Shown: in pieces, positions 1 through 64,000 of the stretch | How the letters are laid out: every line of letters starts with the position of its first letter | Position numbering within the stretch: the stretch's first letter is position 1 | Assembly (NCBI RefSeq): GCF_028369065.1 | Contig: NZ_JAQNDA010000003.1 | Location: 124,001-188,000, forward strand | Length of the DNA stretch: 64,000 bases | From: Marinobacter sp. SS21 | GTDB taxonomy: Bacteria > Pseudomonadota > Gammaproteobacteria > Pseudomonadales > Oleiphilaceae | Direction: 5' to 3' | Translations under genes and position numbers: made by a program | The notes under the pieces: model-generated | The model's database searches: none | The model's input: only the letters and a program-made list of their open reading frames with translations | What the model was told of the DNA's origin: nothing

Positions 1-900
1 CACCGTCCGTTGCTCCACATCACTGGCACCAAAATCAAACAGCAGCACCCGATTGGCCACTCGTTGTTCGAGGCTCGGGTTTGCCAGTTCGGAGCTGACC
101 ACTTTACAGTGTGAGACCCGCCCATCGGGTTCGATGATGAGTTCCAGCAGGAGCTTGCCCTCAAGAGCCGGATTCTGACGCAACTCCCGGCGATACAGCG
201 CATACAGGGCCGACTTCTGCGCTTCAAATACCTGTCGAATATTGCTCATGGCCCTTTGCGACGTCGCTTGTACCGGTGCCGGTGTGGCTTTGGCGACCGG
301 CGCCACCACCGGCGCTTCCACCTGTGCCACGGTATGCTGCGAAAGCAGCACCTTCCGGGTTGGCGCGTCGGATTCAATCACACCGCCGCTGCCCGATAAT
401 GCGTCTGCCGTCACCGTCGGCGCACCGGCGTGAACCTCCTCCGGTGATGACGAAACGTTGGCAGACAGCTCATTCCCGTCGCTCATTACCGGCGCTTTCA
501 TCTCGGCCAGTTGGCTTTGCAAGGCCAGTAGGCCAGACCGGGATGCAACCTGTCGGGCCTGCTCCACCGTTTGTGTTCTCGGAGTTTGTGCTCTCCTGTC
601 AGGCTCCGGCTCGGGGCCAGGCTCGCTTACTCGCGGTATGGCAGGAGCAGGAAGCTCCACAGCCGACGCTGCCGGCGGTATCGGTTGGCGCTGCTCAACT
701 GGACGAATTAGCCGTGTCACCTGAGGTGCCACGGACTCTCTGGCAGGCGCTTGCAGGGAGGCCAACTCCAAACGGGGAATGACAAGGGCCGGAATGCTGG
801 CCAACACCAGCAGGGCGGCAAACACCAGCCCGAAGCGTCCCTGATCGCTACGGTCATTCGACCAGGGTAACAGGTGACCGCTGTCTCCGCGGCTATCCAT
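1..900 (-). CDS. TonB/AgmX-like energy transducer, C-terminus cut by window edge
   Basis: The reading frame starts with ATG at 898-900 and stays open to base 1, so at least 300 codons are present and the stop lies outside. After a short charged N-terminus there is one membrane segment (about residues 25-43, rich in L, V, A), then a long Pro/Ala/Ser-rich linker. Near the edge lies a domain of the TonB/AgmX-PglI C-terminal type, with the family-like pattern GKLLLELIIEPDGRV followed by a cysteine-valine-valine strand. In such proteins the anchor docks to an ExbB-ExbD channel and the C-terminal domain contacts a periplasmic or outer-membrane partner. It overlaps the upstream exbD-like gene by 8 bases, indicating one operon with the two ExbD proteins and the ExbB protein. 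The partner is unknown; no TonB-dependent receptor is encoded here. Confidence 0.75.
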   Translation of the reverse strand, partial: MDSRGDSGHLLPWSNDRSDQGRFGLVFAALLVLASIPALVIPRLELASLQAPARESVAPQVTRLIRPVEQRQPIPPAASAVELPAPAIPRVSEPGPEPEPDRRAQTPRTQTVEQARQVASRSGLLALQSQLAEMKAPVMSDGNELSANVSSSPEEVHAGAPTVTADALSGSGGVIESDAPTRKVLLSQHTVAQVEAPVVAPVAKATPAPVQATSQRAMSNIRQVFEAQKSALYALYRRELRQNPALEGKLLLELIIEPDGRVSHCKVVSSELANPSLEQRVANRVLLFDFGASDVEQRTV

Positions 901-1387
901 TGGCCACCTCGCCGCGGGTTCTGACGGCAAGCCGCACCTGTCGGTAGTTTTCCTCCACACAGGTCTGCATGATCTTGCGCAACAGACGGTACTGGGTGTT
1001 CTTTTCCGCCAAGACCGTGATTTCAAATCCCGCCTCCGGCACTCCGCTCTGCTGCGGCCGCAACTGCCGCAGGTGATTTGCCAGATCGGCCACGACGTCA
1101 TCAGCCGCCGGGATGTCGGCCAGTCGGGCAACCTCACGACCGTTCAACAAAATCGCTTCGGTCGTGATCAAAACGGTCAATGTATCGGCCGCCGGCGCCT
1201 CAGCGGTTGATTGCGGCAAGTCCATACCGGATTCAGAACGCAGCACCTTGACATCGGACGAGTTCACCATCAGGAAGAACACCAAAATGGTAAAGATGTC
1301 CATCAGCGACACCAGGTTTAGCCCCCCCGGCTTATGCATTCGCTGGTAATGACGGCGCCGGCTCTGGGCCCGACGAGAAGCCTTCAT
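893..1387 (-). CDS. ExbD/TolR-family proton-channel subunit (second copy)
   Basis: The product has 164 residues, typical of ExbD/TolR (about 140-170). A basic N-terminus is followed by a single membrane helix around residues 25-43 starting at LVSLMDIFTILVFFLMV. The aspartate in LMDIF is the conserved proton-relay Asp of this family. The rest is a periplasmic domain. It overlaps the neighbouring exbD-like gene by 4 bases and the TonB-like gene by 8 bases, so translational coupling is likely. Two non-identical ExbD proteins next to one ExbB suggest a mixed channel complex. The family is clear; the substrate or work done by the complex is not. Confidence 0.88.
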   Translation of the reverse strand: MKASRRAQSRRRHYQRMHKPGGLNLVSLMDIFTILVFFLMVNSSDVKVLRSESGMDLPQSTAEAPAADTLTVLITTEAILLNGREVARLADIPAADDVVADLANHLRQLRPQQSGVPEAGFEITVLAEKNTQYRLLRKIMQTCVEENYRQVRLAVRTRGEVANG

Positions 1388-1914
1388 CGTCCAGCCTCCA
1401 GCGCCAGGGAGGCGGACTCGCGTTCTGACGCTATCTCTGCATCTGCCAGCGCCACATCCGGAAACAACTCTGCAGTCACCAAGCTGGCTGCCACCACGGC
1501 CTGGTAGGAACGAAGGGTATCCATAGTGGCGATCAGGGTCTGGTAATCGGTGCTGAGTGGCACTTCCAGTACTACGTCGGTTTTATCCGGGACCCGCTGT
1601 TTGATCTGAATCAACAGCTCACGCAGTCCATTGTAGTCATGCCTTCCCTCCACCAGAGGTAAAACTCCGATCAGGCCGTGCCCGCTATCCTCAACTTCGA
1701 TGCCATGGGCTGACAGGCTAACCCGCAGGGCCAGGTCTTCCGCCGCGGGGGCCTTGCCCGGGTCCATCCCCGGGAAGTTCAGCTCAATCATGCGCAGTTG
1801 ACTGAACACCATGCCGAGCAACAAGACCGGTACCAATACAATCATCAAGTTAAGAAAGGCGGTGATATCCATCTCCGGATTGGAGATTTTCCGCCGCTGC
1901 TTGCGTCTCATCAT
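1384..1914 (-). CDS. ExbD/TolR-family proton-channel subunit (first copy)
   Basis: The product has 176 residues with a basic N-terminus (MMRRKQRRK), a helix beginning at MDITAFLNLMIVLVPVLLL and a periplasmic domain. The Asp in MDITAF is the expected family proton-binding residue. It differs clearly from the second ExbD-like protein encoded directly downstream, and the two genes overlap by 4 bases. The ExbB-like gene is 11 bases upstream. The C-terminal tail is Ala/Glu/Ser-rich. By family it forms the plug of an ExbB-type pentamer that turns the proton gradient into movement of a TonB-like transducer. Confidence 0.87.
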   Translation of the reverse strand: MMRRKQRRKISNPEMDITAFLNLMIVLVPVLLLGMVFSQLRMIELNFPGMDPGKAPAAEDLALRVSLSAHGIEVEDSGHGLIGVLPLVEGRHDYNGLRELLIQIKQRVPDKTDVVLEVPLSTDYQTLIATMDTLRSYQAVVAASLVTAELFPDVALADAEIASERESASLALEAGR

Positions 1915-1925
1915 TGCACGCCCCC

Positions 1926-2576
1926 TCAGACAGCCTGGGTTGGTGCCTGGTCGGCAATGTTGTTCAACAACTTCACGCCCGCCATTTCAAAACTGTCCAC
2001 GATCTCATTGGTCCGGGTCTGTAACAGCGCATGACACATCAACAGCGGAATCGCCGTAATCAAGCCAAACGCGGTGGTATTCATGGCGACCGATATGCTC
2101 TGAGACAACAAAGTGGCTTTCTGGGACGGATCCGCGTTGGCGACGGCGGTGAATGCGGCAATCAGACCAATTATGGTACCCAGAAGACCCAGCAAAGTGG
2201 CGACGTTCGCCAACGTGGCCAGGTACTGGGTTCGCTTCTCCAGACGTGGCAGCACCTCCATCAAGCCTTCTTCCATGGCATATTCGATGTCGTCCCGGCG
2301 TTGATTGTTCAGCAGCCGCGCCAACCCTGCGCCCAGGATGGCCGCGATGGCGCTGTTAGAGCTTGAGGCCGCCTTCATGGCCCGCTGATAGTCGCGATTT
2401 TGCAGAAGCGGCCAAATGCCCCGCTCGAAGGTCTTTCGGTTGCTTCGACGCACGGCGCCAAGGAACACAAAACGCTCGAAGGCGATGGCGACGCCGATCA
2501 CCAGCACGAGCGCTATGGGGTACATGAACGGGCCACCGTCCTGAAAGAAACGAACCACAGTCTCCAACATAATCAA
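1926..2576 (-). CDS. MotA/TolQ/ExbB-family proton channel
   Basis: The product has 216 residues with three membrane spans: near residues 15-35, and two closely spaced helices at about 125-145 and 160-185. The stretch ATLLGLLGTIIGLIAAF followed by NTTAFGLITAIPLL is the classic ExbB/TolQ channel signature, including the conserved threonine-rich faces. The cytoplasmic loop between helices 1 and 2 is long, as in the family. It lies 11 bases upstream of the first exbD-like gene and belongs to the same operon. Inner-membrane location. Its cognate transducer is most likely the TonB/AgmX-like protein at the window edge. Confidence 0.9.
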   Translation of the reverse strand: MIMLETVVRFFQDGGPFMYPIALVLVIGVAIAFERFVFLGAVRRSNRKTFERGIWPLLQNRDYQRAMKAASSSNSAIAAILGAGLARLLNNQRRDDIEYAMEEGLMEVLPRLEKRTQYLATLANVATLLGLLGTIIGLIAAFTAVANADPSQKATLLSQSISVAMNTTAFGLITAIPLLMCHALLQTRTNEIVDSFEMAGVKLLNNIADQAPTQAV

Positions 2577-2587
2577 TCTCCAATGGG

Positions 2588-2908
2588 TTAATACAGGTAA
2601 AAACGGGAATCCAGCGCCGGGTCCAGGGTCTGATACAAGCGTCGATGGCGGTCGAAAAGCTCCGGTTCAATTGGCGCAAGCAATCTCGGGCTCTTGCCAT
2701 TGAATTCCGAACGGGGACGCCGGGCGACGCTGGGTGGCTGCCAAGGGAGGATGTGCAGCACCCGCGGTTCATCTTCGCCGGCAGCCGCGGACGTTCCTGC
2801 GATTTCCAACGCACCGGCACGGTGTTGCATGGCTTCCTCGCTGGCGAGCGCGGATTGGGTCGTAACCACCAGCCACAGAGCTATCAACCAGCCTTTTGGG
2901 GTCATCAT
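2588..2908 (-). CDS. Small exported protein of the ExbB/ExbD cluster
   Basis: Starting at the ATG at 2906-2908 gives 106 residues. This start has a GGAGGG ribosome site about nine bases upstream; an in-frame start 30 bases earlier lacks one. Residues 1-22 form a signal peptide ending near ALAS. The mature part is short, Pro/Arg-rich and ends in an aromatic RFYLY tail. No domain is recognised. It starts just after the stop of the TPR lipoprotein gene and is followed by the ExbB gene 11 bases on, so it is an operon member and may be a periplasmic accessory of the channel complex. That role is inferred from position only. Confidence 0.6.
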   Translation of the reverse strand: MMTPKGWLIALWLVVTTQSALASEEAMQHRAGALEIAGTSAAAGEDEPRVLHILPWQPPSVARRPRSEFNGKSPRLLAPIEPELFDRHRRLYQTLDPALDSRFYLY

Positions 2909-2909
2909 G

Positions 2910-3536
2910 TCAATGCACCCTCCGCTCAAGATCTGCAATCCAGCCGGAGACCTGGGGATCCTCCACCTCGGCCATCTGTTGGAAGAGACGATAGTGTTCC
3001 AGCGCGGTTGGCAGGTCTAACAGATAGAGTTCGCACAGCACTGCGAAATTGAAATGCAATTCGGCCACGTTCGGCGTGCGCTCAATACCCATTCGAAGTA
3101 CCTCAGCCGCCCGTTCAAAATCGCCCTGCTGCTGAAATAGCAGTGCAAGGTTATTGACCGCCAGCACATCGTCCGGCGCCAACGCCAGAGCTTCCTGGTA
3201 CAGCGGTAAGGCCCGCTCCGGCTGACCTTGCTGCTGCCAGACCCAGGCCAGCCGTGATCTAAGCCCACCGATATCAGGTCGCGCCTGAATGAGCCGATGG
3301 AGCTCCCTTTCAGCGATCTCCCAGAGGCCCTCGGTTGCGGCTTGCTGGGCAGTCTGGAACTGCGCCTGTTGCGCTTGCGTCAATGGCCCGACCTGAGCAC
3401 GGCGACTGCCTGCCTCTGTGGTGATAGAACGCTCCGGCCCAACGGCGCAAGCGGAGAGCAACAAAGATGCGATGGCTAGCATGGCCACCAACCACGGTGT
3501 TTTTGTCCGGGCTGCGTTCGCCTTTCTCTCAGCCAT
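2910..3536 (-). CDS. TPR-repeat lipoprotein
   Basis: The product has 208 residues. The N-terminus holds a lipoprotein signal with lipobox LLSAC, giving lipidated Cys30. Residues about 65-190 form tandem TPR helices (for example LPLYQEALALAPDDVLAVNNLALLFQ-type units, then AAEVLRMGIERTPN). TPRs mediate protein contact, so this is a likely envelope scaffold. It overlaps the upstream 936-residue TPR gene by 8 bases. In Myxococcus gliding (Agl/Glt) and other ExbBD-type machines, TPR lipoproteins accompany the channel; that comparison is by analogy only. Confidence 0.75.
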   Translation of the reverse strand: MAERKANAARTKTPWLVAMLAIASLLLSACAVGPERSITTEAGSRRAQVGPLTQAQQAQFQTAQQAATEGLWEIAERELHRLIQARPDIGGLRSRLAWVWQQQGQPERALPLYQEALALAPDDVLAVNNLALLFQQQGDFERAAEVLRMGIERTPNVAELHFNFAVLCELYLLDLPTALEHYRLFQQMAEVEDPQVSGWIADLERRVH

Positions 3537-6339
3537 TGTTCACCCCCTCCGGCTGCCAGGTCATCCAGCGAACCTGCCGCGCATAACGCCCCGGGAACAA
3601 CTCGGCCAGCATCGCCATGCTCCGTTCGATCCAGTCATCGTAGTGACCGTCTTGCAACAGAAGGTGATTCTGGGCATACAGTTCGATGGCCATCTCTTCA
3701 AATGGGTAAGCCTGCTCTTCCAGCAGCATTTCGTACTGGCTCGACTCCAGTTCGGTCAACCCATTGGGACGGCTCGAATTCATCAGATGGCTGGCGAGGA
3801 GCCGATACAGCTCCGCATGCCGGTATCGGGTCTCGGATCGCAGCGATTCACCGCCCAGTCGGCCGGCCTTCTGGAAGTAGCTTCTGGCTTCATCCAAGGC
3901 GTGTTGTTTGCGGGACAAGGAATCTGGCAGTGGGTGCGTTAACTCAATGCCGGCAAACCGCTCCCCGGCGGCAATACCAAGTGCCAAAGCGGCGTTGGCG
4001 GCCCAAGTCAAGGAATCGTCAGTATGCCATTCGCTGGCCAGCTCGTTGCGCACCAACGCTTCACGCAGCCGACCGGGCTGCATCGAGGACTCGCTGAGCC
4101 GTTGACGCATACGCTGCTGGCGAAGATGTTCGGCGCCATCCATTACCGAAACACCGAGGTCAAGATAGGACTGATACAGTTGATTGCGGTCAGCGGTATC
4201 ACCCGCTTCGTGAAAAAGTTCGGCGGCCTGGTGCCGAAACGCCCAGCCATCGTCGGCCTGCTCAGCGATGTTCAGGAGCTCTTCAGCTGCGCGACGGAGC
4301 TGTCCTGACGCCTGATAGGCATACACCAGCTTCGTTCCGATACGGTCACCCAACGGATGATTGGCAAAATCGCTGCGGAAGCGTTTCAGTTCGTTCACCG
4401 CCGGCTGCCAGCGCTCGCCTTTGAGCAGGCAATTTGCCGCATCGAAGCGAGCACGAATGGCAAGTTCAGAGCCCGCCGCAACGGCTTCTATACGCAGGTA
4501 ATGGGCGACGGCAATGTCCGTATGGCCCAACGCATCGGCCTGTTCGGCCTGACGGTAAATGCTGGTGCCGAGCTGGTGCCGAATCTGCTCCAGCCCTTGC
4601 TCCTCCGACAGCAGTGCAGGCTTGGCCAGTGCCAATGCCAGCGCCTTGCGCCAGGCGTTTTCCGAGGGCGGGTGTTGGCCGGTTTCGGCAAATGCCTGCG
4701 CCAACGCCAGCCAACTGCTATACCGCTCCTCAAGGGTGACCGCGGCATGGCCGAGAGCCTCCTGCCCGTAGCGATCCACGGCCGAATAGTTCCTCGCCGT
4801 CAACATGCGGTTGGTCAGATCCGACAACAGTCCGCTACCACGGTGATCGTGAGGAAAGCGGGCGATGTAGCGCTCGGCGGCATGCGCATAGTCGGCAACA
4901 CCACCGTCCAACATCAGCTCGCCATCCAGCGCCCGAGCCTGAAGTGACAGTGCAGCCCAGGCAGCATCGGCCGCCTCCGGGTAATTCGGGGTTTGATAGG
5001 CTGCCTGGTGGTAGTGATCCAGCGCAGCTTGATACTGATTCGCCTGCAACCAGGCATCGCCCGCCAATCGAAGCACCGGCCCCGGATCATCCTGCAAGCG
5101 CGCTGAGAGTCCGGAATAATACCCGGCCGCTTTCGCAAACTCCGGCCCGCGACTGGCTTGCTCCGAAACTGCCGAAGCGTGGTGGTAATGGTAATCGGCC
5201 AGCTGTCGGCTGTAATCCCGCCAGCGTTCCCGGTCTTCCGCCGTTAGCCGCTCAAAAGACACTGGCGGCGCGTAGGCTGCAACGTACTCAGCTCGAGCGG
5301 TACGAGCCGCCTGGTCATGACCATTCGAGGCCAGCACATCGACCAATTGTGCCCGCACGGCCGGAACGCTTGGGTGTTCCGGCATCCGTTCAAGAAATGC
5401 TTTCATCACCGTGACACTGCGCAGCGGTCGTTGCCGTGCCACATACAAATCCGCCAAACGGTCGTAGAGCAAGTCCGAATAGCTCCGTTCACCAAACTCC
5501 GAAATCAGCATCGCCAGGTAATCCTCTCCGCCCTGCTGCATGGCTATCAGGGCAAGGACACGGAAGGCATCGTCAATCAGGTCGATCGCGGCTGACGGTA
5601 TCTGCTGGAAGTTATCGGTAACGTCACGGTAATGATCCAACACCTCAAGAAATGTAGCTCCCGCTTGCCGGTAGCTGGAACGCTTGTATTGACTCCAACC
5701 CAGCATGTATCGGGCCTTGGCCCGTAACCCTTGCACCGCCCCAGATGGGGTTGCGGAAAGAACGCCCTGGTACATGACTTCCGCTTCCCGATAATTTCCG
5801 GCGGCAAAGGCCGATTCCGCCACCCGGAACCCGGCCTCGGCAACCAGGGGCGAACCTGGATACAGCCCAACGAGCTGCTTCAACCGGTCCCGGGACTGGT
5901 CCCCGTGCCCGGCGTAGGCGTGGGCTTTGGCCATTTGGTAAAGCAACTCATCCAATCGTCCCTGGAAGGCCCCTCGCTCCAGTATCTCGTCATAGCTTTC
6001 GAGGGCCTCCCGGTAAACCCTCTGCTCCTGCTCGGGCGAATAGCCAAGCTCAACGTCCGCCTGGGCCTGAAGGTTGACCAATCGGTTTAACGCGTCAATG
6101 CGGACTTCCGGTTCGGCGGAGTGATCAAAAAGCCGCTGATAGCGCCGGGCTACCTCGCGCGGGGAAATTGCGGGCATCGCCTGTGCCGAAAACCGTAGAA
6201 ACACCGGGCGCATTTCGGCGATCGTCTCGCCATCCTGATTCAGATTGACCTGAAAAGAGTCTTGGCCCCATGCCGAGCGCATTAGCAAAGTGCTAACGAA
6301 TACCAGTCCGAGGGCAATCGACGGAAGACGCGTTCTCAT
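3529..6339 (-). CDS. Large exported TPR-repeat protein
   Basis: The product has 936 residues with a signal peptide (residues 1-25, cleavage near AWG). The rest is almost wholly alpha-helical TPR/Sel1-like repeats, including ALESYDEILERGAF, AGFRVAESAFAAGNYREAE and ARYMLGWSQYKRSSYRQAG. No catalytic motif is visible. It is predicted to be periplasmic or outer-membrane-associated and to act as a scaffold. It overlaps the upstream 555-residue gene by 4 bases and the downstream lipoprotein gene by 8, so the whole block is one transcript. No gene name can be assigned. Confidence 0.75.
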   Translation of the reverse strand: MRTRLPSIALGLVFVSTLLMRSAWGQDSFQVNLNQDGETIAEMRPVFLRFSAQAMPAISPREVARRYQRLFDHSAEPEVRIDALNRLVNLQAQADVELGYSPEQEQRVYREALESYDEILERGAFQGRLDELLYQMAKAHAYAGHGDQSRDRLKQLVGLYPGSPLVAEAGFRVAESAFAAGNYREAEVMYQGVLSATPSGAVQGLRAKARYMLGWSQYKRSSYRQAGATFLEVLDHYRDVTDNFQQIPSAAIDLIDDAFRVLALIAMQQGGEDYLAMLISEFGERSYSDLLYDRLADLYVARQRPLRSVTVMKAFLERMPEHPSVPAVRAQLVDVLASNGHDQAARTARAEYVAAYAPPVSFERLTAEDRERWRDYSRQLADYHYHHASAVSEQASRGPEFAKAAGYYSGLSARLQDDPGPVLRLAGDAWLQANQYQAALDHYHQAAYQTPNYPEAADAAWAALSLQARALDGELMLDGGVADYAHAAERYIARFPHDHRGSGLLSDLTNRMLTARNYSAVDRYGQEALGHAAVTLEERYSSWLALAQAFAETGQHPPSENAWRKALALALAKPALLSEEQGLEQIRHQLGTSIYRQAEQADALGHTDIAVAHYLRIEAVAAGSELAIRARFDAANCLLKGERWQPAVNELKRFRSDFANHPLGDRIGTKLVYAYQASGQLRRAAEELLNIAEQADDGWAFRHQAAELFHEAGDTADRNQLYQSYLDLGVSVMDGAEHLRQQRMRQRLSESSMQPGRLREALVRNELASEWHTDDSLTWAANAALALGIAAGERFAGIELTHPLPDSLSRKQHALDEARSYFQKAGRLGGESLRSETRYRHAELYRLLASHLMNSSRPNGLTELESSQYEMLLEEQAYPFEEMAIELYAQNHLLLQDGHYDDWIERSMAMLAELFPGRYARQVRWMTWQPEGVNNG

Positions 6340-8003
6340 GGGCGCACTCCCTCCAGACTCCTCAAAGCAAGGTGTTCATAAAGATGGGCCAGCTGTTGTT
6401 CTGTGTGCTCCAATGCCACCTCAATTCGCCGGGTTTCTGATTCGAGGAATGTCACAGCCAAGCGGTCCAGGGCGGCCAGGGCTTCGTCATAAAGGGGCTG
6501 GGTTTGGTCCTGAAGCTGCTTCAGACGTTCGATGCCACTTACGGTAAGCGCCAGCAGCCGCGTTGCTGAACGCTTGGCCGCCTCGAGCCTGCGGGCCATT
6601 GACGTCTTAGTGGCGGCAATATCGGCCAGGGTTGCCTCTAGGAACTTAAGCTCTTCCCGCTGAGCGCCGGAAACCTGCGGTGCCAACGCGCTGAGTCTGA
6701 GTTGTAGGGCCACCGCTGCCTGCTGGCGCGCCATAAGCTCCGACTCCGCTGCCGCTGGCCGGGAAAGCCTGTCAAGCTGGTGGGTCAAAGACGACTGCAA
6801 CATGTCCATGTCGCGGATACGGAGCGCCAGCCAATCTGTTATTTTCTCCAGCTCGGCCAGACGTTGTATGGCCTGCTGCGAATCGGATTGTTCAGCGAAC
6901 CGCAGCAAGTAGGCCAGCCGCGGTTGGCTGAACGACTGACTGCTGGCCAGGAACCAGCTCTCCTGCACCACCCCCGGAGCCAGGACGAACGCCTGGTAAG
7001 CCCCATCGCTGGCAACCGCTGCGCGAAGTTGGGCCAGAGTGACCTGCTCACTTTCAAACGCCGCGTTGGCGGCCAGGAACGCTTCGCCGGCCTGGTTCAG
7101 GTAACCGGAGTCACTGTAGCCGATCCCCATGCCGAGCCAGGCATCGGAAACCCCGGGTAGTACCAGAGGATACTTGCGGGCCCGGTGCCAGGACTGCATG
7201 GCCGCTCGCTGGTTCTGCCGCCTGGCGTTGGCCAGACCGTGATAGTAGAGCGCCAGGGGAGTCTCAAAACTGTCCAGTCGAACCCGCTCCAGGAAGCCCA
7301 CGGCCTTGGCGAACTCTTCCGCCTGCATCGCGACATATCCTGCCCGCAGCAACAATTTCGACTGCAGTTCAAGACTGCGTTGCGGCACTTCATCGGCTTC
7401 CGCCATGGCCAATGCGACCCGGAGCGCTACTAACGCCCTGGAGGGGGTACGGTCGATCTCACTGTAACTGCTGGCCATCCCCTGATAGCCGAGGGCAGTC
7501 CAATAGCCCGGCTTCATCGAGGCGAGTATCTGCCCGGCCTGATTCAACCGGCCTTCTGTCCGTGCTGCCTCGGCCATCAGGTACTGGGCCTGTTCGCGCG
7601 CCTCGCCATGGTCAAACTTGAGGACTTGGGCCAGGGCTGCCTGCGCCGTGGCCGCGTCACCGTCGGCCATCGCCAACCGGGCAAGAAGCAGCCAAACCGT
7701 ACCCCGTTCGCCCTCCCCAGGCGCTCCCCGTTGGACCAACTGCTGCAGGATCGCCCGCCCTTCAGCCACCCGCCCGGTATCCAGCAACGCTTGGGCCTGA
7801 ACCAGGCTTGGCGTGTATTCCCGCCGGCCGTTGAGCCAACTCAAGGCAATCACCGGATCGGAGCTGGCGTAGGTAAACCGAGCTAATCGCAGTCGCTCCC
7901 CATCGGAAACTTCATTAGCCGACAGGCTGCCGTGTAGGAGCATGAGGCAGGACAGCATGGCGGCCAACCGCTTCCACAGGTCTACCGCGATCCGCTGGCG
8001 CAT
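6336..8003 (-). CDS. Exported helical/TPR-like protein with coiled coil
   Basis: The product has 555 residues. A signal peptide (about residues 1-29, ending near SLSANE) precedes TPR-like repeats over roughly residues 35-330. The C-terminal third, about residues 370-545, is rich in Leu, Ala, Glu, Arg and Gln in a heptad-like pattern and is probably coiled coil. The gene follows the short exported protein gene by one base and overlaps the next TPR gene by 4 bases. It is likely a periplasmic structural partner of the ExbB/ExbD machine. No known family is recognised. Confidence 0.7.
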   Translation of the reverse strand: MRQRIAVDLWKRLAAMLSCLMLLHGSLSANEVSDGERLRLARFTYASSDPVIALSWLNGRREYTPSLVQAQALLDTGRVAEGRAILQQLVQRGAPGEGERGTVWLLLARLAMADGDAATAQAALAQVLKFDHGEAREQAQYLMAEAARTEGRLNQAGQILASMKPGYWTALGYQGMASSYSEIDRTPSRALVALRVALAMAEADEVPQRSLELQSKLLLRAGYVAMQAEEFAKAVGFLERVRLDSFETPLALYYHGLANARRQNQRAAMQSWHRARKYPLVLPGVSDAWLGMGIGYSDSGYLNQAGEAFLAANAAFESEQVTLAQLRAAVASDGAYQAFVLAPGVVQESWFLASSQSFSQPRLAYLLRFAEQSDSQQAIQRLAELEKITDWLALRIRDMDMLQSSLTHQLDRLSRPAAAESELMARQQAAVALQLRLSALAPQVSGAQREELKFLEATLADIAATKTSMARRLEAAKRSATRLLALTVSGIERLKQLQDQTQPLYDEALAALDRLAVTFLESETRRIEVALEHTEQQLAHLYEHLALRSLEGVRP

Positions 8004-8004
8004 C

Positions 8005-8538
8005 CTAGCGGCCTTCCTGTATCAACAGCACTGGCTCGTAATCTGGCGCGGGCGCTTCCAGCAGCAATCGCACCCGAGAGTCCCCTCTTCGCTTGTGAAA
8101 GCGCAACTGGGTTTCTCGCCGCAGATACCGATTATTCTCCGTTCGTGCTGTCATGGTGGCGGTGATCTGGTGCTGTCCCAGGGGCACATTGCCAACATAC
8201 AGCCTTTGCAACCCACCTTCGTTCAGGGCGGCGTATTCACGATCGGTGTACAAATGAGAAGCGACGGGCTCGCCGTCAATCTTCAGCTCGATGGAATCCA
8301 GCGCGATGGCATCGCCGCGACTGACAGATAAAAAAATCGACACCCGGGTATCGGCGGGGTGCAGGATGGCATCTTCCAGTTCGAACAGCTCCTGACTGAG
8401 TGCCGCGACTTCGCCCTTGAGCCGGTCGAGCCGATGATCCAACGATTCCGTCGCCAACCCCGAAAGAGGATGCAACAACCAGAATGCCAGCCCCCCCAGG
8501 AGTGTGGAAGTTCTGAGCGGTGACCCCAATGCCGCCAT
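8005..8538 (-). CDS. Exported protein of unknown function, first gene of the cluster
   Basis: Starting at the ATG at 8536-8538 gives 177 residues; an upstream in-frame TTG at 8571 is possible but would start before a weaker signal. The N-terminus carries a hydrophobic signal segment ending near SGLATES. A short coiled-coil-like stretch (LDRLKGEVAALSQELFELE) follows, then a beta-rich region with alternating strands. It lies one base before the 555-residue gene and is the likely first gene of the operon running down to the TonB-like gene. Homologues may carry misleading regulator names in databases; there is no DNA-binding domain here. Function unknown. Confidence 0.6.
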   Translation of the reverse strand: MAALGSPLRTSTLLGGLAFWLLHPLSGLATESLDHRLDRLKGEVAALSQELFELEDAILHPADTRVSIFLSVSRGDAIALDSIELKIDGEPVASHLYTDREYAALNEGGLQRLYVGNVPLGQHQITATMTARTENNRYLRRETQLRFHKRRGDSRVRLLLEAPAPDYEPVLLIQEGR

Positions 8539-8971
8539 AACGGTTCCAGCCCTTGTAATGTTTTGTAACAAATGTAAAGGGAGGGTAACACCGGCATTGG
8601 AGCAAGAACGGTATCCAGATCACCAATTTGGAAAGTGGCACTGTCGGAATCTTTTACAACGGGCGGAAAGGGTAAGGAGAGGAGCGTTGGGCCCAGCCAG
8701 ATGGGTAGCTGCACTCAACTGCTTTATAAGAGGTTTATTATCATGGCCTCAGGCTTGCTAAGGTCCGGTTGGCGGGAGTGCTTTACAGTGATGACCGCTT
8801 GATATGCCGAGCTTTGCCGATGCCCTCAACCGCATCGGCTTTTTTTTGCCGTCCCCAGCTTAGCGTGGCATCAACCGACGACTTTTCTTTTCCACCGACC
8901 AACGGCCGATTTTTTTGGATGTGGAGAGGCGCTGTTGAACCGAATCCTGGCTGTCCACAACCCACTGCTCA
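8539..8971. other. Intergenic region, no convincing gene
   Basis: These 430 bases separate the ExbB/ExbD-type operon from the CoxE-like gene, both on the minus strand. Short open frames on either strand lack a ribosome site and recognisable content. The region holds three TGTAA direct repeats about ten bases apart (8554, 8564, 8573), the last two within or beside the near-palindrome TTTTGTAACAAA at 8561-8572. It also holds a strong plus-strand terminator at 8816-8847. The promoter of the cluster should lie in the first 100 bases upstream of 8538. Confidence 0.5.
8816..8847 (+). terminator. Rho-independent terminator without an obvious gene
   Basis: A perfect 7-bp stem GCCGATG (8816-8822) and CATCGGC (8833-8839) with a ten-base loop is followed directly by eight T (8840-8847). 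The orientation fits transcription on the plus strand, where no protein gene precedes it. It may end a small RNA. Confidence 0.7.
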
Positions 8972-10150
8972 CTACTTGCTGAGCTGTTTCATCGCCGACT
9001 CCAGGCCTTCGATGGTGAGGGGGTACATGTGGTCATTGACCAACTGCTTGGTTATTCCCAGCGAACCTCCGGTGCCCCAATAGCTTTCCGGGAGCGGGTT
9101 CAACCACACAACCTTGCGGAAGTGATCGCTCACCCGTTGGAACCAGGTGGCCCCGGCCTCTTCATTCCAGTGCTCGATAGAGCCGCCAGGATGGGAGATC
9201 TCGTAAGGCGCCATGGTAGCGTCACCGACGAAGATCACCTTATAGTCGGGGGTATACTTGTGCAGAATGTCCCAGATATCCAACGTCTCATTCATCCGCC
9301 GAATGTTGTTTTTCCACACGCTCTCGTAGATGAAGTTGTGGAAATAGAAATACTCCATGTGTTTGAACTCAAGCCGCGCGGCGGAGAACAGCTCTTCACA
9401 AACGCGGATGTGCGGGTCCATTGAGCCGCCGACATCGAAAAAAATCAGCACCTTCACCGCATTATGGCGCTCCGGCACCATTTTGAGATCGAGGTAGCCG
9501 GCATTTCGAGCGGTGGATGCAATGGTGTCGTCCAGATCCAGCTGATCCGCCGCGCCCTGTCGAGCAAACTTGCGCAGACGCCGCAGGGCAACCTTGATAT
9601 TGCGGATACCGAGAGTGAGGCTGTCGTCCAGATCCTTGTAGGCGCGCTTTTCCCAGACCTTCACCGCCCTACCCTGGCGGCCGTCCTTCTGCCCAATGCG
9701 AAACCCTTCCGGATTGTAGCCATTGGCCCCAAATGGCGAGGTGCCACCGGTACCAATCCATTTATTCCCGCCCTGGTGACGCTCCTTTTGCTCTTCCATG
9801 CGCTGCTTGAACGCCTCGATCAGCTCTTCGAGTCCACCGAGAGCATTGATGTTTGCTTTTTCCTCATCGGAAAGCTGCTTCTCGAACTCGGCCCGCAACC
9901 AGTCTTCCGGGATCAGCGACTCCAACAGCGCATCGAGGTTCTCGATGCCCTTGAAGTAGGCATCAAAGGCGCGGTCAAATTTGTCGAAGTGGCGCTCATC
10001 CTTCACCAGACACAAACGGGCCAGGTAATAGAACTCTTCCATATTGGCGAAGGCCAATCGGTTTTTCAGCGCTTCCAGTAAGTCCAGGAACTCCCGCAGG
10101 CTGGCCGGAACCTTGGCGCGCCGGACTTCGAGGAAAAATTCAATCAGCAT
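8972..10150 (-). CDS. CoxE-like VWA-domain protein
   Basis: The start at ATG 10148-10150 (MLIEFFLEVR) matches usual family N-termini and gives 392 residues; an in-frame codon 36 bases upstream is less likely. The N-terminal half is helical. A C-terminal von Willebrand factor A fold contains FFDVGGSMD near residue 240, a MIDAS-type metal site with Gly in place of the first Ser (DxGxS), as seen in this family. CoxE-type proteins work with MoxR AAA ATPases, one of which is encoded just upstream at 10235-11077. Such pairs act as chaperones or metal-cofactor insertases; here the client is unknown. No signal peptide, so cytoplasmic. Confidence 0.82.
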   Translation of the reverse strand: MLIEFFLEVRRAKVPASLREFLDLLEALKNRLAFANMEEFYYLARLCLVKDERHFDKFDRAFDAYFKGIENLDALLESLIPEDWLRAEFEKQLSDEEKANINALGGLEELIEAFKQRMEEQKERHQGGNKWIGTGGTSPFGANGYNPEGFRIGQKDGRQGRAVKVWEKRAYKDLDDSLTLGIRNIKVALRRLRKFARQGAADQLDLDDTIASTARNAGYLDLKMVPERHNAVKVLIFFDVGGSMDPHIRVCEELFSAARLEFKHMEYFYFHNFIYESVWKNNIRRMNETLDIWDILHKYTPDYKVIFVGDATMAPYEISHPGGSIEHWNEEAGATWFQRVSDHFRKVVWLNPLPESYWGTGGSLGITKQLVNDHMYPLTIEGLESAMKQLSK

Positions 10151-10234
10151 CGTATACCCCAGGTCTCTTGCGGTAGTGGGCGGCATTCCGAGAACACTGC
10201 CGGTCGTCCACCATCAGTTTACGCCGCTGTGCAA

Positions 10235-11077
10235 TCAGCCTCGACGTCTGGCCATGAATGCCAGTTTCTGCAACAGGTGGACGTCCTGTTCGTTCTTCAC
10301 CAGGGCGCCATACAAGGGTGGCAATGCGGAGCTGGACTCCCCTTCCTGCAGCACCTTGGCGGACAGTTCATCTGCCATGAGCAGCTTGAGCCAGTCGATC
10401 AGCTCCGAGGTCGAGGGCTTTTTCTTCAGACCAGGCACCTTGCGCACATCGAAAAAGACTTCTAACGCATCCCGTACCACCTCCTGCTGGATGTTGGGGA
10501 AGTGCACGTCCACGATGTCTTTCATGGTGTCGTGATCCGGGAAGCTGATGTAATGGAAGAAACAACGACGCAGGAAGGCGTCCGGCAATTCCTTCTCGTT
10601 GTTACTGGTGATCACCACAATGGGCCGACGTTTCGCCTTTACATATTGCTGGGTCTCGTAGACAAAGAATTCCATCCGGTCCAACTCGAGCAGCAGGTCG
10701 TTGGGAAACTCGATATCGGCTTTGTCGATCTCGTCGATCAGCAGTACAACCTGTTCGTCCGATTCGAACGCTTCCCAGAGCTTGCCCTTGACGATGTAGT
10801 TGCGGATATCCTTGACCTTCTCATCGCCCAGCTGGGAATCCCGTAGCCGGGACACCGCATCGTATTCGTACAACCCTTGCTGGGCTTTGGTCGTGGATTT
10901 TATGTGCCACGGAATCAGCCGCATCCCCAGCGCAGACGCCATTTCCTCCGCTAGCAACGTCTTACCGGTACCGGGCTCCCCTTTAATCAGCAGCGGGCGT
11001 TGCAGCGAGATTGCGGCGTTAACCGCCATTTGCAGATCGTCGGTGGCGACGTAGTTTTCGGTACCGGTGAACTTCAT
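10235..11077 (-). CDS. MoxR-family AAA+ ATPase
   Basis: The product has 280 residues, the usual MoxR length. Walker A is GEPGTGKT at residues 33-40, Walker B is LLIDEIDKAD near 112-121, followed by the arginine-bearing segment ending ITSNNEKELPDAFLRRC. The phrase WHIKSTTKAQQGLYEYD is typical of the subgroup paired with CoxE-like VWA proteins. It lies 84 bases upstream of the CoxE-like gene and 100 bases downstream of the membrane VWA gene, on the same strand. The likely role is ATP-driven remodelling of a client together with the VWA protein. The client cannot be read from sequence. Confidence 0.88.
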   Translation of the reverse strand: MKFTGTENYVATDDLQMAVNAAISLQRPLLIKGEPGTGKTLLAEEMASALGMRLIPWHIKSTTKAQQGLYEYDAVSRLRDSQLGDEKVKDIRNYIVKGKLWEAFESDEQVVLLIDEIDKADIEFPNDLLLELDRMEFFVYETQQYVKAKRRPIVVITSNNEKELPDAFLRRCFFHYISFPDHDTMKDIVDVHFPNIQQEVVRDALEVFFDVRKVPGLKKKPSTSELIDWLKLLMADELSAKVLQEGESSSALPPLYGALVKNEQDVHLLQKLAFMARRRG

Positions 11078-11179
11078 GGTGTCTGTTCCTGTTCGGTTTA
11101 AGATCTGTGCGGGAGGGAGTATATCGATTCGCTGCCGGTTTGATAAGGATGCTATCTTTGCCTGATGCGAGCGGCCCTG

Positions 11180-13051
11180 CTACCGGCTCACTTCCTGTTT
11201 TTCCTGTGAGATTTCCGGCGCGTCGGGTGCAGTCGCGTCGGGCTTTTCAGGGACCTCATCCTCAGTGGCCGGTTCATCTGGACTCTCAATTTCAGAGAGA
11301 TCAAAGTCTTCCAGGCCAAACTCTTCGTCCGCTTCCTCCGTCATGTCGGCGGCAACCGGGTCATCGATACCGCCTTCAACAACCTCGACGGCGTCATCTT
11401 CAGGTTCGTCCTCTATTGCTTCCTGCCGTTCCACCTCCACTTCCGCCACGGCGGCTTGTTCTGTCGGCTCCACCTCGCCTGACGGCCCCGCCTCGGCGGA
11501 TGCTTGCTGGGAGGCCTTGGCACGTCGGCTGCCCCATAACCACAACCCAAAGCCAACAACCGCCAAAGCCATCACAGAGCCCGCCACCACCAGATAGGCT
11601 GTCCAGTCAGTTGTCTGAGGGGCGCTTTCGGATACGGTCGGCTCTGGATGCTCAAGCGCGCCAAGATCGATGGGACCGGCATCGGGAACTGCGGTGAGTT
11701 GCGGTTCTGCCGTTTCGGCAGCCGTGTCTACCGGCTGCTCAGGCTCGCTCTCCGCTTCGGCCATTATCGGAGCCGATGCTTGCGGCGCCTCCCCCTCCGG
11801 GCCGACATAGGTCAGAATTTGGCTGAATTTGCGCGAAAAGGTCTGGCCATCTGCAATCAGCTCCAACTGGTAATCACCGAATTCCGGCAACCGGCTGATC
11901 TGGTCACGATAGACGCCATCCTCCGGGGGCTGCGCTGAGGACAAAGTTTTGGTGCCTGAACGGCCATCATCGGCTGTCAGGGTCAGCAACACCTCGATCA
12001 CACCCAGGAATTCCGGATTGGAGATCCGCTCATCCCGCTCCAGAAACCAGGCCTCGAGTTCAGCGACTTCACCTTCACGAAACCTGGGCGGGAGCGGCGA
12101 CACCATCAGCCGGAGGTCACTGACCACCGTTACTCGGCTGCCTTGCCCCAGGATACCCTCCAACTGCCACTCACCCGGCTGGGGATTGGATAGGGTGACC
12201 AGATCGTAGCTCGATTCATGAACCCAGCGAGCATCCAACCCGGGTCTGGTCGCGGTCCTTCGCTGGCCATCGGGATCAATCAGGGCCAGGGGTTCGGCGG
12301 AAGCAGTGGTCGGTTCGCCGGGAAAAATAAGGGCGGTGAATTCCTTGACGCCGGAGTCAACCAGGAATCGATTGCCCTTAATCGGCAGTTGCTCCTGAGG
12401 GATGGCCGCGTTCAGTGCCTGCAGAAAAACACGATTCAGTTCCTCGGCATTTTCGGCGAAGCTGTAGCTCCCACCCGTTTGGTCCGCGAAGGTTTGCAGC
12501 AACGTCAGGTCGGCCTTGTCTGATAGTGCAACCGTGTGCACCGTCGCCCCGGACTGTTCAATCTCCGCCAGCACACTGCCGAGGACGCGCTCACGCTCGG
12601 CGGCATTGGCCGCCGGCTGTGCAGACACATCAACCTGACCATCGGTAAGCAGAATAAAGTGAGTGGAATCGAGGCTGCCGCCGCTATAGTAGCTCTTACC
12701 GGCGACTTCCAGGGCTTCGCCAAGGTTTGTCCTCAGCGCGACAGAATTGATCTGGCCAGAGCGTTCAATGGCACGCTGTCGCCAGGAGTCATCGACCTGA
12801 CCGTGGGGCACCAGCATGTTGACATACTGGCCGAACGTCCAGACACCAGCAGTGGCACCTTCCGGAATCAGGCGGGCGAGCAGACGAACCGCTGGTTGAC
12901 GCAAATTACCCGGGTCGTTGCTCTTCATTGAGCCCGAGATATCGACCACCACACGGACATCAATGTCTCCGCTCGACGATTGAGCCGTCGCCTCGCCCCC
13001 CATTACGCTGGCAAGCAAGAGTAAGGCAATGAAACGTCCAACTCGGCTCAT
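11180..13051 (-). CDS. Membrane-anchored VWA-domain protein with acidic tail
   Basis: The product has 623 residues. A signal peptide (1-24, ending ATAQ) is followed by a VWA domain with intact MIDAS motif DISGSM (D37, S39, S41). A beta-rich middle follows, then one membrane helix around residues 484-506 and a strongly acidic cytoplasmic tail full of Glu and Asp (about residues 510-615). The VWA domain is thus periplasmic and the tail cytoplasmic. It is encoded between a small membrane protein and the MoxR ATPase, suggesting the tail could contact the ATPase; that is an inference. The acidic tail composition is unusual. Confidence 0.8.
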   Translation of the reverse strand: MSRVGRFIALLLLASVMGGEATAQSSSGDIDVRVVVDISGSMKSNDPGNLRQPAVRLLARLIPEGATAGVWTFGQYVNMLVPHGQVDDSWRQRAIERSGQINSVALRTNLGEALEVAGKSYYSGGSLDSTHFILLTDGQVDVSAQPAANAAERERVLGSVLAEIEQSGATVHTVALSDKADLTLLQTFADQTGGSYSFAENAEELNRVFLQALNAAIPQEQLPIKGNRFLVDSGVKEFTALIFPGEPTTASAEPLALIDPDGQRRTATRPGLDARWVHESSYDLVTLSNPQPGEWQLEGILGQGSRVTVVSDLRLMVSPLPPRFREGEVAELEAWFLERDERISNPEFLGVIEVLLTLTADDGRSGTKTLSSAQPPEDGVYRDQISRLPEFGDYQLELIADGQTFSRKFSQILTYVGPEGEAPQASAPIMAEAESEPEQPVDTAAETAEPQLTAVPDAGPIDLGALEHPEPTVSESAPQTTDWTAYLVVAGSVMALAVVGFGLWLWGSRRAKASQQASAEAGPSGEVEPTEQAAVAEVEVERQEAIEDEPEDDAVEVVEGGIDDPVAADMTEEADEEFGLEDFDLSEIESPDEPATEDEVPEKPDATAPDAPEISQEKQEVSR

Positions 13052-13081
13052 GTCAGCTCCGTGGATTCAATGGCAAGAGTG

Positions 13082-13423
13082 TTAGCGGGTTACCAGCCGA
13101 TAGCGAACCAGATCGAGCATCCAGATCAAGGCCACCAACAGGCCAGCCAGTGCCATGTTGAAGATGGCCCTGATGGATTCGTCGGCATTACCGAGGATAG
13201 CTTCATATCCTCCATGCAGCCACGCCGGTATCCACCATCCAGCCACTTCCGATGATTCCACCGGTGTCAGCAATGCGGCCACCAGAACGGCCTGCAGCAG
13301 TGTTCGCAATCCATACAGCGGGATCAGCCGGAAGAGCCGGCTCATCATGAGGAAAAAAATCAGGAAGCCCACGACATAGACTGCCCAGAAAATACCATAC
13401 GCGATTTGAGCGTCAGCGTTCAT
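13082..13423 (-). CDS. Small integral membrane protein
   Basis: The product has 113 residues with three likely membrane helices at about 8-28, 38-56 and 88-106. No family is recognised. The start is immediately next to the stop of ycgN (13424) and the gene ends 30 bases before the membrane VWA gene, so it is probably co-transcribed with both. It may be a membrane partner of the VWA protein, judged from position only. Confidence 0.6.
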   Translation of the reverse strand: MNADAQIAYGIFWAVYVVGFLIFFLMMSRLFRLIPLYGLRTLLQAVLVAALLTPVESSEVAGWWIPAWLHGGYEAILGNADESIRAIFNMALAGLLVALIWMLDLVRYRLVTR

Positions 13424-13870
13424 TTACAGTACCCAGTGAATGATGTGTTCTTCCCAGTCTTCTTCCGGCACGTCCGCCTCGGAGATAACACGATGGCGGA
13501 CCGAGACCCCTGCTTCATGCACCGAATCAGGATCCCCCGAGCGTAGAGGATGCCAATCCGGCAAGGGACGTTTTTCAGCCAAGGTCCTGTACGCGCAGGT
13601 ACGCGGCAACCAACCGTAATCGGCGACCGTGCCGGCGCCCAACACGGAACACCCCGGCACTTTCTGAAGCCGCTCTGAATATACGGTACAGCGGCAGCTG
13701 TCACTGTCCATGTACCGGCAGACCAGATCGGTGTGGTACACCTCTTCGGTGTCCTCGTCCTCAAGTTTTACCAGGCAACATTGTCCGCAACCGTCACAAA
13801 GCGATTCCCACTCTGCCGGGGACATTTCCTCCAGGCGCTTGCGCTGCCAGAATGGAACCGCCGCGATCAT
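13424..13870 (-). CDS. ycgN: YcgN family cysteine-cluster protein
   Basis: The product has 148 residues and matches the YcgN (UPF0260) family in length and pattern. A cysteine cluster LCDGCGQCC lies near residues 24-32, further cysteines are in DLVCRYMDSDSCRCTVY and in RTCAYR. The cysteine spacing suggests metal or iron-sulfur binding; the biochemical role is not established. The ATG overlaps the end of ycgL by 4 bases, the usual arrangement in pseudomonads and Marinobacter. Confidence 0.9.
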   Translation of the reverse strand: MIAAVPFWQRKRLEEMSPAEWESLCDGCGQCCLVKLEDEDTEEVYHTDLVCRYMDSDSCRCTVYSERLQKVPGCSVLGAGTVADYGWLPRTCAYRTLAEKRPLPDWHPLRSGDPDSVHEAGVSVRHRVISEADVPEEDWEEHIIHWVL

Positions 13871-14160
13871 TGCCTCGGTTTCCGGAGCTTTTCCTTAAAC
13901 TCTACGATGTAACTTTCCTGTTCTTCGGGCATTTGCAGGTAAAACCCCTGCTCCTCTAGCGCCACCAGCACTGCCTTGCCGGAGGTCCGGGCCAATTTCC
14001 TGTCCGGGGTGAGGATCAGGTCCACGGCATGGACCGGTTCGCCAAACACCGTTCTCAGGGGCTCTGGCAACTCGTCCCACGCCTGTCCGCGGCGAACGTA
14101 GATATAGGTATCGTCTTTCTTGCCGCTCCGGAAAACGGAGACGAACTGTTTATCTTTCAT
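13867..14160 (-). CDS. ycgL: YcgL domain protein
   Basis: The product has 97 residues, the size of the small cytoplasmic YcgL family. The opening VSVFRSGKKDDTYIYV and the later GFYLQMPEEQESY segment are characteristic. It overlaps rnd upstream and ycgN downstream by 4 bases each, so the three genes are translationally coupled. Function unknown; co-occurrence with RNase D is conserved in related bacteria. Confidence 0.9.
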   Translation of the reverse strand: MKDKQFVSVFRSGKKDDTYIYVRRGQAWDELPEPLRTVFGEPVHAVDLILTPDRKLARTSGKAVLVALEEQGFYLQMPEEQESYIVEFKEKLRKPRQ

Positions 14161-15278
14161 GGCTGTAGTATGGCCTCAATTGTTTCACTGACTGGCTCGA
14201 TCAGTGCTGTCCGCCAGCCTTCGTGCAAGTTCCCGGCCTGCGCCAGTCCGTTCTGGACCGCAACTTCCAGACGCTTTCGCGGCGCCAGCAGCTCAATCGG
14301 CACCGCGTGGGCTTCCGCTATTGTATGGAAAACCTGCTTGAGTTGTTTGTACTGCTTTTGTTGTTCCCGGGTCAAAGGCGGTCGAATTCGTGTAAATTCG
14401 CCCTGTGTCGTCCCAGTTTCATTGATCAATGTCAGCAGTTGATCACCGTACTTACGCACCACCACTGAGGGTAAGTCTTTCACTGCCTGCATTTCGCCCT
14501 TGCTCGCGGGCAGGCACTCCGCCAGCCCAATCAGCACCGCATCGGGTAAGACCCGGTTGCGTGGCCGGTTGCGATCGCGACACTGCTGTTCCCGCCATTC
14601 GGTCAGTCGCTGCAGCACTTGCTGCTGCCGGGCATCCAGAGCCCAACCGCCACGAAGCCTTAGGTAATGGCTCGCCGGATCATCTTGCTGGAACAGTTCC
14701 TCGGCAAATCGCGTGGACTCCTCCGCCAGCGCCGTCATCAGGCCCTTGTCCTGCAGCTTCTCGCGAACCCAATCGTAAAGTGGCGCAAGATATCGGATAT
14801 CTTCCAATGCGTACTCTTCTTGAGCGGGTTTCAGCGGCCGCTGGAGCCAATCAGATCGAGTCGCGGACTTATCCAGAGACTGGCCAAACAGAGTTTCCAC
14901 GATGCGGGCATAGCCCACGGAAAACCCACCACCGGCCAAGGCAACGCCAATCTGCAGATCGAGGACGCCGACCGGCCGGACATTCAGCCAATGGCGAAAC
15001 AGCTCCAGATCCTCACTCATGGCGTAAAGCAGTTTGGGCCTGTCCGGATCCGCCATTGCCTGGGTAAATTGCGTCGATGCGGCGGCGACGTCCGGGTCTA
15101 CCAGGTACAGCTCTGCGCCGATGCCCAACTGGACCAGTCCTGGTATCGGGTAAAATGTCGAGACCCGTTCGAATTCGGTATCGACCGCCAGTGTCTCGCC
15201 CGGGTGTTCACTGAGCCAGTGATCCAGCTGGGCAGGTTCGGTAATCCAGTGGGCCTTGCGTGATGTTTCGGACGTCAT
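14157..15278 (-). CDS. rnd: Ribonuclease D
   Basis: The product has 373 residues, as expected for RNase D, a 3'-5' exoribonuclease that trims tRNA precursors. The DEDD exonuclease motif I is DTEFERV with Asp33 and Glu35; later acidic motifs include the ALEDIRYLAPLYDW segment. The C-terminal half holds the helical HRDC domains (for example LTEWREQQCRDRNRPRN). It heads the rnd-ycgL-ycgN overlap chain and follows recR by 32 bases on the same strand. Confidence 0.93.
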   Translation of the reverse strand: MTSETSRKAHWITEPAQLDHWLSEHPGETLAVDTEFERVSTFYPIPGLVQLGIGAELYLVDPDVAAASTQFTQAMADPDRPKLLYAMSEDLELFRHWLNVRPVGVLDLQIGVALAGGGFSVGYARIVETLFGQSLDKSATRSDWLQRPLKPAQEEYALEDIRYLAPLYDWVREKLQDKGLMTALAEESTRFAEELFQQDDPASHYLRLRGGWALDARQQQVLQRLTEWREQQCRDRNRPRNRVLPDAVLIGLAECLPASKGEMQAVKDLPSVVVRKYGDQLLTLINETGTTQGEFTRIRPPLTREQQKQYKQLKQVFHTIAEAHAVPIELLAPRKRLEVAVQNGLAQAGNLHEGWRTALIEPVSETIEAILQP

Positions 15279-15310
15279 GTCACATGATCGGTTGAATGGG
15301 TTAAAGAAAC

Positions 15311-15919
15311 TCAGTCCTGAAGCGGTTTACGACCGCGGAATGCATGAGTCAGCGTGAATCCATCTACATAACCCAGCTCGCCGCCAACCGGAATGCCGTG
15401 CGCCAGGCGAGTGACAAGGATGTTCCGGCCATCGAGCCGATCCGCTATGTAGTGGGCCGTCGCTTCGCCCTCAACGGTTGGGTTGGTCGCTAGGATCAAT
15501 TCCGCCGTGGCGTCTGCATCAACCCGCTGCAGCAGCTTCTCGATACCAATATCGGCAGGCCCGATACCGTCGATCGGCGAGAGATGCCCCATCAGCACGA
15601 AATAGCCGCCCTGATAGTCGCCGGCCTGCTCAATGGCAAGCAGATCCGAGGGGCTTTCAACGACACAAATGGTGCCATTGTTCCGTTTGGGATTGGTGCA
15701 AATGCCACAGACCGAAGTGTCCGAGAAGTTCTGACAGCGGTCGCAGCGCCGCACCCCTTCCATGGCATTACCAAGGGCGTGGGCCAGTCGTTCGCCCCCA
15801 CTGCGTCCCTTCTCCAGCAAATGGAACGCCATACGTTGGGCGGTTTTCTGACCCACACCGGGCAGGCAGCGAAGTGATTCCACCAATTCGTCCACCAGCG
15901 GACTAAACGCCATGGTCAA
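15311..15919 (-). CDS. recR: Recombination protein RecR
   Basis: The product has 202 residues, or 200 if the second Met ([10 protein letters not shown]) is the start, which fits family N-termini better. Features in order are a helix-hairpin-helix ([17 protein letters not shown]), a four-cysteine zinc finger ([19 protein letters not shown]) and a Toprim domain ([15 protein letters not shown], then [14 protein letters not shown]). RecR works with RecO and RecF to load RecA at gaps. It lies 25 bases after ybaB in the conserved dnaX-ybaB-recR order. Confidence 0.96.
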
Positions 15920-15944
15920 TCCTCGTAGGTGCGCGACACAAGCA

Positions 15945-16268
15945 TCAGAATGGCATCTTGAAACCCGGGGGCATGCCCAGGCCAGACATCATGCCGGACA
16001 TCTTGTCCTTCTGGTTGGCTTCCACGCGACGCACCGCATCGTTCACCGCTGCGGCCAGCAGGTCCTCCAGAATTTCTTTGTCCTCGCTCATCAACGACGA
16101 ATCGATAGCGACCTGACTGACGTCGTGTCGCCCGTTCATGGTCACCTTGACCAGGCCAGCCCCGGACTCTCCAATTACTTCAGCCTTGGCAATTTCTTCC
16201 TGGGCTTTTTGCATTTCTTCCTGCATTTTCTGGGCTTTTTTCATTAGATCGCCCATACCATTCATCAT
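15945..16268 (-). CDS. ybaB: YbaB/EbfC nucleoid-associated protein
   Basis: The product has 107 residues, typical of the family. The N-terminal helix [19 protein letters not shown] and the beta strand segment [19 protein letters not shown] are diagnostic. It binds DNA as a dimer. The C-terminus is Met/Gly-rich ([15 protein letters not shown]). The gene sits between dnaX and recR, the usual arrangement. Confidence 0.95.
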
Positions 16269-16317
16269 CTGGCCTACCTCTATTTTTCGCCAATGACCGC
16301 TGCCACCTTGCGATAGG

Positions 16318-18246
16318 CTAAGGCAACGGTTTTATTGAATCTTCGACCACTCGCCCGTCGAATCGTTCAACGATCGAACGCACCAGCGGATCATTCTGTA
16401 TCGACGCTTCAGCCGCTTTTTGACGGGCGATGCGGGCACGCTCTTCCCACGCCGCCGGGGTATCCGCACCCGGCTCCCCGACCTCCACCTGCAATACCAC
16501 CTGATCGCCAAATCGGCGTTTCAGCGCCTCCGCAATGCGTTCCCGGTGCCGTTCGGTCAACAGTCGCTGATGGCCCAGGTCCAGGGTAAGAACAATGTCA
16601 TCGCCCTTCCGTTCCATCGCCGCATGGCTGGCCAGGTTGCCAGGCATCCCCACGATATCGAGGCTGCGAAAATCTCGGGCCCAAACAAACTCGGCTGGCT
16701 CTTGCTCGCTGATCTGCGAAACCGATTCGTCACCCGGCACCCCATATTCAGGCCCGGTCGTCGCGCCATACTCCACCGGCGCCTCAGCGCCAGCCTGGCT
16801 TGAGGCAGACGCATTTCCGTCGGCTACTCCCACAGGGCGCGGCTGATTCTGTTCGTTAAAGGCTTCTTGGTCAACCGCGGCTCCGTTCTCCGGCTCGGGC
16901 ACGGGCACTGGCTCGGGCACTCTCGTCGGGCTGGCGCCGGCTTGCTGCGGCTGAGGCAGGCCCTCTTGGGCTGGCTCGCCACTCGCAGCCACTGGATCGT
17001 CGCTGGATTCCCAGGGCGGGCGCTGACTCTCCTGAATCGATGGAGGGGGCGGCTCGGCGGTTTCGGCCGAGACCGGAGCGAGAGCTGCAGGCTCGGGTTC
17101 ATCCTGACCGGCCGGTTTGCCGTGCTGGCTGGCAGACATTGCCGGCGGTTCCCGGCGATCGGCGCCGGGTCGGAACGCCAGCATGCGCAGCAAGGTCATT
17201 TCGAAGCCCATGCGGGCGTCGGGCGTGACCAGCAGGTCTTTTCGTCCAAGCAAGGCCGTTTGGTAAAAAAGCTGGGCATCTTCGGCGCTCAACTGGCGTG
17301 CCAGGGTCTGAACCTGGTGGGCATCACCCAAGGCGTTGTCGGCGCTACCAGGCACCACCTGTTCGAGCGTGACACGGTGAAACAGGGAGAGCATATCGGC
17401 CAGGATGACGCCATAGTCTGGCGCAAAATCGGAGACTCTTCGGATCTCTGCCATTAGCGCCGGTCCGTCATTGGCAACCAGCGCATCCACCATCCGTTCG
17501 ATATCCCGCTGGTCGATCGTACCCAGCATGCTGCTGACATCGCTGGCAGCCAGCTTCTGATTACCGAAGGCGATGGCTTGATCGGTCAGGCTCAACGCGT
17601 CCCGCATACTGCCATCGGCTGCCCTGGCCAGCAACCAGAGCGCGGGCTCTTCGAAGGGGATACTTTCCGCCGTGAGCACGTGCTTAAGGTGGCCGGCGAT
17701 GTGTTCCGGAGTCATGCGTTTGAGATTGAATTGCAAACAGCGTGACAGGATGGTCACAGGCAGCTTCTGCGGGTCGGTGGTGGCCAGCAGAAATTTCACA
17801 TGCTCAGGCGGCTCTTCCAGCGTCTTGAGGAAGGCGTTAAACGACTGATTGGTGAGCATGTGTACCTCATCGATGAGGTACACCTTATACCGCCCCCGGC
17901 TGGGAGCGTATTGCACGTTATCCGTCAGTTCCCGCATGTCATCGACACCGGTCCTCGACGCCGCATCAATTTCGATCAGATCAACGAAGCGACCTTCCTG
18001 AATTTCACGGCAGCTGGTGCATTCACCGCAGGGCCTGGGCGTGATGCCAGTTTCGCAATTGAGGCAACGAGCCAACAAGCGGCCAATGGTGGTCTTACCG
18101 ACGCCGCGGGTACCGGTAAACAGGTAAGCGTGGTGCAGGCGCTGATTGTCCAGGGCATGGACCAGCGCCTGAAGCACATGCTCCTGGCCGACCATGTCCT
18201 GAAAAGTCTGGGGACGCCATTTTCTGGCTAAAACCTGGTAGCTCAT
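16318..18246 (-). CDS. dnaX: DNA polymerase III subunits gamma/tau
   Basis: The product has 642 residues. The N-terminus [13 protein letters not shown] leads to the clamp-loader ATPase with Walker A GTRGVGKT, a zinc module (CLNCETG, CGECTSC) and Walker [10 protein letters not shown] Pro/Ala/Glu-rich linker (about residues 375-500) follows, then a C-terminal tau domain ending DSIKPLP. I saw no A AAA AAG slippery site of the E. coli type, so only the full-length tau form is evident. It lies 49 bases upstream of ybaB; the SRP RNA gene lies 120 bases upstream on the same strand. Confidence 0.96.
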
Positions 18247-18370
18247 TTTTCATCAACTGCGACTGTGAACGGGCTAAACCATAGCATGGACCCGACTCGA
18301 TAAGAAGCCAATGGCACAGGATACAACTGCCTGAAAAAGCACGGGGAAAACGGAGACAGGAAAGGATGGG

Positions 18371-18480
18371 GGTGGCCCCACCAGCAACACTCCGGCACCC
18401 AAGTCCACCGCTGCGGCTGCTCCCTTCCGGGCCTGACCGGGTTCACGGTTTATTGTTGCGGAGGCACCAGCAGGGCCACC
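18371..18480 (-). ncRNA. ffs: Signal recognition particle 4.5S RNA
   Basis: Read on the minus strand, the 110-base segment begins GGTGGCCCTGCTGG and ends with the complementary GTGGGGCCACC, closing a long hairpin. The apical part contains GGTCAGGCCCGGAAGGGAGC, matching the conserved 4.5S RNA tetraloop (GGAA) and asymmetric loop that bind Ffh. A T-rich stretch follows the 3' end. Location beside dnaX is typical. Confidence 0.95.
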
Positions 18481-18517
18481 ATAACGCTCCGAACCAGCTC
18501 GTTCAGATGCGGCGCGC

Positions 18518-18546
18518 ATGTTAACAGGCACCGATGTGGTCTTCAA
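18518..18546 (-). promoter_or_regulatory. Sigma-70 promoter of the SRP RNA gene
   Basis: On the minus strand, TTGAAG (18541-18546) and TAACAT (18518-18523) are separated by exactly 17 bases, close to the sigma-70 consensus. The predicted transcript would start near 18511, about 30 bases ahead of the mature 5' end, consistent with 5' trimming of the RNA. Confidence 0.6.
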
Positions 18547-18767
18547 TCCCCATTTTCGCAATTGTCGGTTCACCTGCCATGTTGAGCCAAACCTCTCGGG
18601 CAGCCAAACCTGTTCGGAGGACTATGATTCCCCTAAGCTGTCGCTATACTTGGGGAACATTCGCAGACAGCCCCTATTGCCTCCGGTTTTTCGGACCTGG
18701 GAGCCTGACCAGGGCATTGACTTTGGCATCACAGCACACTCCTGTCTCAGCGGTAACGAGGTAACTT

Positions 18768-19682
18768 TTGAGAACGATCCCAGGCCAGTGGTCATTCACC
18801 CGATGGACCTCCGTCGAACAGTTAGAAGCACTGGATGTCCGCCACCCACTCTTCAGCGCCCGGCTCTTCTTGCAAGGAGCCCACCTGACCCATTTCGCAC
18901 CGACCGGCCACGCCAATTGGCTTTGGCTCAGCGACAGCGCACGGTTCGAAACCGGGCGCGCCATTCGCGGAGGCATTCCGATTTGCTGGCCCTGGTTTGG
19001 CGTGCCGGACCGCAACCCGCCCGATGTCAGGGAAACTATCCGTACCAGATCCGCCCATGGCTTTGCCCGTAATGAGGTCTGGCAACTGGAGGAAGTGGTG
19101 GAAGCCACGGATTCGGTCGAGATCAGCCTCAGCCTACTGGCGAATGACGATTTCAAGGATCGCTGGCGCGGCCACGCCTCGGCGCTGCTCACTTTCCGCT
19201 TCACTCGCGACGCCTGTCAGATCGCCCTGACAACTACCAATCTGGGTCAGTCTGCGCTGGCCTTTTCCCAGGCGCTTCACTCCTATCTGCCGGCAGCGAT
19301 ATCGGACACCGTCATCACTGGCCTGGATGGCGCCAGCTATACAGATACGCTGAAAGATTGGGCCCAGTTCCGCCAGCAAGGTGACGTGACCTTTCCCGGT
19401 GAAGTCGACCGCATCTATCAGACAGGCGGCGAGGCCATTACCGTGCATTCGGGCAGTCAATGCCTGCACCTCACCAGCAGCGGTAGCTGCTCCGCGGTCA
19501 TTTGGAACCCCGGCCCTGACAAAGCCCGTCAATTGTCTGACTTTTCGGCACAGGACTGGAAATCCATGGTCTGCGTCGAAACCGCCAATGTGCTCCACGA
19601 TTTCCGGCTGCTTAATAGTGGGCAAAGCCATACCCTCGGCGTGATGATCACACGTTCTCATGTAACCAAGGAACATTCATGA
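18768..19682 (+). CDS. D-hexose-6-phosphate mutarotase (YeaD-like)
   Basis: The product has 304 residues, the length of the YeaD/aldose-1-epimerase-like family. The segments GAHLTHFAPTGHANWLWLS and IRGGIPICWPWFG are family signatures, and the His in RSAHGFARN is a likely catalytic residue. It interconverts anomers of glucose-6-phosphate-type sugars in the cytoplasm. It overlaps the following acyltransferase gene by 4 bases. Confidence 0.9.
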   Translation: MRTIPGQWSFTRWTSVEQLEALDVRHPLFSARLFLQGAHLTHFAPTGHANWLWLSDSARFETGRAIRGGIPICWPWFGVPDRNPPDVRETIRTRSAHGFARNEVWQLEEVVEATDSVEISLSLLANDDFKDRWRGHASALLTFRFTRDACQIALTTTNLGQSALAFSQALHSYLPAAISDTVITGLDGASYTDTLKDWAQFRQQGDVTFPGEVDRIYQTGGEAITVHSGSQCLHLTSSGSCSAVIWNPGPDKARQLSDFSAQDWKSMVCVETANVLHDFRLLNSGQSHTLGVMITRSHVTKEHS

Positions 19683-20494
19683 GCCTAGTTTCGCTGATTA
19701 AATCCAAACTCGTCTCCCCGACCCTCGATGAACAGCTCAACAAGATTCGCAAGCCGATTGGCTCACTGGGCTATGATCCCTGGGGATTCAATAACGAGTC
19801 GGTTAAACTCGGCTTCTCGCTGAGCAAGCATTTGTACGAAAAGTATTTCCGAGTACAGGCTTCCGGCGTGGAGAAAATTCCAGCCGAAGGACCGGTACTG
19901 CTCATCGCCAATCACAGCGGGCAGTTGCCCATCGATGGCCTGCTGATCGGATACGCACTGGCGTCTCGTCAGGAGAACCCACGCATTCCTCGCGCCATGA
20001 TTGAGCGCTTCTTCCCCACCGTCCCTTACCTGGGCAACTTACTGAACGAGTTTGGTGCGGTGCTGGGCGACCCCATCAATTGCGCCAAAATGCTGGCCAA
20101 CGACGAGGCCGTCATAGTTTTCCCCGAGGGGGTTCGCGGTTCCGGCAAGCTCTATCGCGATCGTTACCGCCTGATGCGGTTTGGTAACGGGTTCATGCAT
20201 CTGGCGATGAAATACCGGGCAACGATCATTCCTGTCGGCGTAGTTGGCTGCGAGGAGACCATTCCCGCCATCGCCAACATCAAGCCTCTGGCCAAATTAC
20301 TGGGCGTGCCCTATGCGCCGGTCGCGCTGCCGGCCATCCTGCCCGCCAAGGTGTATCTCAACTTTGGCGACCCCATGGTGTTCGACGATGCGGAGATTCC
20401 CGAAGAAGACGTCACCGAGCGAGTCGAACAGGTTAAGGCAGCGATCAGCGAATTGATTGATAAAGGACTGACTGAAAGGAAAAGGCTGTTCTGA
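19679..20494 (+). CDS. PlsC-like lysophospholipid acyltransferase
   Basis: The product has 271 residues. The acyltransferase motif I is NHSGQLPIDG, with His and Asp spaced by six residues instead of the usual four, as in the hemolysin/DGAT-like branch. Motif III is FPEGVRGSGK. A central hydrophobic stretch suggests membrane association. It shares one base with the start of the epimerase gene (TGATG), so the three plus-strand genes form an operon. Exact acyl acceptor unknown. Confidence 0.82.
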   Translation: MSLVSLIKSKLVSPTLDEQLNKIRKPIGSLGYDPWGFNNESVKLGFSLSKHLYEKYFRVQASGVEKIPAEGPVLLIANHSGQLPIDGLLIGYALASRQENPRIPRAMIERFFPTVPYLGNLLNEFGAVLGDPINCAKMLANDEAVIVFPEGVRGSGKLYRDRYRLMRFGNGFMHLAMKYRATIIPVGVVGCEETIPAIANIKPLAKLLGVPYAPVALPAILPAKVYLNFGDPMVFDDAEIPEEDVTERVEQVKAAISELIDKGLTERKRLF

Positions 20495-21441
20495 TGACGG
20501 AAAAACGCAGACCTCACATTCTTGTTACCGGCGCAGCGGGCGCACTGGCCCAACAGGTTATCAACCGCCTGCGCAACGATTGCGACCTGGTGGCGGTCGA
20601 TTTCCGTGAACAGGTCTACCTCGGCGATGACATTCCCAGTTACTGCATCGATTTCAACAAACGGGTGTTTGAAGACCTGTTTCGACGGTACCAGTTTGAT
20701 GGGGTGATCCACCTTGGACGCATCCAGTCGAGCCAGCTCACCCGTATGCGCCGCTATAATGCCAACGTGCTGGGCACCCAGAAACTCCTCGATCTGAGCC
20801 ACAAGTATGGGGTTTCCCGGGTGGTCGTATTGTCCACCTATCACGTCTACGGCGCCGTTGCCTACAACCCCGCGCTGATTGACGAAGATGCCCCGCTCAA
20901 GAGCGCAGGCCTTACCATGGACCTGGTTGACTCGGTGGAACTGGAGAATCTCGCCAATATTTATCTTTGGCGCTATCCAGACCTCAATATCACCATCCTG
21001 CGTCCATGCAACATCGTCGGACCCGGCGTTCGCAATTCCATCAGCACCCTGCTGTCCAGCGCCCGTGCGCCGGTATTGGCCGGTTTTTCGCCAATGATGC
21101 AATTCATTCACATCGACGACATGGCAGACGCCATTGTGCTGGCTTACAGCAAGAACAAAAAAGGCCTGTTCAACGTCGCAGCGGACGATTGGGTGGCCTA
21201 CCAGCATGCATTAAAACTGTGTGGCTGCTCGCGGGTTCCAATACCGTCCATCCCACCGGCACTGAGTGCGTTCATTCTTCGAACCCTCAATCTGAAGAGC
21301 TTTCCATCGTACTTGATGAACTTTTTCAAATATCCAGTGGTCATCGACGGACGGCTGTTTGCCAAGGAGTTTGGATTCACCCCTAAACGCCCGCTAAAGG
21401 AAATTTTCCGCTATTATCGAGAAAACAAAAAACCCGTTTGA
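20494..21441 (+). CDS. NAD-dependent epimerase/dehydratase (extended SDR)
   Basis: The product has 315 residues. The Rossmann motif TGAAGALAQQ is at residues 13-22, the acidic residue after strand 2 is in LVAVDF, and the substrate strand has VVVLSTYHVYG. The usual YxxxK catalytic pair is not clear: the equivalent region reads DSVELENLANIYLW. The family acts on nucleotide sugars or related ketoacyl compounds. Followed by a short repeat array and then prsK. Confidence 0.75.
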   Translation: MTEKRRPHILVTGAAGALAQQVINRLRNDCDLVAVDFREQVYLGDDIPSYCIDFNKRVFEDLFRRYQFDGVIHLGRIQSSQLTRMRRYNANVLGTQKLLDLSHKYGVSRVVVLSTYHVYGAVAYNPALIDEDAPLKSAGLTMDLVDSVELENLANIYLWRYPDLNITILRPCNIVGPGVRNSISTLLSSARAPVLAGFSPMMQFIHIDDMADAIVLAYSKNKKGLFNVAADDWVAYQHALKLCGCSRVPIPSIPPALSAFILRTLNLKSFPSYLMNFFKYPVVIDGRLFAKEFGFTPKRPLKEIFRYYRENKKPV

Positions 21442-21463
21442 CGGTTTGGCTCACGCAAACCTT

Positions 21464-21547
21464 TAGCTCGGGAGAAAAATAGTTCGGGTAAACCATTAGT
21501 TCGGGTAAATCATTAGCTCGAATAACCCAATAGCTCGAGTGAACCAA
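21464..21547. repeat. Five tandem 17-bp repeats before prsK
   Basis: Units start at 21464, 21480, 21497, 21514 and 21531. The consensus is TAGYTCGRRTRAAYCAW; the first unit is one base shorter. The array fills most of the space between the epimerase stop and the prsK start. It could be a cluster of operator sites or a slippage-prone tract. Confidence 0.8.
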
Positions 21548-21644
21548 TCGGGACCGACCAGGGCGGGTCATTTGCCGGCATGGATTGCCACTGACGCCGC
21601 TGCGCTCCCGATTGCATGATTCATCTCTCAACCGCTGGTACGGG

Positions 21645-23777
21645 ATGGTGACTAATCTAAGCGTAATCAGCCATGGTTCGTCAGTCCTCGCTTTTCTGAT
21701 GCTGGCGGTTCTGATCGCCAGCAAATACCTTCGCCGTGACGTAGATCGCACGCTGTTCCTGGCCGCGCTGGTGTCCGCGCTCTGGGCCTTCTCACTGTTG
21801 GGTCAGGTGCTCTGGCAGCAGCCGAGTTTCTTTGTTCGCTACCTTCTTGAGTTGCTTCGCGACGCCGTTTGGATTGCGTTATTGCTGACATTACTCCGGG
21901 ATGCGGCCCGGACCGGGCATTTCATGGGCAAGATTCGCTCCGCGCTGAGCGCCGCAGCCATTTCACTGCTCTTGCTGCTACTGACCTCAGGCATTCTCGA
22001 ATACGTTTTCGGCATTGCCGTTCTGGATGGCAAAACCAAGGTCGTAGGCCAGATCGCCCTCGCCCTGCTAGGCCTTTCTCTGGTCGAACAGATCTGGCGC
22101 AACGCCGGTAAACTGGGACGATCCAGCCTCAAGTACATCTGCATTGGCACCGCCACACTGATGGCGTTCGACTTTTTCATGTATGCCGATGCCCTGCTGT
22201 TCGGACAGATTTCCGATCCTTTCTGGACGGCCCGCGGTCTGGTCAACGCTCTACTCGTGCCGCTGTTTGCCGTTAACGTGGTGAACACCCGCAAGCAACC
22301 CGTGGAATTCCAGCTTTCCCGCAGTGCGGTATACCACGTCGGCACTCTGACCTTCGCAGGCCTGTATCTCATTTTCCTGGCGGTGGGTGGCTACTACGTT
22401 AAGGTCATGGGAGGTGACTGGGGAGAAGCTCTGCAGGTTCTGTTCATTACCCTTTCCATGGTGTTTTTCGCCACCCTGATCACGTCTCGGCGGATTCGTG
22501 CCCGGCTGATGATTTTTATCAGCCAGAACTTTTTCGATTATAAGTACGACTATCGTGAACAGTGGCTAAAAATGACCCGAGAACTGGCCAATCTTGATGA
22601 TTCCCCGCCGCTGCCGGAACGAGTCATCCGCATACTGGCGGGTCTGGTTGACAGTAACGCCGGTGTACTTTGGCTCAAGGATGAAGACGGCAATTTCGCC
22701 CTGCAGGCGGCAACCAACCTTACCCCGCCGAAGTACACCACGATCGACGGCCAGGCCGAGTTGATCCGGTTCCTGCAAAGCCGGGAGTGGATCATCAACC
22801 TGCAGGAATACCATCACGATCCGGTACGTTACAAGCTGCTGGAAATTCCGGACGCCATCACCAAGTTCAGCGAGGGCTGGCTGATCATCCCCATGTATCT
22901 GGACAACTCGCTGTATGGTCTGGTTCTGGTGGGCAACCCCTACGCCAAGGTTGAACTCAATTGGGAAAACTTTGACCTTATCAAAGTGGTAGCCCGTCAA
23001 ACCTGCAACCTGCTGGCGCAGGCGGATGCCCAGAATCGGCTGTCCCGCGCCATGCAGTTTGAAGCCGTCAACAAAGCCTCCGCCTTCATGGCGCATGACC
23101 TCAAGACCCTGATCGCTCAAATGACGCTGCTGGCCAACAACGCCGCAAAACACCGGAATAATCCGGCGTTCATTGACGACATGATCCACACCGTTGAACA
23201 CGCCACCAAGAAGATGTCGAATCTGGTCAAGCACATTCGAAAACCGGCGGATGACACCAGCAATTCAGACTTTGTCGATCTCCACCAAACGGTTACCCAG
23301 CTGATTACACAGCACAACACCGGACGCCCGGTCCCACGCTTCATCGGCAGCTCCGACCGAGTGCTGATCCGAGCGGACGGCGAGCAGTTGCACAACGTAT
23401 TGAGCCACCTGATTCAAAACGCCCAGGATGCCACGCCGCCTGACGGCGAAATCACTCTGACCCTGAAGACCTCCCACGGCCAGGCGGTGCTGTTCATCCA
23501 GGATACCGGGTGCGGTATGACCGAGGATTTCATCAAGTTCCAACTGTTCAAACCCTTTGAAAGCACCAAGGGCTTAACGGGTATGGGAATCGGGGCTTAC
23601 CAGTCCCGCGAGTACGCGAGAAAAATTGGCGGTAACATTGATGTCACCAGTGAGCCGGGCATTGGCTCATGCTTTTCGGTTCGGCTGCCCATCGCCCAGC
23701 CACCCACCTTAAAATCTGGCGAGACCGCGTCAACGACAGATTCCCAACCCTATTCTCGAGCAAAAACAGCCGAATAA
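21645..23777 (+). CDS. prsK: XrtA/PEP-CTERM system histidine kinase PrsK
   Basis: Starting at ATG 21645 gives 710 residues; an upstream TTG at 21585 is in frame but gives a non-typical N-terminus. About eight membrane helices occupy residues 10-290. A GAF-like domain (about 320-450) follows. The dimerisation region has AHDLKTLIAQ with His484 as the likely phosphorylation site, then a HATPase domain (N box HLIQNAQDA, G boxes DTGCGM and GMGIGAY). PrsK activates PrsR to control exosortase-associated genes together with RpoN in studied bacteria. The gene lies about 110 bases before prsR. Confidence 0.88.
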   Translation: MVTNLSVISHGSSVLAFLMLAVLIASKYLRRDVDRTLFLAALVSALWAFSLLGQVLWQQPSFFVRYLLELLRDAVWIALLLTLLRDAARTGHFMGKIRSALSAAAISLLLLLLTSGILEYVFGIAVLDGKTKVVGQIALALLGLSLVEQIWRNAGKLGRSSLKYICIGTATLMAFDFFMYADALLFGQISDPFWTARGLVNALLVPLFAVNVVNTRKQPVEFQLSRSAVYHVGTLTFAGLYLIFLAVGGYYVKVMGGDWGEALQVLFITLSMVFFATLITSRRIRARLMIFISQNFFDYKYDYREQWLKMTRELANLDDSPPLPERVIRILAGLVDSNAGVLWLKDEDGNFALQAATNLTPPKYTTIDGQAELIRFLQSREWIINLQEYHHDPVRYKLLEIPDAITKFSEGWLIIPMYLDNSLYGLVLVGNPYAKVELNWENFDLIKVVARQTCNLLAQADAQNRLSRAMQFEAVNKASAFMAHDLKTLIAQMTLLANNAAKHRNNPAFIDDMIHTVEHATKKMSNLVKHIRKPADDTSNSDFVDLHQTVTQLITQHNTGRPVPRFIGSSDRVLIRADGEQLHNVLSHLIQNAQDATPPDGEITLTLKTSHGQAVLFIQDTGCGMTEDFIKFQLFKPFESTKGLTGMGIGAYQSREYARKIGGNIDVTSEPGIGSCFSVRLPIAQPPTLKSGETASTTDSQPYSRAKTAE

Positions 23778-23884
23778 ATGGCGGGTTAGAAAAATACTGG
23801 CCGTCCAGATTGCATTATGTCACTGTACGGCTAAAACTGATTCATTGAACTTCTCCACTGTGCAAAAAAGGATTTGTAGCGGTT

Positions 23885-25264
23885 GTGGGTAAACGACTTC
23901 TGATCGTTGAAGATGATCCTGGGCTTCAAAGTCAAATGCGCTGGTGTTTCAGCGATGACCTGGAAGTGACCGTCGCGGATAGCCGCGATTCCGCGCTAGC
24001 AGCACTGCGAAGGCTCGAACCGGATGTCGTCACGCTCGATCTGGGCCTCCCCCCTGACCCCGGCGGTGCTACGGAAGGCTTTGCGCTTCTTGAAGACATT
24101 CTCCGCCTTTCCCCAAACACCAAAGTTATTGTCGTCACCGGCCGGGAAGACAAAGAAAATGCCGTCAAGGCCATCGGCATGGGCGCATGCGATTTTTATC
24201 AAAAGCCCCTGGACGCCGACATTCTGACGTTTGTAGTAAATCGGGCGTTGCGCCTCGCCGAACTGGAACGAGAGAATCAGGAACTCAGCCAGCGAACCAA
24301 CGGTACCTCCATCAAGGGCATTGTCGCCTCTAGCCCGCAAATGCTCACCATCTGCCGTACCATCGAGAAGGTGGCTCCTACGGACGTAACGACTCTCATT
24401 TCCGGTGAGACCGGTACCGGCAAGGAACTGCTGGCTCGGGCACTTCACGATCTCAGTCATCGCGCCGACAAGCCCTTCGCGGCCATCAATTGCGCCGCAA
24501 TTCCGGAAACCTTGCTGGAAAGCGAACTGTTCGGGTATGAAAAAGGCGCATTCACAGGTGCCACCCAGAGCAAGAAGGGAAAAATTGAAAGCGCCAATGG
24601 TGGCACGCTGTTCCTCGATGAAATCGGGGACATGCCCATGCCTTTGCAAGCCAAGTTATTGCGCTTCCTGCAGGAACGGGTCATTGACCGGGTGGGCAGT
24701 ATTAACCCCATTCCGGTGGATGTACGGGTCGTCTGCGCAACCCACCGGGATGTACGCGGGTTGATCGATGCTGGCGATTTCCGCGAAGACCTGTATTACC
24801 GAATTAGCGAGATCACCCTCGATGTGCCCTCGCTGCGTGACCGGGACGGGGACGCCCTGGTTATTGCCCAGTCGTTGCTCAAAAGCCTTGGCAAGCAGAT
24901 GGACCGCCCGACCCTGTCTTTTTCCGATGATGCCGTGGGCGCCATCAACAGCTACGGCTGGCCGGGGAACGTGCGGGAAATGATCAATAAGGTGAAACGG
25001 GCGACGATCATGGCTGAAGGCAAGCGCGTCACCGCCTCAGACCTGGAGCTGGAGTCCGCCAGTAACCCCCTCGACAACCAGCTCAATCTGCGTCAGGTCC
25101 GGGAGGCGGCCGAACGCCAGGCCATCATGCAGGCCCTTCAGTCCAGCAATTTCAACATGGCTCAAGCGGCTCGCCTGCTCGGGGTCACCCGCCCCACTCT
25201 CTACAACCTGACCGACAAGTACAAGATCGAATCGTCTGCGGAAGCGAACAGCACCAGACACTAG
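23885..25264 (+). CDS. prsR: XrtA/PEP-CTERM response regulator PrsR (sigma-54 activator)
   Basis: The start is GTG at 23885, giving 459 residues. The receiver domain has the phosphoacceptor Asp52 in VTLDLGLPP. The AAA+ domain has Walker A GETGTGKE (174-181) and the sigma-54 contact loop GAFTGA (221-226), so it is a genuine bacterial enhancer-binding protein. The C-terminus holds a Fis-type helix-turn-helix (NMAQAARLLGVTRPTLYN). It should activate sigma-54 promoters of exopolysaccharide or PEP-CTERM genes on signal from PrsK. A 37-base gap separates it from prsT. Confidence 0.92.
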   Translation: MGKRLLIVEDDPGLQSQMRWCFSDDLEVTVADSRDSALAALRRLEPDVVTLDLGLPPDPGGATEGFALLEDILRLSPNTKVIVVTGREDKENAVKAIGMGACDFYQKPLDADILTFVVNRALRLAELERENQELSQRTNGTSIKGIVASSPQMLTICRTIEKVAPTDVTTLISGETGTGKELLARALHDLSHRADKPFAAINCAAIPETLLESELFGYEKGAFTGATQSKKGKIESANGGTLFLDEIGDMPMPLQAKLLRFLQERVIDRVGSINPIPVDVRVVCATHRDVRGLIDAGDFREDLYYRISEITLDVPSLRDRDGDALVIAQSLLKSLGKQMDRPTLSFSDDAVGAINSYGWPGNVREMINKVKRATIMAEGKRVTASDLELESASNPLDNQLNLRQVREAAERQAIMQALQSSNFNMAQAARLLGVTRPTLYNLTDKYKIESSAEANSTRH

Positions 25265-25301
25265 GCGCTCGGCATTAGGCAACACAGGGATACAGTCAGC
25301 C

Positions 25302-28004
25302 ATGAAAAGAAGGAATGCGTCCGTAAAGCTCCCCCCACTGCTACGGGCCACGATGATGTCCGCCATCCTCGCGCTCGGCCTGGCCGGTTGCGACGACAAC
25401 AACATGAGCCAGGAAGAAATCCAGTATATCGGCCATCTGGATCAGGCCCGCTTTTTCCAGCGCCAGGGTGAGCTCAAGGCAAGCACCCTGGAAGCGCGCA
25501 GCGCCATTGAGCTACAACCCTCAGAGTCGGACCCCTACTTCATCATCGTACGCAATCTGATCACCGCCGGCGATGCGCTCAACGCCGAGAGACAGCTCAA
25601 CCAACTCAGGGAAGTGATGCCTGACGGGTTCTTTACCGAACAGGTGGCCAACCGTTCCGCACTACTCCTGGCCGAATCCCAACTCATGCAGCGCGAGTTC
25701 GATGCAGCACTGAACGCACTCGAACAGGTTCAGGAACCCGATAAGGCCCTGCAACTCGAGGTCGAGCTGATGCGGGCCAAGATCCAGGAGGCGAGCGGCC
25801 GTCTCGCCGACGCCCTACAGTCCTATGAAGCCGCGCGATCCCTGGACAACGAAGCAGTTTACCCGCTGATTGGACTGTCACGCATTGCATTCGCAAACGG
25901 AGATCATGTTCGCGTCACCGAGCTCATTGCCGAGGCCGAGCAGAAAGATTCCGAAGACCCAGAGCTTTGGCTTTGGAAGGCTCAGGTTAGCGAAGCTAAC
26001 CGCCAATGGCAGAAATCAGAGGACGCCTATATCAAGGCACTGGAAGACATCGGCCAGTACGATGTCATGACCTATCGGAAGTATGAAACCATGTCCGCGC
26101 TGGTCCGTGTACTGCGTGAACAGGGTAAAACCTCTGAAGCCTTCGTCTATGAAGAGATGCTTGCCAAGTCGGCGCCGGGCACCATAAAGAGCAACATGGC
26201 TGCCGCCAGGGACGCCTTTACCTCCGGTGAACTTGAAACCGCCGCACGATACCTGGAGGAAATTCTCGAGCAAACCCCCACCCATGAACAAAGCACGCTC
26301 ATGCTCGGCATGATTCGGTTTCGCCAGGGCCGAGTTGAAGAGGCCGAGGCACTACTCGCCCCGCTTGCCGAATACACCGACTCGACGGCAGTCAACAAAC
26401 TGTTGGCTGCCACCAAGCTGGAAATGCGCGATCCCGAGGGCGCCCGTGCCCTACTTGAAGATCTTGAGAGCGATCAGTCCGATCCCGACATTCTCGCTCT
26501 TGTTGGCATCGCATCACTGGCCAGTGGCGACATTGCAGCCGGCGAGGATTTTATCGAGAAGGCCCTGGAACTGAATCCTGACAACCACAACCTGCGACTG
26601 CGGTATGCGAGCTACCTGGCCCAACGAGGCCAACCGGATAAGGCGCTGGACCTCACCCGCCAGGCGCTGGAAGCACGGCCAGATCTGGACGCCGCCAAGC
26701 TGTTAATGATCCGCACTTACGTGCAGATTGGCGATAACGCCGCCGCCACCGAATCGGCCACTGCCTGGGTCAAGGCCCAGCCGGACAGCATTCCCGCACT
26801 CCTGTCCCGCGGGCAACTGGCCTTGGAAAGCGGTGATGAGGTGGACGCCGGCCGTTACTTTGAGCAGGCTGCCAAAGCGGCACCGGATCAGGCCGATCCG
26901 CTGGTTGCCTTGGGCAACCTGGCACGTCATCAAGGTCGGTCAGAAGCTGCCCAGGACTATTATCGCCGCGCCCTGACCCTCGCCCCGAACAATCGTGCAG
27001 CCCTTAGGGGCGCTGCCACCGCCTTTGAACGAGATCAGGCCATTGCGCTGATGGAAAGCATTCTCAATGAGCAACCGGATGCCATCGGCCCGAAACTGGT
27101 TCTGTTGGAAACAGCGCTGGAAGACGCTGACGATGTCAAGGCCGAGCAGTTGACGGCAGAGTTAATGGCACGTGACAGCGAGCACCAGCCAGCTCCGGCG
27201 GCGTCCATGGTGGCAACCATCTACAGCGGCGTTGGAGAGCATTTGATGCAAGAGGAGAAGTTCGATCAGGCCCGCGACGTGCTAAACCGAGGCCGTATCC
27301 TCTTCCCCAACAATCTGGGCATTGGCCTTCAGTCCGCTGTTCTGGCATTCCGCTCGTCCGATCCTGCTGAAGCCCGGGCTATTTTGCAGGACGTGAAGCG
27401 TACCCATCCTGAATCGCCCAAGCCGTATATCGCTGAGGCGAGCTATCTGGAATCCCAACAGCAATACCGAGAAGCGTCAGAGTTATTCAAGATCGCTTTA
27501 TCAAAAGGCCGTGAGCCAGGGGTTGCGCTCGCCTACGCACGATCCCTACAACTTTCCGGCCAACCGGGTCGAGCCATCGAAGTACTGGAATCCGCTGTCG
27601 AGGTCAATCCAGCTCATCCCAATATTCAGCTGACCCTGGCCTTGCTTTATCAAGGCAACAATCAGCAGGCTCAGGCGCAAGCCGCCTATGAAGCCGTCAT
27701 AGATGTTGCTCCAACCAATGCCCTAGCCCTTAATAATTTGGCATGGCTTTACTTCGAGGCCGGCGACGAGCGGGCGCTCGCCCTGGCGAAACGGGCGTAC
27801 GAAGCGCAACCCGAAAGCGCGGCAATTGCAGACACCTATGGTTGGATTCTATTTAAAGCCGGAAACCAAATCGAAAGTGTCCCCATCCTGGAGAAAGCGC
27901 ACACCTTGCAGCCCGACGCTGACGAGATCGCCTTTCATCTGGCAGAGGCCTATAAAGCCACCGGACAGGAATCAAAGGCCAAGCAAGTACTTCAGAACAT
28001 GTAA
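25302..28004 (+). CDS. prsT: XrtA/PEP-CTERM system TPR lipoprotein PrsT
   Basis: The product has 900 residues. An N-terminal signal with lipobox LAGC gives lipidated Cys30. The remainder is an array of about twenty TPR units (for example AVNPAHPNIQLTLALLYQGN and NALALNNLAWLYFEAGDE). The length and position next to prsKR identify PrsT, the large TPR lipoprotein always found with exosortase A loci. It probably sits in the outer or inner membrane periplasmic face and scaffolds polymer export or protein sorting; direct function is not established. Confidence 0.9.
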   Translation: MKRRNASVKLPPLLRATMMSAILALGLAGCDDNNMSQEEIQYIGHLDQARFFQRQGELKASTLEARSAIELQPSESDPYFIIVRNLITAGDALNAERQLNQLREVMPDGFFTEQVANRSALLLAESQLMQREFDAALNALEQVQEPDKALQLEVELMRAKIQEASGRLADALQSYEAARSLDNEAVYPLIGLSRIAFANGDHVRVTELIAEAEQKDSEDPELWLWKAQVSEANRQWQKSEDAYIKALEDIGQYDVMTYRKYETMSALVRVLREQGKTSEAFVYEEMLAKSAPGTIKSNMAAARDAFTSGELETAARYLEEILEQTPTHEQSTLMLGMIRFRQGRVEEAEALLAPLAEYTDSTAVNKLLAATKLEMRDPEGARALLEDLESDQSDPDILALVGIASLASGDIAAGEDFIEKALELNPDNHNLRLRYASYLAQRGQPDKALDLTRQALEARPDLDAAKLLMIRTYVQIGDNAAATESATAWVKAQPDSIPALLSRGQLALESGDEVDAGRYFEQAAKAAPDQADPLVALGNLARHQGRSEAAQDYYRRALTLAPNNRAALRGAATAFERDQAIALMESILNEQPDAIGPKLVLLETALEDADDVKAEQLTAELMARDSEHQPAPAASMVATIYSGVGEHLMQEEKFDQARDVLNRGRILFPNNLGIGLQSAVLAFRSSDPAEARAILQDVKRTHPESPKPYIAEASYLESQQQYREASELFKIALSKGREPGVALAYARSLQLSGQPGRAIEVLESAVEVNPAHPNIQLTLALLYQGNNQQAQAQAAYEAVIDVAPTNALALNNLAWLYFEAGDERALALAKRAYEAQPESAAIADTYGWILFKAGNQIESVPILEKAHTLQPDADEIAFHLAEAYKATGQESKAKQVLQNM

Positions 28005-28254
28005 CGCTAACGCGTTCGCCAATAAACTTGCAGATTACTGCAATATAAACGTCAATAAATATTATGCCCGTCCCACGGGTATCCACTCCTAATTTTAATA
28101 TTCGAACAGGCTGGCTCTAATATGGGCCAGTTTTATTCGGTTAGATATAAGGCTGTCCGTCAAATATCAAAACGTTCCAAGCACTGAGTGGCAGCGGGTT
28201 TAAACTGATTCAATACTAATTGAATAAACTCGTCCCGGTTTAGATAGGTGACCT
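28005..28254. other. Intergenic region prsT to PA14 lipoprotein
   Basis: This 250-base A+T-rich gap holds a weak hairpin CCCGT/ACGGG near 28066-28080 without a T tract. The 3' part should contain the promoter of the PA14 gene, but I saw no match to a sigma-54 -24/-12 element and no clear sigma-70 boxes. Confidence 0.4.
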
Positions 28255-30210
28255 ATGAACTCAGTCAAGTTGCTTATGCTCGCAAGCTCTGTGAGTGTGT
28301 TCGCTGGGTGTCAGAGCTGGCAATACAGGGATTTGGGCGATCTTGATGCGCCTGCAGCTCTACCAGACGTCAGTGAGCAAGGGAAAGTGCAAGTCTGGTA
28401 CTATGACGGAGTGACAGGTACTAATGTAACTGATCTGACAGCTAATCCCGCCTTTCCCGACTCCCCCAGCCAAGTGGCCGAGATCACCTCACTGAATCTT
28501 CCCGCCAGTCGAGGCGACAGCTACGGCAGCTTGGTACGCGGTTACATTACAGCGCCAGCCAGCGGCGATTTTCGGTTTATGGTCAGCGGCGACGACGAAA
28601 CACAGTTTTGGCTGAGCACCTCAACCTCCGTAAGTGACAAAGCCTTAGTGGCAACAGTGCCAGGCTACACTGGGCCCCAGAACTATACGAAATACAGCTC
28701 TCAAGTCTCCAGTTACATTACGCTTGAGGCCGGTAAACGATATTACTTCGAAGTGCTGTTCAAGGAAGGCTCTGGCGGAGATCATTTCACTGTAGCCTGG
28801 GAAGGCCCTGGCATCGGTCAACAAATCATCGATGGCAATTATCTGTCGACTTACGCAAAATCGCAGTTTGAGGATTCCAGCGCCCAGGAAGCCTATTCAC
28901 TGGGGTACCGCGTCGGTTATCTGGATGGAACGGGAAACCTGGCGTTTAATCAGTCCTTCCCGCCCCTGGATGAAGATCTGGACGGTATTTACGACAATTG
29001 GGAAGTGGTCAACGGACTCGATCCGACGAACGCCGGAGACGCCACAACCGACCCCGATGGCGACTTCCTGACTGCGGCTGATGAGTTCTTGCTCGGGACT
29101 CGCGAAAACAACCCGGACAGTGACGGTGACGGGATTCCTGATGGCACCGAGTTTGCCTACCAACTTGATCCGCTGGATGCCAAAGACGCCTCAGAAGACG
29201 CGGACAATGACGGCTTCAGCAACCTCGAGGAGTATCAGGCCAACACCGAAATCGACAACCCGGAAAGTAGCCCGGAAACCGTAACCCAAGAGTTCGCCGG
29301 CGGGTTTGTTGGGCAATATTTTAGCGGTATGGAGTTTGACCAGTTTATTGCATCCCGATCGCAAGAAACCGTGGATTATGCCTGGAAACAGACCTCCCCC
29401 TTCAGCCCAGTACCGGAAAACCAGTTCAGTGTCAGGTGGACGGGCATCTTTACAGCACCCCACAGCTCAGGCCAAAGGGATTACGTATTTGCCGTTCGAG
29501 CTGACGACGGGGTTCGGGTAATGCTCGGCAACAATACAGTGATCAACGGTTGGATTGATCAAGCCCCCACCACCTATGAGCATCAGGCGTCATTATCCGC
29601 CGGAACAACTGTGCCCATTACCATTGAGTACTATGAGAACGCGCGCGGCGCCACCGCCCAGTTCAGTATCACAGATGCGAGTACGGGCGATGTCCTGACC
29701 CAAAGCAGCGCGGTGCAAAGTCCGGACCTTTCAGTCACCGGTAATCAAGACAGCGATGGCGACTCCATCCCGGATTACTGGGAGCTCAAATACGGCACGA
29801 ATATGCTGCTCAATGACGCAGCCACTGCCTACAACGCTTCAGGGGTGACGGCAATCGAGGCTTACCAGAGCGAACTGCACCCTTGGACACTGGAGGATGT
29901 TTCAGGCACGTCGGACTCTTCCGATGGCGGTACCGTGGTGCCACCGTCAGACACGGTTAACCTGACCTGGACGGCACCGTCAACGCGTACCGATGGTTCA
30001 TCGCTTTCACTCAGTGAAATCAGCCATTACCTAATCAGCTATGGCCAGTCGGAAGCCAATTTGGACAACAATGTTCAGGTCAGTGGCGAGCAGACCTCAT
30101 ACTCACTTGAAGGACTGAACAGTGGCACCTGGTATTTCAGTATTCAGGTTGTCGATACCGATGGATTGGCCAGCAACCCGTCAGACCCGGTTTCGTATCA
30201 GGTTAACTAA
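28255..30210 (+). CDS. PA14-domain lipoprotein with calcium-type repeats
   Basis: The product has 651 residues. Lipobox VFAGC gives Cys19. PA14 domain 1 spans about residues 42-200 and PA14 domain 2 about 345-490. Between them are thrombospondin-type-3-like calcium repeats (DEDLDGIYDNWE, NPDSDGDGIPDGTEF, DADNDGFSNLEEY), with another DSDGDSIPDYWE at about 497. The C-terminus (about 567-651) is a fibronectin-III-like domain. PA14 domains bind carbohydrate. It is a surface or periplasmic lipoprotein that could tether the polysaccharide. It has no PEP-CTERM tail. Its position between prsT and xrtA suggests a link to that system. Confidence 0.8.
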   Translation: MNSVKLLMLASSVSVFAGCQSWQYRDLGDLDAPAALPDVSEQGKVQVWYYDGVTGTNVTDLTANPAFPDSPSQVAEITSLNLPASRGDSYGSLVRGYITAPASGDFRFMVSGDDETQFWLSTSTSVSDKALVATVPGYTGPQNYTKYSSQVSSYITLEAGKRYYFEVLFKEGSGGDHFTVAWEGPGIGQQIIDGNYLSTYAKSQFEDSSAQEAYSLGYRVGYLDGTGNLAFNQSFPPLDEDLDGIYDNWEVVNGLDPTNAGDATTDPDGDFLTAADEFLLGTRENNPDSDGDGIPDGTEFAYQLDPLDAKDASEDADNDGFSNLEEYQANTEIDNPESSPETVTQEFAGGFVGQYFSGMEFDQFIASRSQETVDYAWKQTSPFSPVPENQFSVRWTGIFTAPHSSGQRDYVFAVRADDGVRVMLGNNTVINGWIDQAPTTYEHQASLSAGTTVPITIEYYENARGATAQFSITDASTGDVLTQSSAVQSPDLSVTGNQDSDGDSIPDYWELKYGTNMLLNDAATAYNASGVTAIEAYQSELHPWTLEDVSGTSDSSDGGTVVPPSDTVNLTWTAPSTRTDGSSLSLSEISHYLISYGQSEANLDNNVQVSGEQTSYSLEGLNSGTWYFSIQVVDTDGLASNPSDPVSYQVN

Positions 30211-30244
30211 TATCCCCGGCCCCACTTGCCGTACTTTGGGCCGG

Positions 30245-30261
30245 TGGGGCGGCTTCTGCAA
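30245..30261 (+). promoter_or_regulatory. Possible sigma-54 -24/-12 element before xrtA
   Basis: GG at 30246-30247 and GC at 30258-30259 are exactly ten bases apart within TGGGGCGGCTTCTGCAA. The -24 half departs from TGGCAC at two positions. It fits the expectation that PrsR, a sigma-54 activator, controls the exosortase gene, but the match is partial. Confidence 0.25.
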
Positions 30262-30413
30262 CCATGGGAAACGCCCTTTTTCGGCTGCAAGCGTTGAGCA
30301 AAAGTACCCGCAAGGCCCTGATTCGGCATTATTCCTGGCTTATACTAGGTTAGGAATACCTCCCGGATACTGTGGGCTTTAGGCATGCAGCTCTCGCCGA
30401 GTCGTGATGTGAT

Positions 30414-31955
30414 ATGGAAAAAGGATTTCCCGTGATTCGAAGCACCAATACGCCAGCCCGATACGCCGTGGTATCGCTCACCATCATTTTTTTCGTTTTC
30501 GCCCTGTACCCGGAATGGCGCGACTTCACACTGCTTTGGACCGACTCCATTATCTATTCCCACGGCTTTCTGGTAACCGCCAGTATCGGCTATTTGCTGT
30601 TGCGCAAGCGGGAAGCCATACGAACACTCACCGTCGCTCCCTCAGTACCCGCGTTGTGTTTGTTGACGGCCTTAACCGGTGTGTTTTTGATTGTACGATT
30701 CGCCGATATTCAGGTATTGAGGCTACTCCTGGCTCCCATGCTCATTCTGGCTTGGGGAACGGCCATATTTGGTTTCGCCTTTACACGGATCGTTGCCCCC
30801 CCGCTCCTGCTGATCTTATTCGCTACCCCAATCTGGGGCGACATCTCACCGTTACTCCAGAAAATCACTGTCTGGGTCAACCAAGGACTGTTGGATGTCT
30901 TCGATATTCCCGCCGTCATTCAGGACTTTTACATTTTGATTCCCGATGGAACCTTTCATGTGGCCGATGGTTGCAGTGGGGTTCGTTACCTTATGATCGG
31001 GCTTTTTCTGGCATCTCTTTCAGGCCTGTTGTTCTACAACAATGTCTACCGCTCGGTGTTGCTGTTCGTAATCGCGGGTTTCCTGTCGATGTTGGCAAAC
31101 TGGATCAGAGTCTTCGGCATCATCTACGCAGGCCACCATTCGCAAATGCAGACTTCGTTGGTGACCGATCATGAAGTCTTTGGCTGGATTATTTTTGTCT
31201 GTGTGATGCTACTGCCCTTCTTCCTCATATCGAGAAAACTGGAGCCCCCGCTCCGGCAAACGGTTGCCGTCTGCGCTCAACCATCGCAAAATGCCATCAG
31301 CAACAAAGCTGCCGCCTGGCTAGTGCTTCCCACCTTGCTGATTGCGCTAATCCCTGCGGTGACAATCGTTCAGTCCAACCCCCAATCGCCGGAGCAGCAG
31401 AACTGGTCCCCGGAACTTCCAGATTCGTCCAGTGCCTGGCGCGGCCCCATCAGGTTCGCCGAGTTTTGGGAGCCCAGCTTTAAGAATCCAGATATTGATT
31501 TAAGCGGTATATACGTTTCGCCTGAGCTGAATCGCATCCAGCTTCAAGTCATCGGCTACCGTAACCAAACCCAAGGGAAGGAACTGATTTACTATGAGAA
31601 CCGGCTGTATGACAACGGCGATTGGCGCGAAGCCTCCAGCACGGTGCAATCGGCCCAGCTCGCGGGCTCAGACATGAGGCCCAGGTTCAGGGAAACGGTA
31701 CTCGAAGATCGCCGCGGGGATGACACGCTGGTGGTTTGGTCCTGGTACGAATTGGGAAGCTATCGGGATATTTCGGAATTCAATGTGAAAATCATGGGCG
31801 GTTTAAAGAAGCTTCTCGGCGATGGCCGCGCCGTAATGTGGGCATTAGCCTCTGAATGCTCACCCCAACAGCAGCCTGGGTGCCAGCAGCCGCGAGACAA
31901 CCTTCGCCAGTTTCTGGAGACTGTACCACTAGGCTCCGCCTCAGACGGGAACTGA
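30414..31955 (+). CDS. xrtA: Exosortase A with EpsI domain
   Basis: The product has 513 residues. The first 290 or so form the multi-pass exosortase domain with the transpeptidase-like triad visible as Cys187 (ADGCSGVRYL), Arg232 (NWIRVFG) and His253 (DHEVFGW). The C-terminal 200 residues form the periplasmic EpsI domain, the usual fusion in XrtA. Exosortases cleave PEP-CTERM signals and pass the protein on, by analogy with sortases. No PEP-CTERM substrate is encoded in this window. It ends 24 bases from a convergent aminotransferase gene. Confidence 0.95.
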   Translation: MEKGFPVIRSTNTPARYAVVSLTIIFFVFALYPEWRDFTLLWTDSIIYSHGFLVTASIGYLLLRKREAIRTLTVAPSVPALCLLTALTGVFLIVRFADIQVLRLLLAPMLILAWGTAIFGFAFTRIVAPPLLLILFATPIWGDISPLLQKITVWVNQGLLDVFDIPAVIQDFYILIPDGTFHVADGCSGVRYLMIGLFLASLSGLLFYNNVYRSVLLFVIAGFLSMLANWIRVFGIIYAGHHSQMQTSLVTDHEVFGWIIFVCVMLLPFFLISRKLEPPLRQTVAVCAQPSQNAISNKAAAWLVLPTLLIALIPAVTIVQSNPQSPEQQNWSPELPDSSSAWRGPIRFAEFWEPSFKNPDIDLSGIYVSPELNRIQLQVIGYRNQTQGKELIYYENRLYDNGDWREASSTVQSAQLAGSDMRPRFRETVLEDRRGDDTLVVWSWYELGSYRDISEFNVKIMGGLKKLLGDGRAVMWALASECSPQQQPGCQQPRDNLRQFLETVPLGSASDGN

Positions 31956-31978
31956 TCCATCCCGCCGTTGCCCACATG

Positions 31979-33151
31979 TTAAGATGCGCCGGCTATCTGC
32001 TTCACCGTCCTGACGATGGTGTGCAAATCCACGTCGCTCACGTCTTCATGGGTTGGCAGAGTAATCAGCCTGTCTGCAAACTTCTGAGCAGACGGATAGT
32101 GTACCAGGGGAGTCCTCAGCAACGGTGCCACACCATCAATGGCCGTTAACGGCTTCTCATAGAGTGCATTGGCCCCTATCCCATTGTTGTTAAGAGCTTT
32201 GAGCACCCGGTCCCGAAGCGATTGGTTGGGCGCCAATAAGGCATAACGGAGCCTGGGGTAGACATCGCCTTCAGGTACGGCACCGAACTCCGGCTGCAGC
32301 AAGGCCCACCCTTTGGCGACCAGAACCTGAAACTCGGCATCGTACCGACGATGCAGTAAATTCTGGGACCAATAACGATTCAAACCCGCATTCAGTATTT
32401 CCGGCTTCAGGCACCATTGCTCAATTCTGGTAAGGGGCTGAAATCTGGTGAGACCAACACCGAATGCTGGAATGCGAGACAAAACTCCATAGCACCACCG
32501 CGAGAGCAGGACATTAAATAACCACCGCTTGACGTGCCATGCCAACCCGAGAGGATGCTTGATTTGAGCAAGCCCCGGTGGGGGCAAAATCGAACCCATC
32601 CCCTTTGCCCGCCGGATCAATAATGCGCCCCCACCCAGGAGGTTGACTGGTTTACCACGACCAAAACTCAGCACAACGAAATCCGCAAACGGATCATGAC
32701 TGCTCGCTGGCGGGAACATCTGGGCAGCATCTTCAATCAGCGCAATACCCGTGGCCTGACAGAGCCTTGCCAAGCCTGCCAGATCCTCTGGCAATCCGAG
32801 GAAATCGACCGCAATCAAAGCCACTGTCCGGTGGTTAATGGCGCTACGAACCTGGTCAATGTCTAGCCGAGGTTGATCGGGTTCAAGATCAACCAGTACG
32901 GGAATAGCGCCCTGCGCGACAATGGCAGCCACCAGATCTGGGCATCCATAGGCAGAAACCAGCACTTCTGGTGCGGGTTCGTTAGGTTTACCCGATTTGG
33001 CGATCGACACCGCCCAGGACAATGCGGCTGTCCCGGAATTGGTAAAAACCGTGAGATAGTCTCTACTCCAGGGCAGTGCTCGCGACTTGCAATCGCGGCC
33101 GCTTCCCGGCACAGCGACTTTGCTTCCGACGGGTCGTAACTTGGCAATCAT
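31979..33151 (-). CDS. DegT/DnrJ/EryC1-family PLP aminotransferase-like protein
   Basis: The product has 390 residues. A type I PLP fold is indicated by TNSGTAALSW (phosphate-binding), LIEDAAQMF (Asp contacting the pyridine) and SFGRGKPVNLLGGG, where Lys is the expected Schiff-base residue. Members aminate keto-sugars on nucleotide carriers. It is followed, in transcription order from the GT2 gene, by 38 bases on the same strand. Likely supplies an amino-sugar for the polymer; substrate unknown. Confidence 0.75.
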   Translation of the reverse strand: MIAKLRPVGSKVAVPGSGRDCKSRALPWSRDYLTVFTNSGTAALSWAVSIAKSGKPNEPAPEVLVSAYGCPDLVAAIVAQGAIPVLVDLEPDQPRLDIDQVRSAINHRTVALIAVDFLGLPEDLAGLARLCQATGIALIEDAAQMFPPASSHDPFADFVVLSFGRGKPVNLLGGGALLIRRAKGMGSILPPPGLAQIKHPLGLAWHVKRWLFNVLLSRWCYGVLSRIPAFGVGLTRFQPLTRIEQWCLKPEILNAGLNRYWSQNLLHRRYDAEFQVLVAKGWALLQPEFGAVPEGDVYPRLRYALLAPNQSLRDRVLKALNNNGIGANALYEKPLTAIDGVAPLLRTPLVHYPSAQKFADRLITLPTHEDVSDVDLHTIVRTVKQIAGAS

Positions 33152-33189
33152 CTAACAGCATCCCGCCAATGTGGATTCCAGATTTCCTC

Positions 33190-34320
33190 TTACCTCTGGG
33201 ATGGCGACCACACGGTCATCCGTTTGCCACCCAGGAAGCTTACCGTCGCATGAGCGATCGCGATGTTCACCTGAACAAAAAAGTACGGGATCCGTACATA
33301 GCCACGCGAACGCAGAGCTGGATTGGAATGGCCCATGAGTACAAGCCCGTAAAACAGGCACTGAACCACCAACGCCAGGCTATACACTCCCCCTTTGCCA
33401 GCAAGCAAAAGCGACAGGGTAAAAAGCAGTACTTGAAACCAGGGTACCGCCCAACGCATGAGCTTGTGGCCGATAACCTGGAAGGAGTACAGACCAAACC
33501 GCAGTGGATTGAGCACCTCCGGATGGCGAGCCAGGGCAGTCAAGCCGCGGATGATAGTCCTAAGTTTGCGGTGGTACTCCTTTGATGAGTCCGCCACATC
33601 CTGGTAGTACCCCAAAACGTCAGAGGCGGATACCGCCACATAGCCTTTCCTGGCGCAATTCAATGCGGTATTGAAATCACTGGGTGCGTAGATATCCCAG
33701 TCATCGCACACCGTACGGCGGGCCGAAAAAAATGAGCCACTTAATCCAACGAGGCCGGCCCGCCGGGATTCCAGGCGTCTGAGCCACATCTCGTACCTCA
33801 CATAAGCCCCCTCTCCAACGACGTTGCCGTCGCGGCTGAGAAAACGGTCTTCACTGGAGACAGCGCCTACCTCGGGATCCTCAAAATATCGTACCAAGCG
33901 CCTGATCGCATCTGGCGGAATGGTAGTGGCGACATCGGAGAACACCAATATTTCACCGGTGGCCTTACGAATTGCCTGGAGTTGGGCATGCTCCTTCCCT
34001 TTACGCTCCTCGGCCCTGGCCAGGCTTACACCCTGACTGGCGTATTCAGCAACTACAGCGTCAGTGCCATCATCAGACGCATCGGAGGCGATCAGGATTT
34101 CCAGGTTGGGATAATCAAGAGCGAGGCAGTTCTCAATTTTTGTGCGAATCCGATGCTCTTCATTGTGTGCTGTGACGATCAGCGTTACCGATGGGTCCAC
34201 TGCGGGTCCACTGCCAAACTGGGCGGGCCGCCGTGCTGGTAGCAAAGCGAGAATCAGTGGGTAGAAAAAGTAACTGAAAAGAACACCGAATACGGATATC
34301 CAGAAGAGGGTCGTGAGCAT
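33190..34320 (-). CDS. Membrane glycosyltransferase family 2
   Basis: The product has 376 residues. An N-terminal membrane helix (about 5-27) precedes a GT-A domain with TLIVTAHNEE, a DASDDGT-type nucleotide site and FSDVATT (the DxD equivalent). Three to four C-terminal helices follow from about residue 285. This is the topology of processive or lipid-linked GT2 enzymes. It adds a sugar to the lipid carrier at the inner face. Co-directional with the aminotransferase gene. Confidence 0.85.
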   Translation of the reverse strand: MLTTLFWISVFGVLFSYFFYPLILALLPARRPAQFGSGPAVDPSVTLIVTAHNEEHRIRTKIENCLALDYPNLEILIASDASDDGTDAVVAEYASQGVSLARAEERKGKEHAQLQAIRKATGEILVFSDVATTIPPDAIRRLVRYFEDPEVGAVSSEDRFLSRDGNVVGEGAYVRYEMWLRRLESRRAGLVGLSGSFFSARRTVCDDWDIYAPSDFNTALNCARKGYVAVSASDVLGYYQDVADSSKEYHRKLRTIIRGLTALARHPEVLNPLRFGLYSFQVIGHKLMRWAVPWFQVLLFTLSLLLAGKGGVYSLALVVQCLFYGLVLMGHSNPALRSRGYVRIPYFFVQVNIAIAHATVSFLGGKRMTVWSPSQR

Positions 34321-34474
34321 CTTTCCTTATTCCCCGAGACCTTGTCCATAGTGTATGAGCATAGTAGACGACTGGATCTCAAACTAGTAGCGGCAGATCC
34401 CAACCACGTGACTTAGGCGGCAACTACTGGTAAATACTCAGGTTCGGGTTATTGTGTACGGAACACACAACCCT

Positions 34475-34552
34475 GGGAGCCTCTGATTAACTCCCGATAC
34501 CCTATGGCCATCAGAGCACGCAGAGGCGATCCGGAGTTAATCAGAGGCTCCC
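34475..34552. mobile_element. 78-bp element bounded by 20-bp perfect inverted repeats
   Basis: The arm at 34475-34494 (GGGAGCCTCTGATTAACTCC) is the exact reverse complement of the arm at 34533-34552, with 38 bases between. The pattern resembles ends of transposon-derived miniature elements. No target-site duplication is obvious and no transposase is nearby. It sits directly upstream of the deacetylase gene at 34591; its ATG at 34504 is not the true start of that gene. Confidence 0.65.
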
Positions 34553-34590
34553 TAAACCAATTCGGGGTAATTAAAGGAGGTAGTGCGTCC

Positions 34591-35619
34591 ATGGCCAGTG
34601 TTAAATCGTGGCTAAAATTCGTGGTCCATAGCGTGCTGGCCGGCTACGCCTTTCTAAGGATTAAATCGCTCCTCAGACCCACACTGATCATCCTCACATA
34701 CCACCGGGTACTTCCTACAAAGGACCAACACAGAGACTCCGAACAGCCTGGCATGGTTGTCTCTCCTCAGCTGTTTCAACTCCACCTTCGGACCATGCAA
34801 CGTCTCGGCGCTACGTTCATGCACCTGGATGACTGGATCGCACTGGATCAGGAGGGAAAGCCGGTACCCAAGCTGACCGTGGCAGTCACCTTCGATGATG
34901 GTTGGCGTGACAACTACGAACACGCTTACCCGATCCTGCACCAGCAAAAAGTGCCCTTTACAATTTTCCTGGTCACCAACGCGATTGGTCAAGGGCAGGC
35001 GTTCTGGCCGGAACGGGTTATGCAGTTGGTGATGAACCATGGCGCACTGACCATAGACAGGCCTGAATTCGACTGGCTCAGACCTCATCTGACGGGCTTG
35101 CCCCTAGCGGAACGCCCATTGACCCGAGAAGAGGCGGACCGTGTCGTCTCCAACCTTAAGCAGCTTGATGACCAGAGCATCATTGCCGGACTGGAAACCA
35201 CTTCCCTGGCTCGTACCGACCCGGCTACAGATAGCCCCAGACGCGTAATTCTCGATCTGAATGAACTGCAGGAAATGCACGCTTCCGGACTCGCCCATTA
35301 CGGCGGCCACACCCGGCACCATTTCCGGCTCAATCGCCTGAATTCGACACATGCTTTAATGGATGAGATCGCCGGCTGCCAACAGGATCTTCAAGCGCTG
35401 AAATTGCAGCCAGCCAAGACGTTCTGCTACCCGAATGGCGATATTTCCGAGTACGGAGAGGTCCTGGTAAGACAACACTTCCACGGGGCCTGCACCACCC
35501 GGAGCGGCTGCAATGCATCCGGCTGCGATCCGTTCACACTGAAACGCTATAACTTGCACGACAATAACAGTGGGTCTGCCCGCTCCTTTCTCGCGACGTT
35601 GGGCCGAGGCCTGTTATGA
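34591..35619 (+). CDS. Polysaccharide deacetylase family protein
   Basis: The start at ATG 34591 is set by an AAGGAGGT ribosome site at 34574-34581, giving 342 residues. A hydrophobic N-terminus precedes a NodB-type domain: TYHRVLP, then VAVTFDDGWRDNYEHAYP with the catalytic and metal Asp residues, GGHTRHHFRL with metal histidines, and FCYPNGD. It removes N- or O-acetyl groups from polysaccharide. It overlaps the next glycosyltransferase gene by 4 bases. Confidence 0.88.
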   Translation: MASVKSWLKFVVHSVLAGYAFLRIKSLLRPTLIILTYHRVLPTKDQHRDSEQPGMVVSPQLFQLHLRTMQRLGATFMHLDDWIALDQEGKPVPKLTVAVTFDDGWRDNYEHAYPILHQQKVPFTIFLVTNAIGQGQAFWPERVMQLVMNHGALTIDRPEFDWLRPHLTGLPLAERPLTREEADRVVSNLKQLDDQSIIAGLETTSLARTDPATDSPRRVILDLNELQEMHASGLAHYGGHTRHHFRLNRLNSTHALMDEIAGCQQDLQALKLQPAKTFCYPNGDISEYGEVLVRQHFHGACTTRSGCNASGCDPFTLKRYNLHDNNSGSARSFLATLGRGLL

Positions 35620-36752
35620 AACAGATATCGGTCGTTACCCACATCGTTTCTGGAGATCTTTGGGCTGGCGCCGAGAATCAAGTCTACAACTTGTTTGTCG
35701 GCTTCCAGTCAATTCATTCCATTCGCCCCACCGCCGTACTCTTCAACGAAGGCGTTCTGAGCCGACGCCTCAAGGCCTTGGGAGTACCCGTGACCATCGT
35801 CGATGAAAACCAGTCGGGAGGTGTCGCTATGGTGCGGGCCATCAGCCGTCATTGCCGCGAATATCAGACCGATATTCTCCATACCCATGGTTTTAAAGAG
35901 AACATTCTCGGCACACTGGCAAAATGGCTCGCTCGCGTGCCCAAATCGGTACGTACCGTCCACGGGAATCAGGAAACCCCGAAATCGCTGCGCAATCCGG
36001 TGTCTTGGGCAATCAACGCACTGGACCACCTGCTGAACGAGAAAGCACACCAAGCCATCATTGCCGTCTCAATTGAACTGCAGAGCAAGCTGGAACAGGT
36101 TTACTCGGGACGAGTAGTCAAGATTTCCAATTTTATTGATGTCGATACAGTCAGAAAGGGAAAAGAACAACAGAGACCTATCGGCCAGCGGCCCATTAAT
36201 TTGGGCTTCGTGGGCAGACTGGTTGCCCTTAAACGCGCCGACCTGTTCATTTCAGCAGTCCGGCAACTCAATGACCAGGGCCTTGACTGTAGGGGCACGA
36301 TCCTGGGAGACGGTCCCCAGCTCGCTGACTTGCAAAGTTTGGCGATGACATTGAACGCAAACGAACTCATCGAGTTCAGAGGGTTCGTCGACCCGCTGAC
36401 AACGGCGCTCAACGAATTGGACGCATTGGTGATGCCTTCTGATCATGAAGGCCAACCCATGACGGTCCTGGAGGCCCTGGCGTTCGAATTGCCGATCATC
36501 GCTCACAATACCGGCGGCATCCCCGAATTACTGGATGGCGGACGATGCGGCTGGCTGGTAGACAAGCATACAGTGCAAGGCTATGTGGAGGCGGTACGGT
36601 CAGCCCTGAGCAATGACGAGGAACTCAGAATGAAAACGTCAGCAGGGTTGGGCCACATCAGGGCCCGGTTTGATGTCAACGTGTGTACTCAGCACTATCT
36701 TGAGCTATATCAGAGCCTAAGCAGCATTGCCACGGCTGAGCATAAGGCTTGA
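35616..36752 (+). CDS. Glycosyltransferase family 4
   Basis: The product has 378 residues in the GT-B fold. The N-terminal domain has GDLWAGAENQVYNL; the C-terminal nucleotide-sugar site has GFVGRLVALKRADLF and the EGQPMTVLEALAFELPIIAHNTGG pattern, where the Glu-x7-Glu motif is visible. Cytoplasmic, membrane-associated transferase for repeat-unit assembly. It is coupled to the upstream deacetylase gene by a 4-base overlap and ends 10 bases from the convergent Wzx gene. Confidence 0.9.
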   Translation: MKQISVVTHIVSGDLWAGAENQVYNLFVGFQSIHSIRPTAVLFNEGVLSRRLKALGVPVTIVDENQSGGVAMVRAISRHCREYQTDILHTHGFKENILGTLAKWLARVPKSVRTVHGNQETPKSLRNPVSWAINALDHLLNEKAHQAIIAVSIELQSKLEQVYSGRVVKISNFIDVDTVRKGKEQQRPIGQRPINLGFVGRLVALKRADLFISAVRQLNDQGLDCRGTILGDGPQLADLQSLAMTLNANELIEFRGFVDPLTTALNELDALVMPSDHEGQPMTVLEALAFELPIIAHNTGGIPELLDGGRCGWLVDKHTVQGYVEAVRSALSNDEELRMKTSAGLGHIRARFDVNVCTQHYLELYQSLSSIATAEHKA

Positions 36753-36762
36753 TTCAGTCCCG

Positions 36763-38274
36763 CTATTTTTTTTCTTCCCTGGCAAGCGCATGGCGGGATC
36801 TTAATTGCCGGAAAATACCCAAGAGCCAATGCCGCAGGGTCTCATCTTTCATGATCATGACTGCCACCAGCCCAAGAACCAGTGTGAACATGAGGCTGGA
36901 TATCAACATGCTGTTAAACCAAGTAGAGGTTCCCACCGACAGCGTCATATCCAACAACACGATCGCCGATGCGCCACCCATCATAATCAACAGGAATTTC
37001 AGCCGAATACCCTGATCGAAGCAACGCTTGGCCTGATAGTAAGAAAATCCGAAGATCACCATCTGCGACAGCATTAGCGAAGCAGCAGCACCCATAAAGC
37101 CCCAGCCAGGAATCAGCAACACGTAAAACAGTGTGATCACGGCAGCGGCTCCATAGCGTATATAAGCCACCAGTATCGTCCGCTCTTTCACGATGAAACT
37201 GAACAACAGAAACTGATTAAGAAAACCGAAGATGGCGGCACCAATCAAAAAGGGAATCGCCAACGAGGCTGGGTGAAACGCAGGCGCTGACATAATGGCG
37301 ATGACGGTATCGCCATAGAGACAAATAACCGCACCCACCAACACCATCACTGACAACAACCCATTAAATACCGCAGGATAGATAGCGATACCTCGATCCG
37401 AATTCTGGTAAATCTTGAAGCGCTCTGCCTGCCACCATTGCAGGAAAGGGCTCCAGATGAGCATGCCAAGGATCAGCGAAAACTTGGCCGCAAGTTCAAA
37501 CAACCCGACCTGATCCAGATCGGCGAAGAAGCGGATGAAAACCCGATTAGACGAGCCGATGTACAATCCGGCAATCCCTGCCAGCCACAAAGGCCAGCAA
37601 AAAATGACCAGTCGTTTGGTAAGCTTTCCGCTGACCTCAACCCCGTTGTACCAAACAATGTAGACGCCAGAAATCAGGCCGAACAATGCCGATGCAACGA
37701 CCGCCGAGACCACCACCCCCATGACCCCCATTTCGTAATGGACAACCAACAGGATGTTCAACCCCAACTGCACGACCAGCTTGCAAATCGAGTTGGCGAC
37801 AAACAGCATCGCCCTCTCCTGCAGCCTCATGAAGGTCAGGCCGTAGATCTCCACCGCAGTGGTAAACATCATGGTGCCATAAAGCGCCACGTGAACCTTG
37901 TACTCGCCACTGCCGAACAAAACGTTGGAAATAGGGCCGCTGGCCAAAGCGACCAGTAAAGCCGAAGCCGCGCTGACTGCAGAAGTAATGATTAACGCCG
38001 TACTGACCAGCCTTTTCCGTGCTTCCGGGTCCTGGCGTTCGTAATAGAACTTTGGAATGGCCTGAGCGAACCGAGCGCCAATCAGCGCCTCAAACAGACT
38101 CACCATCACCACCAGCAATCCAACAACCCCATAATCCGCAGGAGTCAGGTAGGAGGTGTATATGGGAAGCATGATAAAACCTGCGAGCTGCCTGATAACA
38201 TTGCCAATCGCATAGATCGCAATATTGGATGCCGCACTGCGTTTACTACCAACCGCTTCAGTAGTCACGGACAA
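36763..38274 (-). CDS. Wzx-type oligosaccharide flippase
   Basis: The product has 503 residues with about 14 membrane helices, the standard size and topology of the polysaccharide transporter branch of the MOP exporter superfamily. The N-terminus IAIYAIGNVIRQLAGFIMLPIYTS is typical. It moves the lipid-linked repeat unit across the inner membrane for polymerisation by the Wzy-type protein at 45570-46883. It overlaps the upstream glycosyltransferase gene by 17 bases. The short Lys/Glu tail EEKK is followed by the stop. Confidence 0.9.
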   Translation of the reverse strand: MSVTTEAVGSKRSAASNIAIYAIGNVIRQLAGFIMLPIYTSYLTPADYGVVGLLVVMVSLFEALIGARFAQAIPKFYYERQDPEARKRLVSTALIITSAVSAASALLVALASGPISNVLFGSGEYKVHVALYGTMMFTTAVEIYGLTFMRLQERAMLFVANSICKLVVQLGLNILLVVHYEMGVMGVVVSAVVASALFGLISGVYIVWYNGVEVSGKLTKRLVIFCWPLWLAGIAGLYIGSSNRVFIRFFADLDQVGLFELAAKFSLILGMLIWSPFLQWWQAERFKIYQNSDRGIAIYPAVFNGLLSVMVLVGAVICLYGDTVIAIMSAPAFHPASLAIPFLIGAAIFGFLNQFLLFSFIVKERTILVAYIRYGAAAVITLFYVLLIPGWGFMGAAASLMLSQMVIFGFSYYQAKRCFDQGIRLKFLLIMMGGASAIVLLDMTLSVGTSTWFNSMLISSLMFTLVLGLVAVMIMKDETLRHWLLGIFRQLRSRHALAREEKK

Positions 38275-39427
38275 TTCCTGTTAGCGCTCCATCGAACACG
38301 CTCAGCAGCGTACGATGCGTGACATTGAGGGAAAAACACTCATTGACCCGAGCAGAGCCAAGCGCCCCCATACGTGCACCTTCTTGCGGATGTTTCAAAT
38401 ACCGAAGCAAGGCAAGGGACGCATCGGTGATATCGTCCTCTGCGTAGACCAGGCCGGTTCGTTCATGTTCAGTTGCACCGCTGACCGACGGGTTATCCGG
38501 GACTACCACAGGCAAGCCCGCCAACATATATTCTAGAATCGACAAGGAATAGCCTACTTCCCCCCGGGAAGGGTGAAAGGCGATATCGCCATCTTGAAAA
38601 AATTTTACGACGCCCTCTACCCGGCCTGGGAAACTGACGTTATTTTCGAGACCCAACTCCCTCGCGCGCTCGATAAGGCTCGTTCGGTGGGGACCGTCGC
38701 CAAAGTAAACGTAATGCCAACCATCGAGCCCTGTTGATCTTGCAACCTGGGTCAACACGTCCAAGGCAAACATTCCTCCCTTGTACAGGTGGGCGCGAGC
38801 CGCGGTGAAAATCAGCTTTTTATCCCTGGGAATACCAAAGGCTTCGTGTGCACTGGCTGCGGCGGGGAGTTCCACGGGAATTCCATTGGCTACGGTAAAG
38901 CACTTTGTGGCCGGTACACATCCCACGTCGACAAAACGATTGCGAACGAATTCGGTGGCTCCAATACAAACGTTAGCGGAAATGCCCGGAGTTCGACAGA
39001 GCAGACTTTTCAACCCACGACGCAGTCCCTGGGGTTTTGTGCGCAAGCCAGGGGTATGGTCGTGGACCACAATTCGTCGAACCCCCATGAGTCGAAACAA
39101 CAAATAGGTCCAGTGAAACACCGGCTTATCGGTCAAATACATGACCCGAACCTTTTGCGACAGCAAAAAGCTGATTTGCGGTAACAACCAGCGCCATCCC
39201 AACTTGGCAAAGTTCACCTGTCGGACGGTAATCGGACTCTGTTGAATGCCATGTGGAATTTTAGAAATGCTGGGATAGGCCAGGAGGGGAACCAACGTCT
39301 TTTGGTAACGTTCGGCAAGAGCTATCCAGTAACTCTCCATCAGCCACCAGGCATACCCGACGTCAGAATCCCAGTTTGCTGCCATAAGGAATCCTGGCCT
39401 GGATTTGCCTTTGGAATGTGCAACCAC
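38258..39427 (-). CDS. Glycosyltransferase family 4
   Basis: The start is probably GTG at 39425-39427, four bases after an AAAGGGGG ribosome site, giving 389 residues; an ATG at 39520 lacks such a site. GT-B features include FTAARAHLYKGGMFALDVL, YFGDGPHRTSL and SRGEVGYSLSILEYMLAGLPVVVPD. It transfers a sugar during repeat-unit assembly. Its stop overlaps the Wzx start, so the two are coupled. Confidence 0.82.
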   Translation of the reverse strand: MVAHSKGKSRPGFLMAANWDSDVGYAWWLMESYWIALAERYQKTLVPLLAYPSISKIPHGIQQSPITVRQVNFAKLGWRWLLPQISFLLSQKVRVMYLTDKPVFHWTYLLFRLMGVRRIVVHDHTPGLRTKPQGLRRGLKSLLCRTPGISANVCIGATEFVRNRFVDVGCVPATKCFTVANGIPVELPAAASAHEAFGIPRDKKLIFTAARAHLYKGGMFALDVLTQVARSTGLDGWHYVYFGDGPHRTSLIERARELGLENNVSFPGRVEGVVKFFQDGDIAFHPSRGEVGYSLSILEYMLAGLPVVVPDNPSVSGATEHERTGLVYAEDDITDASLALLRYLKHPQEGARMGALGSARVNECFSLNVTHRTLLSVFDGALTGIVRDY

Positions 39428-39586
39428 ACTTCCCCCTTTAGTTTGCAAAGTCCATTTATCGACGGAAGAACAGGATAGAGATCCAGTTAACGAAGTCGCG
39501 CATTCCCCTCGATTACCCATCCGAGTCAGTTATACTAACCCAGTAGAAAATTGGAGACTACACACCCTCAAGGAAGAATAATCGCC

Positions 39587-39682
39587 ATGTGCCTTACCCA
39601 CATCACATTTGGCCATAAAACCCACCGATTATTGAATCTAATAGCTCCCACGCCGTTCACCCTGAAGACGGAGCACAGATAA
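39587..39682 (+). CDS. 31-codon upstream reading frame abutting a sulfotransferase gene
   Basis: ATG at 39587 has an AAGGAAG-like ribosome site upstream and reads through 31 codons to TAA at 39680-39682; the sulfotransferase ATG follows with no gap at 39683. The peptide begins MCLTHITFGHKTHR and is rich in His and Thr. It could be a leader that couples translation. Chance cannot be excluded for so short a frame. Confidence 0.35.
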   Translation: MCLTHITFGHKTHRLLNLIAPTPFTLKTEHR

Positions 39683-40558
39683 ATGCAAGGTACACGCCTT
39701 AAATCTGTATTGAGAGAAAGTATCGGGAATATTTGGCGGGAGACAAGGATCGCCCTAACCCCAGTACCGAAACCTGAAAAGTGGCTGTTCGTCGTAGGCT
39801 GTTACAACTCAGGCACCACCCTGCTCGCCAAGCTCCTGGCGCAGCACCCGGATATTTCGGGAATGCCAACCGAAGGGCATTTCATCACCGACCAATTCGT
39901 TAAAGACTACCAAATCGGACTCCCGCGAATGTGGGTGGATAGAGAAGACCTCTTTCGACTCGATGAAAACGACCAGGGCCCAGATGTAATTCGGCTCAAG
40001 AAGGAATGGGGAATGAGACTGAACCGCTCAAAACCCGTTCTGCTAGAAAAGTCACCGCCAAACACCGCACGGACTCTCTGGCTTCAGGAGAATTTTGAAA
40101 ATGCCTATTTCATAGCCATCGTTCGCAACGGCTACGCAGTGGCTGAAGGCATTAGTCGCAAGGCCGATCCCAAGCATCTTAAAGAGGGCTGGCCCATCGA
40201 AAAGGCGGCTTGGCAATGGGCCCGCAGCAATCAAGTTTTGAGAGAAGATGCGCAAAAACTGAAGCACATTATCTGGATAACCTACGAAGAGCTCGCTTCG
40301 GATCCCCAGGCCACATTAAATAAGCTGTCCGGCTTCCTTGGTATTTCATCGTTCCCTGAGAGCGTTAGCGGCACCGAATTCGCTGTTCATGAGCGCCAGG
40401 GCAGAGTAACCGACCTGAATCAGGTGAGTATTTCCAATCTGACACCGGAGCAGTTCGATAAGATAAACCAGGTGGCTGGGGAGGAAATTGAGCGCTTCGG
40501 CTACCCGCTTATTGTCCCCGACAGCAAGCCAGACTCGCTGCGCAATGAGTCCGCCTGA
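39683..40558 (+). CDS. Sulfotransferase family protein (first)
   Basis: The product has 291 residues. The 5'-phosphosulfate loop is VGCYNSGTTLLAK (about residues 38-50), and the 3'-phosphate loop is around FIAIVRNGYAVAEGISRK, where the Arg and Ser are the usual PAPS contacts. It transfers sulfate from PAPS to a carbohydrate hydroxyl or amine. No signal peptide, so the acceptor would be a cytoplasmic lipid-linked intermediate. A second sulfotransferase gene follows 57 bases later. Confidence 0.85.
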   Translation: MQGTRLKSVLRESIGNIWRETRIALTPVPKPEKWLFVVGCYNSGTTLLAKLLAQHPDISGMPTEGHFITDQFVKDYQIGLPRMWVDREDLFRLDENDQGPDVIRLKKEWGMRLNRSKPVLLEKSPPNTARTLWLQENFENAYFIAIVRNGYAVAEGISRKADPKHLKEGWPIEKAAWQWARSNQVLREDAQKLKHIIWITYEELASDPQATLNKLSGFLGISSFPESVSGTEFAVHERQGRVTDLNQVSISNLTPEQFDKINQVAGEEIERFGYPLIVPDSKPDSLRNESA

Positions 40559-40615
40559 CGACCAACGCCTGGATCAGATCATCACACTACACACTCATGC
40601 ATTTGGGGTTGAGGC

Positions 40616-41524
40616 ATGCCCAAACCTAATTTCTTTATCATTGGTGCTCCTAAATGTGGCACAACGTCTTTGATTGGCTACCTGGCCAACCACCGCCAAG
40701 TCACAATTTCGATTCCCAAGGAACCGCACTATTTCCTTACTGACCTTCCCGGCTATCGCCGAATCAGAAATCTGGACGACTACGAAGCCTGCTTTTCCAC
40801 AGCGGATGAGCAAGAGCAACCTGCCCGTATCGGGGAGGCCTCAACCTGGTACCTATACTCCAAAGAGGCAGTGCCGAACATCCTGGACTACAACCAGGAC
40901 GCAAAAATTATCGTCATGATCAGAAACCCGGTCGACATGGCGGAATCGCTGTATAAACAGTTCGTATATGGCCTGGAAGAAGATGCCAAAACGTTTGAGG
41001 AAGCCTGGAAACTACAGCCAGAAAGGCAAGCAGGCAGAAGCATCCCCAAACACATAGCCGAACCCATCCGGCTTCAATACAAAGATGTTTGCAGCCTTGG
41101 AAGTCAACTTCATAGAGTGAGCCAGATCGTGCCCCGCGATCAACTCAAGGTCATTGTTTTGGACGACTTTAAATCGAATACCAAAAAGGTATACGAAGAA
41201 GTGCTCGGCTTCCTCGGCTTACCCCCTGATGACACCGACAGCTTTCCCGTGTTGAACCAGAGGAAGGCCAATCGTTATCCGTCTATCAACAAGCTTTTAC
41301 TGACCAACTCAGTCCTGGACCGATTGGTAGCATTGATAAAGAAGGTTTTTGGCATCGAAAAGCTGGGATTATCCCAACAACTTCTGAAGCTCAACGAAAA
41401 GCGGGAAACCGGCAGTCAGCTCGATGGCAAGCTTCGTCGAGATCTGACAAAGGAGTTCGAACAGGAAATCACGCTGCTTGAGGAGTGGCTAGGACGAGAC
41501 CTGACGCATTGGCGGGTGCACTGA
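40616..41524 (+). CDS. Sulfotransferase family protein (second)
   Basis: The product has 302 residues. The PAPS loop is GAPKCGTTSLIGYL (residues 10-23), and the 3'-phosphate segment is KIIVMIRNPVDMAESLYKQF, of the heparan-sulfotransferase-like type. The two sulfotransferases differ markedly, suggesting distinct positions on the polymer. It is co-directional with the first and ends 115 bases from the convergent gene. Confidence 0.88.
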   Translation: MPKPNFFIIGAPKCGTTSLIGYLANHRQVTISIPKEPHYFLTDLPGYRRIRNLDDYEACFSTADEQEQPARIGEASTWYLYSKEAVPNILDYNQDAKIIVMIRNPVDMAESLYKQFVYGLEEDAKTFEEAWKLQPERQAGRSIPKHIAEPIRLQYKDVCSLGSQLHRVSQIVPRDQLKVIVLDDFKSNTKKVYEEVLGFLGLPPDDTDSFPVLNQRKANRYPSINKLLLTNSVLDRLVALIKKVFGIEKLGLSQQLLKLNEKRETGSQLDGKLRRDLTKEFEQEITLLEEWLGRDLTHWRVH

Positions 41525-41548
41525 CGTTATAGCGAACCTTCCCAAGTC

Positions 41549-41568
41549 GGGGCGATACGAAGCGCCCC
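41549..41568. terminator. GC-rich hairpin between convergent genes
   Basis: GGGGCG (41549-41554) pairs with CGCCCC (41563-41568) over an eight-base loop. It lies 25 bases after the sulfotransferase stop and between convergent genes. No T tract follows, so it is at best a weak or factor-assisted terminator. Confidence 0.35.
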
Positions 41569-41639
41569 TCCTGGATGCCACACCACCCTCAGAGGCTGAC
41601 TTTGGAGGCGTGTAGCATAGGAGGGTGCTCCAACGGCCA

Positions 41640-42482
41640 TCAATTCACTTGAATTTCGGGGGGCATTGGTGGCGCTTTGACATCCGCCCCTCCGTCCAGA
41701 TCGTTGACTGACGTGGCAAAAGTTACCCCATCGATGAACAATTGAGTGGTTTCGTTAAATCCCGAATTAGACCAGCCCAACAAATACCCGTAACGGTATC
41801 CATGCGACTCGCCAGAATGGAAGTTGTCCACGGTCTGGTAGTTGTTAATGACCAACTCATCGTTTTTCCAAACCCGTATCGTGCCGTAGTCGCCCGTTGA
41901 TCGGGCAGCGGCAACATGAACTCGAATCTTCATCCACTTTCCACGGTCTGAGCTGGTTATGAAGGAAGCATAACGATCACCCTTTTGACCGATGGCCTGC
42001 CCTCGCAGGCTCCAATCCGCCATGACACGGGACGTACCTGCCGACTCCTCCCAGGTGGAGAGCCCCACTTTCTCGCCGTCGCCATAGTCTTGGCCCCAAA
42101 TCCTTAACATCTTGTTATTGTCGGACCCGGAGGCATCACGATGGTAATAGTTTGACGGAACATACAAGTAGTACTGGAGCCAGACTTCCGGATAGATTTT
42201 GCCAAGATCGAAACGAAGCTCAGACATCGCATCACGAGACAAATCGCTGCTGCCTTCAAAGGTGAAGCGAGCGGCCGAGCTGCTCCCTACGATGTTTTGC
42301 GCGCCGGAAACATCCACGCGGGTCGCATGCCCCCATGTGGCGCTGCCAAGCGATTTTGAAAAATCCCCACTCGAAAAGTCATCGGCGAAAATGACTGCAG
42401 CCGTACTTGAAGACGGATACCCCAAGCCCGCACCTAGAACTAAAGCCAGGGAAAATCCGAGAAGATATCGTAAATGCGTCAT
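41640..42482 (-). CDS. Exported beta-sandwich protein, possible polysaccharide lyase/binding
   Basis: The ATG at 42480-42482 has AGAGG ten bases upstream and is preferred over an ATG at 42509, giving 280 residues. A signal peptide ends near SSSTAA. The mature domain is beta-rich: IFADDFSSGDF opening, EVWLQYYLYVPSNYY, GKWMKIRVHVAAA and TQLFIDGVTFAT strands are typical of concanavalin-A-like jelly-roll domains in polysaccharide lyases or laminarinase-like binders. No catalytic residues can be assigned. It may trim or bind the exopolysaccharide in the periplasm. Confidence 0.6.
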   Translation of the reverse strand: MTHLRYLLGFSLALVLGAGLGYPSSSTAAVIFADDFSSGDFSKSLGSATWGHATRVDVSGAQNIVGSSSAARFTFEGSSDLSRDAMSELRFDLGKIYPEVWLQYYLYVPSNYYHRDASGSDNNKMLRIWGQDYGDGEKVGLSTWEESAGTSRVMADWSLRGQAIGQKGDRYASFITSSDRGKWMKIRVHVAAARSTGDYGTIRVWKNDELVINNYQTVDNFHSGESHGYRYGYLLGWSNSGFNETTQLFIDGVTFATSVNDLDGGADVKAPPMPPEIQVN

Positions 42483-42898
42483 GGTTATCAGCCTCTGATT
42501 CTTGCCCATTGGGCTTTGATTTCCAATGCACTATATGAAAATCCCTAATATTACATTTTAATATAAAAGACCTTCACCCTTATTTAACAAATTATTGTAT
42601 GGCATAGGGAGCACGTCAATCCTTGAAGACTTAAAATCCCAAGACGGCCATCCAATAAAGAAAACATAATAAATACAATCAATTAATCCATTTTACTCAA
42701 CAACAAAATCATTATAGCCTTGCAACTTGTTATTTGTTAGTGAAAATAGAGTTAACCAAAACACCAAGCCCAACACGACAAAGCGTTGATCACCTAGTCA
42801 GAACCTGGCGACGCTCTCCTTATTTCCAGACCAAAAGCTGGTATCTCAACCCAATAATTTTAATGAGATTTCCAGCCAACCTGCTTAGAATACAGCGA
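42483..42898. other. A+T-rich intergenic region
   Basis: About 416 bases with long A and T runs (for example around 42540-42720) and no supported gene. The promoter of the exported beta-sandwich gene should lie here. The sharp drop in G+C against both flanks marks the edge of the A+T-rich stretch. Confidence 0.5.
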
Positions 42899-44227
42899 TT
42901 AGAAGGCCCTCTTGACCAAGCGCATCTTCCCTGATTTCTCCCTGGATATCTCGTTAACGAAGTTTAACCGATAATCAATATCTTTACCGATATCTGACCG
43001 TAAACCTTCAAGCAAAGCCTGTTTTACTTCATCACTCCAACTTGTGTTTGCAATTATATTAATACTTATATTAAAAGGAGATAATTGAATAACTTGAAAT
43101 TGTTTAAATGCATTTGTTTTTGTTTGGAGTGTTTCAAAGGTATAAATTATTGCTTCCGGGTGAACACGACGTCCGGACGGTGTTTCCAGGATGTCATAAG
43201 CCCTGCCATGGATAGCCTCGATCAAAGGCAAACCCACACCGCACTCACACTGTTTATCCGAAAGAGTTCCAAAATCTCCTAGACGATACCGGATCAGCGG
43301 TGTGGCCAAATTGAAGAAATCAGTGACGATGATCTCCCCAGCCTGGCCGTGAGGAGCATCAACCTGAACCATGAGATTGTCTGCCATCAAATGCATGTTC
43401 CCTGCACGACATTCATGGGCAACCGATCCGACCTCTCCGCAACCATATTCGTTGAAAACCTTCACGCCGAAGGCTCGCTCTATGGTCGCCCTGGCGGAGC
43501 TGTTCAATATCTCAGAGGTTGTAATCACACTTTGCACGCCCGGGATGGGCGGAAGCCGGTTATCAATAACGTACTTGGCAAACTGATCAATCACACTGAC
43601 ATAACCATACAGATACCTGGGCTTAAACCGGATTGCTTCACGGTAGTACGCTTCTAGCGACTGCTCTGTCAGATTAAAAGCAGAAATTCTTTTTCGATTG
43701 GCGATCAAATCCGTGAGCTTTGCCTTCAGTTCCGACCCCTTAGCATGAGGCACTCCCCAAAAACGCAGCTGAGCGTCCCCCACGCCAACACCAGCCCAAC
43801 CATAGGATCGCCAAGTAGCACACCGCTCTCTGGCCAACGCCATTGGATTCTTGTACAGCCTGACAGGCTGCCCTGTTGAGCCGCCCGTCGTCTTGGTGGA
43901 ACGGGTCAGCCCATTTCGCTTTGGCGAGATTTGTTCCAGGTGATCAATCAAATCCAGTTTTTCGATGGTCGGCAGCTCAGCGAGCGCCGACAACGACTGC
44001 AGGTTGTGAGGCTGCATCCCTGCCCTGCCGTATAACTGGCGATAGAATTCACTGCGGGTGAGCGCATAGTCGAGTATTGCCTGAAATCTGCGAAGCTGAA
44101 GGGCTTCCAGTTCCTGCTTTGAAGCATGCTGATTGGCCAGGTACTCCCCAATCAGCCACGGGATGGGCTCGCCTTTGAGCAAGGTGCTGGGATAGTAAAG
44201 TAAAAATTTCGATGCGGCTGAGTTCAT
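42899..44227 (-). CDS. PaaK/CapK-like adenylate-forming enzyme
   Basis: The product has 442 residues. The ATP-binding motif TTGGSTGQP is near residues 111-119, then FNEYGCGEVGSVAHEC and the RYRLGDFGTLSD segment, all matching phenylacetate-CoA ligase relatives of the CapK type common in capsule loci. A cysteine pair (CECGVG) may bind zinc, as in PaaK. It likely activates a carboxylic acid for attachment to the sugar chain. Substrate unknown. Confidence 0.85.
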   Translation of the reverse strand: MNSAASKFLLYYPSTLLKGEPIPWLIGEYLANQHASKQELEALQLRRFQAILDYALTRSEFYRQLYGRAGMQPHNLQSLSALAELPTIEKLDLIDHLEQISPKRNGLTRSTKTTGGSTGQPVRLYKNPMALARERCATWRSYGWAGVGVGDAQLRFWGVPHAKGSELKAKLTDLIANRKRISAFNLTEQSLEAYYREAIRFKPRYLYGYVSVIDQFAKYVIDNRLPPIPGVQSVITTSEILNSSARATIERAFGVKVFNEYGCGEVGSVAHECRAGNMHLMADNLMVQVDAPHGQAGEIIVTDFFNLATPLIRYRLGDFGTLSDKQCECGVGLPLIEAIHGRAYDILETPSGRRVHPEAIIYTFETLQTKTNAFKQFQVIQLSPFNISINIIANTSWSDEVKQALLEGLRSDIGKDIDYRLNFVNEISREKSGKMRLVKRAF

Positions 44228-44357
44228 GACTCGAATCTCTCCCTGCTAAAGCGCGCATTGGTTGAAACAGCGTTGCGTGAGGAGCGCTGCGTGACAAACT
44301 TTGCATCAGGCAATTCAACGTGGACTCCCTGCCTTGTCCCGGATCGCAACAGCCAAC

Positions 44358-45533
44358 TCAGGTAGGTGAAAATGCCAGAGTCAGCTTCAGTTCGTCATTT
44401 TCCCAGTTAAAGGTCTTCAGTACAGCCTGCCGGCCATTCTCGCCAAGCCTTTCCCTCAAATTACGATCGCCAAGCTCCACAATGGTCCGGGCAAAGGATT
44501 CCGGATCATTGTCTGTATAAATTCGGCCACAATCGTTATGAGTGATGATGCGCTCCATGGGGCCGACATTGGTCGAAACGACGGGTACACCCGCCGCCAT
44601 GTAGTCGAACAGTTTGTTGGGGATCGTAGAGTTCCAGTGCCCACAGACATGATGAGGAACGACGCCAATACTGGCGGAGGCAAAAAGGTCCTTGACCTTA
44701 TCCCGGGTTACCCACCCCAGAAATTCCACACTTTCCGAGACGCCATGGCGCTGAACCAGTGAGCGGAGGTCGGCCTCAGCCTTGCCGGTACCTGCTACGA
44801 CCAGCTTGCAGCCCACTCCTTGCTTTTGGAGCACACTCATCCCTTCAATCACTGTGTCAAGCCCCCTGGAGGGATTGAGAATTCCAAGGTATACAATCTG
44901 AAAAACCTCTTGCGGAACACGGGCCTTTTTATAACTGTCCGCTAATGCCAGACTTGGCGTATTGCTAACAATACTGACTCTCTCAGCAGGCACCCCTTTC
45001 CTGATCAGCCGATCCCGGGACTCTTCAATCATCGCAAAAATCTTGCTAAGCCGCTTTAGGCAATACATTTCTACAAGGTCGGCCAAATAGGGGTTCCGCA
45101 CCAAGATATTTTGAAATCTGAATTTTTCGAATTTCCAGATGCATCTGAGCATTTCGGGGTAACATTCCGCCATATCCATGCTACAGGGCACCTTCAGCCA
45201 CTTGGCCACCCATATACCGGCGGGACAAAGTGGAAGATCCCGAACGATGATGTGTTCCACCTTGTTTTGACTGGCGATCCGCCAAATAAAATACAGCCAA
45301 ATCGGATTAAAGAAGGCTGGAAACGTTAAAATCGAATTGAGCCAACGCAGCCTGCGAACGACCACTGGCAAGCGATTCACCTTTATCCCGGCTATTTCCT
45401 CATACCTGATACGCTGATCGGTATTTCGACATATCAAATGAACGTCATGCCCTTCCTTGATCAGGCTGGAGGCGACTTTTTCGACTCTTACATCCCATGG
45501 ATAATCCGCATCCCAAACTAACGCAATTCGCAT
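44358..45533 (-). CDS. Glycosyltransferase family 4
   Basis: The product has 391 residues. The N-terminal domain starts RIALVWDADYPWDVRVEKV; the C-terminal domain has IVYLGILNPSRGLDTVIEG, KLVVAGTGKAEADL and NKLFDYMAAGVPVVSTN, the nucleotide-sugar site of GT4 enzymes. Cytoplasmic or peripheral membrane protein acting in repeat-unit assembly. It lies 36 bases downstream of the Wzy-type gene on the same strand. Confidence 0.9.
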   Translation of the reverse strand: MRIALVWDADYPWDVRVEKVASSLIKEGHDVHLICRNTDQRIRYEEIAGIKVNRLPVVVRRLRWLNSILTFPAFFNPIWLYFIWRIASQNKVEHIIVRDLPLCPAGIWVAKWLKVPCSMDMAECYPEMLRCIWKFEKFRFQNILVRNPYLADLVEMYCLKRLSKIFAMIEESRDRLIRKGVPAERVSIVSNTPSLALADSYKKARVPQEVFQIVYLGILNPSRGLDTVIEGMSVLQKQGVGCKLVVAGTGKAEADLRSLVQRHGVSESVEFLGWVTRDKVKDLFASASIGVVPHHVCGHWNSTIPNKLFDYMAAGVPVVSTNVGPMERIITHNDCGRIYTDNDPESFARTIVELGDRNLRERLGENGRQAVLKTFNWENDELKLTLAFSPT

Positions 45534-45569
45534 CTTAGTCAGTCCTTTCCTTTGGTCGCTTATTCAGGA

Positions 45570-46883
45570 TTAACGCCTAACAATCTGCTTGCCGGGCTTC
45601 ACATGCTTTCGTTCGGCTGCCCTTTTTCTGATCAAATTCCCCGTACACACAACAAATGCCAGATGTATCCACATAAAGGGATAATAAACAACAGATACAA
45701 ACTGACCGGCAACCAAAAAACCCAAAAAAGAAACATTGAGATAACGAGGAAGTATTCGAAGTATCGCACTATTCAACCCCTTCGCTATTACTTCCAGTCT
45801 CTTGGTCTCCAACATGGTGATAACAATCAACATCAAATAAATAGATAGCCCTAGATATCCTAGATCGGCCCCCACCTGAATAAATATATTGTGCGCAAGT
45901 TGGGCCTTATCATAGAGCATGTCGTCGGTATAATAGCGCTCATAATATGGCGCAAAATTAAAGTACCCAACCCCGGTGACTGGGTGATCGTTCATCATCT
46001 CAATGCCGTTTTCCCAATACAGTAATCGTTGCCTCGAACTCCGATCATCACCTATCGACTGAAACCGCTCCTTTTGACTTTCAGGCAATAGCGCAAGGCC
46101 AAGCGCCAGGATCACCAGCAGCGCGACAATGGCCTTAGGGTTCAGCAACTTCCTGGGAAAAAACACCGCCAGTTGAACCAGTAACGCGAGTTGACCTCCG
46201 CGGGAGCTGGCTCCCAGGATGACCATCGCTGCTGTAATTGGAAAAGACATCATTATCCAATACTTAACTCTGGAGAGTTGGGAGCTGAACGACAGTGCCA
46301 GTGCCGCCGCAATAGGCCAATACACCAACATCTGGATCGCCAGTTCGCCCGAGTTCTGGAAAAAACCCGGAGGCCCTTGCAGCCCCCAGTCAGTAAAACT
46401 GAATCCCCGAGATGCCCAAACCAATGAGAGCGACAGTGAAATCTTATAGCTTGCAACGAGGAAAATAAGCAAAAAGATGATCAGTCGCTTTTCAGAGTTG
46501 ACGATATTGATGATCAGAAAATAGATGAGCACCCATAAGCCAAAATAAGAAAAGCGATCATAAGAATATTCAGGCCAATAGGCAAAGACGCTTGAAACAA
46601 TCACACTAAACAGAAATAACAGGAGCCATCTGCTAATTCTGGAGTTTTGCCACTTCTCCTTGGAATTAAAAAACCACCCGACCAGAGCAAATACTAAAAA
46701 AAGCTTGGCCCATGGTAAAACATCTGCCCAAGTCCAAATAGACTGCGGCCTGACGTACTCAGTAAACAGGTATCCGCATATCATCCAATAGGAAAAAGAC
46801 TCCATCCAGAAGGCACGCCAATAGTCGGAAACCTTCAGTTGATACAAGTCGACTTCGCTAAGGTGCTTTTTTTTTCTGATCAA
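45570..46883 (-). CDS. O-antigen ligase/polymerase (Wzy-type) membrane protein
   Basis: The product has 437 residues with about eleven membrane helices. The signature ILGASSRGGQLALLVQLAVFFPRK with arginine residues, and the large periplasmic loop containing SIGDDRSSRQRLLYWENGIEMMNDHPVTGVGYFNF, are typical of the O-antigen ligase family. It probably polymerises the flipped repeat unit. Its codons are A+T-rich compared with flanking genes. It overlaps the phosphatase gene by 26 bases. Confidence 0.88.
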   Translation of the reverse strand: MIRKKKHLSEVDLYQLKVSDYWRAFWMESFSYWMICGYLFTEYVRPQSIWTWADVLPWAKLFLVFALVGWFFNSKEKWQNSRISRWLLLFLFSVIVSSVFAYWPEYSYDRFSYFGLWVLIYFLIINIVNSEKRLIIFLLIFLVASYKISLSLSLVWASRGFSFTDWGLQGPPGFFQNSGELAIQMLVYWPIAAALALSFSSQLSRVKYWIMMSFPITAAMVILGASSRGGQLALLVQLAVFFPRKLLNPKAIVALLVILALGLALLPESQKERFQSIGDDRSSRQRLLYWENGIEMMNDHPVTGVGYFNFAPYYERYYTDDMLYDKAQLAHNIFIQVGADLGYLGLSIYLMLIVITMLETKRLEVIAKGLNSAILRILPRYLNVSFLGFLVAGQFVSVVYYPFMWIHLAFVVCTGNLIRKRAAERKHVKPGKQIVRR

Positions 46884-47445
46884 GAAGCCTCCCTACCGAA
46901 TCTACGATCAAGCTCTCGCAATGACTGAAATAGCCTTTCGAGCAATTGTATGGGTCATGTATGTAAGCAATTTTTCGTCGGCACCATAAGCCAGCAAGGC
47001 CAATGGATACCCCTGGAAGGGCCATTTTCCTCAACGCCGTCAGATGAGCGGGCTCCATACCCACCACCAGGTCACCTGGTCTAAACTCAAAATTCTGAAG
47101 ACTTCGTGTTCGATGACTTTCGAGGCCCACCCCCAGCGACTTACCATAGGCGATCGCCCTAGGATCAGCCTTGAATCCTTCTTGGCAGGAAATACCGCAG
47201 GACTCAGCCTCAATACCAAAAGATGTGGCGTAAGCCTCAGCCAGTGGGCTACGACAAATATTACCCATACAAACGAATACAATGCGTTGTATATGTTCAA
47301 GATTTTTGATTCGATATCGATTATATCGACCCAAATACATGGCAGCCTGAAAAAAAAGGTATCTCAAGAACCCTTTCTTGGAACCGTATCGATTGTATAT
47401 CGAGCTAATCAATGGAGTATCAATAGTATGATCCATGGTGACCAC
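46858..47445 (-). CDS. Low-molecular-weight protein-tyrosine phosphatase (Wzb-like)
   Basis: The product has 195 residues; translation may instead start at ATG 47436, three codons in. The P-loop VCMGNICRSPLAEAY fits CX5R with Cys59 and Arg65; the general-acid Asp is in IHDPYN near the C-terminus. The first fifty residues extend beyond the usual family start and carry an aromatic/basic helix. Wzb-type enzymes dephosphorylate Wzc-type kinases to control chain length. Here the candidate partner kinase at 55588-56493 lacks key residues. Confidence 0.82.
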   Translation of the reverse strand: MVTMDHTIDTPLISSIYNRYGSKKGFLRYLFFQAAMYLGRYNRYRIKNLEHIQRIVFVCMGNICRSPLAEAYATSFGIEAESCGISCQEGFKADPRAIAYGKSLGVGLESHRTRSLQNFEFRPGDLVVGMEPAHLTALRKMALPGVSIGLAGLWCRRKIAYIHDPYNCSKGYFSHCESLIVDSVGRLLDQKKKAP

Positions 47446-47651
47446 TTAGCGAACTCAAATTTTCCGAACCTGCACGGCCCCGGTCCTCATCGACGGTTAA
47501 AGAGATATTTCTGGCGTACACTCCTGTCATTTAAGCGCGCTATTTTGGCAGTTGTGCCTGAATCAGCTCTCATACAGCACTTTATTCCTAATTGTTAAGT
47601 ATTATGCTAACTTAAGATCGTTTTCTTTACTACACAGAACATAAGAGAAGC
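47446..47651. other. Divergent intergenic region
   Basis: These 206 A+T-rich bases lie between divergently transcribed genes and should hold both promoters. A TATTATGC-like -10 candidate occurs near 47600 on the plus strand but no convincing -35 partner was seen. Confidence 0.35.
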
Positions 47652-48836
47652 ATGGAATCTCGAATCCTGGTATTGGATGGCAACCAACGGGCAGCTTTAG
47701 CTGTCACACGATCTTTAGGCTCCAAAGGATTATGGGTTGGCGTCGGTGAGAGTTCAGACATGTCACTTGCCGGCTCTTCAAGGTATTGCTCGCGAACAAT
47801 GCGCTATCAAGACCCTTTCAGTTCTACGCAAGGGTTCTTCAACGAAATTCTCGATATCATTAAGCAATATAATATAACTTTTTTATTACCGATTACTGAA
47901 GCCACAGCGTACGTCTTACTTCAGTATCGGGACCGATTGCCGCCCTCTGTTATTCTTCCCATCCCGAGCAACGACAGAATTGAAATGCTCGCGGACAAAA
48001 ATCACCTTCAGGAACTCGCTCGCCACCTCCAGATCCCCACGCCGGATAGCCTCCTATGCCAAAATCGAGCAGATGGCCTGAAAGCCCTCGATGCGTGCAC
48101 TGTTTTCCCGATCGTGCTCAAGCCATTCAAGTCGAAAATTCTTGATGACGGCGAAATCATTTCCACTTCTGTTGCCATTGCCTATACCCAGGAAGAAGCC
48201 AGAGCCCTGCTCGAAAAACGCCGCGATTTTAGTTATCCCTTTTCGATCCAGTCATTTATAGAAGGCGAAGGTCAAGGTGTCTTTGCACTCTATAGCAACG
48301 GCCAACCGGTATGCTTCACTGCTCATCGACGGCTCCGTGAAAAGCCCCCTGAAGGTGGAGTCAGTGTGCTCTGCGAATCGCACCGGGTTGATGAAACCAT
48401 GCAGGCCCTCTCCCACAAATTGCTGCACGCGGCGCAGTGGAACGGCGTTGCCATGGTTGAATTCAAAGTCGCTGCCGATGGCACCCCTTATCTGATGGAG
48501 GTCAATCCTCGCTTTTGGGGCTCCCTACAACTGGCTGTCGATTCCGGTGTGGACTTCCCTTACCTGCTCTACTGCACCCATACTGGGCTCGAACTCCCGA
48601 AGGTGAATTACGCGCCACCTAAACGGGTGAGATGGCTGCTTGGTGATCTTGATCGCCTTTACCTCGTCTTGAAGGCGCCTCGCAGCCGTTATTCATTTTC
48701 ACGAAAGCTTCTCGAAATTTTTCGATTTATCTCCCCGAACCGACACACACGGCACGAAGTTAACCGGTCTAACGACCTGAGACCCTTCTGGTTCGAGATT
48801 CGTCAGTATCTCAAGGCGCTCAAAAGCGAAACGTGA
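47652..48836 (+). CDS. ATP-grasp family ligase
   Basis: The product has 394 residues. The N-terminal Rossmann-like domain is followed by an ATP-grasp fold: FPIVLKPFKSKIL carries the ATP-binding Lys, IQSFIEGEGQGVFALY the adenine loop, and YLMEVNPRFWGSLQLAVD the metal-binding Glu/Asn. Such enzymes form amide bonds between a carboxylate and an amine, so it may attach an amino acid or acyl group to a sugar. It is alone on the plus strand and ends 18 bases from the convergent deacetylase gene. Confidence 0.85.
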   Translation: MESRILVLDGNQRAALAVTRSLGSKGLWVGVGESSDMSLAGSSRYCSRTMRYQDPFSSTQGFFNEILDIIKQYNITFLLPITEATAYVLLQYRDRLPPSVILPIPSNDRIEMLADKNHLQELARHLQIPTPDSLLCQNRADGLKALDACTVFPIVLKPFKSKILDDGEIISTSVAIAYTQEEARALLEKRRDFSYPFSIQSFIEGEGQGVFALYSNGQPVCFTAHRRLREKPPEGGVSVLCESHRVDETMQALSHKLLHAAQWNGVAMVEFKVAADGTPYLMEVNPRFWGSLQLAVDSGVDFPYLLYCTHTGLELPKVNYAPPKRVRWLLGDLDRLYLVLKAPRSRYSFSRKLLEIFRFISPNRHTRHEVNRSNDLRPFWFEIRQYLKALKSET

Positions 48837-48854
48837 GGCAGCCCGCCGCCCGCT

Positions 48855-49889
48855 TTAGCCCCGAGCCAACACCTTACCCTTGGCGTATTCGATCCAGGAA
48901 CAGTACTGCAGCAAGTCATCCATATTATTGGGCAATCCGAATCGTGGGATCGCAAATCTGCTTCCAGTCGCCACAAGAGCCCGGGTCATATATCCTGGCT
49001 CCGCACACACTGCGGCACGATAGCCTGCCGCTTCCACGGTCGCCACTTCCCTCTGGGAATAATCGCTGGAACGGCCAACCGGATAACAGAAAACCTGACT
49101 TGGGCGATCAACTTCCTGCGCCAACCGGGCGTGAGAGCCCACGATCTCGTTTCTGGATTGTTCCTCATCGAGTCGCGATAGGATACGGTGACTCCGCGTA
49201 TGTGCCCCGAACCTTACGCCCTTGGCCTCCAGTTCCCGAACCCGCTGCCAACTCACCGGCCGATACGGGCTCGGAACCTCAGCTGGAAGTGTTTCGCCGG
49301 ATTGGCGAATAACCTCCATTGCCAACAGCTCGACATCCCCACCTTCCGGCCGCTTAATGGTTTCCCAGATCTGGCGTATGGCTTGCCGTCTCTGGGCTGG
49401 GGTCTCAAGCGCCACCGTGTGGCTCTCATCGAACAAGGAATAGCTGAACCGGTCACTGTCCAGGTTATTGATCACATGTGCGAGCTTGCTGTCCCAAGGC
49501 CAAAGCACACCATCGAGAAAATCGGTGATCAAGAAACAGGTACAGACACAGGAAAAATTTCCAAAAATTTCAGCTGCTGTATTAACCTGATCGTCAAAGC
49601 CATCATCTAACGTAAAACACACCACCTTAAACTGATTGTCCGGTTGCGTAACAACCAACTCAACGGCTTCATCCAGATCAAGAACGGTGTATCCTTTGTG
49701 CTTTAACAAACGCAAAGCCCCATCAACGAATTCGGGGTCGTGCCCAGAAATATTATTCTTAGCATCTGCAAAGCGATGCAACATAAAGATGGGCACCAGA
49801 AAAGGCGTAAAGATTCTGGCCATATCATCTAAGTATTTTTTTGCCAACAACTGCACTACCGATGACTTTACGACGCTCTTGAAGCTCAT
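48855..49889 (-). CDS. Polysaccharide deacetylase family protein
   Basis: The product has 344 residues. The NodB-type motif is CFTLDDGFDDQVNTAAEIF, with later histidines in RFGAHTRSHRILSRL and the FCYPVGRSSDYSQREV segment. Similar in layout to the deacetylase at 34591-35619 but only distantly so in sequence. A short N-terminal hydrophobic stretch suggests membrane association. It would deacetylate sugar residues of the polymer or of a precursor. Confidence 0.85.
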   Translation of the reverse strand: MSFKSVVKSSVVQLLAKKYLDDMARIFTPFLVPIFMLHRFADAKNNISGHDPEFVDGALRLLKHKGYTVLDLDEAVELVVTQPDNQFKVVCFTLDDGFDDQVNTAAEIFGNFSCVCTCFLITDFLDGVLWPWDSKLAHVINNLDSDRFSYSLFDESHTVALETPAQRRQAIRQIWETIKRPEGGDVELLAMEVIRQSGETLPAEVPSPYRPVSWQRVRELEAKGVRFGAHTRSHRILSRLDEEQSRNEIVGSHARLAQEVDRPSQVFCYPVGRSSDYSQREVATVEAAGYRAAVCAEPGYMTRALVATGSRFAIPRFGLPNNMDDLLQYCSWIEYAKGKVLARG

Positions 49890-49947
49890 CTCCCGTTCTC
49901 CTCATCAGTAGAAACTGCACCTGCAGCCGCCTTACTGCCGATGTGTT

Positions 49948-51060
49948 TCACACCAGCAATTCCTGATAGACGGAGCAGTAAGATGACAGCATACTTCCCA
50001 GAGAAAAACGCTGTGCGGCCGCCTCTCTGGCTGCCTTTACCAATTGGTTCGAAAGGCATGGGTCTTGTAATCGCAGAACCGAGTCCATGATGGCCTGTGG
50101 ATTCGCCACTGGCACCAGCAAGCCACTTACGTCATTCTCCAGGATCTCCTCTGGTCCCCCGCTTCTCGTTGCCAAGACGGGAACTCCGGCCATCATCGCT
50201 TCCACAGTCGATATGGAGAATCCCTCTGATATAGAGGGTAGTAAAAAAACGTCCGCCTGACTTAACAGTTCTCCGACATTCTCCCGAAATCCCAGAAAGT
50301 GCACATTCGCCTCAACCACCAGGTCGCGGGCCTGTTCCACAAGTTGAGAAGCAAGCGGCTCCTTGGGATGGCCAACTATCACGAAGTGATAAGACGGGTC
50401 CCTGCGCACCAGCAGCGCCGCTGCCTTAATCAGGTCACCATAGCCTTTCGCAGGCCGTATATTGCCAATGGACAGAATGATCCGTGCCTCCGGGGCCAGG
50501 CCAAGTTCTTCTCTCAGCCCTGTAAGTCCGGAGTGGAGGAAGCCATCCGCATCCACGCCATTGTAGATAAGTCTCAGTTTTTGGCTGGATAACGTACCCC
50601 TGGCCGTGAGATCCGCCATCAATTGCTGCGAAACGCACACAATCGAACTGGCCCCGCTATTTATGAGTCGAAACTTGGTCGCCAAAAATCGCTCCCTGGC
50701 AGCAACATCAACATTACCGTGAAATGTAGCCACCAGCGGCGTACGACTCAGCAGCGCCGCGATCGCCCCATACACATTCGAACCCAATAAGTGGGAATGT
50801 ATGAGCCTGACGCCGTGACTCCGCACCAGCTTGACGAGAGTGAGGACATACCGAACATTGAAACTTCCTTTGGAATCGATAATGATCGGCTCGATTCCTA
50901 CCCCTCGAACCTGATCAGCAACCCAGCCCTCTCCCCTCAACACCACGATGTGGTTGAATTTGCGGCGATCAAGCCCGGCCAGCAAATTAACAAACACCGT
51001 TTCAGCCCCGCCTGGGCCTGTCGTATCAATCAGATGCAGAATGTTGGTCATCCATCTCAC
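49948..51060 (-). CDS. Glycosyltransferase family 4
   Basis: The product has 370 residues. The opening ILHLIDTTGPGGAETVFVNLLAGL is the classic GT4 start; the donor site includes SIGNIRPAKGYGDLI, FVIVGHPKEPL and EGFSISTVEAMMAGVPVLATRSGG with the two conserved Glu residues. It adds a sugar during repeat-unit assembly. It overlaps the GNAT gene upstream by 4 bases. Confidence 0.92.
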   Translation of the reverse strand: MRWMTNILHLIDTTGPGGAETVFVNLLAGLDRRKFNHIVVLRGEGWVADQVRGVGIEPIIIDSKGSFNVRYVLTLVKLVRSHGVRLIHSHLLGSNVYGAIAALLSRTPLVATFHGNVDVAARERFLATKFRLINSGASSIVCVSQQLMADLTARGTLSSQKLRLIYNGVDADGFLHSGLTGLREELGLAPEARIILSIGNIRPAKGYGDLIKAAALLVRRDPSYHFVIVGHPKEPLASQLVEQARDLVVEANVHFLGFRENVGELLSQADVFLLPSISEGFSISTVEAMMAGVPVLATRSGGPEEILENDVSGLLVPVANPQAIMDSVLRLQDPCLSNQLVKAAREAAAQRFSLGSMLSSYCSVYQELLV

Positions 51061-52073
51061 CGTAATCTGGCAGCCGACCTGCGTTTCTTTCGATCCTTCA
51101 GCAGGTATAGAAATTTAAAGACCGGGCTCCTGACGAGCATGATCGATGCAAGCGGCTCCTGACGGTCAGCAATTCGGCATTTGTAGTCTTCGTTCTTGCC
51201 CGTGCCGACCAACAGATCGAAAACCGCTATATCGTCCCGATGGAAGCATTCCTCGATGTTATAACCTATGTGGAGAGTGCCCAGCGCCAGCTTCTTATTG
51301 AAGTTCTCCTCAAAACCGGAGTGGATGTTGTACATACGACCGTTGAAAGCCACATTGTAGAGGGCCGACAGAGCACGACCGTTACTTTTTAGAATTGAAA
51401 GATTGGGCACCCCACCTTCCGCCACGACCCTCTCCAGAAAACGCCGCTGAAAGGCCATACCCTCTCCACCACCAAAACTGGGCTTACCCCACCGCCGCAT
51501 GATCAGATCGTCGAGTAACTTGAAGAATTCGTCCGTTCGATTTGGCCAGAACTCACACAATTCAACTTCTCCAAGGCTTTCAAACACTTTCCTGCGATTA
51601 AATAATCGAAGGCGAGTGTTCGCGCCTAGTTTGGATAAATAGGCCTCGAAATCACCGGAGGTATTTACTGAATAAGCCGTGTCTTCGCTGATCACCCGGT
51701 GCAACCAACGATGACGTTTAGCCATGTCAGTAATCTGGCGGAATTCAATTGAATCCTTCCGGATATCGGTCAGGGCAGCCTCCGACCAGCGGTTTTGCAC
51801 AAGTGCCTGCTCCAAAACGGTCCTGGCATCCGTGCCGTTATGGGAACATGGCATCAACGTGTTGTATTCGGTTCTGGGAGTGTTAATACGCCGATTACTG
51901 GTACCAACAAACTGAAGGGACCTGACCGGCAGAAAACCACGAAATCGGTAGCTGTCTTCATACAGCCCGGAAATCTGGCCGTCACTCGCCGACAGCAATG
52001 TGAAGCCGCGGGTATGCCCCCAAGTCTCCCACCAGCTGTCCTGCCAGGCTTTCGTTTGGAACAGACTCATCAA
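51057..52073 (-). CDS. GNAT-family acyltransferase (CelD/BcsL type)
   Basis: The product has 338 residues with a GNAT_6-type domain: YLSKLGANTRLRLFNRRKVFE, then the segments SALYNVAFNGRMYNIHSGFEENFNKKL and LGTLHIGYNIEECFHRD. Members are found in exopolysaccharide loci and transfer acyl or aminoacyl groups. It overlaps FemAB downstream and the GT4 gene by 4 bases each, so it belongs to the minus-strand XrtA-core transcript or its extension. Substrate unknown. Confidence 0.8.
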   Translation of the reverse strand: MMSLFQTKAWQDSWWETWGHTRGFTLLSASDGQISGLYEDSYRFRGFLPVRSLQFVGTSNRRINTPRTEYNTLMPCSHNGTDARTVLEQALVQNRWSEAALTDIRKDSIEFRQITDMAKRHRWLHRVISEDTAYSVNTSGDFEAYLSKLGANTRLRLFNRRKVFESLGEVELCEFWPNRTDEFFKLLDDLIMRRWGKPSFGGGEGMAFQRRFLERVVAEGGVPNLSILKSNGRALSALYNVAFNGRMYNIHSGFEENFNKKLALGTLHIGYNIEECFHRDDIAVFDLLVGTGKNEDYKCRIADRQEPLASIMLVRSPVFKFLYLLKDRKKRRSAARLR

Positions 52074-53404
52074 GGCAAGCTCCGCACAATTGCCGGCCCA
52101 AGTATCTTGGTGACAAAGACCGGCAATCGTTTCCAGGCCGCAATCAGAATCCTGAATTTGGGGTTATCCGGGTTTAGACCTGGCAATGATCCGCCAGCCT
52201 CCAGGCAGTAATCCCAGTACAGTGGGATCGGTTGCGCGCCCCACTGTTTTTTAAAGCGATAGGTACCCGAATGCTCGGTGCATCGACCAAAATCGAAAAT
52301 TTCATAGCGATGATGAATGGCAATCTTGAGGATCGACCAATACATGAGCATATTGACGCCGGTATGGTTAACCTCACGCAACGTTGAAGCCCAGGGAATT
52401 TCCAGCCGCGATCCAAAACCCATGATAAAGGCCGCTCCTACCACCTTTCCACGCAGTCTGACGGCAACAATATTCGCGGTTTCAGGAAAGCATACCAGCA
52501 GGTTACGAAAAAACTCAGGGCTATAAACAGGGGTTCCCAGATCCCGCATATTGCGCGCAAACACCCGGTAAAACTCCTCCAGTAGCTCTTCTCGACCGAC
52601 CGCTATATCGGGAGTTTCCTTTTCAGCACGTCGAATCTGGGCGCGTACCTTAGGGCTGAAACTGCGCCATAAGACAGTTTCCGACTCTGGTAGTCCTAGC
52701 CAGAACGATACCTTGTCCACGCGCTTCGGCAACTCAAGGCCGAGGGTCTGGGCATGCCGTAACTCCACATGATCTGCTCCCAGGTCTCGTTGCCAGGCCC
52801 GAGCCTTTTGCAGCAGCAAACCGGCAGCTTCGATGTTATCTGCCAGAATCCCGCCATAGTTAAAGTAAGGAACCGATACAACGTAATTGCCAAATAACCA
52901 GCTCTTCAGTTGAATCAGCGGCAGCACACCCATAATTTGCCCAGAACGGTTGCTGGCATAGAGATACCTCATGTTATGACCAAAGGTCATTGCAATGGCA
53001 TCTCGTAACGCCAGACTATGGGCAAAACTCGCTCCAGGGTGGCAAGAGACATACTCAGACCACGCGTCCTCCGCATCGGGCTGCAACTCATGGACTTTCA
53101 GTCCGCCAGCTGGGACTGGTCGGTCAAGCACCGCCGCTGGTGCAAGTGACGGTTCTTGAACCGTTACCGACGTCGGTCTGGTGTTCAGCTGACTTTTAAT
53201 CGCCTTTTGCAGAGCTTTGGCTTCACAGGATATCGCTTTTAACTGCTCAATCAGCTCGCTGGGTAACTTACCCTCTGCCCGAGCAGCGCCAATCTGTCGG
53301 CTTAGCTGACCTTTGGTTTCTTGCAGGTCTGCGAGCCTTCGTTTCCGTGCCAGAAGATCCGCCGATTCGGTATGACAGCTCATACGCAGATCCTCAAACA
53401 GCAA
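52070..53404 (-). CDS. FemAB family XrtA/PEP-CTERM system-associated protein
   Basis: The product has 444 residues, about 90 longer than usual. Residues 10-75 are a Lys/Arg/Glu/Leu-rich coiled coil (LLARKRRLADLQETKGQL onward), followed by a Pro/Ala linker and then the FemAB/GNAT domain, including FAHSLALRDAIAMTFGH, YFNYGGILADN and FDFGRCTEHSGTYRFKKQWGA, the family's hallmark stretch. It probably acylates or aminoacylates an export component or sugar. The coiled-coil extension may mediate a complex. It overlaps the deacetylase gene by 11 bases. Confidence 0.87.
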   Translation of the reverse strand: MLFEDLRMSCHTESADLLARKRRLADLQETKGQLSRQIGAARAEGKLPSELIEQLKAISCEAKALQKAIKSQLNTRPTSVTVQEPSLAPAAVLDRPVPAGGLKVHELQPDAEDAWSEYVSCHPGASFAHSLALRDAIAMTFGHNMRYLYASNRSGQIMGVLPLIQLKSWLFGNYVVSVPYFNYGGILADNIEAAGLLLQKARAWQRDLGADHVELRHAQTLGLELPKRVDKVSFWLGLPESETVLWRSFSPKVRAQIRRAEKETPDIAVGREELLEEFYRVFARNMRDLGTPVYSPEFFRNLLVCFPETANIVAVRLRGKVVGAAFIMGFGSRLEIPWASTLREVNHTGVNMLMYWSILKIAIHHRYEIFDFGRCTEHSGTYRFKKQWGAQPIPLYWDYCLEAGGSLPGLNPDNPKFRILIAAWKRLPVFVTKILGPAIVRSLP

Positions 53405-54260
53405 CTGGCTGAGAGGCGACGCCGGCCTGGGCGAACACCTCGCTGACCGTACCGAACTGGAACCTCTCCAATAATTTTTCCAGCCTGCCCTTGCACCGAT
53501 GCAGGTTGTTGTAATGCCTGAACCGGGACAATGGCTTGACCTTCAGTCGAGGCTGACCAGGATCAATCTCCCATGGGTGCAGATAGAAGATAAACGGTTG
53601 GCCAGAGCGGTTAATTTTCTGCAGCCCCCATTGTGTCAGCCAGTAAGGAAACAGCCGGAAATAACCGCCGCCGGCGATGGGCAAGCGATAGCTTCCAATA
53701 GGGCAAGTGGATAGCGGAAACTCCTTAAGAATCCCACCCCCGGGCGCTTGGAGAATATAGGGCTCGTGCGGCGTCCCAGGCATCCCGTAGCGGTCGTGAT
53801 GAACAGGAAAAATGGAGGAATCCCACAAGAAACCTTCTTCACATAAGATATCCAGTGCCCATCGGGATTGTGCGGTAATGGAATAGCTAGCTGCTCGATA
53901 CCCGGTTATGGCAGCGCCCAGAGAATCCTCGAGGATCCGTTTGGACTTGCGCGTTTCCGCCCGGAAGACCTCGGGCGTTTGGGTGTAGATCAATTGATGG
54001 CTGTAACCATGACTGGCCACCTCATGGCCCGCCTCGCTGATTCTCCGGACCAGGCCCGGAGACCTTTCCGCAACCCAGCCCAGCACAAAGAATGTGGCGT
54101 GAATGCCCCGATCTGCAAACAGTTGCAACAGTACATCCGTGTTCTTCTCGACTCGATACTCCATTGAGGTCCAGTCATTCCGTTTGACCGCTTCAGCCAA
54201 CGCAGCTACCTGAAAATAATCCTCAACATCAATGGTCAAGGCGTTGGTAATCTCATCCAT
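53394..54260 (-). CDS. XrtA-associated polysaccharide deacetylase
   Basis: The product has 288 residues. NALTIDVEDYFQVAAL at the N-terminus (Asp and His metal ligands follow in HEVASHGYSHQLIY) and the C-terminal DUF3473-like segment ending FVFYLHPWEIDPGQPRLK-type are specific to the PEP-CTERM-locus deacetylase family. There is no signal peptide. Its role is probably N-deacetylation of a precursor sugar. It starts 45 bases from the stop of the outer-membrane barrel gene, where other loci have an XrtA-associated ATPase gene. Confidence 0.9.
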   Translation of the reverse strand: MDEITNALTIDVEDYFQVAALAEAVKRNDWTSMEYRVEKNTDVLLQLFADRGIHATFFVLGWVAERSPGLVRRISEAGHEVASHGYSHQLIYTQTPEVFRAETRKSKRILEDSLGAAITGYRAASYSITAQSRWALDILCEEGFLWDSSIFPVHHDRYGMPGTPHEPYILQAPGGGILKEFPLSTCPIGSYRLPIAGGGYFRLFPYWLTQWGLQKINRSGQPFIFYLHPWEIDPGQPRLKVKPLSRFRHYNNLHRCKGRLEKLLERFQFGTVSEVFAQAGVASQPVAV

Positions 54261-54305
54261 GCTAACTCATCTCACCCAGCTGGCCGCACCTGGCTGCAGC
54301 CCGTA

Positions 54306-55595
54306 TCACAGGAACCGGTAGTTCAAACCTAATTCAAACCAATTGTCTTCATATTCAGTCGTCGGAACGTTACTGTCTCGACTGGATCGACCTACACGAC
54401 CCACCAGATCCAACTTTCGCGTTGCTTGGTAGGACAGCCCCACATGGACATTGACGAGGGTATCGTCACGGTCTTCAGGCTGGAAAGAACGTCTTTCTAC
54501 CCGAGCGCCCAGTAACCCATCCAGCCGCGAAACGACCGGCAGACGATATCGGAAATCAGCACCGCGGCCGTCTTCCTCTTCGGCAGACTGCAGGTACTCC
54601 GTCCGGTTAGAGAACAAGGCCAGCTCCATATTCGAGCGGTCGCTATAAACCGTTCGCATACCCGCCCGAATGGTGGTGACTTCCACCCCTACCTGCTCTC
54701 GTAAATTGATGGTGATGTCACCAATTCGAACATCAATATCCGATGTCTGATCCGTCAGTTCGTGGGTGGCAGACAGGAACGCCACCGTCGACGCCGAAAC
54801 ATCCCGCTCAAGTGTAAAATTGCCCACAATTGCATCGCTTTCGAGAACCTGGTCCATGAATCGGCTCTCATATTCGGTAAAGCCCAAGGCGCCTTGGATC
54901 TGCGTTGCGCTCCAGGCCTTACGGAATGTCAAGCTCGCGGTATCCCGGTCAATTTCTTCCCCGGTCTCCAGTTCCGCCCGATCCGCCAGGAACCGAACCC
55001 CGAGATCGGTGGACGGACTAAAGCTTCGAGTAACCCAGGCCGAGCCCAGCAGGCGTTCGCTATCGATCTCGCTGTTTTCTTCGAATTCGGTGTTCTCATA
55101 TTGGGCGGAAATTTCCAGCCGATCGACCTGGCTTAAGCGCACGGTGAGCACCGGTCCGGTCCGGAAGATATTCTTGCGGGTGCGGTTATCCGGCGTGTCG
55201 ACATTGCGGCCGTCCTGTACGACGTCCCGCAAGTAATCCGAGAGTTCCCAGCGAATATTGTCGGTAACCGAGCAGTCTCCCAAGAAATCAAGTTCGGAGT
55301 ACAGCTCTGGCTCAAACGTATCGTCAGACCAGACGCCATAGCCAAATTCCGCGCGAGTCCTGGCATTGCAGGCACCTGGATCCGTTTGGTGCGCGAAGCT
55401 TAAGGTGGTGCGAGTCTCCACATCGTCCTGGGCACCGTCAGGCACCCTGGTGACGTTATCGCTGTAACGACTGGTAACCCCGCCCGACAGCGTTGGTGGC
55501 TCCGCCACCGCCACCAGTGGAATCGTCATCGATAGAACCAGGACGAGCCACTTGCCATAACCGGAAACAACGCGACATTCGCTGGCCTTAACCAT
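54306..55595 (-). CDS. PEP-CTERM/XrtA system outer-membrane beta-barrel protein
   Basis: The preferred start is ATG 55593-55595, set by a GGAG ribosome site ten bases upstream and by overlap with the kinase-like gene by 8 bases; the frame opens earlier but lacks such a site. This gives 429 residues. A signal peptide ends at AVAEPPT. The mature protein is a series of amphipathic beta strands with polar turns, ending ELGLNYRFL, an outer-membrane C-terminal signature. It matches the XrtA-associated outer-membrane family and probably forms the polysaccharide export pore with the Wza-like protein. Confidence 0.85.
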   Translation of the reverse strand: MVKASECRVVSGYGKWLVLVLSMTIPLVAVAEPPTLSGGVTSRYSDNVTRVPDGAQDDVETRTTLSFAHQTDPGACNARTRAEFGYGVWSDDTFEPELYSELDFLGDCSVTDNIRWELSDYLRDVVQDGRNVDTPDNRTRKNIFRTGPVLTVRLSQVDRLEISAQYENTEFEENSEIDSERLLGSAWVTRSFSPSTDLGVRFLADRAELETGEEIDRDTASLTFRKAWSATQIQGALGFTEYESRFMDQVLESDAIVGNFTLERDVSASTVAFLSATHELTDQTSDIDVRIGDITINLREQVGVEVTTIRAGMRTVYSDRSNMELALFSNRTEYLQSAEEEDGRGADFRYRLPVVSRLDGLLGARVERRSFQPEDRDDTLVNVHVGLSYQATRKLDLVGRVGRSSRDSNVPTTEYEDNWFELGLNYRFL

Positions 55596-56493
55596 TGATG
55601 ACCACTCCAACAAACTTTTCCTGATTAAAGGCCGTGGCCGCCTGTTCAATGCTGGCAGGGGTAAGCCGGCCATGGGGAATGACCAGCAGAGTGTAATCAC
55701 AGAGTTCCGAAAGAATACGTGCATCCGGTGACTCGGCAATCGACGCCGTATCCAGAATAATGAATCGATCCGGGTAACGACGGCGGACCGCCTGCAGGAA
55801 TTGCTTCATCCGAAACGAAGTGAAGAATTCACCAGGCGTTTCCCGCCGACTACCGGCAGGGATCAGCCTCAATCGGGTGATGCCGGTCGGATACAGTATC
55901 CTGGCGATGTCGTAATCCGGCTCATCGAGGAAATCGGTAAGACCGAACTCTGGCTTGATATCAAGCGTGGTATGGAGCGTCGGTTGCCTCAAGTTACAGT
56001 CAATGATCAGTGCGGTTTTTTGATGATCGAAGGCAAACGCTGCCGCCAGGTTCAATGCGACAAAGGATGCGCCGGATCCTTCGCTGGCTCCGGTAACCAC
56101 CAACGTAAAATTGTTGCCCGCCGAGTGCTCCACCAGTTTCGTTCTCAGATTCCGAAAGTGATTAACGAGCCGGCGATTATCAGAGTCGGGATAGATGATT
56201 CGACGTTCTTCAAGATCGTCATTCGTAAAGGTGCGAGGCTCCTTCATTCGCACAATCTGACGACTGTTGATATAGCGATCAACGGCCCTATGGCCGAACT
56301 CCAACGAACTCGGTACCAGCAAACGGGAATCGTCCCATTCTGAATTATTCCGGCCGCCCACACCCGGCTCCCGGCGTGCTTCGTCGCCCTGCTCCGCGAA
56401 ATTCTCAAGCTCGTCGGAAGAGCGATTCTCTGGTTCGCCTAGTTCATCTTTTCCAGACATATCATTGTCCCGCCTGTTTCTGGAGTCATTCAT
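55588..56493 (-). CDS. XrtA-associated tyrosine-kinase-like protein, degenerate P-loop
   Basis: The start is ATG 56491-56493, immediately following an AGGAGG-type site and sharing one base with the stop of the Wzz gene; the product has 301 residues. It has the bacterial tyrosine kinase (BY-kinase) fold, but the Walker A loop reads GASEGSGAS (135-143), with Ala142 where the ATP-binding Lys is expected. Walker A' reads IIDCNLR, with Asn in place of the second Asp. The C-terminus ends GVVING without the usual tyrosine cluster. It is probably catalytically dead and may serve as a structural partner of the Wzz protein. Genomic codon GCA confirms Ala. Confidence 0.85.
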   Translation of the reverse strand: MNDSRNRRDNDMSGKDELGEPENRSSDELENFAEQGDEARREPGVGGRNNSEWDDSRLLVPSSLEFGHRAVDRYINSRQIVRMKEPRTFTNDDLEERRIIYPDSDNRRLVNHFRNLRTKLVEHSAGNNFTLVVTGASEGSGASFVALNLAAAFAFDHQKTALIIDCNLRQPTLHTTLDIKPEFGLTDFLDEPDYDIARILYPTGITRLRLIPAGSRRETPGEFFTSFRMKQFLQAVRRRYPDRFIILDTASIAESPDARILSELCDYTLLVIPHGRLTPASIEQAATAFNQEKFVGVVING

Positions 56494-58019
56494 CAATACA
56501 CCTCCAGAAATGCCGTAATGGCAGCTGCAATGTAGATAACTGCCACTGCAATCACGCAAATGCCCACAATGGTTGTGGTACGACGATCCTTCCGTTTATC
56601 GAAGGGGGTACGGATATCGGGAATCGTTTCAAGCACCAGGAGTTCCATTTCCTCCTCCAACTGCTCTCGTGACCGAATTCGTGGATCCAATTGAAGCACA
56701 CCTGCCGCGGCACCAAGCGGCGCCAACAGACCCAGCAGAAGCCCCGCGATGGCAAACATGGGAAACTTTACCCCCGCGGGACTTAATGGGTATTGGGCAG
56801 CCTCGTTAATGCGATAGCTCAAGCCTTGTCCCTCAATATCCAGGTGCATGGACACTCTGGCTTTCTCACGACGTTTTAGAAGGTCATCGTAGATTTGCCG
56901 GTTAACTTCCATGTCCCTGGTGAGATCGGAGTACTGTGCCTTATTCTCCTGAATCCGCTCCATACGCTGGGTTTGGTCGACCATCAAGGCACGAATGGAT
57001 CGAATACGGGTTTCCGCTGTCTCGATATCCGCTCGAGTGGTTGCCAGGGCAGAACGAATTTGTTGATAAACAGGATTGGCAATGGTTTCACCGTCCAGCG
57101 TACGAGAAGCCTGATCGGGGTCCTCCGCCGCCCGCTGCTGCTGCCGGCGCAGTTCTGAAAGCTGCTCCCGCAAGATGACAATATCCGGATAGGTATCGTG
57201 ATACTGTAACCGCAGTTCGTCCAACTGCTCTTCCAGCGCCCGGATTCTTTCCTGATAAATATCCCTGGCCCTGCCCTGTAGGATCGTCGGACGAACCTTG
57301 CTCAATTCGATTTCCAGAGTCTGTGCACGGGTAACCAGCTCCGCCTTATCGAGCTGGGCAAGCTCAAGCTGGCTGCGAAGGTTCGCCATACGGGCATTGG
57401 CTTCCGCTTCGGTACCATCTACATTCTCCGACAGAAACTGTTTGAGCCGCTCTTCCACCTCCGCAATCTGTTGCTCGTAGCTCCTAACCTGCTTGTCTAT
57501 AAACTCATACGCGCCCCGACTTTCCGCGCGCTTGCGCTCATTGTTCTCTTCGATAAAGGCCTGCCCCAACCGTTGTGCAACCGTAAACGCGATCAGCGGG
57601 GACGGGGAGCTGTAGCCAATACTGAAGTAGCTGTCCCCCCGGGTAGCCACACTCAAGCGGGCTCGCAACATCCCGATTCGCCCTTCGAGTTCCTCAGGCG
57701 TGAGCATGGTGGCGCTTTCACCGTAGATTCGCGGGTCCGTCGCTACGGCTTCCAGCACCTTTCGACTCCAGAGCAACTCCTGGGCCGCAGATGCACGCTC
57801 ATTGATCTGAGTGGTGACCGCACTGCCTTCCATTAGTGGTCTGATGATGTTTTGGTCATCGACAAAAATGATCACCTCGGAACTGTACTTGTAGGGCCAG
57901 ACAAAGCCCGCAGCGAGAACCACGAAACTGACGCCGGTAAAGAGAAAGAACGCCAGCCATTTCCTCGCCCGGATCTCACGAATAATTTCAGCTGGGAACT
58001 GGGATAACGGAAGTGCCAT
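56493..58019 (-). CDS. XrtA system polysaccharide chain-length determinant (Wzz-like)
   Basis: The product has 508 residues. An N-terminal membrane helix (about 21-41) and a C-terminal pair near 410-430 and 485-505 bracket a long periplasmic coiled-coil region rich in Glu, Arg and Gln, the layout of Wzz/BY-kinase activator proteins. It sets polymer length and may contact the kinase-like protein encoded one base downstream. It matches the XrtA-associated EpsF/Wzz family. Confidence 0.9.
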   Translation of the reverse strand: MALPLSQFPAEIIREIRARKWLAFFLFTGVSFVVLAAGFVWPYKYSSEVIIFVDDQNIIRPLMEGSAVTTQINERASAAQELLWSRKVLEAVATDPRIYGESATMLTPEELEGRIGMLRARLSVATRGDSYFSIGYSSPSPLIAFTVAQRLGQAFIEENNERKRAESRGAYEFIDKQVRSYEQQIAEVEERLKQFLSENVDGTEAEANARMANLRSQLELAQLDKAELVTRAQTLEIELSKVRPTILQGRARDIYQERIRALEEQLDELRLQYHDTYPDIVILREQLSELRRQQQRAAEDPDQASRTLDGETIANPVYQQIRSALATTRADIETAETRIRSIRALMVDQTQRMERIQENKAQYSDLTRDMEVNRQIYDDLLKRREKARVSMHLDIEGQGLSYRINEAAQYPLSPAGVKFPMFAIAGLLLGLLAPLGAAAGVLQLDPRIRSREQLEEEMELLVLETIPDIRTPFDKRKDRRTTTIVGICVIAVAVIYIAAAITAFLEVY

Positions 58020-58072
58020 GACTGCGTCCTAGCTAAATGCTGATGTAATGCATGAAGACAACCCGACCGAAC

Positions 58073-58717
58073 CTAGAAACCGCGTTCTGGTACGGTCAAA
58101 ATGTCGCCAGCCCTGAGCGAATAGTTGGTGCGTATATCGCCGTTATTGAGGATATCGCCCAGCTTGACCGGAATGGCCACGACTTCATTTTCCACGACCC
58201 GATACAGCATCGAGTTGTTGGGCGCGGCAAATGGGTTAATACCACCGGCACTAAGCACCATATCCAGCACCGTCATGCCAGAGCGATGCGGCATGGACAT
58301 CGGTTGCTCCACGGCGCCGGTAACCCTGACCCGATCCGTAAATTCATGGCTGTTCATGGAGGTCACGACAACGCTGACCTGGGGCTCGCGGATATATTCA
58401 TCCAGGATGGCTTCAATATCATCAGCAAGCCGTTCCGGCGTCTTACCGCTGGCCTTGACATCTCCAACCAAAGGCACCGAGATCATCCCGTCCGGACGCA
58501 CCGGTACCGTTATACTCAAGTCAGGGTTGCGCCAAACGGACACGGAAATCTCATCCGTGGCTCCAATGATGTATTCGCCGGTATTCTCGGCGGCGCCCAA
58601 ATTAAGGGCCTGAGCAATTTTGTCCGGAGGAGAGGCAATGGGGCCCACACAACCTGTAAGCGCTACAACCGAAACGAAAGCCACTATACGAAAGAAAAAC
58701 CGAATCACCCCTGACAT
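58073..58717 (-). CDS. XrtA/PEP-CTERM exopolysaccharide export lipoprotein (Wza-like)
   Basis: The product has 214 residues. Lipobox LTGC gives Cys23. A polysaccharide export domain follows (YIIGATDEISVSVWRNPDL, then VPLVGDVKASGKTPERL), and a SLBB-like segment (RVTGAVEQPMSMPHRSGM). It is an outer-membrane lipoprotein for exopolysaccharide export. It lies 53 bases upstream of the Wzz gene and 62 bases downstream of the sugar transferase gene. Confidence 0.92.
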   Translation of the reverse strand: MSGVIRFFFRIVAFVSVVALTGCVGPIASPPDKIAQALNLGAAENTGEYIIGATDEISVSVWRNPDLSITVPVRPDGMISVPLVGDVKASGKTPERLADDIEAILDEYIREPQVSVVVTSMNSHEFTDRVRVTGAVEQPMSMPHRSGMTVLDMVLSAGGINPFAAPNNSMLYRVVENEVVAIPVKLGDILNNGDIRTNYSLRAGDILTVPERGF

Positions 58718-58779
58718 CTTTTATCCTCTTGTCAATCGGTTAACACTTAGCGTTGTCCATTAACTGCGCCAATTCAAGC

Positions 58780-60192
58780 TTAGCGCGATCCTTTTTTAAA
58801 CAGCACCACCTCCACGGTCTGTATGATGATCAGAAGATCCAATAGCAAACTTTGATTCTTTATGTAGTAAAGGTCGTAGCGAAGTTTCTCGCGGTTATCC
58901 TCTTCGCTATCCGCATAGGCAAAGCAAAGTTGCGCCCAACCAGTAATTCCGGGCTTAACCCGGTGCCGTTCGTTATAAAACGGTATGGAATCAGAGAGCT
59001 TTTCAACAAACACCGGGCGCTCAGGCCTGGGACCAACAAAGGCCATGGTGCCGTTAAGGACATTGATCACTTGGGGAATCTCGTCAATTCTCACTTTGCG
59101 GATAAACGCACCCACCTGGGTGACGCGGGCGTCGTTTTTCTGTGCCCACACCGCGCCGTTCTTTTCCGCATCCGTCCTCATGGAACGAAATTTGTACACC
59201 TTGAACACGCGACCGTCTAATCCAACCCGTTCCTGGCTATAAAATATGGGGGCCTTAAGCCCCTCCTCGATTTTGATCGCCAGTGCAGTGAGCACCATCA
59301 GTGGAAGTGCCAGCACCAGCAGCGTTGCCGAGGCAATAATGTCCAGGGCGCGCTTACCCAAACCGGACACTGTGGACACGGTGAAGCCATCGGTAAATAC
59401 CAGCCAGCCCCGTGTAATCATCTCCAATGCGACCTTGCGGGATTCCCGCTCATAAAAGGCCACCCCGTCGACAATGCCGATACCTTCCATTTTGCATTCC
59501 AGAAGATCCTCCATCGGTAACCCTTTGCGCCGATCATCCACGGCCACCACAATTTCGCTGACCGGATGCGTGCGTACATGCTGGTAGATGCTGTAGGGCA
59601 AACGGAGCAGCTGATCCTCCGGGATAACGGTGTGCTCTCCCGGCAAAGGCACGAATCCCGCCAGCGAAAATCCCTTGCGGTTAAGTGGCGTCGTGAGGTC
59701 ATCCAACAGCTGCCGGGCCCGCTCTCCCGACCCAAGCACCAACACCTTGCGCTTAAAAGTATCCTTGCCCATTACTGCGTAAAATATCGTCCGTACAATA
59801 CCCAACAACAGCACGGCCAATACTGCCGACGTTGTCATCACGCTGCCTCCCCCCAGATACCAGAGCCAATCACCGGCAATCAGGTACGCCATCCCGGAGA
59901 GAGGGAGACTGATGATCAACGCCATGATGGTTCGCAGCATCATGCCTGACATGCCATCCTCCAACCGCGATTGGTGCACGCCAGTGGCGATCATCGCCAG
60001 CAAACTCATGACCCCGAAAACAATGGCAGAAGGTAAAACATAGGACCAGTTCGCCAGGAAGAAGGACATCTCCCCGAAGTAGCGGAAAAAGACGACAAAA
60101 CTGAGCGAGAAAATCAGGACGAGTAAATCAATCAACCCAAGCAGGAGGAACGGCAGGTGCAAGTAGTGTCTGAACAATCTGACGTGGGCCAC
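58780..60192 (-). CDS. XrtA-associated sugar-phosphate transferase (EpsE-like)
   Basis: The start is GTG 60190-60192, six bases after AAGGAG, giving 470 residues; a TTG at 60270 would add an untypical N-terminus. Five membrane helices occupy residues 10-165, then a nucleotide-binding-like domain, then the polyprenyl glycosylphosphotransferase domain with SQERVGLDGRVFKVYKFRSM and DEIPQVINVLNGTMAFVGPRPERP, the conserved family motifs. It starts repeat-unit synthesis by linking sugar-1-phosphate to undecaprenyl phosphate. First gene of the XrtA export core. Confidence 0.92.
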   Translation of the reverse strand: MAHVRLFRHYLHLPFLLLGLIDLLVLIFSLSFVVFFRYFGEMSFFLANWSYVLPSAIVFGVMSLLAMIATGVHQSRLEDGMSGMMLRTIMALIISLPLSGMAYLIAGDWLWYLGGGSVMTTSAVLAVLLLGIVRTIFYAVMGKDTFKRKVLVLGSGERARQLLDDLTTPLNRKGFSLAGFVPLPGEHTVIPEDQLLRLPYSIYQHVRTHPVSEIVVAVDDRRKGLPMEDLLECKMEGIGIVDGVAFYERESRKVALEMITRGWLVFTDGFTVSTVSGLGKRALDIIASATLLVLALPLMVLTALAIKIEEGLKAPIFYSQERVGLDGRVFKVYKFRSMRTDAEKNGAVWAQKNDARVTQVGAFIRKVRIDEIPQVINVLNGTMAFVGPRPERPVFVEKLSDSIPFYNERHRVKPGITGWAQLCFAYADSEEDNREKLRYDLYYIKNQSLLLDLLIIIQTVEVVLFKKGSR

Positions 60193-60259
60193 GCCAACTC
60201 CTTGTGGTTCGCACACAAATGAACCCCGCGCTTCCAATGCTTCGGGATAGAAGGTGAAC

Positions 60260-60271
60260 TTTTGTAACAAA
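60260..60271. promoter_or_regulatory. TTTTGTAACAAA near-palindrome upstream of the sugar transferase gene
   Basis: The 12-mer TTTTGTAACAAA, containing TTTGTNACAAA, occurs here and again at 8561-8572. Both copies sit a short distance upstream of a minus-strand start. It could be an operator; evidence is only two copies. Confidence 0.3.
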
Positions 60272-60312
60272 GTGTAGTTTGATTGTACGAAACTTCAATG
60301 ACGGTAGAACAG

Positions 60313-61797
60313 TCAACGACTCAACAATTGCGAGAATTCGTTAACCGAGCCACACTCTAGAGCCTGTTGATCCTGAAACAGGTTGAAAATTTCTTCGCAG
60401 CGGCCAGATGAAAAGCAGGTCGCCAAGTTCCGGCGGAACTTGGTTTCCAGCAACGGGATGGCCTCCTTGCGTCGGCGCCGATGTCCGATTGGGTACTTCA
60501 CTGCAACTTTACCGGTGCGCTCCCCGCCCCGGAAAATCACCTCCACCGCATTGGCAATGGAACGCTTGTCAGGCTCAAGGTATTCGCGACTGTAGTCGGC
60601 GTCTTCTTCAACCTTCATCTTGTCGCGCAACTGATCGATTTCCGGGTGGGCTTGGTGGAAACCGTCCTCATAATGTTCGGCCTGCAGCTCGCCAAAAAGC
60701 AGCGGCACCGCCGTCATATACTGAAGGCAGTGATCCCGGTCGGCCGCATTGGCCAGCTTGCCAACCTTTGAAATAATCCGGATCGCAGATTCATGGGTGG
60801 TGATGACCACCTGCTCGATCTCTCCGATTCGACCCTTCACCTTGGCATGGAGCTGAATCGCGGCCTCGGCGGCGGTTTGAGCATGAAACTCTGCTGGGAA
60901 GGCAACCTTGAACAAGACGTTTTCCATGACGTAGCAGCCAAACGGTTGCGGCAAGGAGAAGTTCCGCCGTTCGGCAGGTTTGATGGACTGATCGCGGTTG
61001 GTCTTGCTGAACAGAACGTCGTAGAACCCCCACTGCGGTGCAGTCAAGACGCTGGGAATGCCCATTTCGCCCCGCATCGCAATCTGAGCCAGCTGCACCC
61101 CGCGAGCGCTTGCATCCCCCGCCGCCCAGGACTTCCTTGAGCCCGCGTTGGGCGCGTGTCGATAAGTGCGAAGCGCCTGGCCATCAACCCAGGCATGGGA
61201 CAAGGCGGACAACATTCGCTCCCGGCCTGCGCCTAAAAGCCACGCCGCCACCGCCGTGGATGCGACCTTGACCAATACCACGTGATCCAGGCCCACACGG
61301 TTAAAGGCATTCTCCAGCGCCAGGACGCCCTGGATTTCATGGGCCATGATCATCGCATCGAGAACCTGACGCATCGTCAGTGGAGGCTTGCCTTCGGCCA
61401 GTCGACGCTGGGACAGGTGATCAGACACTGCAAGGATGGCCCCCAGGTTGTCAGAGGGGTGCCCCCACTCCGCGGCCAGCCAGGTGTCGTTATAGTCCAG
61501 CCAACGCACCATGCAGCCAATATCCCAGGCCGCCTTGATGGGGTCGAGGCGGTACGAGGTTCCCGGCACCCGGGCGCCTTGCGGCACGACGGTGCCCTCA
61601 ACCACGGGACCGAGCAATTTGGTGCATTCGGGAAAGCGTAACGCCAACAAGCCGCAGCCGAGGGTATCCATCAGACAGAGGCGAGCGGTGTTCAGCGCCT
61701 CTCGGCTCTCGACCTGGTAACTCAGCACATAATCGGCAATGCGCTGCAGGATATCGTCGTAATCGGGGCGTACGTTGAGATCGAATGTCTCGGACAC
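60313..61797 (-). CDS. prpD: 2-methylcitrate dehydratase PrpD
   Basis: The start is GTG 61795-61797 with GGGAGG six bases upstream, giving 495 residues (E. coli PrpD has 483); the frame opens further upstream without a site. The N-terminus [19 protein letters not shown] is typical. The family motifs [28 protein letters not shown] and [20 protein letters not shown] are present. It dehydrates 2-methylcitrate in propionate catabolism. It lies last in the minus-strand order after acnD and prpF, separated from prpF by about 180 bases with a palindrome. Confidence 0.95.
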
Positions 61798-61873
61798 GAT
61801 GCACCTCCCGGTGTCCCGAGAGCGCGCCTCGATGCAGGAAACGCCCCAGGACACGTGATTTCCCAGCCTCGGT

Positions 61874-61919
61874 ACTATGAGGTTCGTACGATAAGGTTTG
61901 CACCTTAAGAATAGTACGA
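61874..61919. promoter_or_regulatory. Palindromes between prpF and prpD
   Basis: TAAGGTTTGCACCTTA at 61894-61909 is a perfect 6-bp inverted repeat around four bases. GTACTAT (61874-61880) and ATAGTAC (61913-61919) form an outer pair. The region also has TACGAT direct repeats. It may be an operator or an RNA hairpin for prpD control. No T tract follows. Confidence 0.4.
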
Positions 61920-61979
61920 TCAGAACCATACGATGCTGGCGTATCCTGGGGCGCCGGTCGGCAGTCAGGCCAAGATTGC

Positions 61980-63158
61980 CTAGAAGGTGTCTCCCGGCAC
62001 ACGGACCCAACCTTCCATGAGGATCCGAGCACTGCGGCTCATGATGGCTTTGGTGGCGGTCCAGTCACCCTCGACTTGGCGAGCCTCGGCGCCAACCCTC
62101 AAGGTGCCAGAGGGGTGGCCGAACCGCACCGCGTTGCGTTCTCCGCCGCCCGCAGCCAGGTTTACCAGGGTCCCCGGTATGGCCGCCGCGGTACCGATGG
62201 CAACCGCCGCAGTCCCCATCATGGCGTGATGGAGCTTGCCCATGGACAAAGCCCGGACCAGCAGATCGATATCAGCAGCCGCAACCTGCTTGCCGCTGGA
62301 GGAAACATAGTCCTTCGGCGGCGCGACGAACGCCACTTTCGGCGTGTGCTGACGGCTGGCTGCTTCCTCAACGCTACCGATCAACCCCATCCGAACCGCG
62401 CCATGGGCGCGGATGGTCTCGAACCGAGCCAAGGCATCCGGATCGCCGTTGATGGCTTCCTGCAACTCGGTGCCCTGATAACCAATCTCATCGGCGTTGA
62501 CGAAAATCGTCGGTATGCCCGCATTGATCATCGTTGCCTTCAGGCTGCCGATGCCCGGAACCTCCAGATCGTCCACCAGGTTACCTGTGGGGAACATCGC
62601 ACCGTCGCCGTCCGCCGGATCCATGAACTCAATCTCGACTTCCGCCGCCGGGAACGTGACACCATCGAGTTCGAAATCGCCGGTTTCCTGTACCTCTCCA
62701 TTGGTGATGGGGACATGCGCAACGATGGTCTTCTCGATGTTGGCCTGCCAAATCCGCACCGTGCATATGCCGTGGTCCGGGACGCGCTCCTGAGCCACGA
62801 AACCGCTGTTGATGGCGAAGGCACCCACCGCAGCCGTCAGATTGCCACAGTTACCGCTCCAGTCGACAAAGGGCTTGTCGATGGAGACCTGGCCAAACAG
62901 GTAGCTCACATCGTGATCCGCCCGCTCGCTCCGGCTCAAGATAACCGTCTTGCTCGTGCTGGAGGTCGCGCCCCCCATACCGTCGATCTGCTTCTGGTAG
63001 GGATCGGGACTGCCGATCACCCGCAACAGTAATTTGTCCCGGGCTTCACCCGGGACCTGGGCGGCTTCCGGCAGATCCTGCAACCGGAAGAACACGCCCT
63101 TGCTGGTGCCGCCTCGCATGTAGGTGGCAGGTACTTTGATCTGGGGCGCAACGGTCAT
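61980..63158 (-). CDS. prpF: AcnD-accessory protein PrpF (2-methylaconitate isomerase)
   Basis: The product has 392 residues. It has the PrpF fold of two diaminopimelate-epimerase-like halves: [16 protein letters not shown] at the start is the family hallmark and [18 protein letters not shown] follows. It isomerises 2-methylaconitate between trans and cis forms in the AcnD branch of the 2-methylcitrate cycle. It overlaps acnD by 4 bases. Confidence 0.96.
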
Positions 63159-64000
63159 GCTGCCCCCTCGGCTTCCAGGAAGTCCTGGGCAAAGCGCTGC
63201 AGAACACCACCGGCCGAATAGATCGACACTTCTTCGGCGGTATCCAGCCGACAGATCACCGGCACCCTGACCTCATCGCCACTTTGACGATGGATAACCA
63301 AAGTCAGGGTTGCACGAGGCTCCGGTGTACCTTCCACATCGAAGGTTTCGGTGCCGTCGATACCCAGGGTCCTGCGGGTGGTGCCTTCTTCAAACTGCAG
63401 TGGCATCACCCCCATACCGATCAGGTTGGTACGGTGGATACGCTCAAAACCTTCCGCAGCGATGGCCTCTACGCCTGCCAGGGCAACACCTTTTGCCGCC
63501 CAGTCACGGGATGACCCCTGACCGTAGTCGGCACCGGCGATGACGATGAGCGGCTGTTTGCGATCCATATATGTCTCGATGGCCTCCCACATACGAGTCA
63601 CCTGGCCTTCCGGCTCGACGCGCGCCAGGGAGCCCTGCTTCACCTCGCCGTTTTCATCCCGCACCATTTCGTTAAACAGTTTCGGGTTGGCCAGGGTAGC
63701 CCGCTGCGCGGTCAGGTGGTCGCCCCGGTGGGTGGCGTAGGAATTGAAATCCTCCTCCGGCAAGCCCATCTTCGCCAGGTACTCGCCAGCCGCACTGGCC
63801 GCCATGATGGCGTTGGAAGGTGACAGGTGGTCGGTGGTGATGTTGTCCCCCAGCACCGCCAGCGGACGCATGCCCTTGAGGGCCTTCTTGCCCGCCAGAG
63901 CGCCTTCCCAATACGGCGGGCGACGGATGTAGGTACTCATTTCACGCCATGCGTACTGCGGATCGGACTTGGCCTGCTCCCGCTTGGTGATGTCGAACAT
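63155..64000 (-). CDS. acnD: Fe/S-dependent 2-methylisocitrate dehydratase AcnD, C-terminal part
   Basis: About 281 codons of the 3' end are in the window; the frame is open at the edge and the Met at the edge is internal, since the full enzyme has some 865 residues. The visible part is the aconitase swivel domain: LGDNITTDHLSPSNAI, then VIAGADYGQGSSRDWAAKG and FERIHRTNLIGMGVMPLQF, all conserved. The iron-sulfur cysteines lie in the missing part. With PrpF it replaces PrpD-type dehydration in propionate breakdown. Confidence 0.95.
   Translation of the reverse strand: MFDITKREQAKSDPQYAWREMSTYIRRPPYWEGALAGKKALKGMRPLAVLGDNITTDHLSPSNAIMAASAAGEYLAKMGLPEEDFNSYATHRGDHLTAQRATLANPKLFNEMVRDENGEVKQGSLARVEPEGQVTRMWEAIETYMDRKQPLIVIAGADYGQGSSRDWAAKGVALAGVEAIAAEGFERIHRTNLIGMGVMPLQFEEGTTRRTLGIDGTETFDVEGTPEPRATLTLVIHRQSGDEVRVPVICRLDTAEEVSIYSAGGVLQRFAQDFLEAEGAA

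Follow-up and report, generated by a model that had tools for sequence, protein, structure and literature searches.

A lysine-less BY-kinase-like protein at the XrtA locus of Marinobacter: a predicted pseudokinase lineage inherited together with one clade of PCP proteins

The XrtA locus in the window (the whole 64,000-nt stretch of Marinobacter DNA analysed here) encodes a BY-kinase-like protein of 301 aa which, by the hallmarks of its sequence, is a predicted BY pseudokinase: catalytic residues and the C-terminal Tyr tail are missing. We estimate at about 0.7 the probability that this protein is paired with the Wzz-type PCP encoded upstream and aids formation of the PCP octamer without Tyr phosphorylation. 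Of most use among the new points are the apparently single old origin of such Lys-less proteins, their fixed pairing with one PCP clade, a half-kept pocket and a misleading database name.

The XrtA locus and its kinase-like gene

The gene is located on the minus strand (55588–56493; ATG at 56493, stop at 55588) and was assigned by a fold match and by TIGR03018 (XrtA-associated tyrosine autokinase), a family whose name asserts kinase activity. TIGR03018 gave the best NCBIfam match of the protein, covering residues 99–300 and the whole 207-position model, with a score (217.1 bits) below the curated cut-off (230.65 bits). Lys-less relatives from large genomes with the window's family code (L010–L013) score above this cut-off, as does L105 (249.6 bits).

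Several genes of the XrtA system lie around it on the same strand. Directly upstream is the gene of the Wzz/PCP partner, the XrtA chain length determinant (508 aa, 56493–58019; TIGR03007, 393.1 bits against a cut-off of 278.85), intact as had been predicted; its stop codon overlaps the ATG of the kinase-like gene by one base. Genes for a polysaccharide export (OPX) protein (58073–58717; TIGR03027, 207.5 bits, cut-off 180) and a polyprenyl glycosylphosphotransferase (58780–60270; TIGR03013, 573 bits, over cut-off) follow. On the other side are genes for an outer-membrane beta-barrel protein (54306–55595; PF10082, 29.7 bits, over cut-off; TIGR03016 below cut-off), a polysaccharide deacetylase (53394–54260; TIGR03006, 402.5 bits, over cut-off) and a FemAB-like protein (52070–53404; TIGR03019, 376.7 bits, over cut-off). 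The plus strand carries exosortase XrtA (30414–31955; TIGR03109, 227.3 bits, cut-off 208), the sole TIGR02602 match in the window genome, and three genes (21585–28004) for the PrsK sensor kinase, the PEP-CTERM-box response regulator and PrsT (TIGR02916, TIGR02915 and TIGR02917, all over cut-off).

The same arrangement recurs elsewhere: in all 82 Lys-less loci that we examined, a PCP gene directly precedes the Lys-less gene, and of the 53 loci longer than 7 kb, 50 also contain the export gene. The window PCP is a PCP-2 without kinase domain that ends just past its last membrane helix (about one residue after it, by a crude hydropathy rule). We considered, and rejected, the idea that the PCP lost a CapA-like activating C-terminal tail along with the kinase Lys; in 117 Lys-less and 59 Lys loci, compared by a simple and crude hydropathy rule, the stretch past the last membrane helix was mostly short in both groups. 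In one large-genome relative (L104:8584-10112) the PCP is split in two ORFs beside the pseudokinase gene, perhaps by a frameshift.

Diagnostic residues and fold

The P-loop region of the protein (residues 134–144, TGASEGSGASF; 56062–56094, minus strand) has Ala142 (codon GCA, 56070–56068) at the position of the Walker A Lys of active BY-kinases, while Ser143 is kept. In phmmer alignments Ala142 falls on the P-loop Lys of BceF (6z0p, ptpgigksf) and, in two Wzc sequences (3la6 and 9xgv), on a Met; this Met was taken as a substitution of Lys because the fold matches include further Wzc entries with K540M in their titles. The original prediction of an Ala in place of the ATP-binding Lys is thus upheld, and the alignment it had named as counter-evidence, with this Ala away from the P-loop Lys, did not appear. 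In Walker A′ (IDCNLR) the first Asp is kept as Asp165 and the second is replaced by Asn167 (codon AAC, 55993–55995, minus strand). The Walker B Asp is also present (Asp248; codon GAT, 55750–55752, minus strand). The Asn had been predicted too; the two kept Asp residues had gone unmentioned. The chain ends in VVING, one residue past N300, with no C-terminal Tyr cluster, again as predicted, and this end of the gene (55588–55595, minus strand) makes an 8-base overlap with the ATG of the next gene.

The full-length model has pLDDT 58.9, the domain-only model pLDDT 71.0 and pTM 0.76. Compared with Wzc, Etk, CapB, VpsO and BceF, the domain model gave Z 17.2–19.8 and rmsd 2.9–3.5 over 186–197 residues; the next fold was that of SRP GTPases (Z 12.4). 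Only Foldseek's own matches were re-aligned here, so that absence of other folds is uninformative. Models of such modest confidence predict a BY-kinase fold. Active BY-kinases keep the Lys, the second Asp and the Tyr tail; it is their Lys-mutant, unphosphorylated form that the window protein resembles.

Survey of kinase domains

From regions chosen by hand among the matches listed, neither at random nor exhaustively (counts are not natural frequencies), we collected 265 distinct kinase domains, 133 without the P-loop Lys and 132 with it. One domain, L198, was counted as non-Lys: its Lys lies in an insertion, the rest of the P-loop is eroded, and Asn replaces the Walker B Asp. At least two Tyr residues after the last strand were found in none of the 133 Lys-less domains vs 111 of the 132 domains with Lys. 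There is no Tyr past the last strand in 132 of the Lys-less domains and a single one in the remaining domain; a contig end truncates two of them (L074 and L205), and the other 131 reach their natural end without a Tyr tail.

The second Walker A′ Asp is Asn in 120/133 Lys-less domains vs 11/132 with Lys; for the Walker B Asp the corresponding counts are 16/133 and 0/132. At least one of the three Asp residues is lost in 131 of the 133, mostly the second (Asn167), and in group B, a second locus type described below, the Walker B Asp. All three of Ser/Thr143, D165 and D248 are kept in 113 of the 133. Among rows outside group B, Ser/Thr143 is kept in 67/67, D165 and D248 in 66/67 each, and Asn stands at the second Asp in 65/67; the Glu of the ExxRxxR motif is replaced by Asn or Asp in 61/67. 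Group B rows lost the Ser/Thr in 14/15 and the Walker B Asp in 15/15.

The idea that the Asp is neutralised only where Lys is lost was rejected. It had agreed with a first sample (Asn at the second Asp in none of 81 Lys rows), yet the wider sample contains 11 Lys domains (of 132) with that Asn, 9 of which lack a Tyr tail; on the tree, Asn and tail loss can be compared in four independent pairs on starred branches, few for a test. The Lys is kept in a third set of BY-kinase-like proteins, whose C-terminus is short and has few Tyr residues or none (L089, L097, L098, L204, L207, L331, L334, L341, L344, L345, L355 and L356); in several of these the second Walker A′ Asp is Asn.

Most relatives found are in records titled Marinobacter (65–81% identity in the best segment). 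Each of the 59 distinct group A and B domains taken from genomes with the window genus code (29) or from Marinobacter-titled records (30) lacks the Lys, so that neither chance nor a sequencing error explains its absence from the window gene. Marinobacter orthologues at the window-type locus have Ala, Ser, Thr or Cys at the Lys position and, except for L074 (contig end), stop where the window protein stops. Group B, found in other Marinobacter, has an eroded P-loop, Asn in Walker B and a C-terminus FQE or similar. Some Marinobacter (G139 and G080) have both group A and group B loci (L095, L096, L108, L109). Proteins with Lys found in the window genus are Wzc and two copies at other loci. Within the window's family code, f1, five genomes (L014–L018) have Lys-bearing, Tyr-tailed proteins instead, and a few more genomes have Lys-bearing proteins at other loci (L089, L097, L098, L002). 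Marinobacter-like copies were also seen on contigs titled Methylococcales, Spongiibacteraceae and Pelagibacterium (L040, L044 and L078), which are possibly misbinned; the L044 and L078 copies are nearly alike.

Origin of the Lys-less lineage

Kinase trees were built with the P-loop and Asp columns removed. In a 139-row tree a single branch (SH-aLRT 99) separated the 77 Lys-less rows from the rest. The 215-row tree gave a similar split with support 99, in which every Lys-less row but L321 (85 of 86) fell on one side; these 86 are drawn from the 133 Lys-less domains, of which the remaining 47 are close copies, mainly from Marinobacter. A reduced, more careful tree of 83 of the 215 rows, part chosen and part random, with long rows dropped (L002 and L329 with Lys, L206 and L226 without), joined 42 Lys-less rows in one clade (100/100) and set L321 apart. 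A degenerate clade, which the original prediction had suggested looking for, does therefore exist. With L321 excluded, the Lys-less set numbers 132 domains, spread over 28 family codes of the window's class and 47 genus codes, together with 32 domains from titled records. Since the P-loop Lys is the rule among other BY-kinases, we infer loss rather than gain on these unrooted trees.

L321 (G766:C6:137860-141501) has GAGVTT and lacks a Tyr tail, and its second Asp is replaced by Asn; it lies outside the main clade and groups with Lys-bearing proteins with modest support. We interpret it as a separate, second loss of the Lys.

The PCP partners have a matching history. In a FastTree PCP tree, 84 partners of Lys-less and 117 partners of Lys proteins are on two sides of one branch with support 96, and the Lys/Lys-less label changes once; the similarity filter for this tree was passed by 84 of 85 Lys-less partners (all but that of L321) and 117 of 123 Lys partners. 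A search for the partner ORF of L223 found none. The trees indicate that the Lys-less clade is one old lineage, co-inherited with one PCP clade, in which Lys and Tyr tail were apparently lost once. The suggestion that the window gene itself may have ‘become’ structural does not suit a loss that is old and fixed over the whole clade.

Alternative explanations

Missing residues, taken alone, could point to a recently decaying pseudogene or an assembly error. However, the orthologues inspected share the loss, and the gene overlaps the adjoining one at either end, in the manner of a coupled operon. Among 35 Marinobacter orthologues the median dN/dS (0.056, resting on near-saturated dS, finite in 51 of 200 sampled pairs) and the median pN/pS (0.157) are the lowest of five locus genes (FemAB was represented by 13 sequences only). 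Clade-specific near-fixed residues include N128, D156, C166, G204, R207, D266, P273 and K293. Such values are the mark of purifying selection on a gene whose function is evidently kept; decay or error is hardly credible, and the Lys-less protein is neither an artefact nor unique to the window strain.

Some eukaryotic pseudokinases regulate active kinases in trans. A comparable action on an active BY-kinase would have a candidate target in the window genome, which has a canonical Wzc (L002, with GVGKTF and a Tyr-rich end); TIGR01007 was matched over cut-off (E 1e-30) in 43 of 160 family-code genomes, including this one. The threshold misses some Lys-type XrtA kinases (G154 and G023 have one, unmatched). 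We picked 18 genomes with Lys-less genes from the 117 of 160 without a TIGR01007 match, and none of them had a BY-kinase over the TIGR01007 cut-off among matches listed down to E 1e-10. The best match was the Lys-less protein itself in 14 genomes and a KGGVGKT protein in four; these four carry the group B type, and one such protein scores as MinD. In the other 14, the next-best matches inspected, at least one per genome, were KGGVGKT proteins of MinD/ParA type. The authors of the work on the pseudokinase EcpK, in the excerpts of PMC12004946, likewise argue against dependence on an active BY-kinase in Myxococcus xanthus. A partner of this kind seems not to be needed, and regulation in trans is an unlikely role. 

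WNK kinases have their Lys supplied from elsewhere, and by analogy the Lys-less protein could still be an active kinase or ATPase. The Mg-site residues are mostly kept, and positions 98, 107, 237, 259 and 293 are basic more often in Lys-less proteins than in those with Lys. All these gained residues are outside the P-loop, in which no compensating Lys or Arg was found among the Lys-less proteins; lack of a Tyr tail and the prevalence of Asn at the second Asp also count against activity, which we consider quite improbable. A more specific form of the preferred explanation deserves greater weight, though we would put it somewhat short of even odds: the pocket may bind Mg-nucleotide or another ligand without phosphotransfer, and the ligand would set the oligomeric state of the PCP. 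The near-invariance of Ser/Thr143, D165 and D248 outside group B argues for such binding, as does an Asn at the second Asp that is conserved, not random. According to excerpts of PMC3795738, the CapA1B2(K55M) octamer contained ADP-Mg that was never added, and there are PDB entries titled Wzc-K540M with MgADP. The P-loop without compensating Lys or Arg argues against ligand binding, and so does group B: nested in the clade, it has eroded the pocket yet retains the gene and its neighbourhood, so nucleotide binding is not needed in every branch.

These observations also qualify the original prediction. The term pseudokinase agrees with the hallmarks in the sequence, but loss of Lys alone does not equal loss of nucleotide binding. 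A ‘purely structural’ protein is unsupported, because a Lys mutant has been found to contain ADP-Mg and the Mg-site residues are kept in most Lys-less domains. Mg-nucleotide in the Lys-free pocket is plausible in view of these retained residues.

Discussion

Known BY pseudokinases, EcpK of M. xanthus and HfsB of Caulobacter crescentus, have been proposed to be phosphorylation-independent scaffolds (PMC12004946, in excerpt). Like them, the window protein is a stand-alone kinase-fold protein with a kinase-less PCP-2, and catalytic residues and Tyr tail are missing. By the description in the same excerpts, all three Walker motifs are absent from EcpK, whose C-terminus is a basic helix; in the Lys-less clade Ser/Thr143, D165 and D248 are mostly retained, and group A proteins stop at the last strand. 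Compared again by description, the gene studied here differs from the EcpK and HfsB systems in belonging to an XrtA locus and in having a PCP without a long C-terminal extension; EpsV and HfsA were modelled to dock via C-terminal tails of 25–27 residues (PMC12004946, in excerpt). For BY pseudokinases in other bacteria this source cites Cuthbertson et al., who may list some of the Lys-less proteins. We recognised no published description of an XrtA-linked Lys-less clade, nor any binding or kinase assay of its members, in the literature searched, which covers few subscription papers.

Mutants of active BY-kinases bear on what such a protein could do. In the excerpted text of PMC7485978, VpsO K551A lost phosphorylation, oligomerised more and hyper-produced polysaccharide; VpsO mutants in ExxRxxR or in the tail Tyr residues made less polysaccharide, and truncation of the tail gave a colony form like that of the Tyr mutants. 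Wzc K540M gives octamers (PMC11986026, in excerpt).

Under the explanation that we prefer, a stand-alone cytoplasmic subunit of kinase fold would pair with the PCP encoded upstream and help its octamer to form. The Lys-less lineage resembles a naturally occurring version of the published Lys-mutant state, which is why we suggest a phosphorylation-independent clamp on the Wzz/PCP octamer of the XrtA locus; because VpsO K551A combines high oligomerisation with hyper-production, the clamped state would be permanently assembled and export-on. Output would then be set by transcription (PrsK and PEP-CTERM-box regulator genes are in the window) and not by a phospho-cycle. Contact with the PCP, oligomeric state and absence of kinase activity are what we infer from sequences. 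Other contacts would have to hold the oligomer, because the Tyr tail is absent and the Glu of ExxRxxR is mostly replaced in the clade. Counted against this explanation are the joint retention of Ser/Thr143, D165 and D248 in 113 of the 133 Lys-less domains, which goes beyond the needs of a plain scaffold, the docking-tail precedent of EpsV and HfsA vs the very short tail of the window PCP, and the canonical Wzc in the window genome.

A broader scenario, which we offer tentatively and hold to be about a one-in-three proposition, is that one ancient event removed the phospho-switch and the PCP/BY-kinase pair became fixed across the 28 family codes. The pocket would have been re-purposed: in most members Mg-nucleotide or another ligand would act permanently as clamp or sensor, holding the export octamer together.

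Polysaccharide export of the Wzc type is currently modelled as dependent on phosphorylation cycles of the kinase part. The name ‘tyrosine autokinase’, used by NCBI and in databases, is misleading for the Lys-less proteins. Their lineage amounts to a large natural experiment, co-polymerase pairs without Lys and Tyr tail under strong selection. In most of these defined pairs the pocket is half-kept, in others (group B) it is eroded, and they may serve as a probe of roles of the kinase fold beyond phosphorylation.
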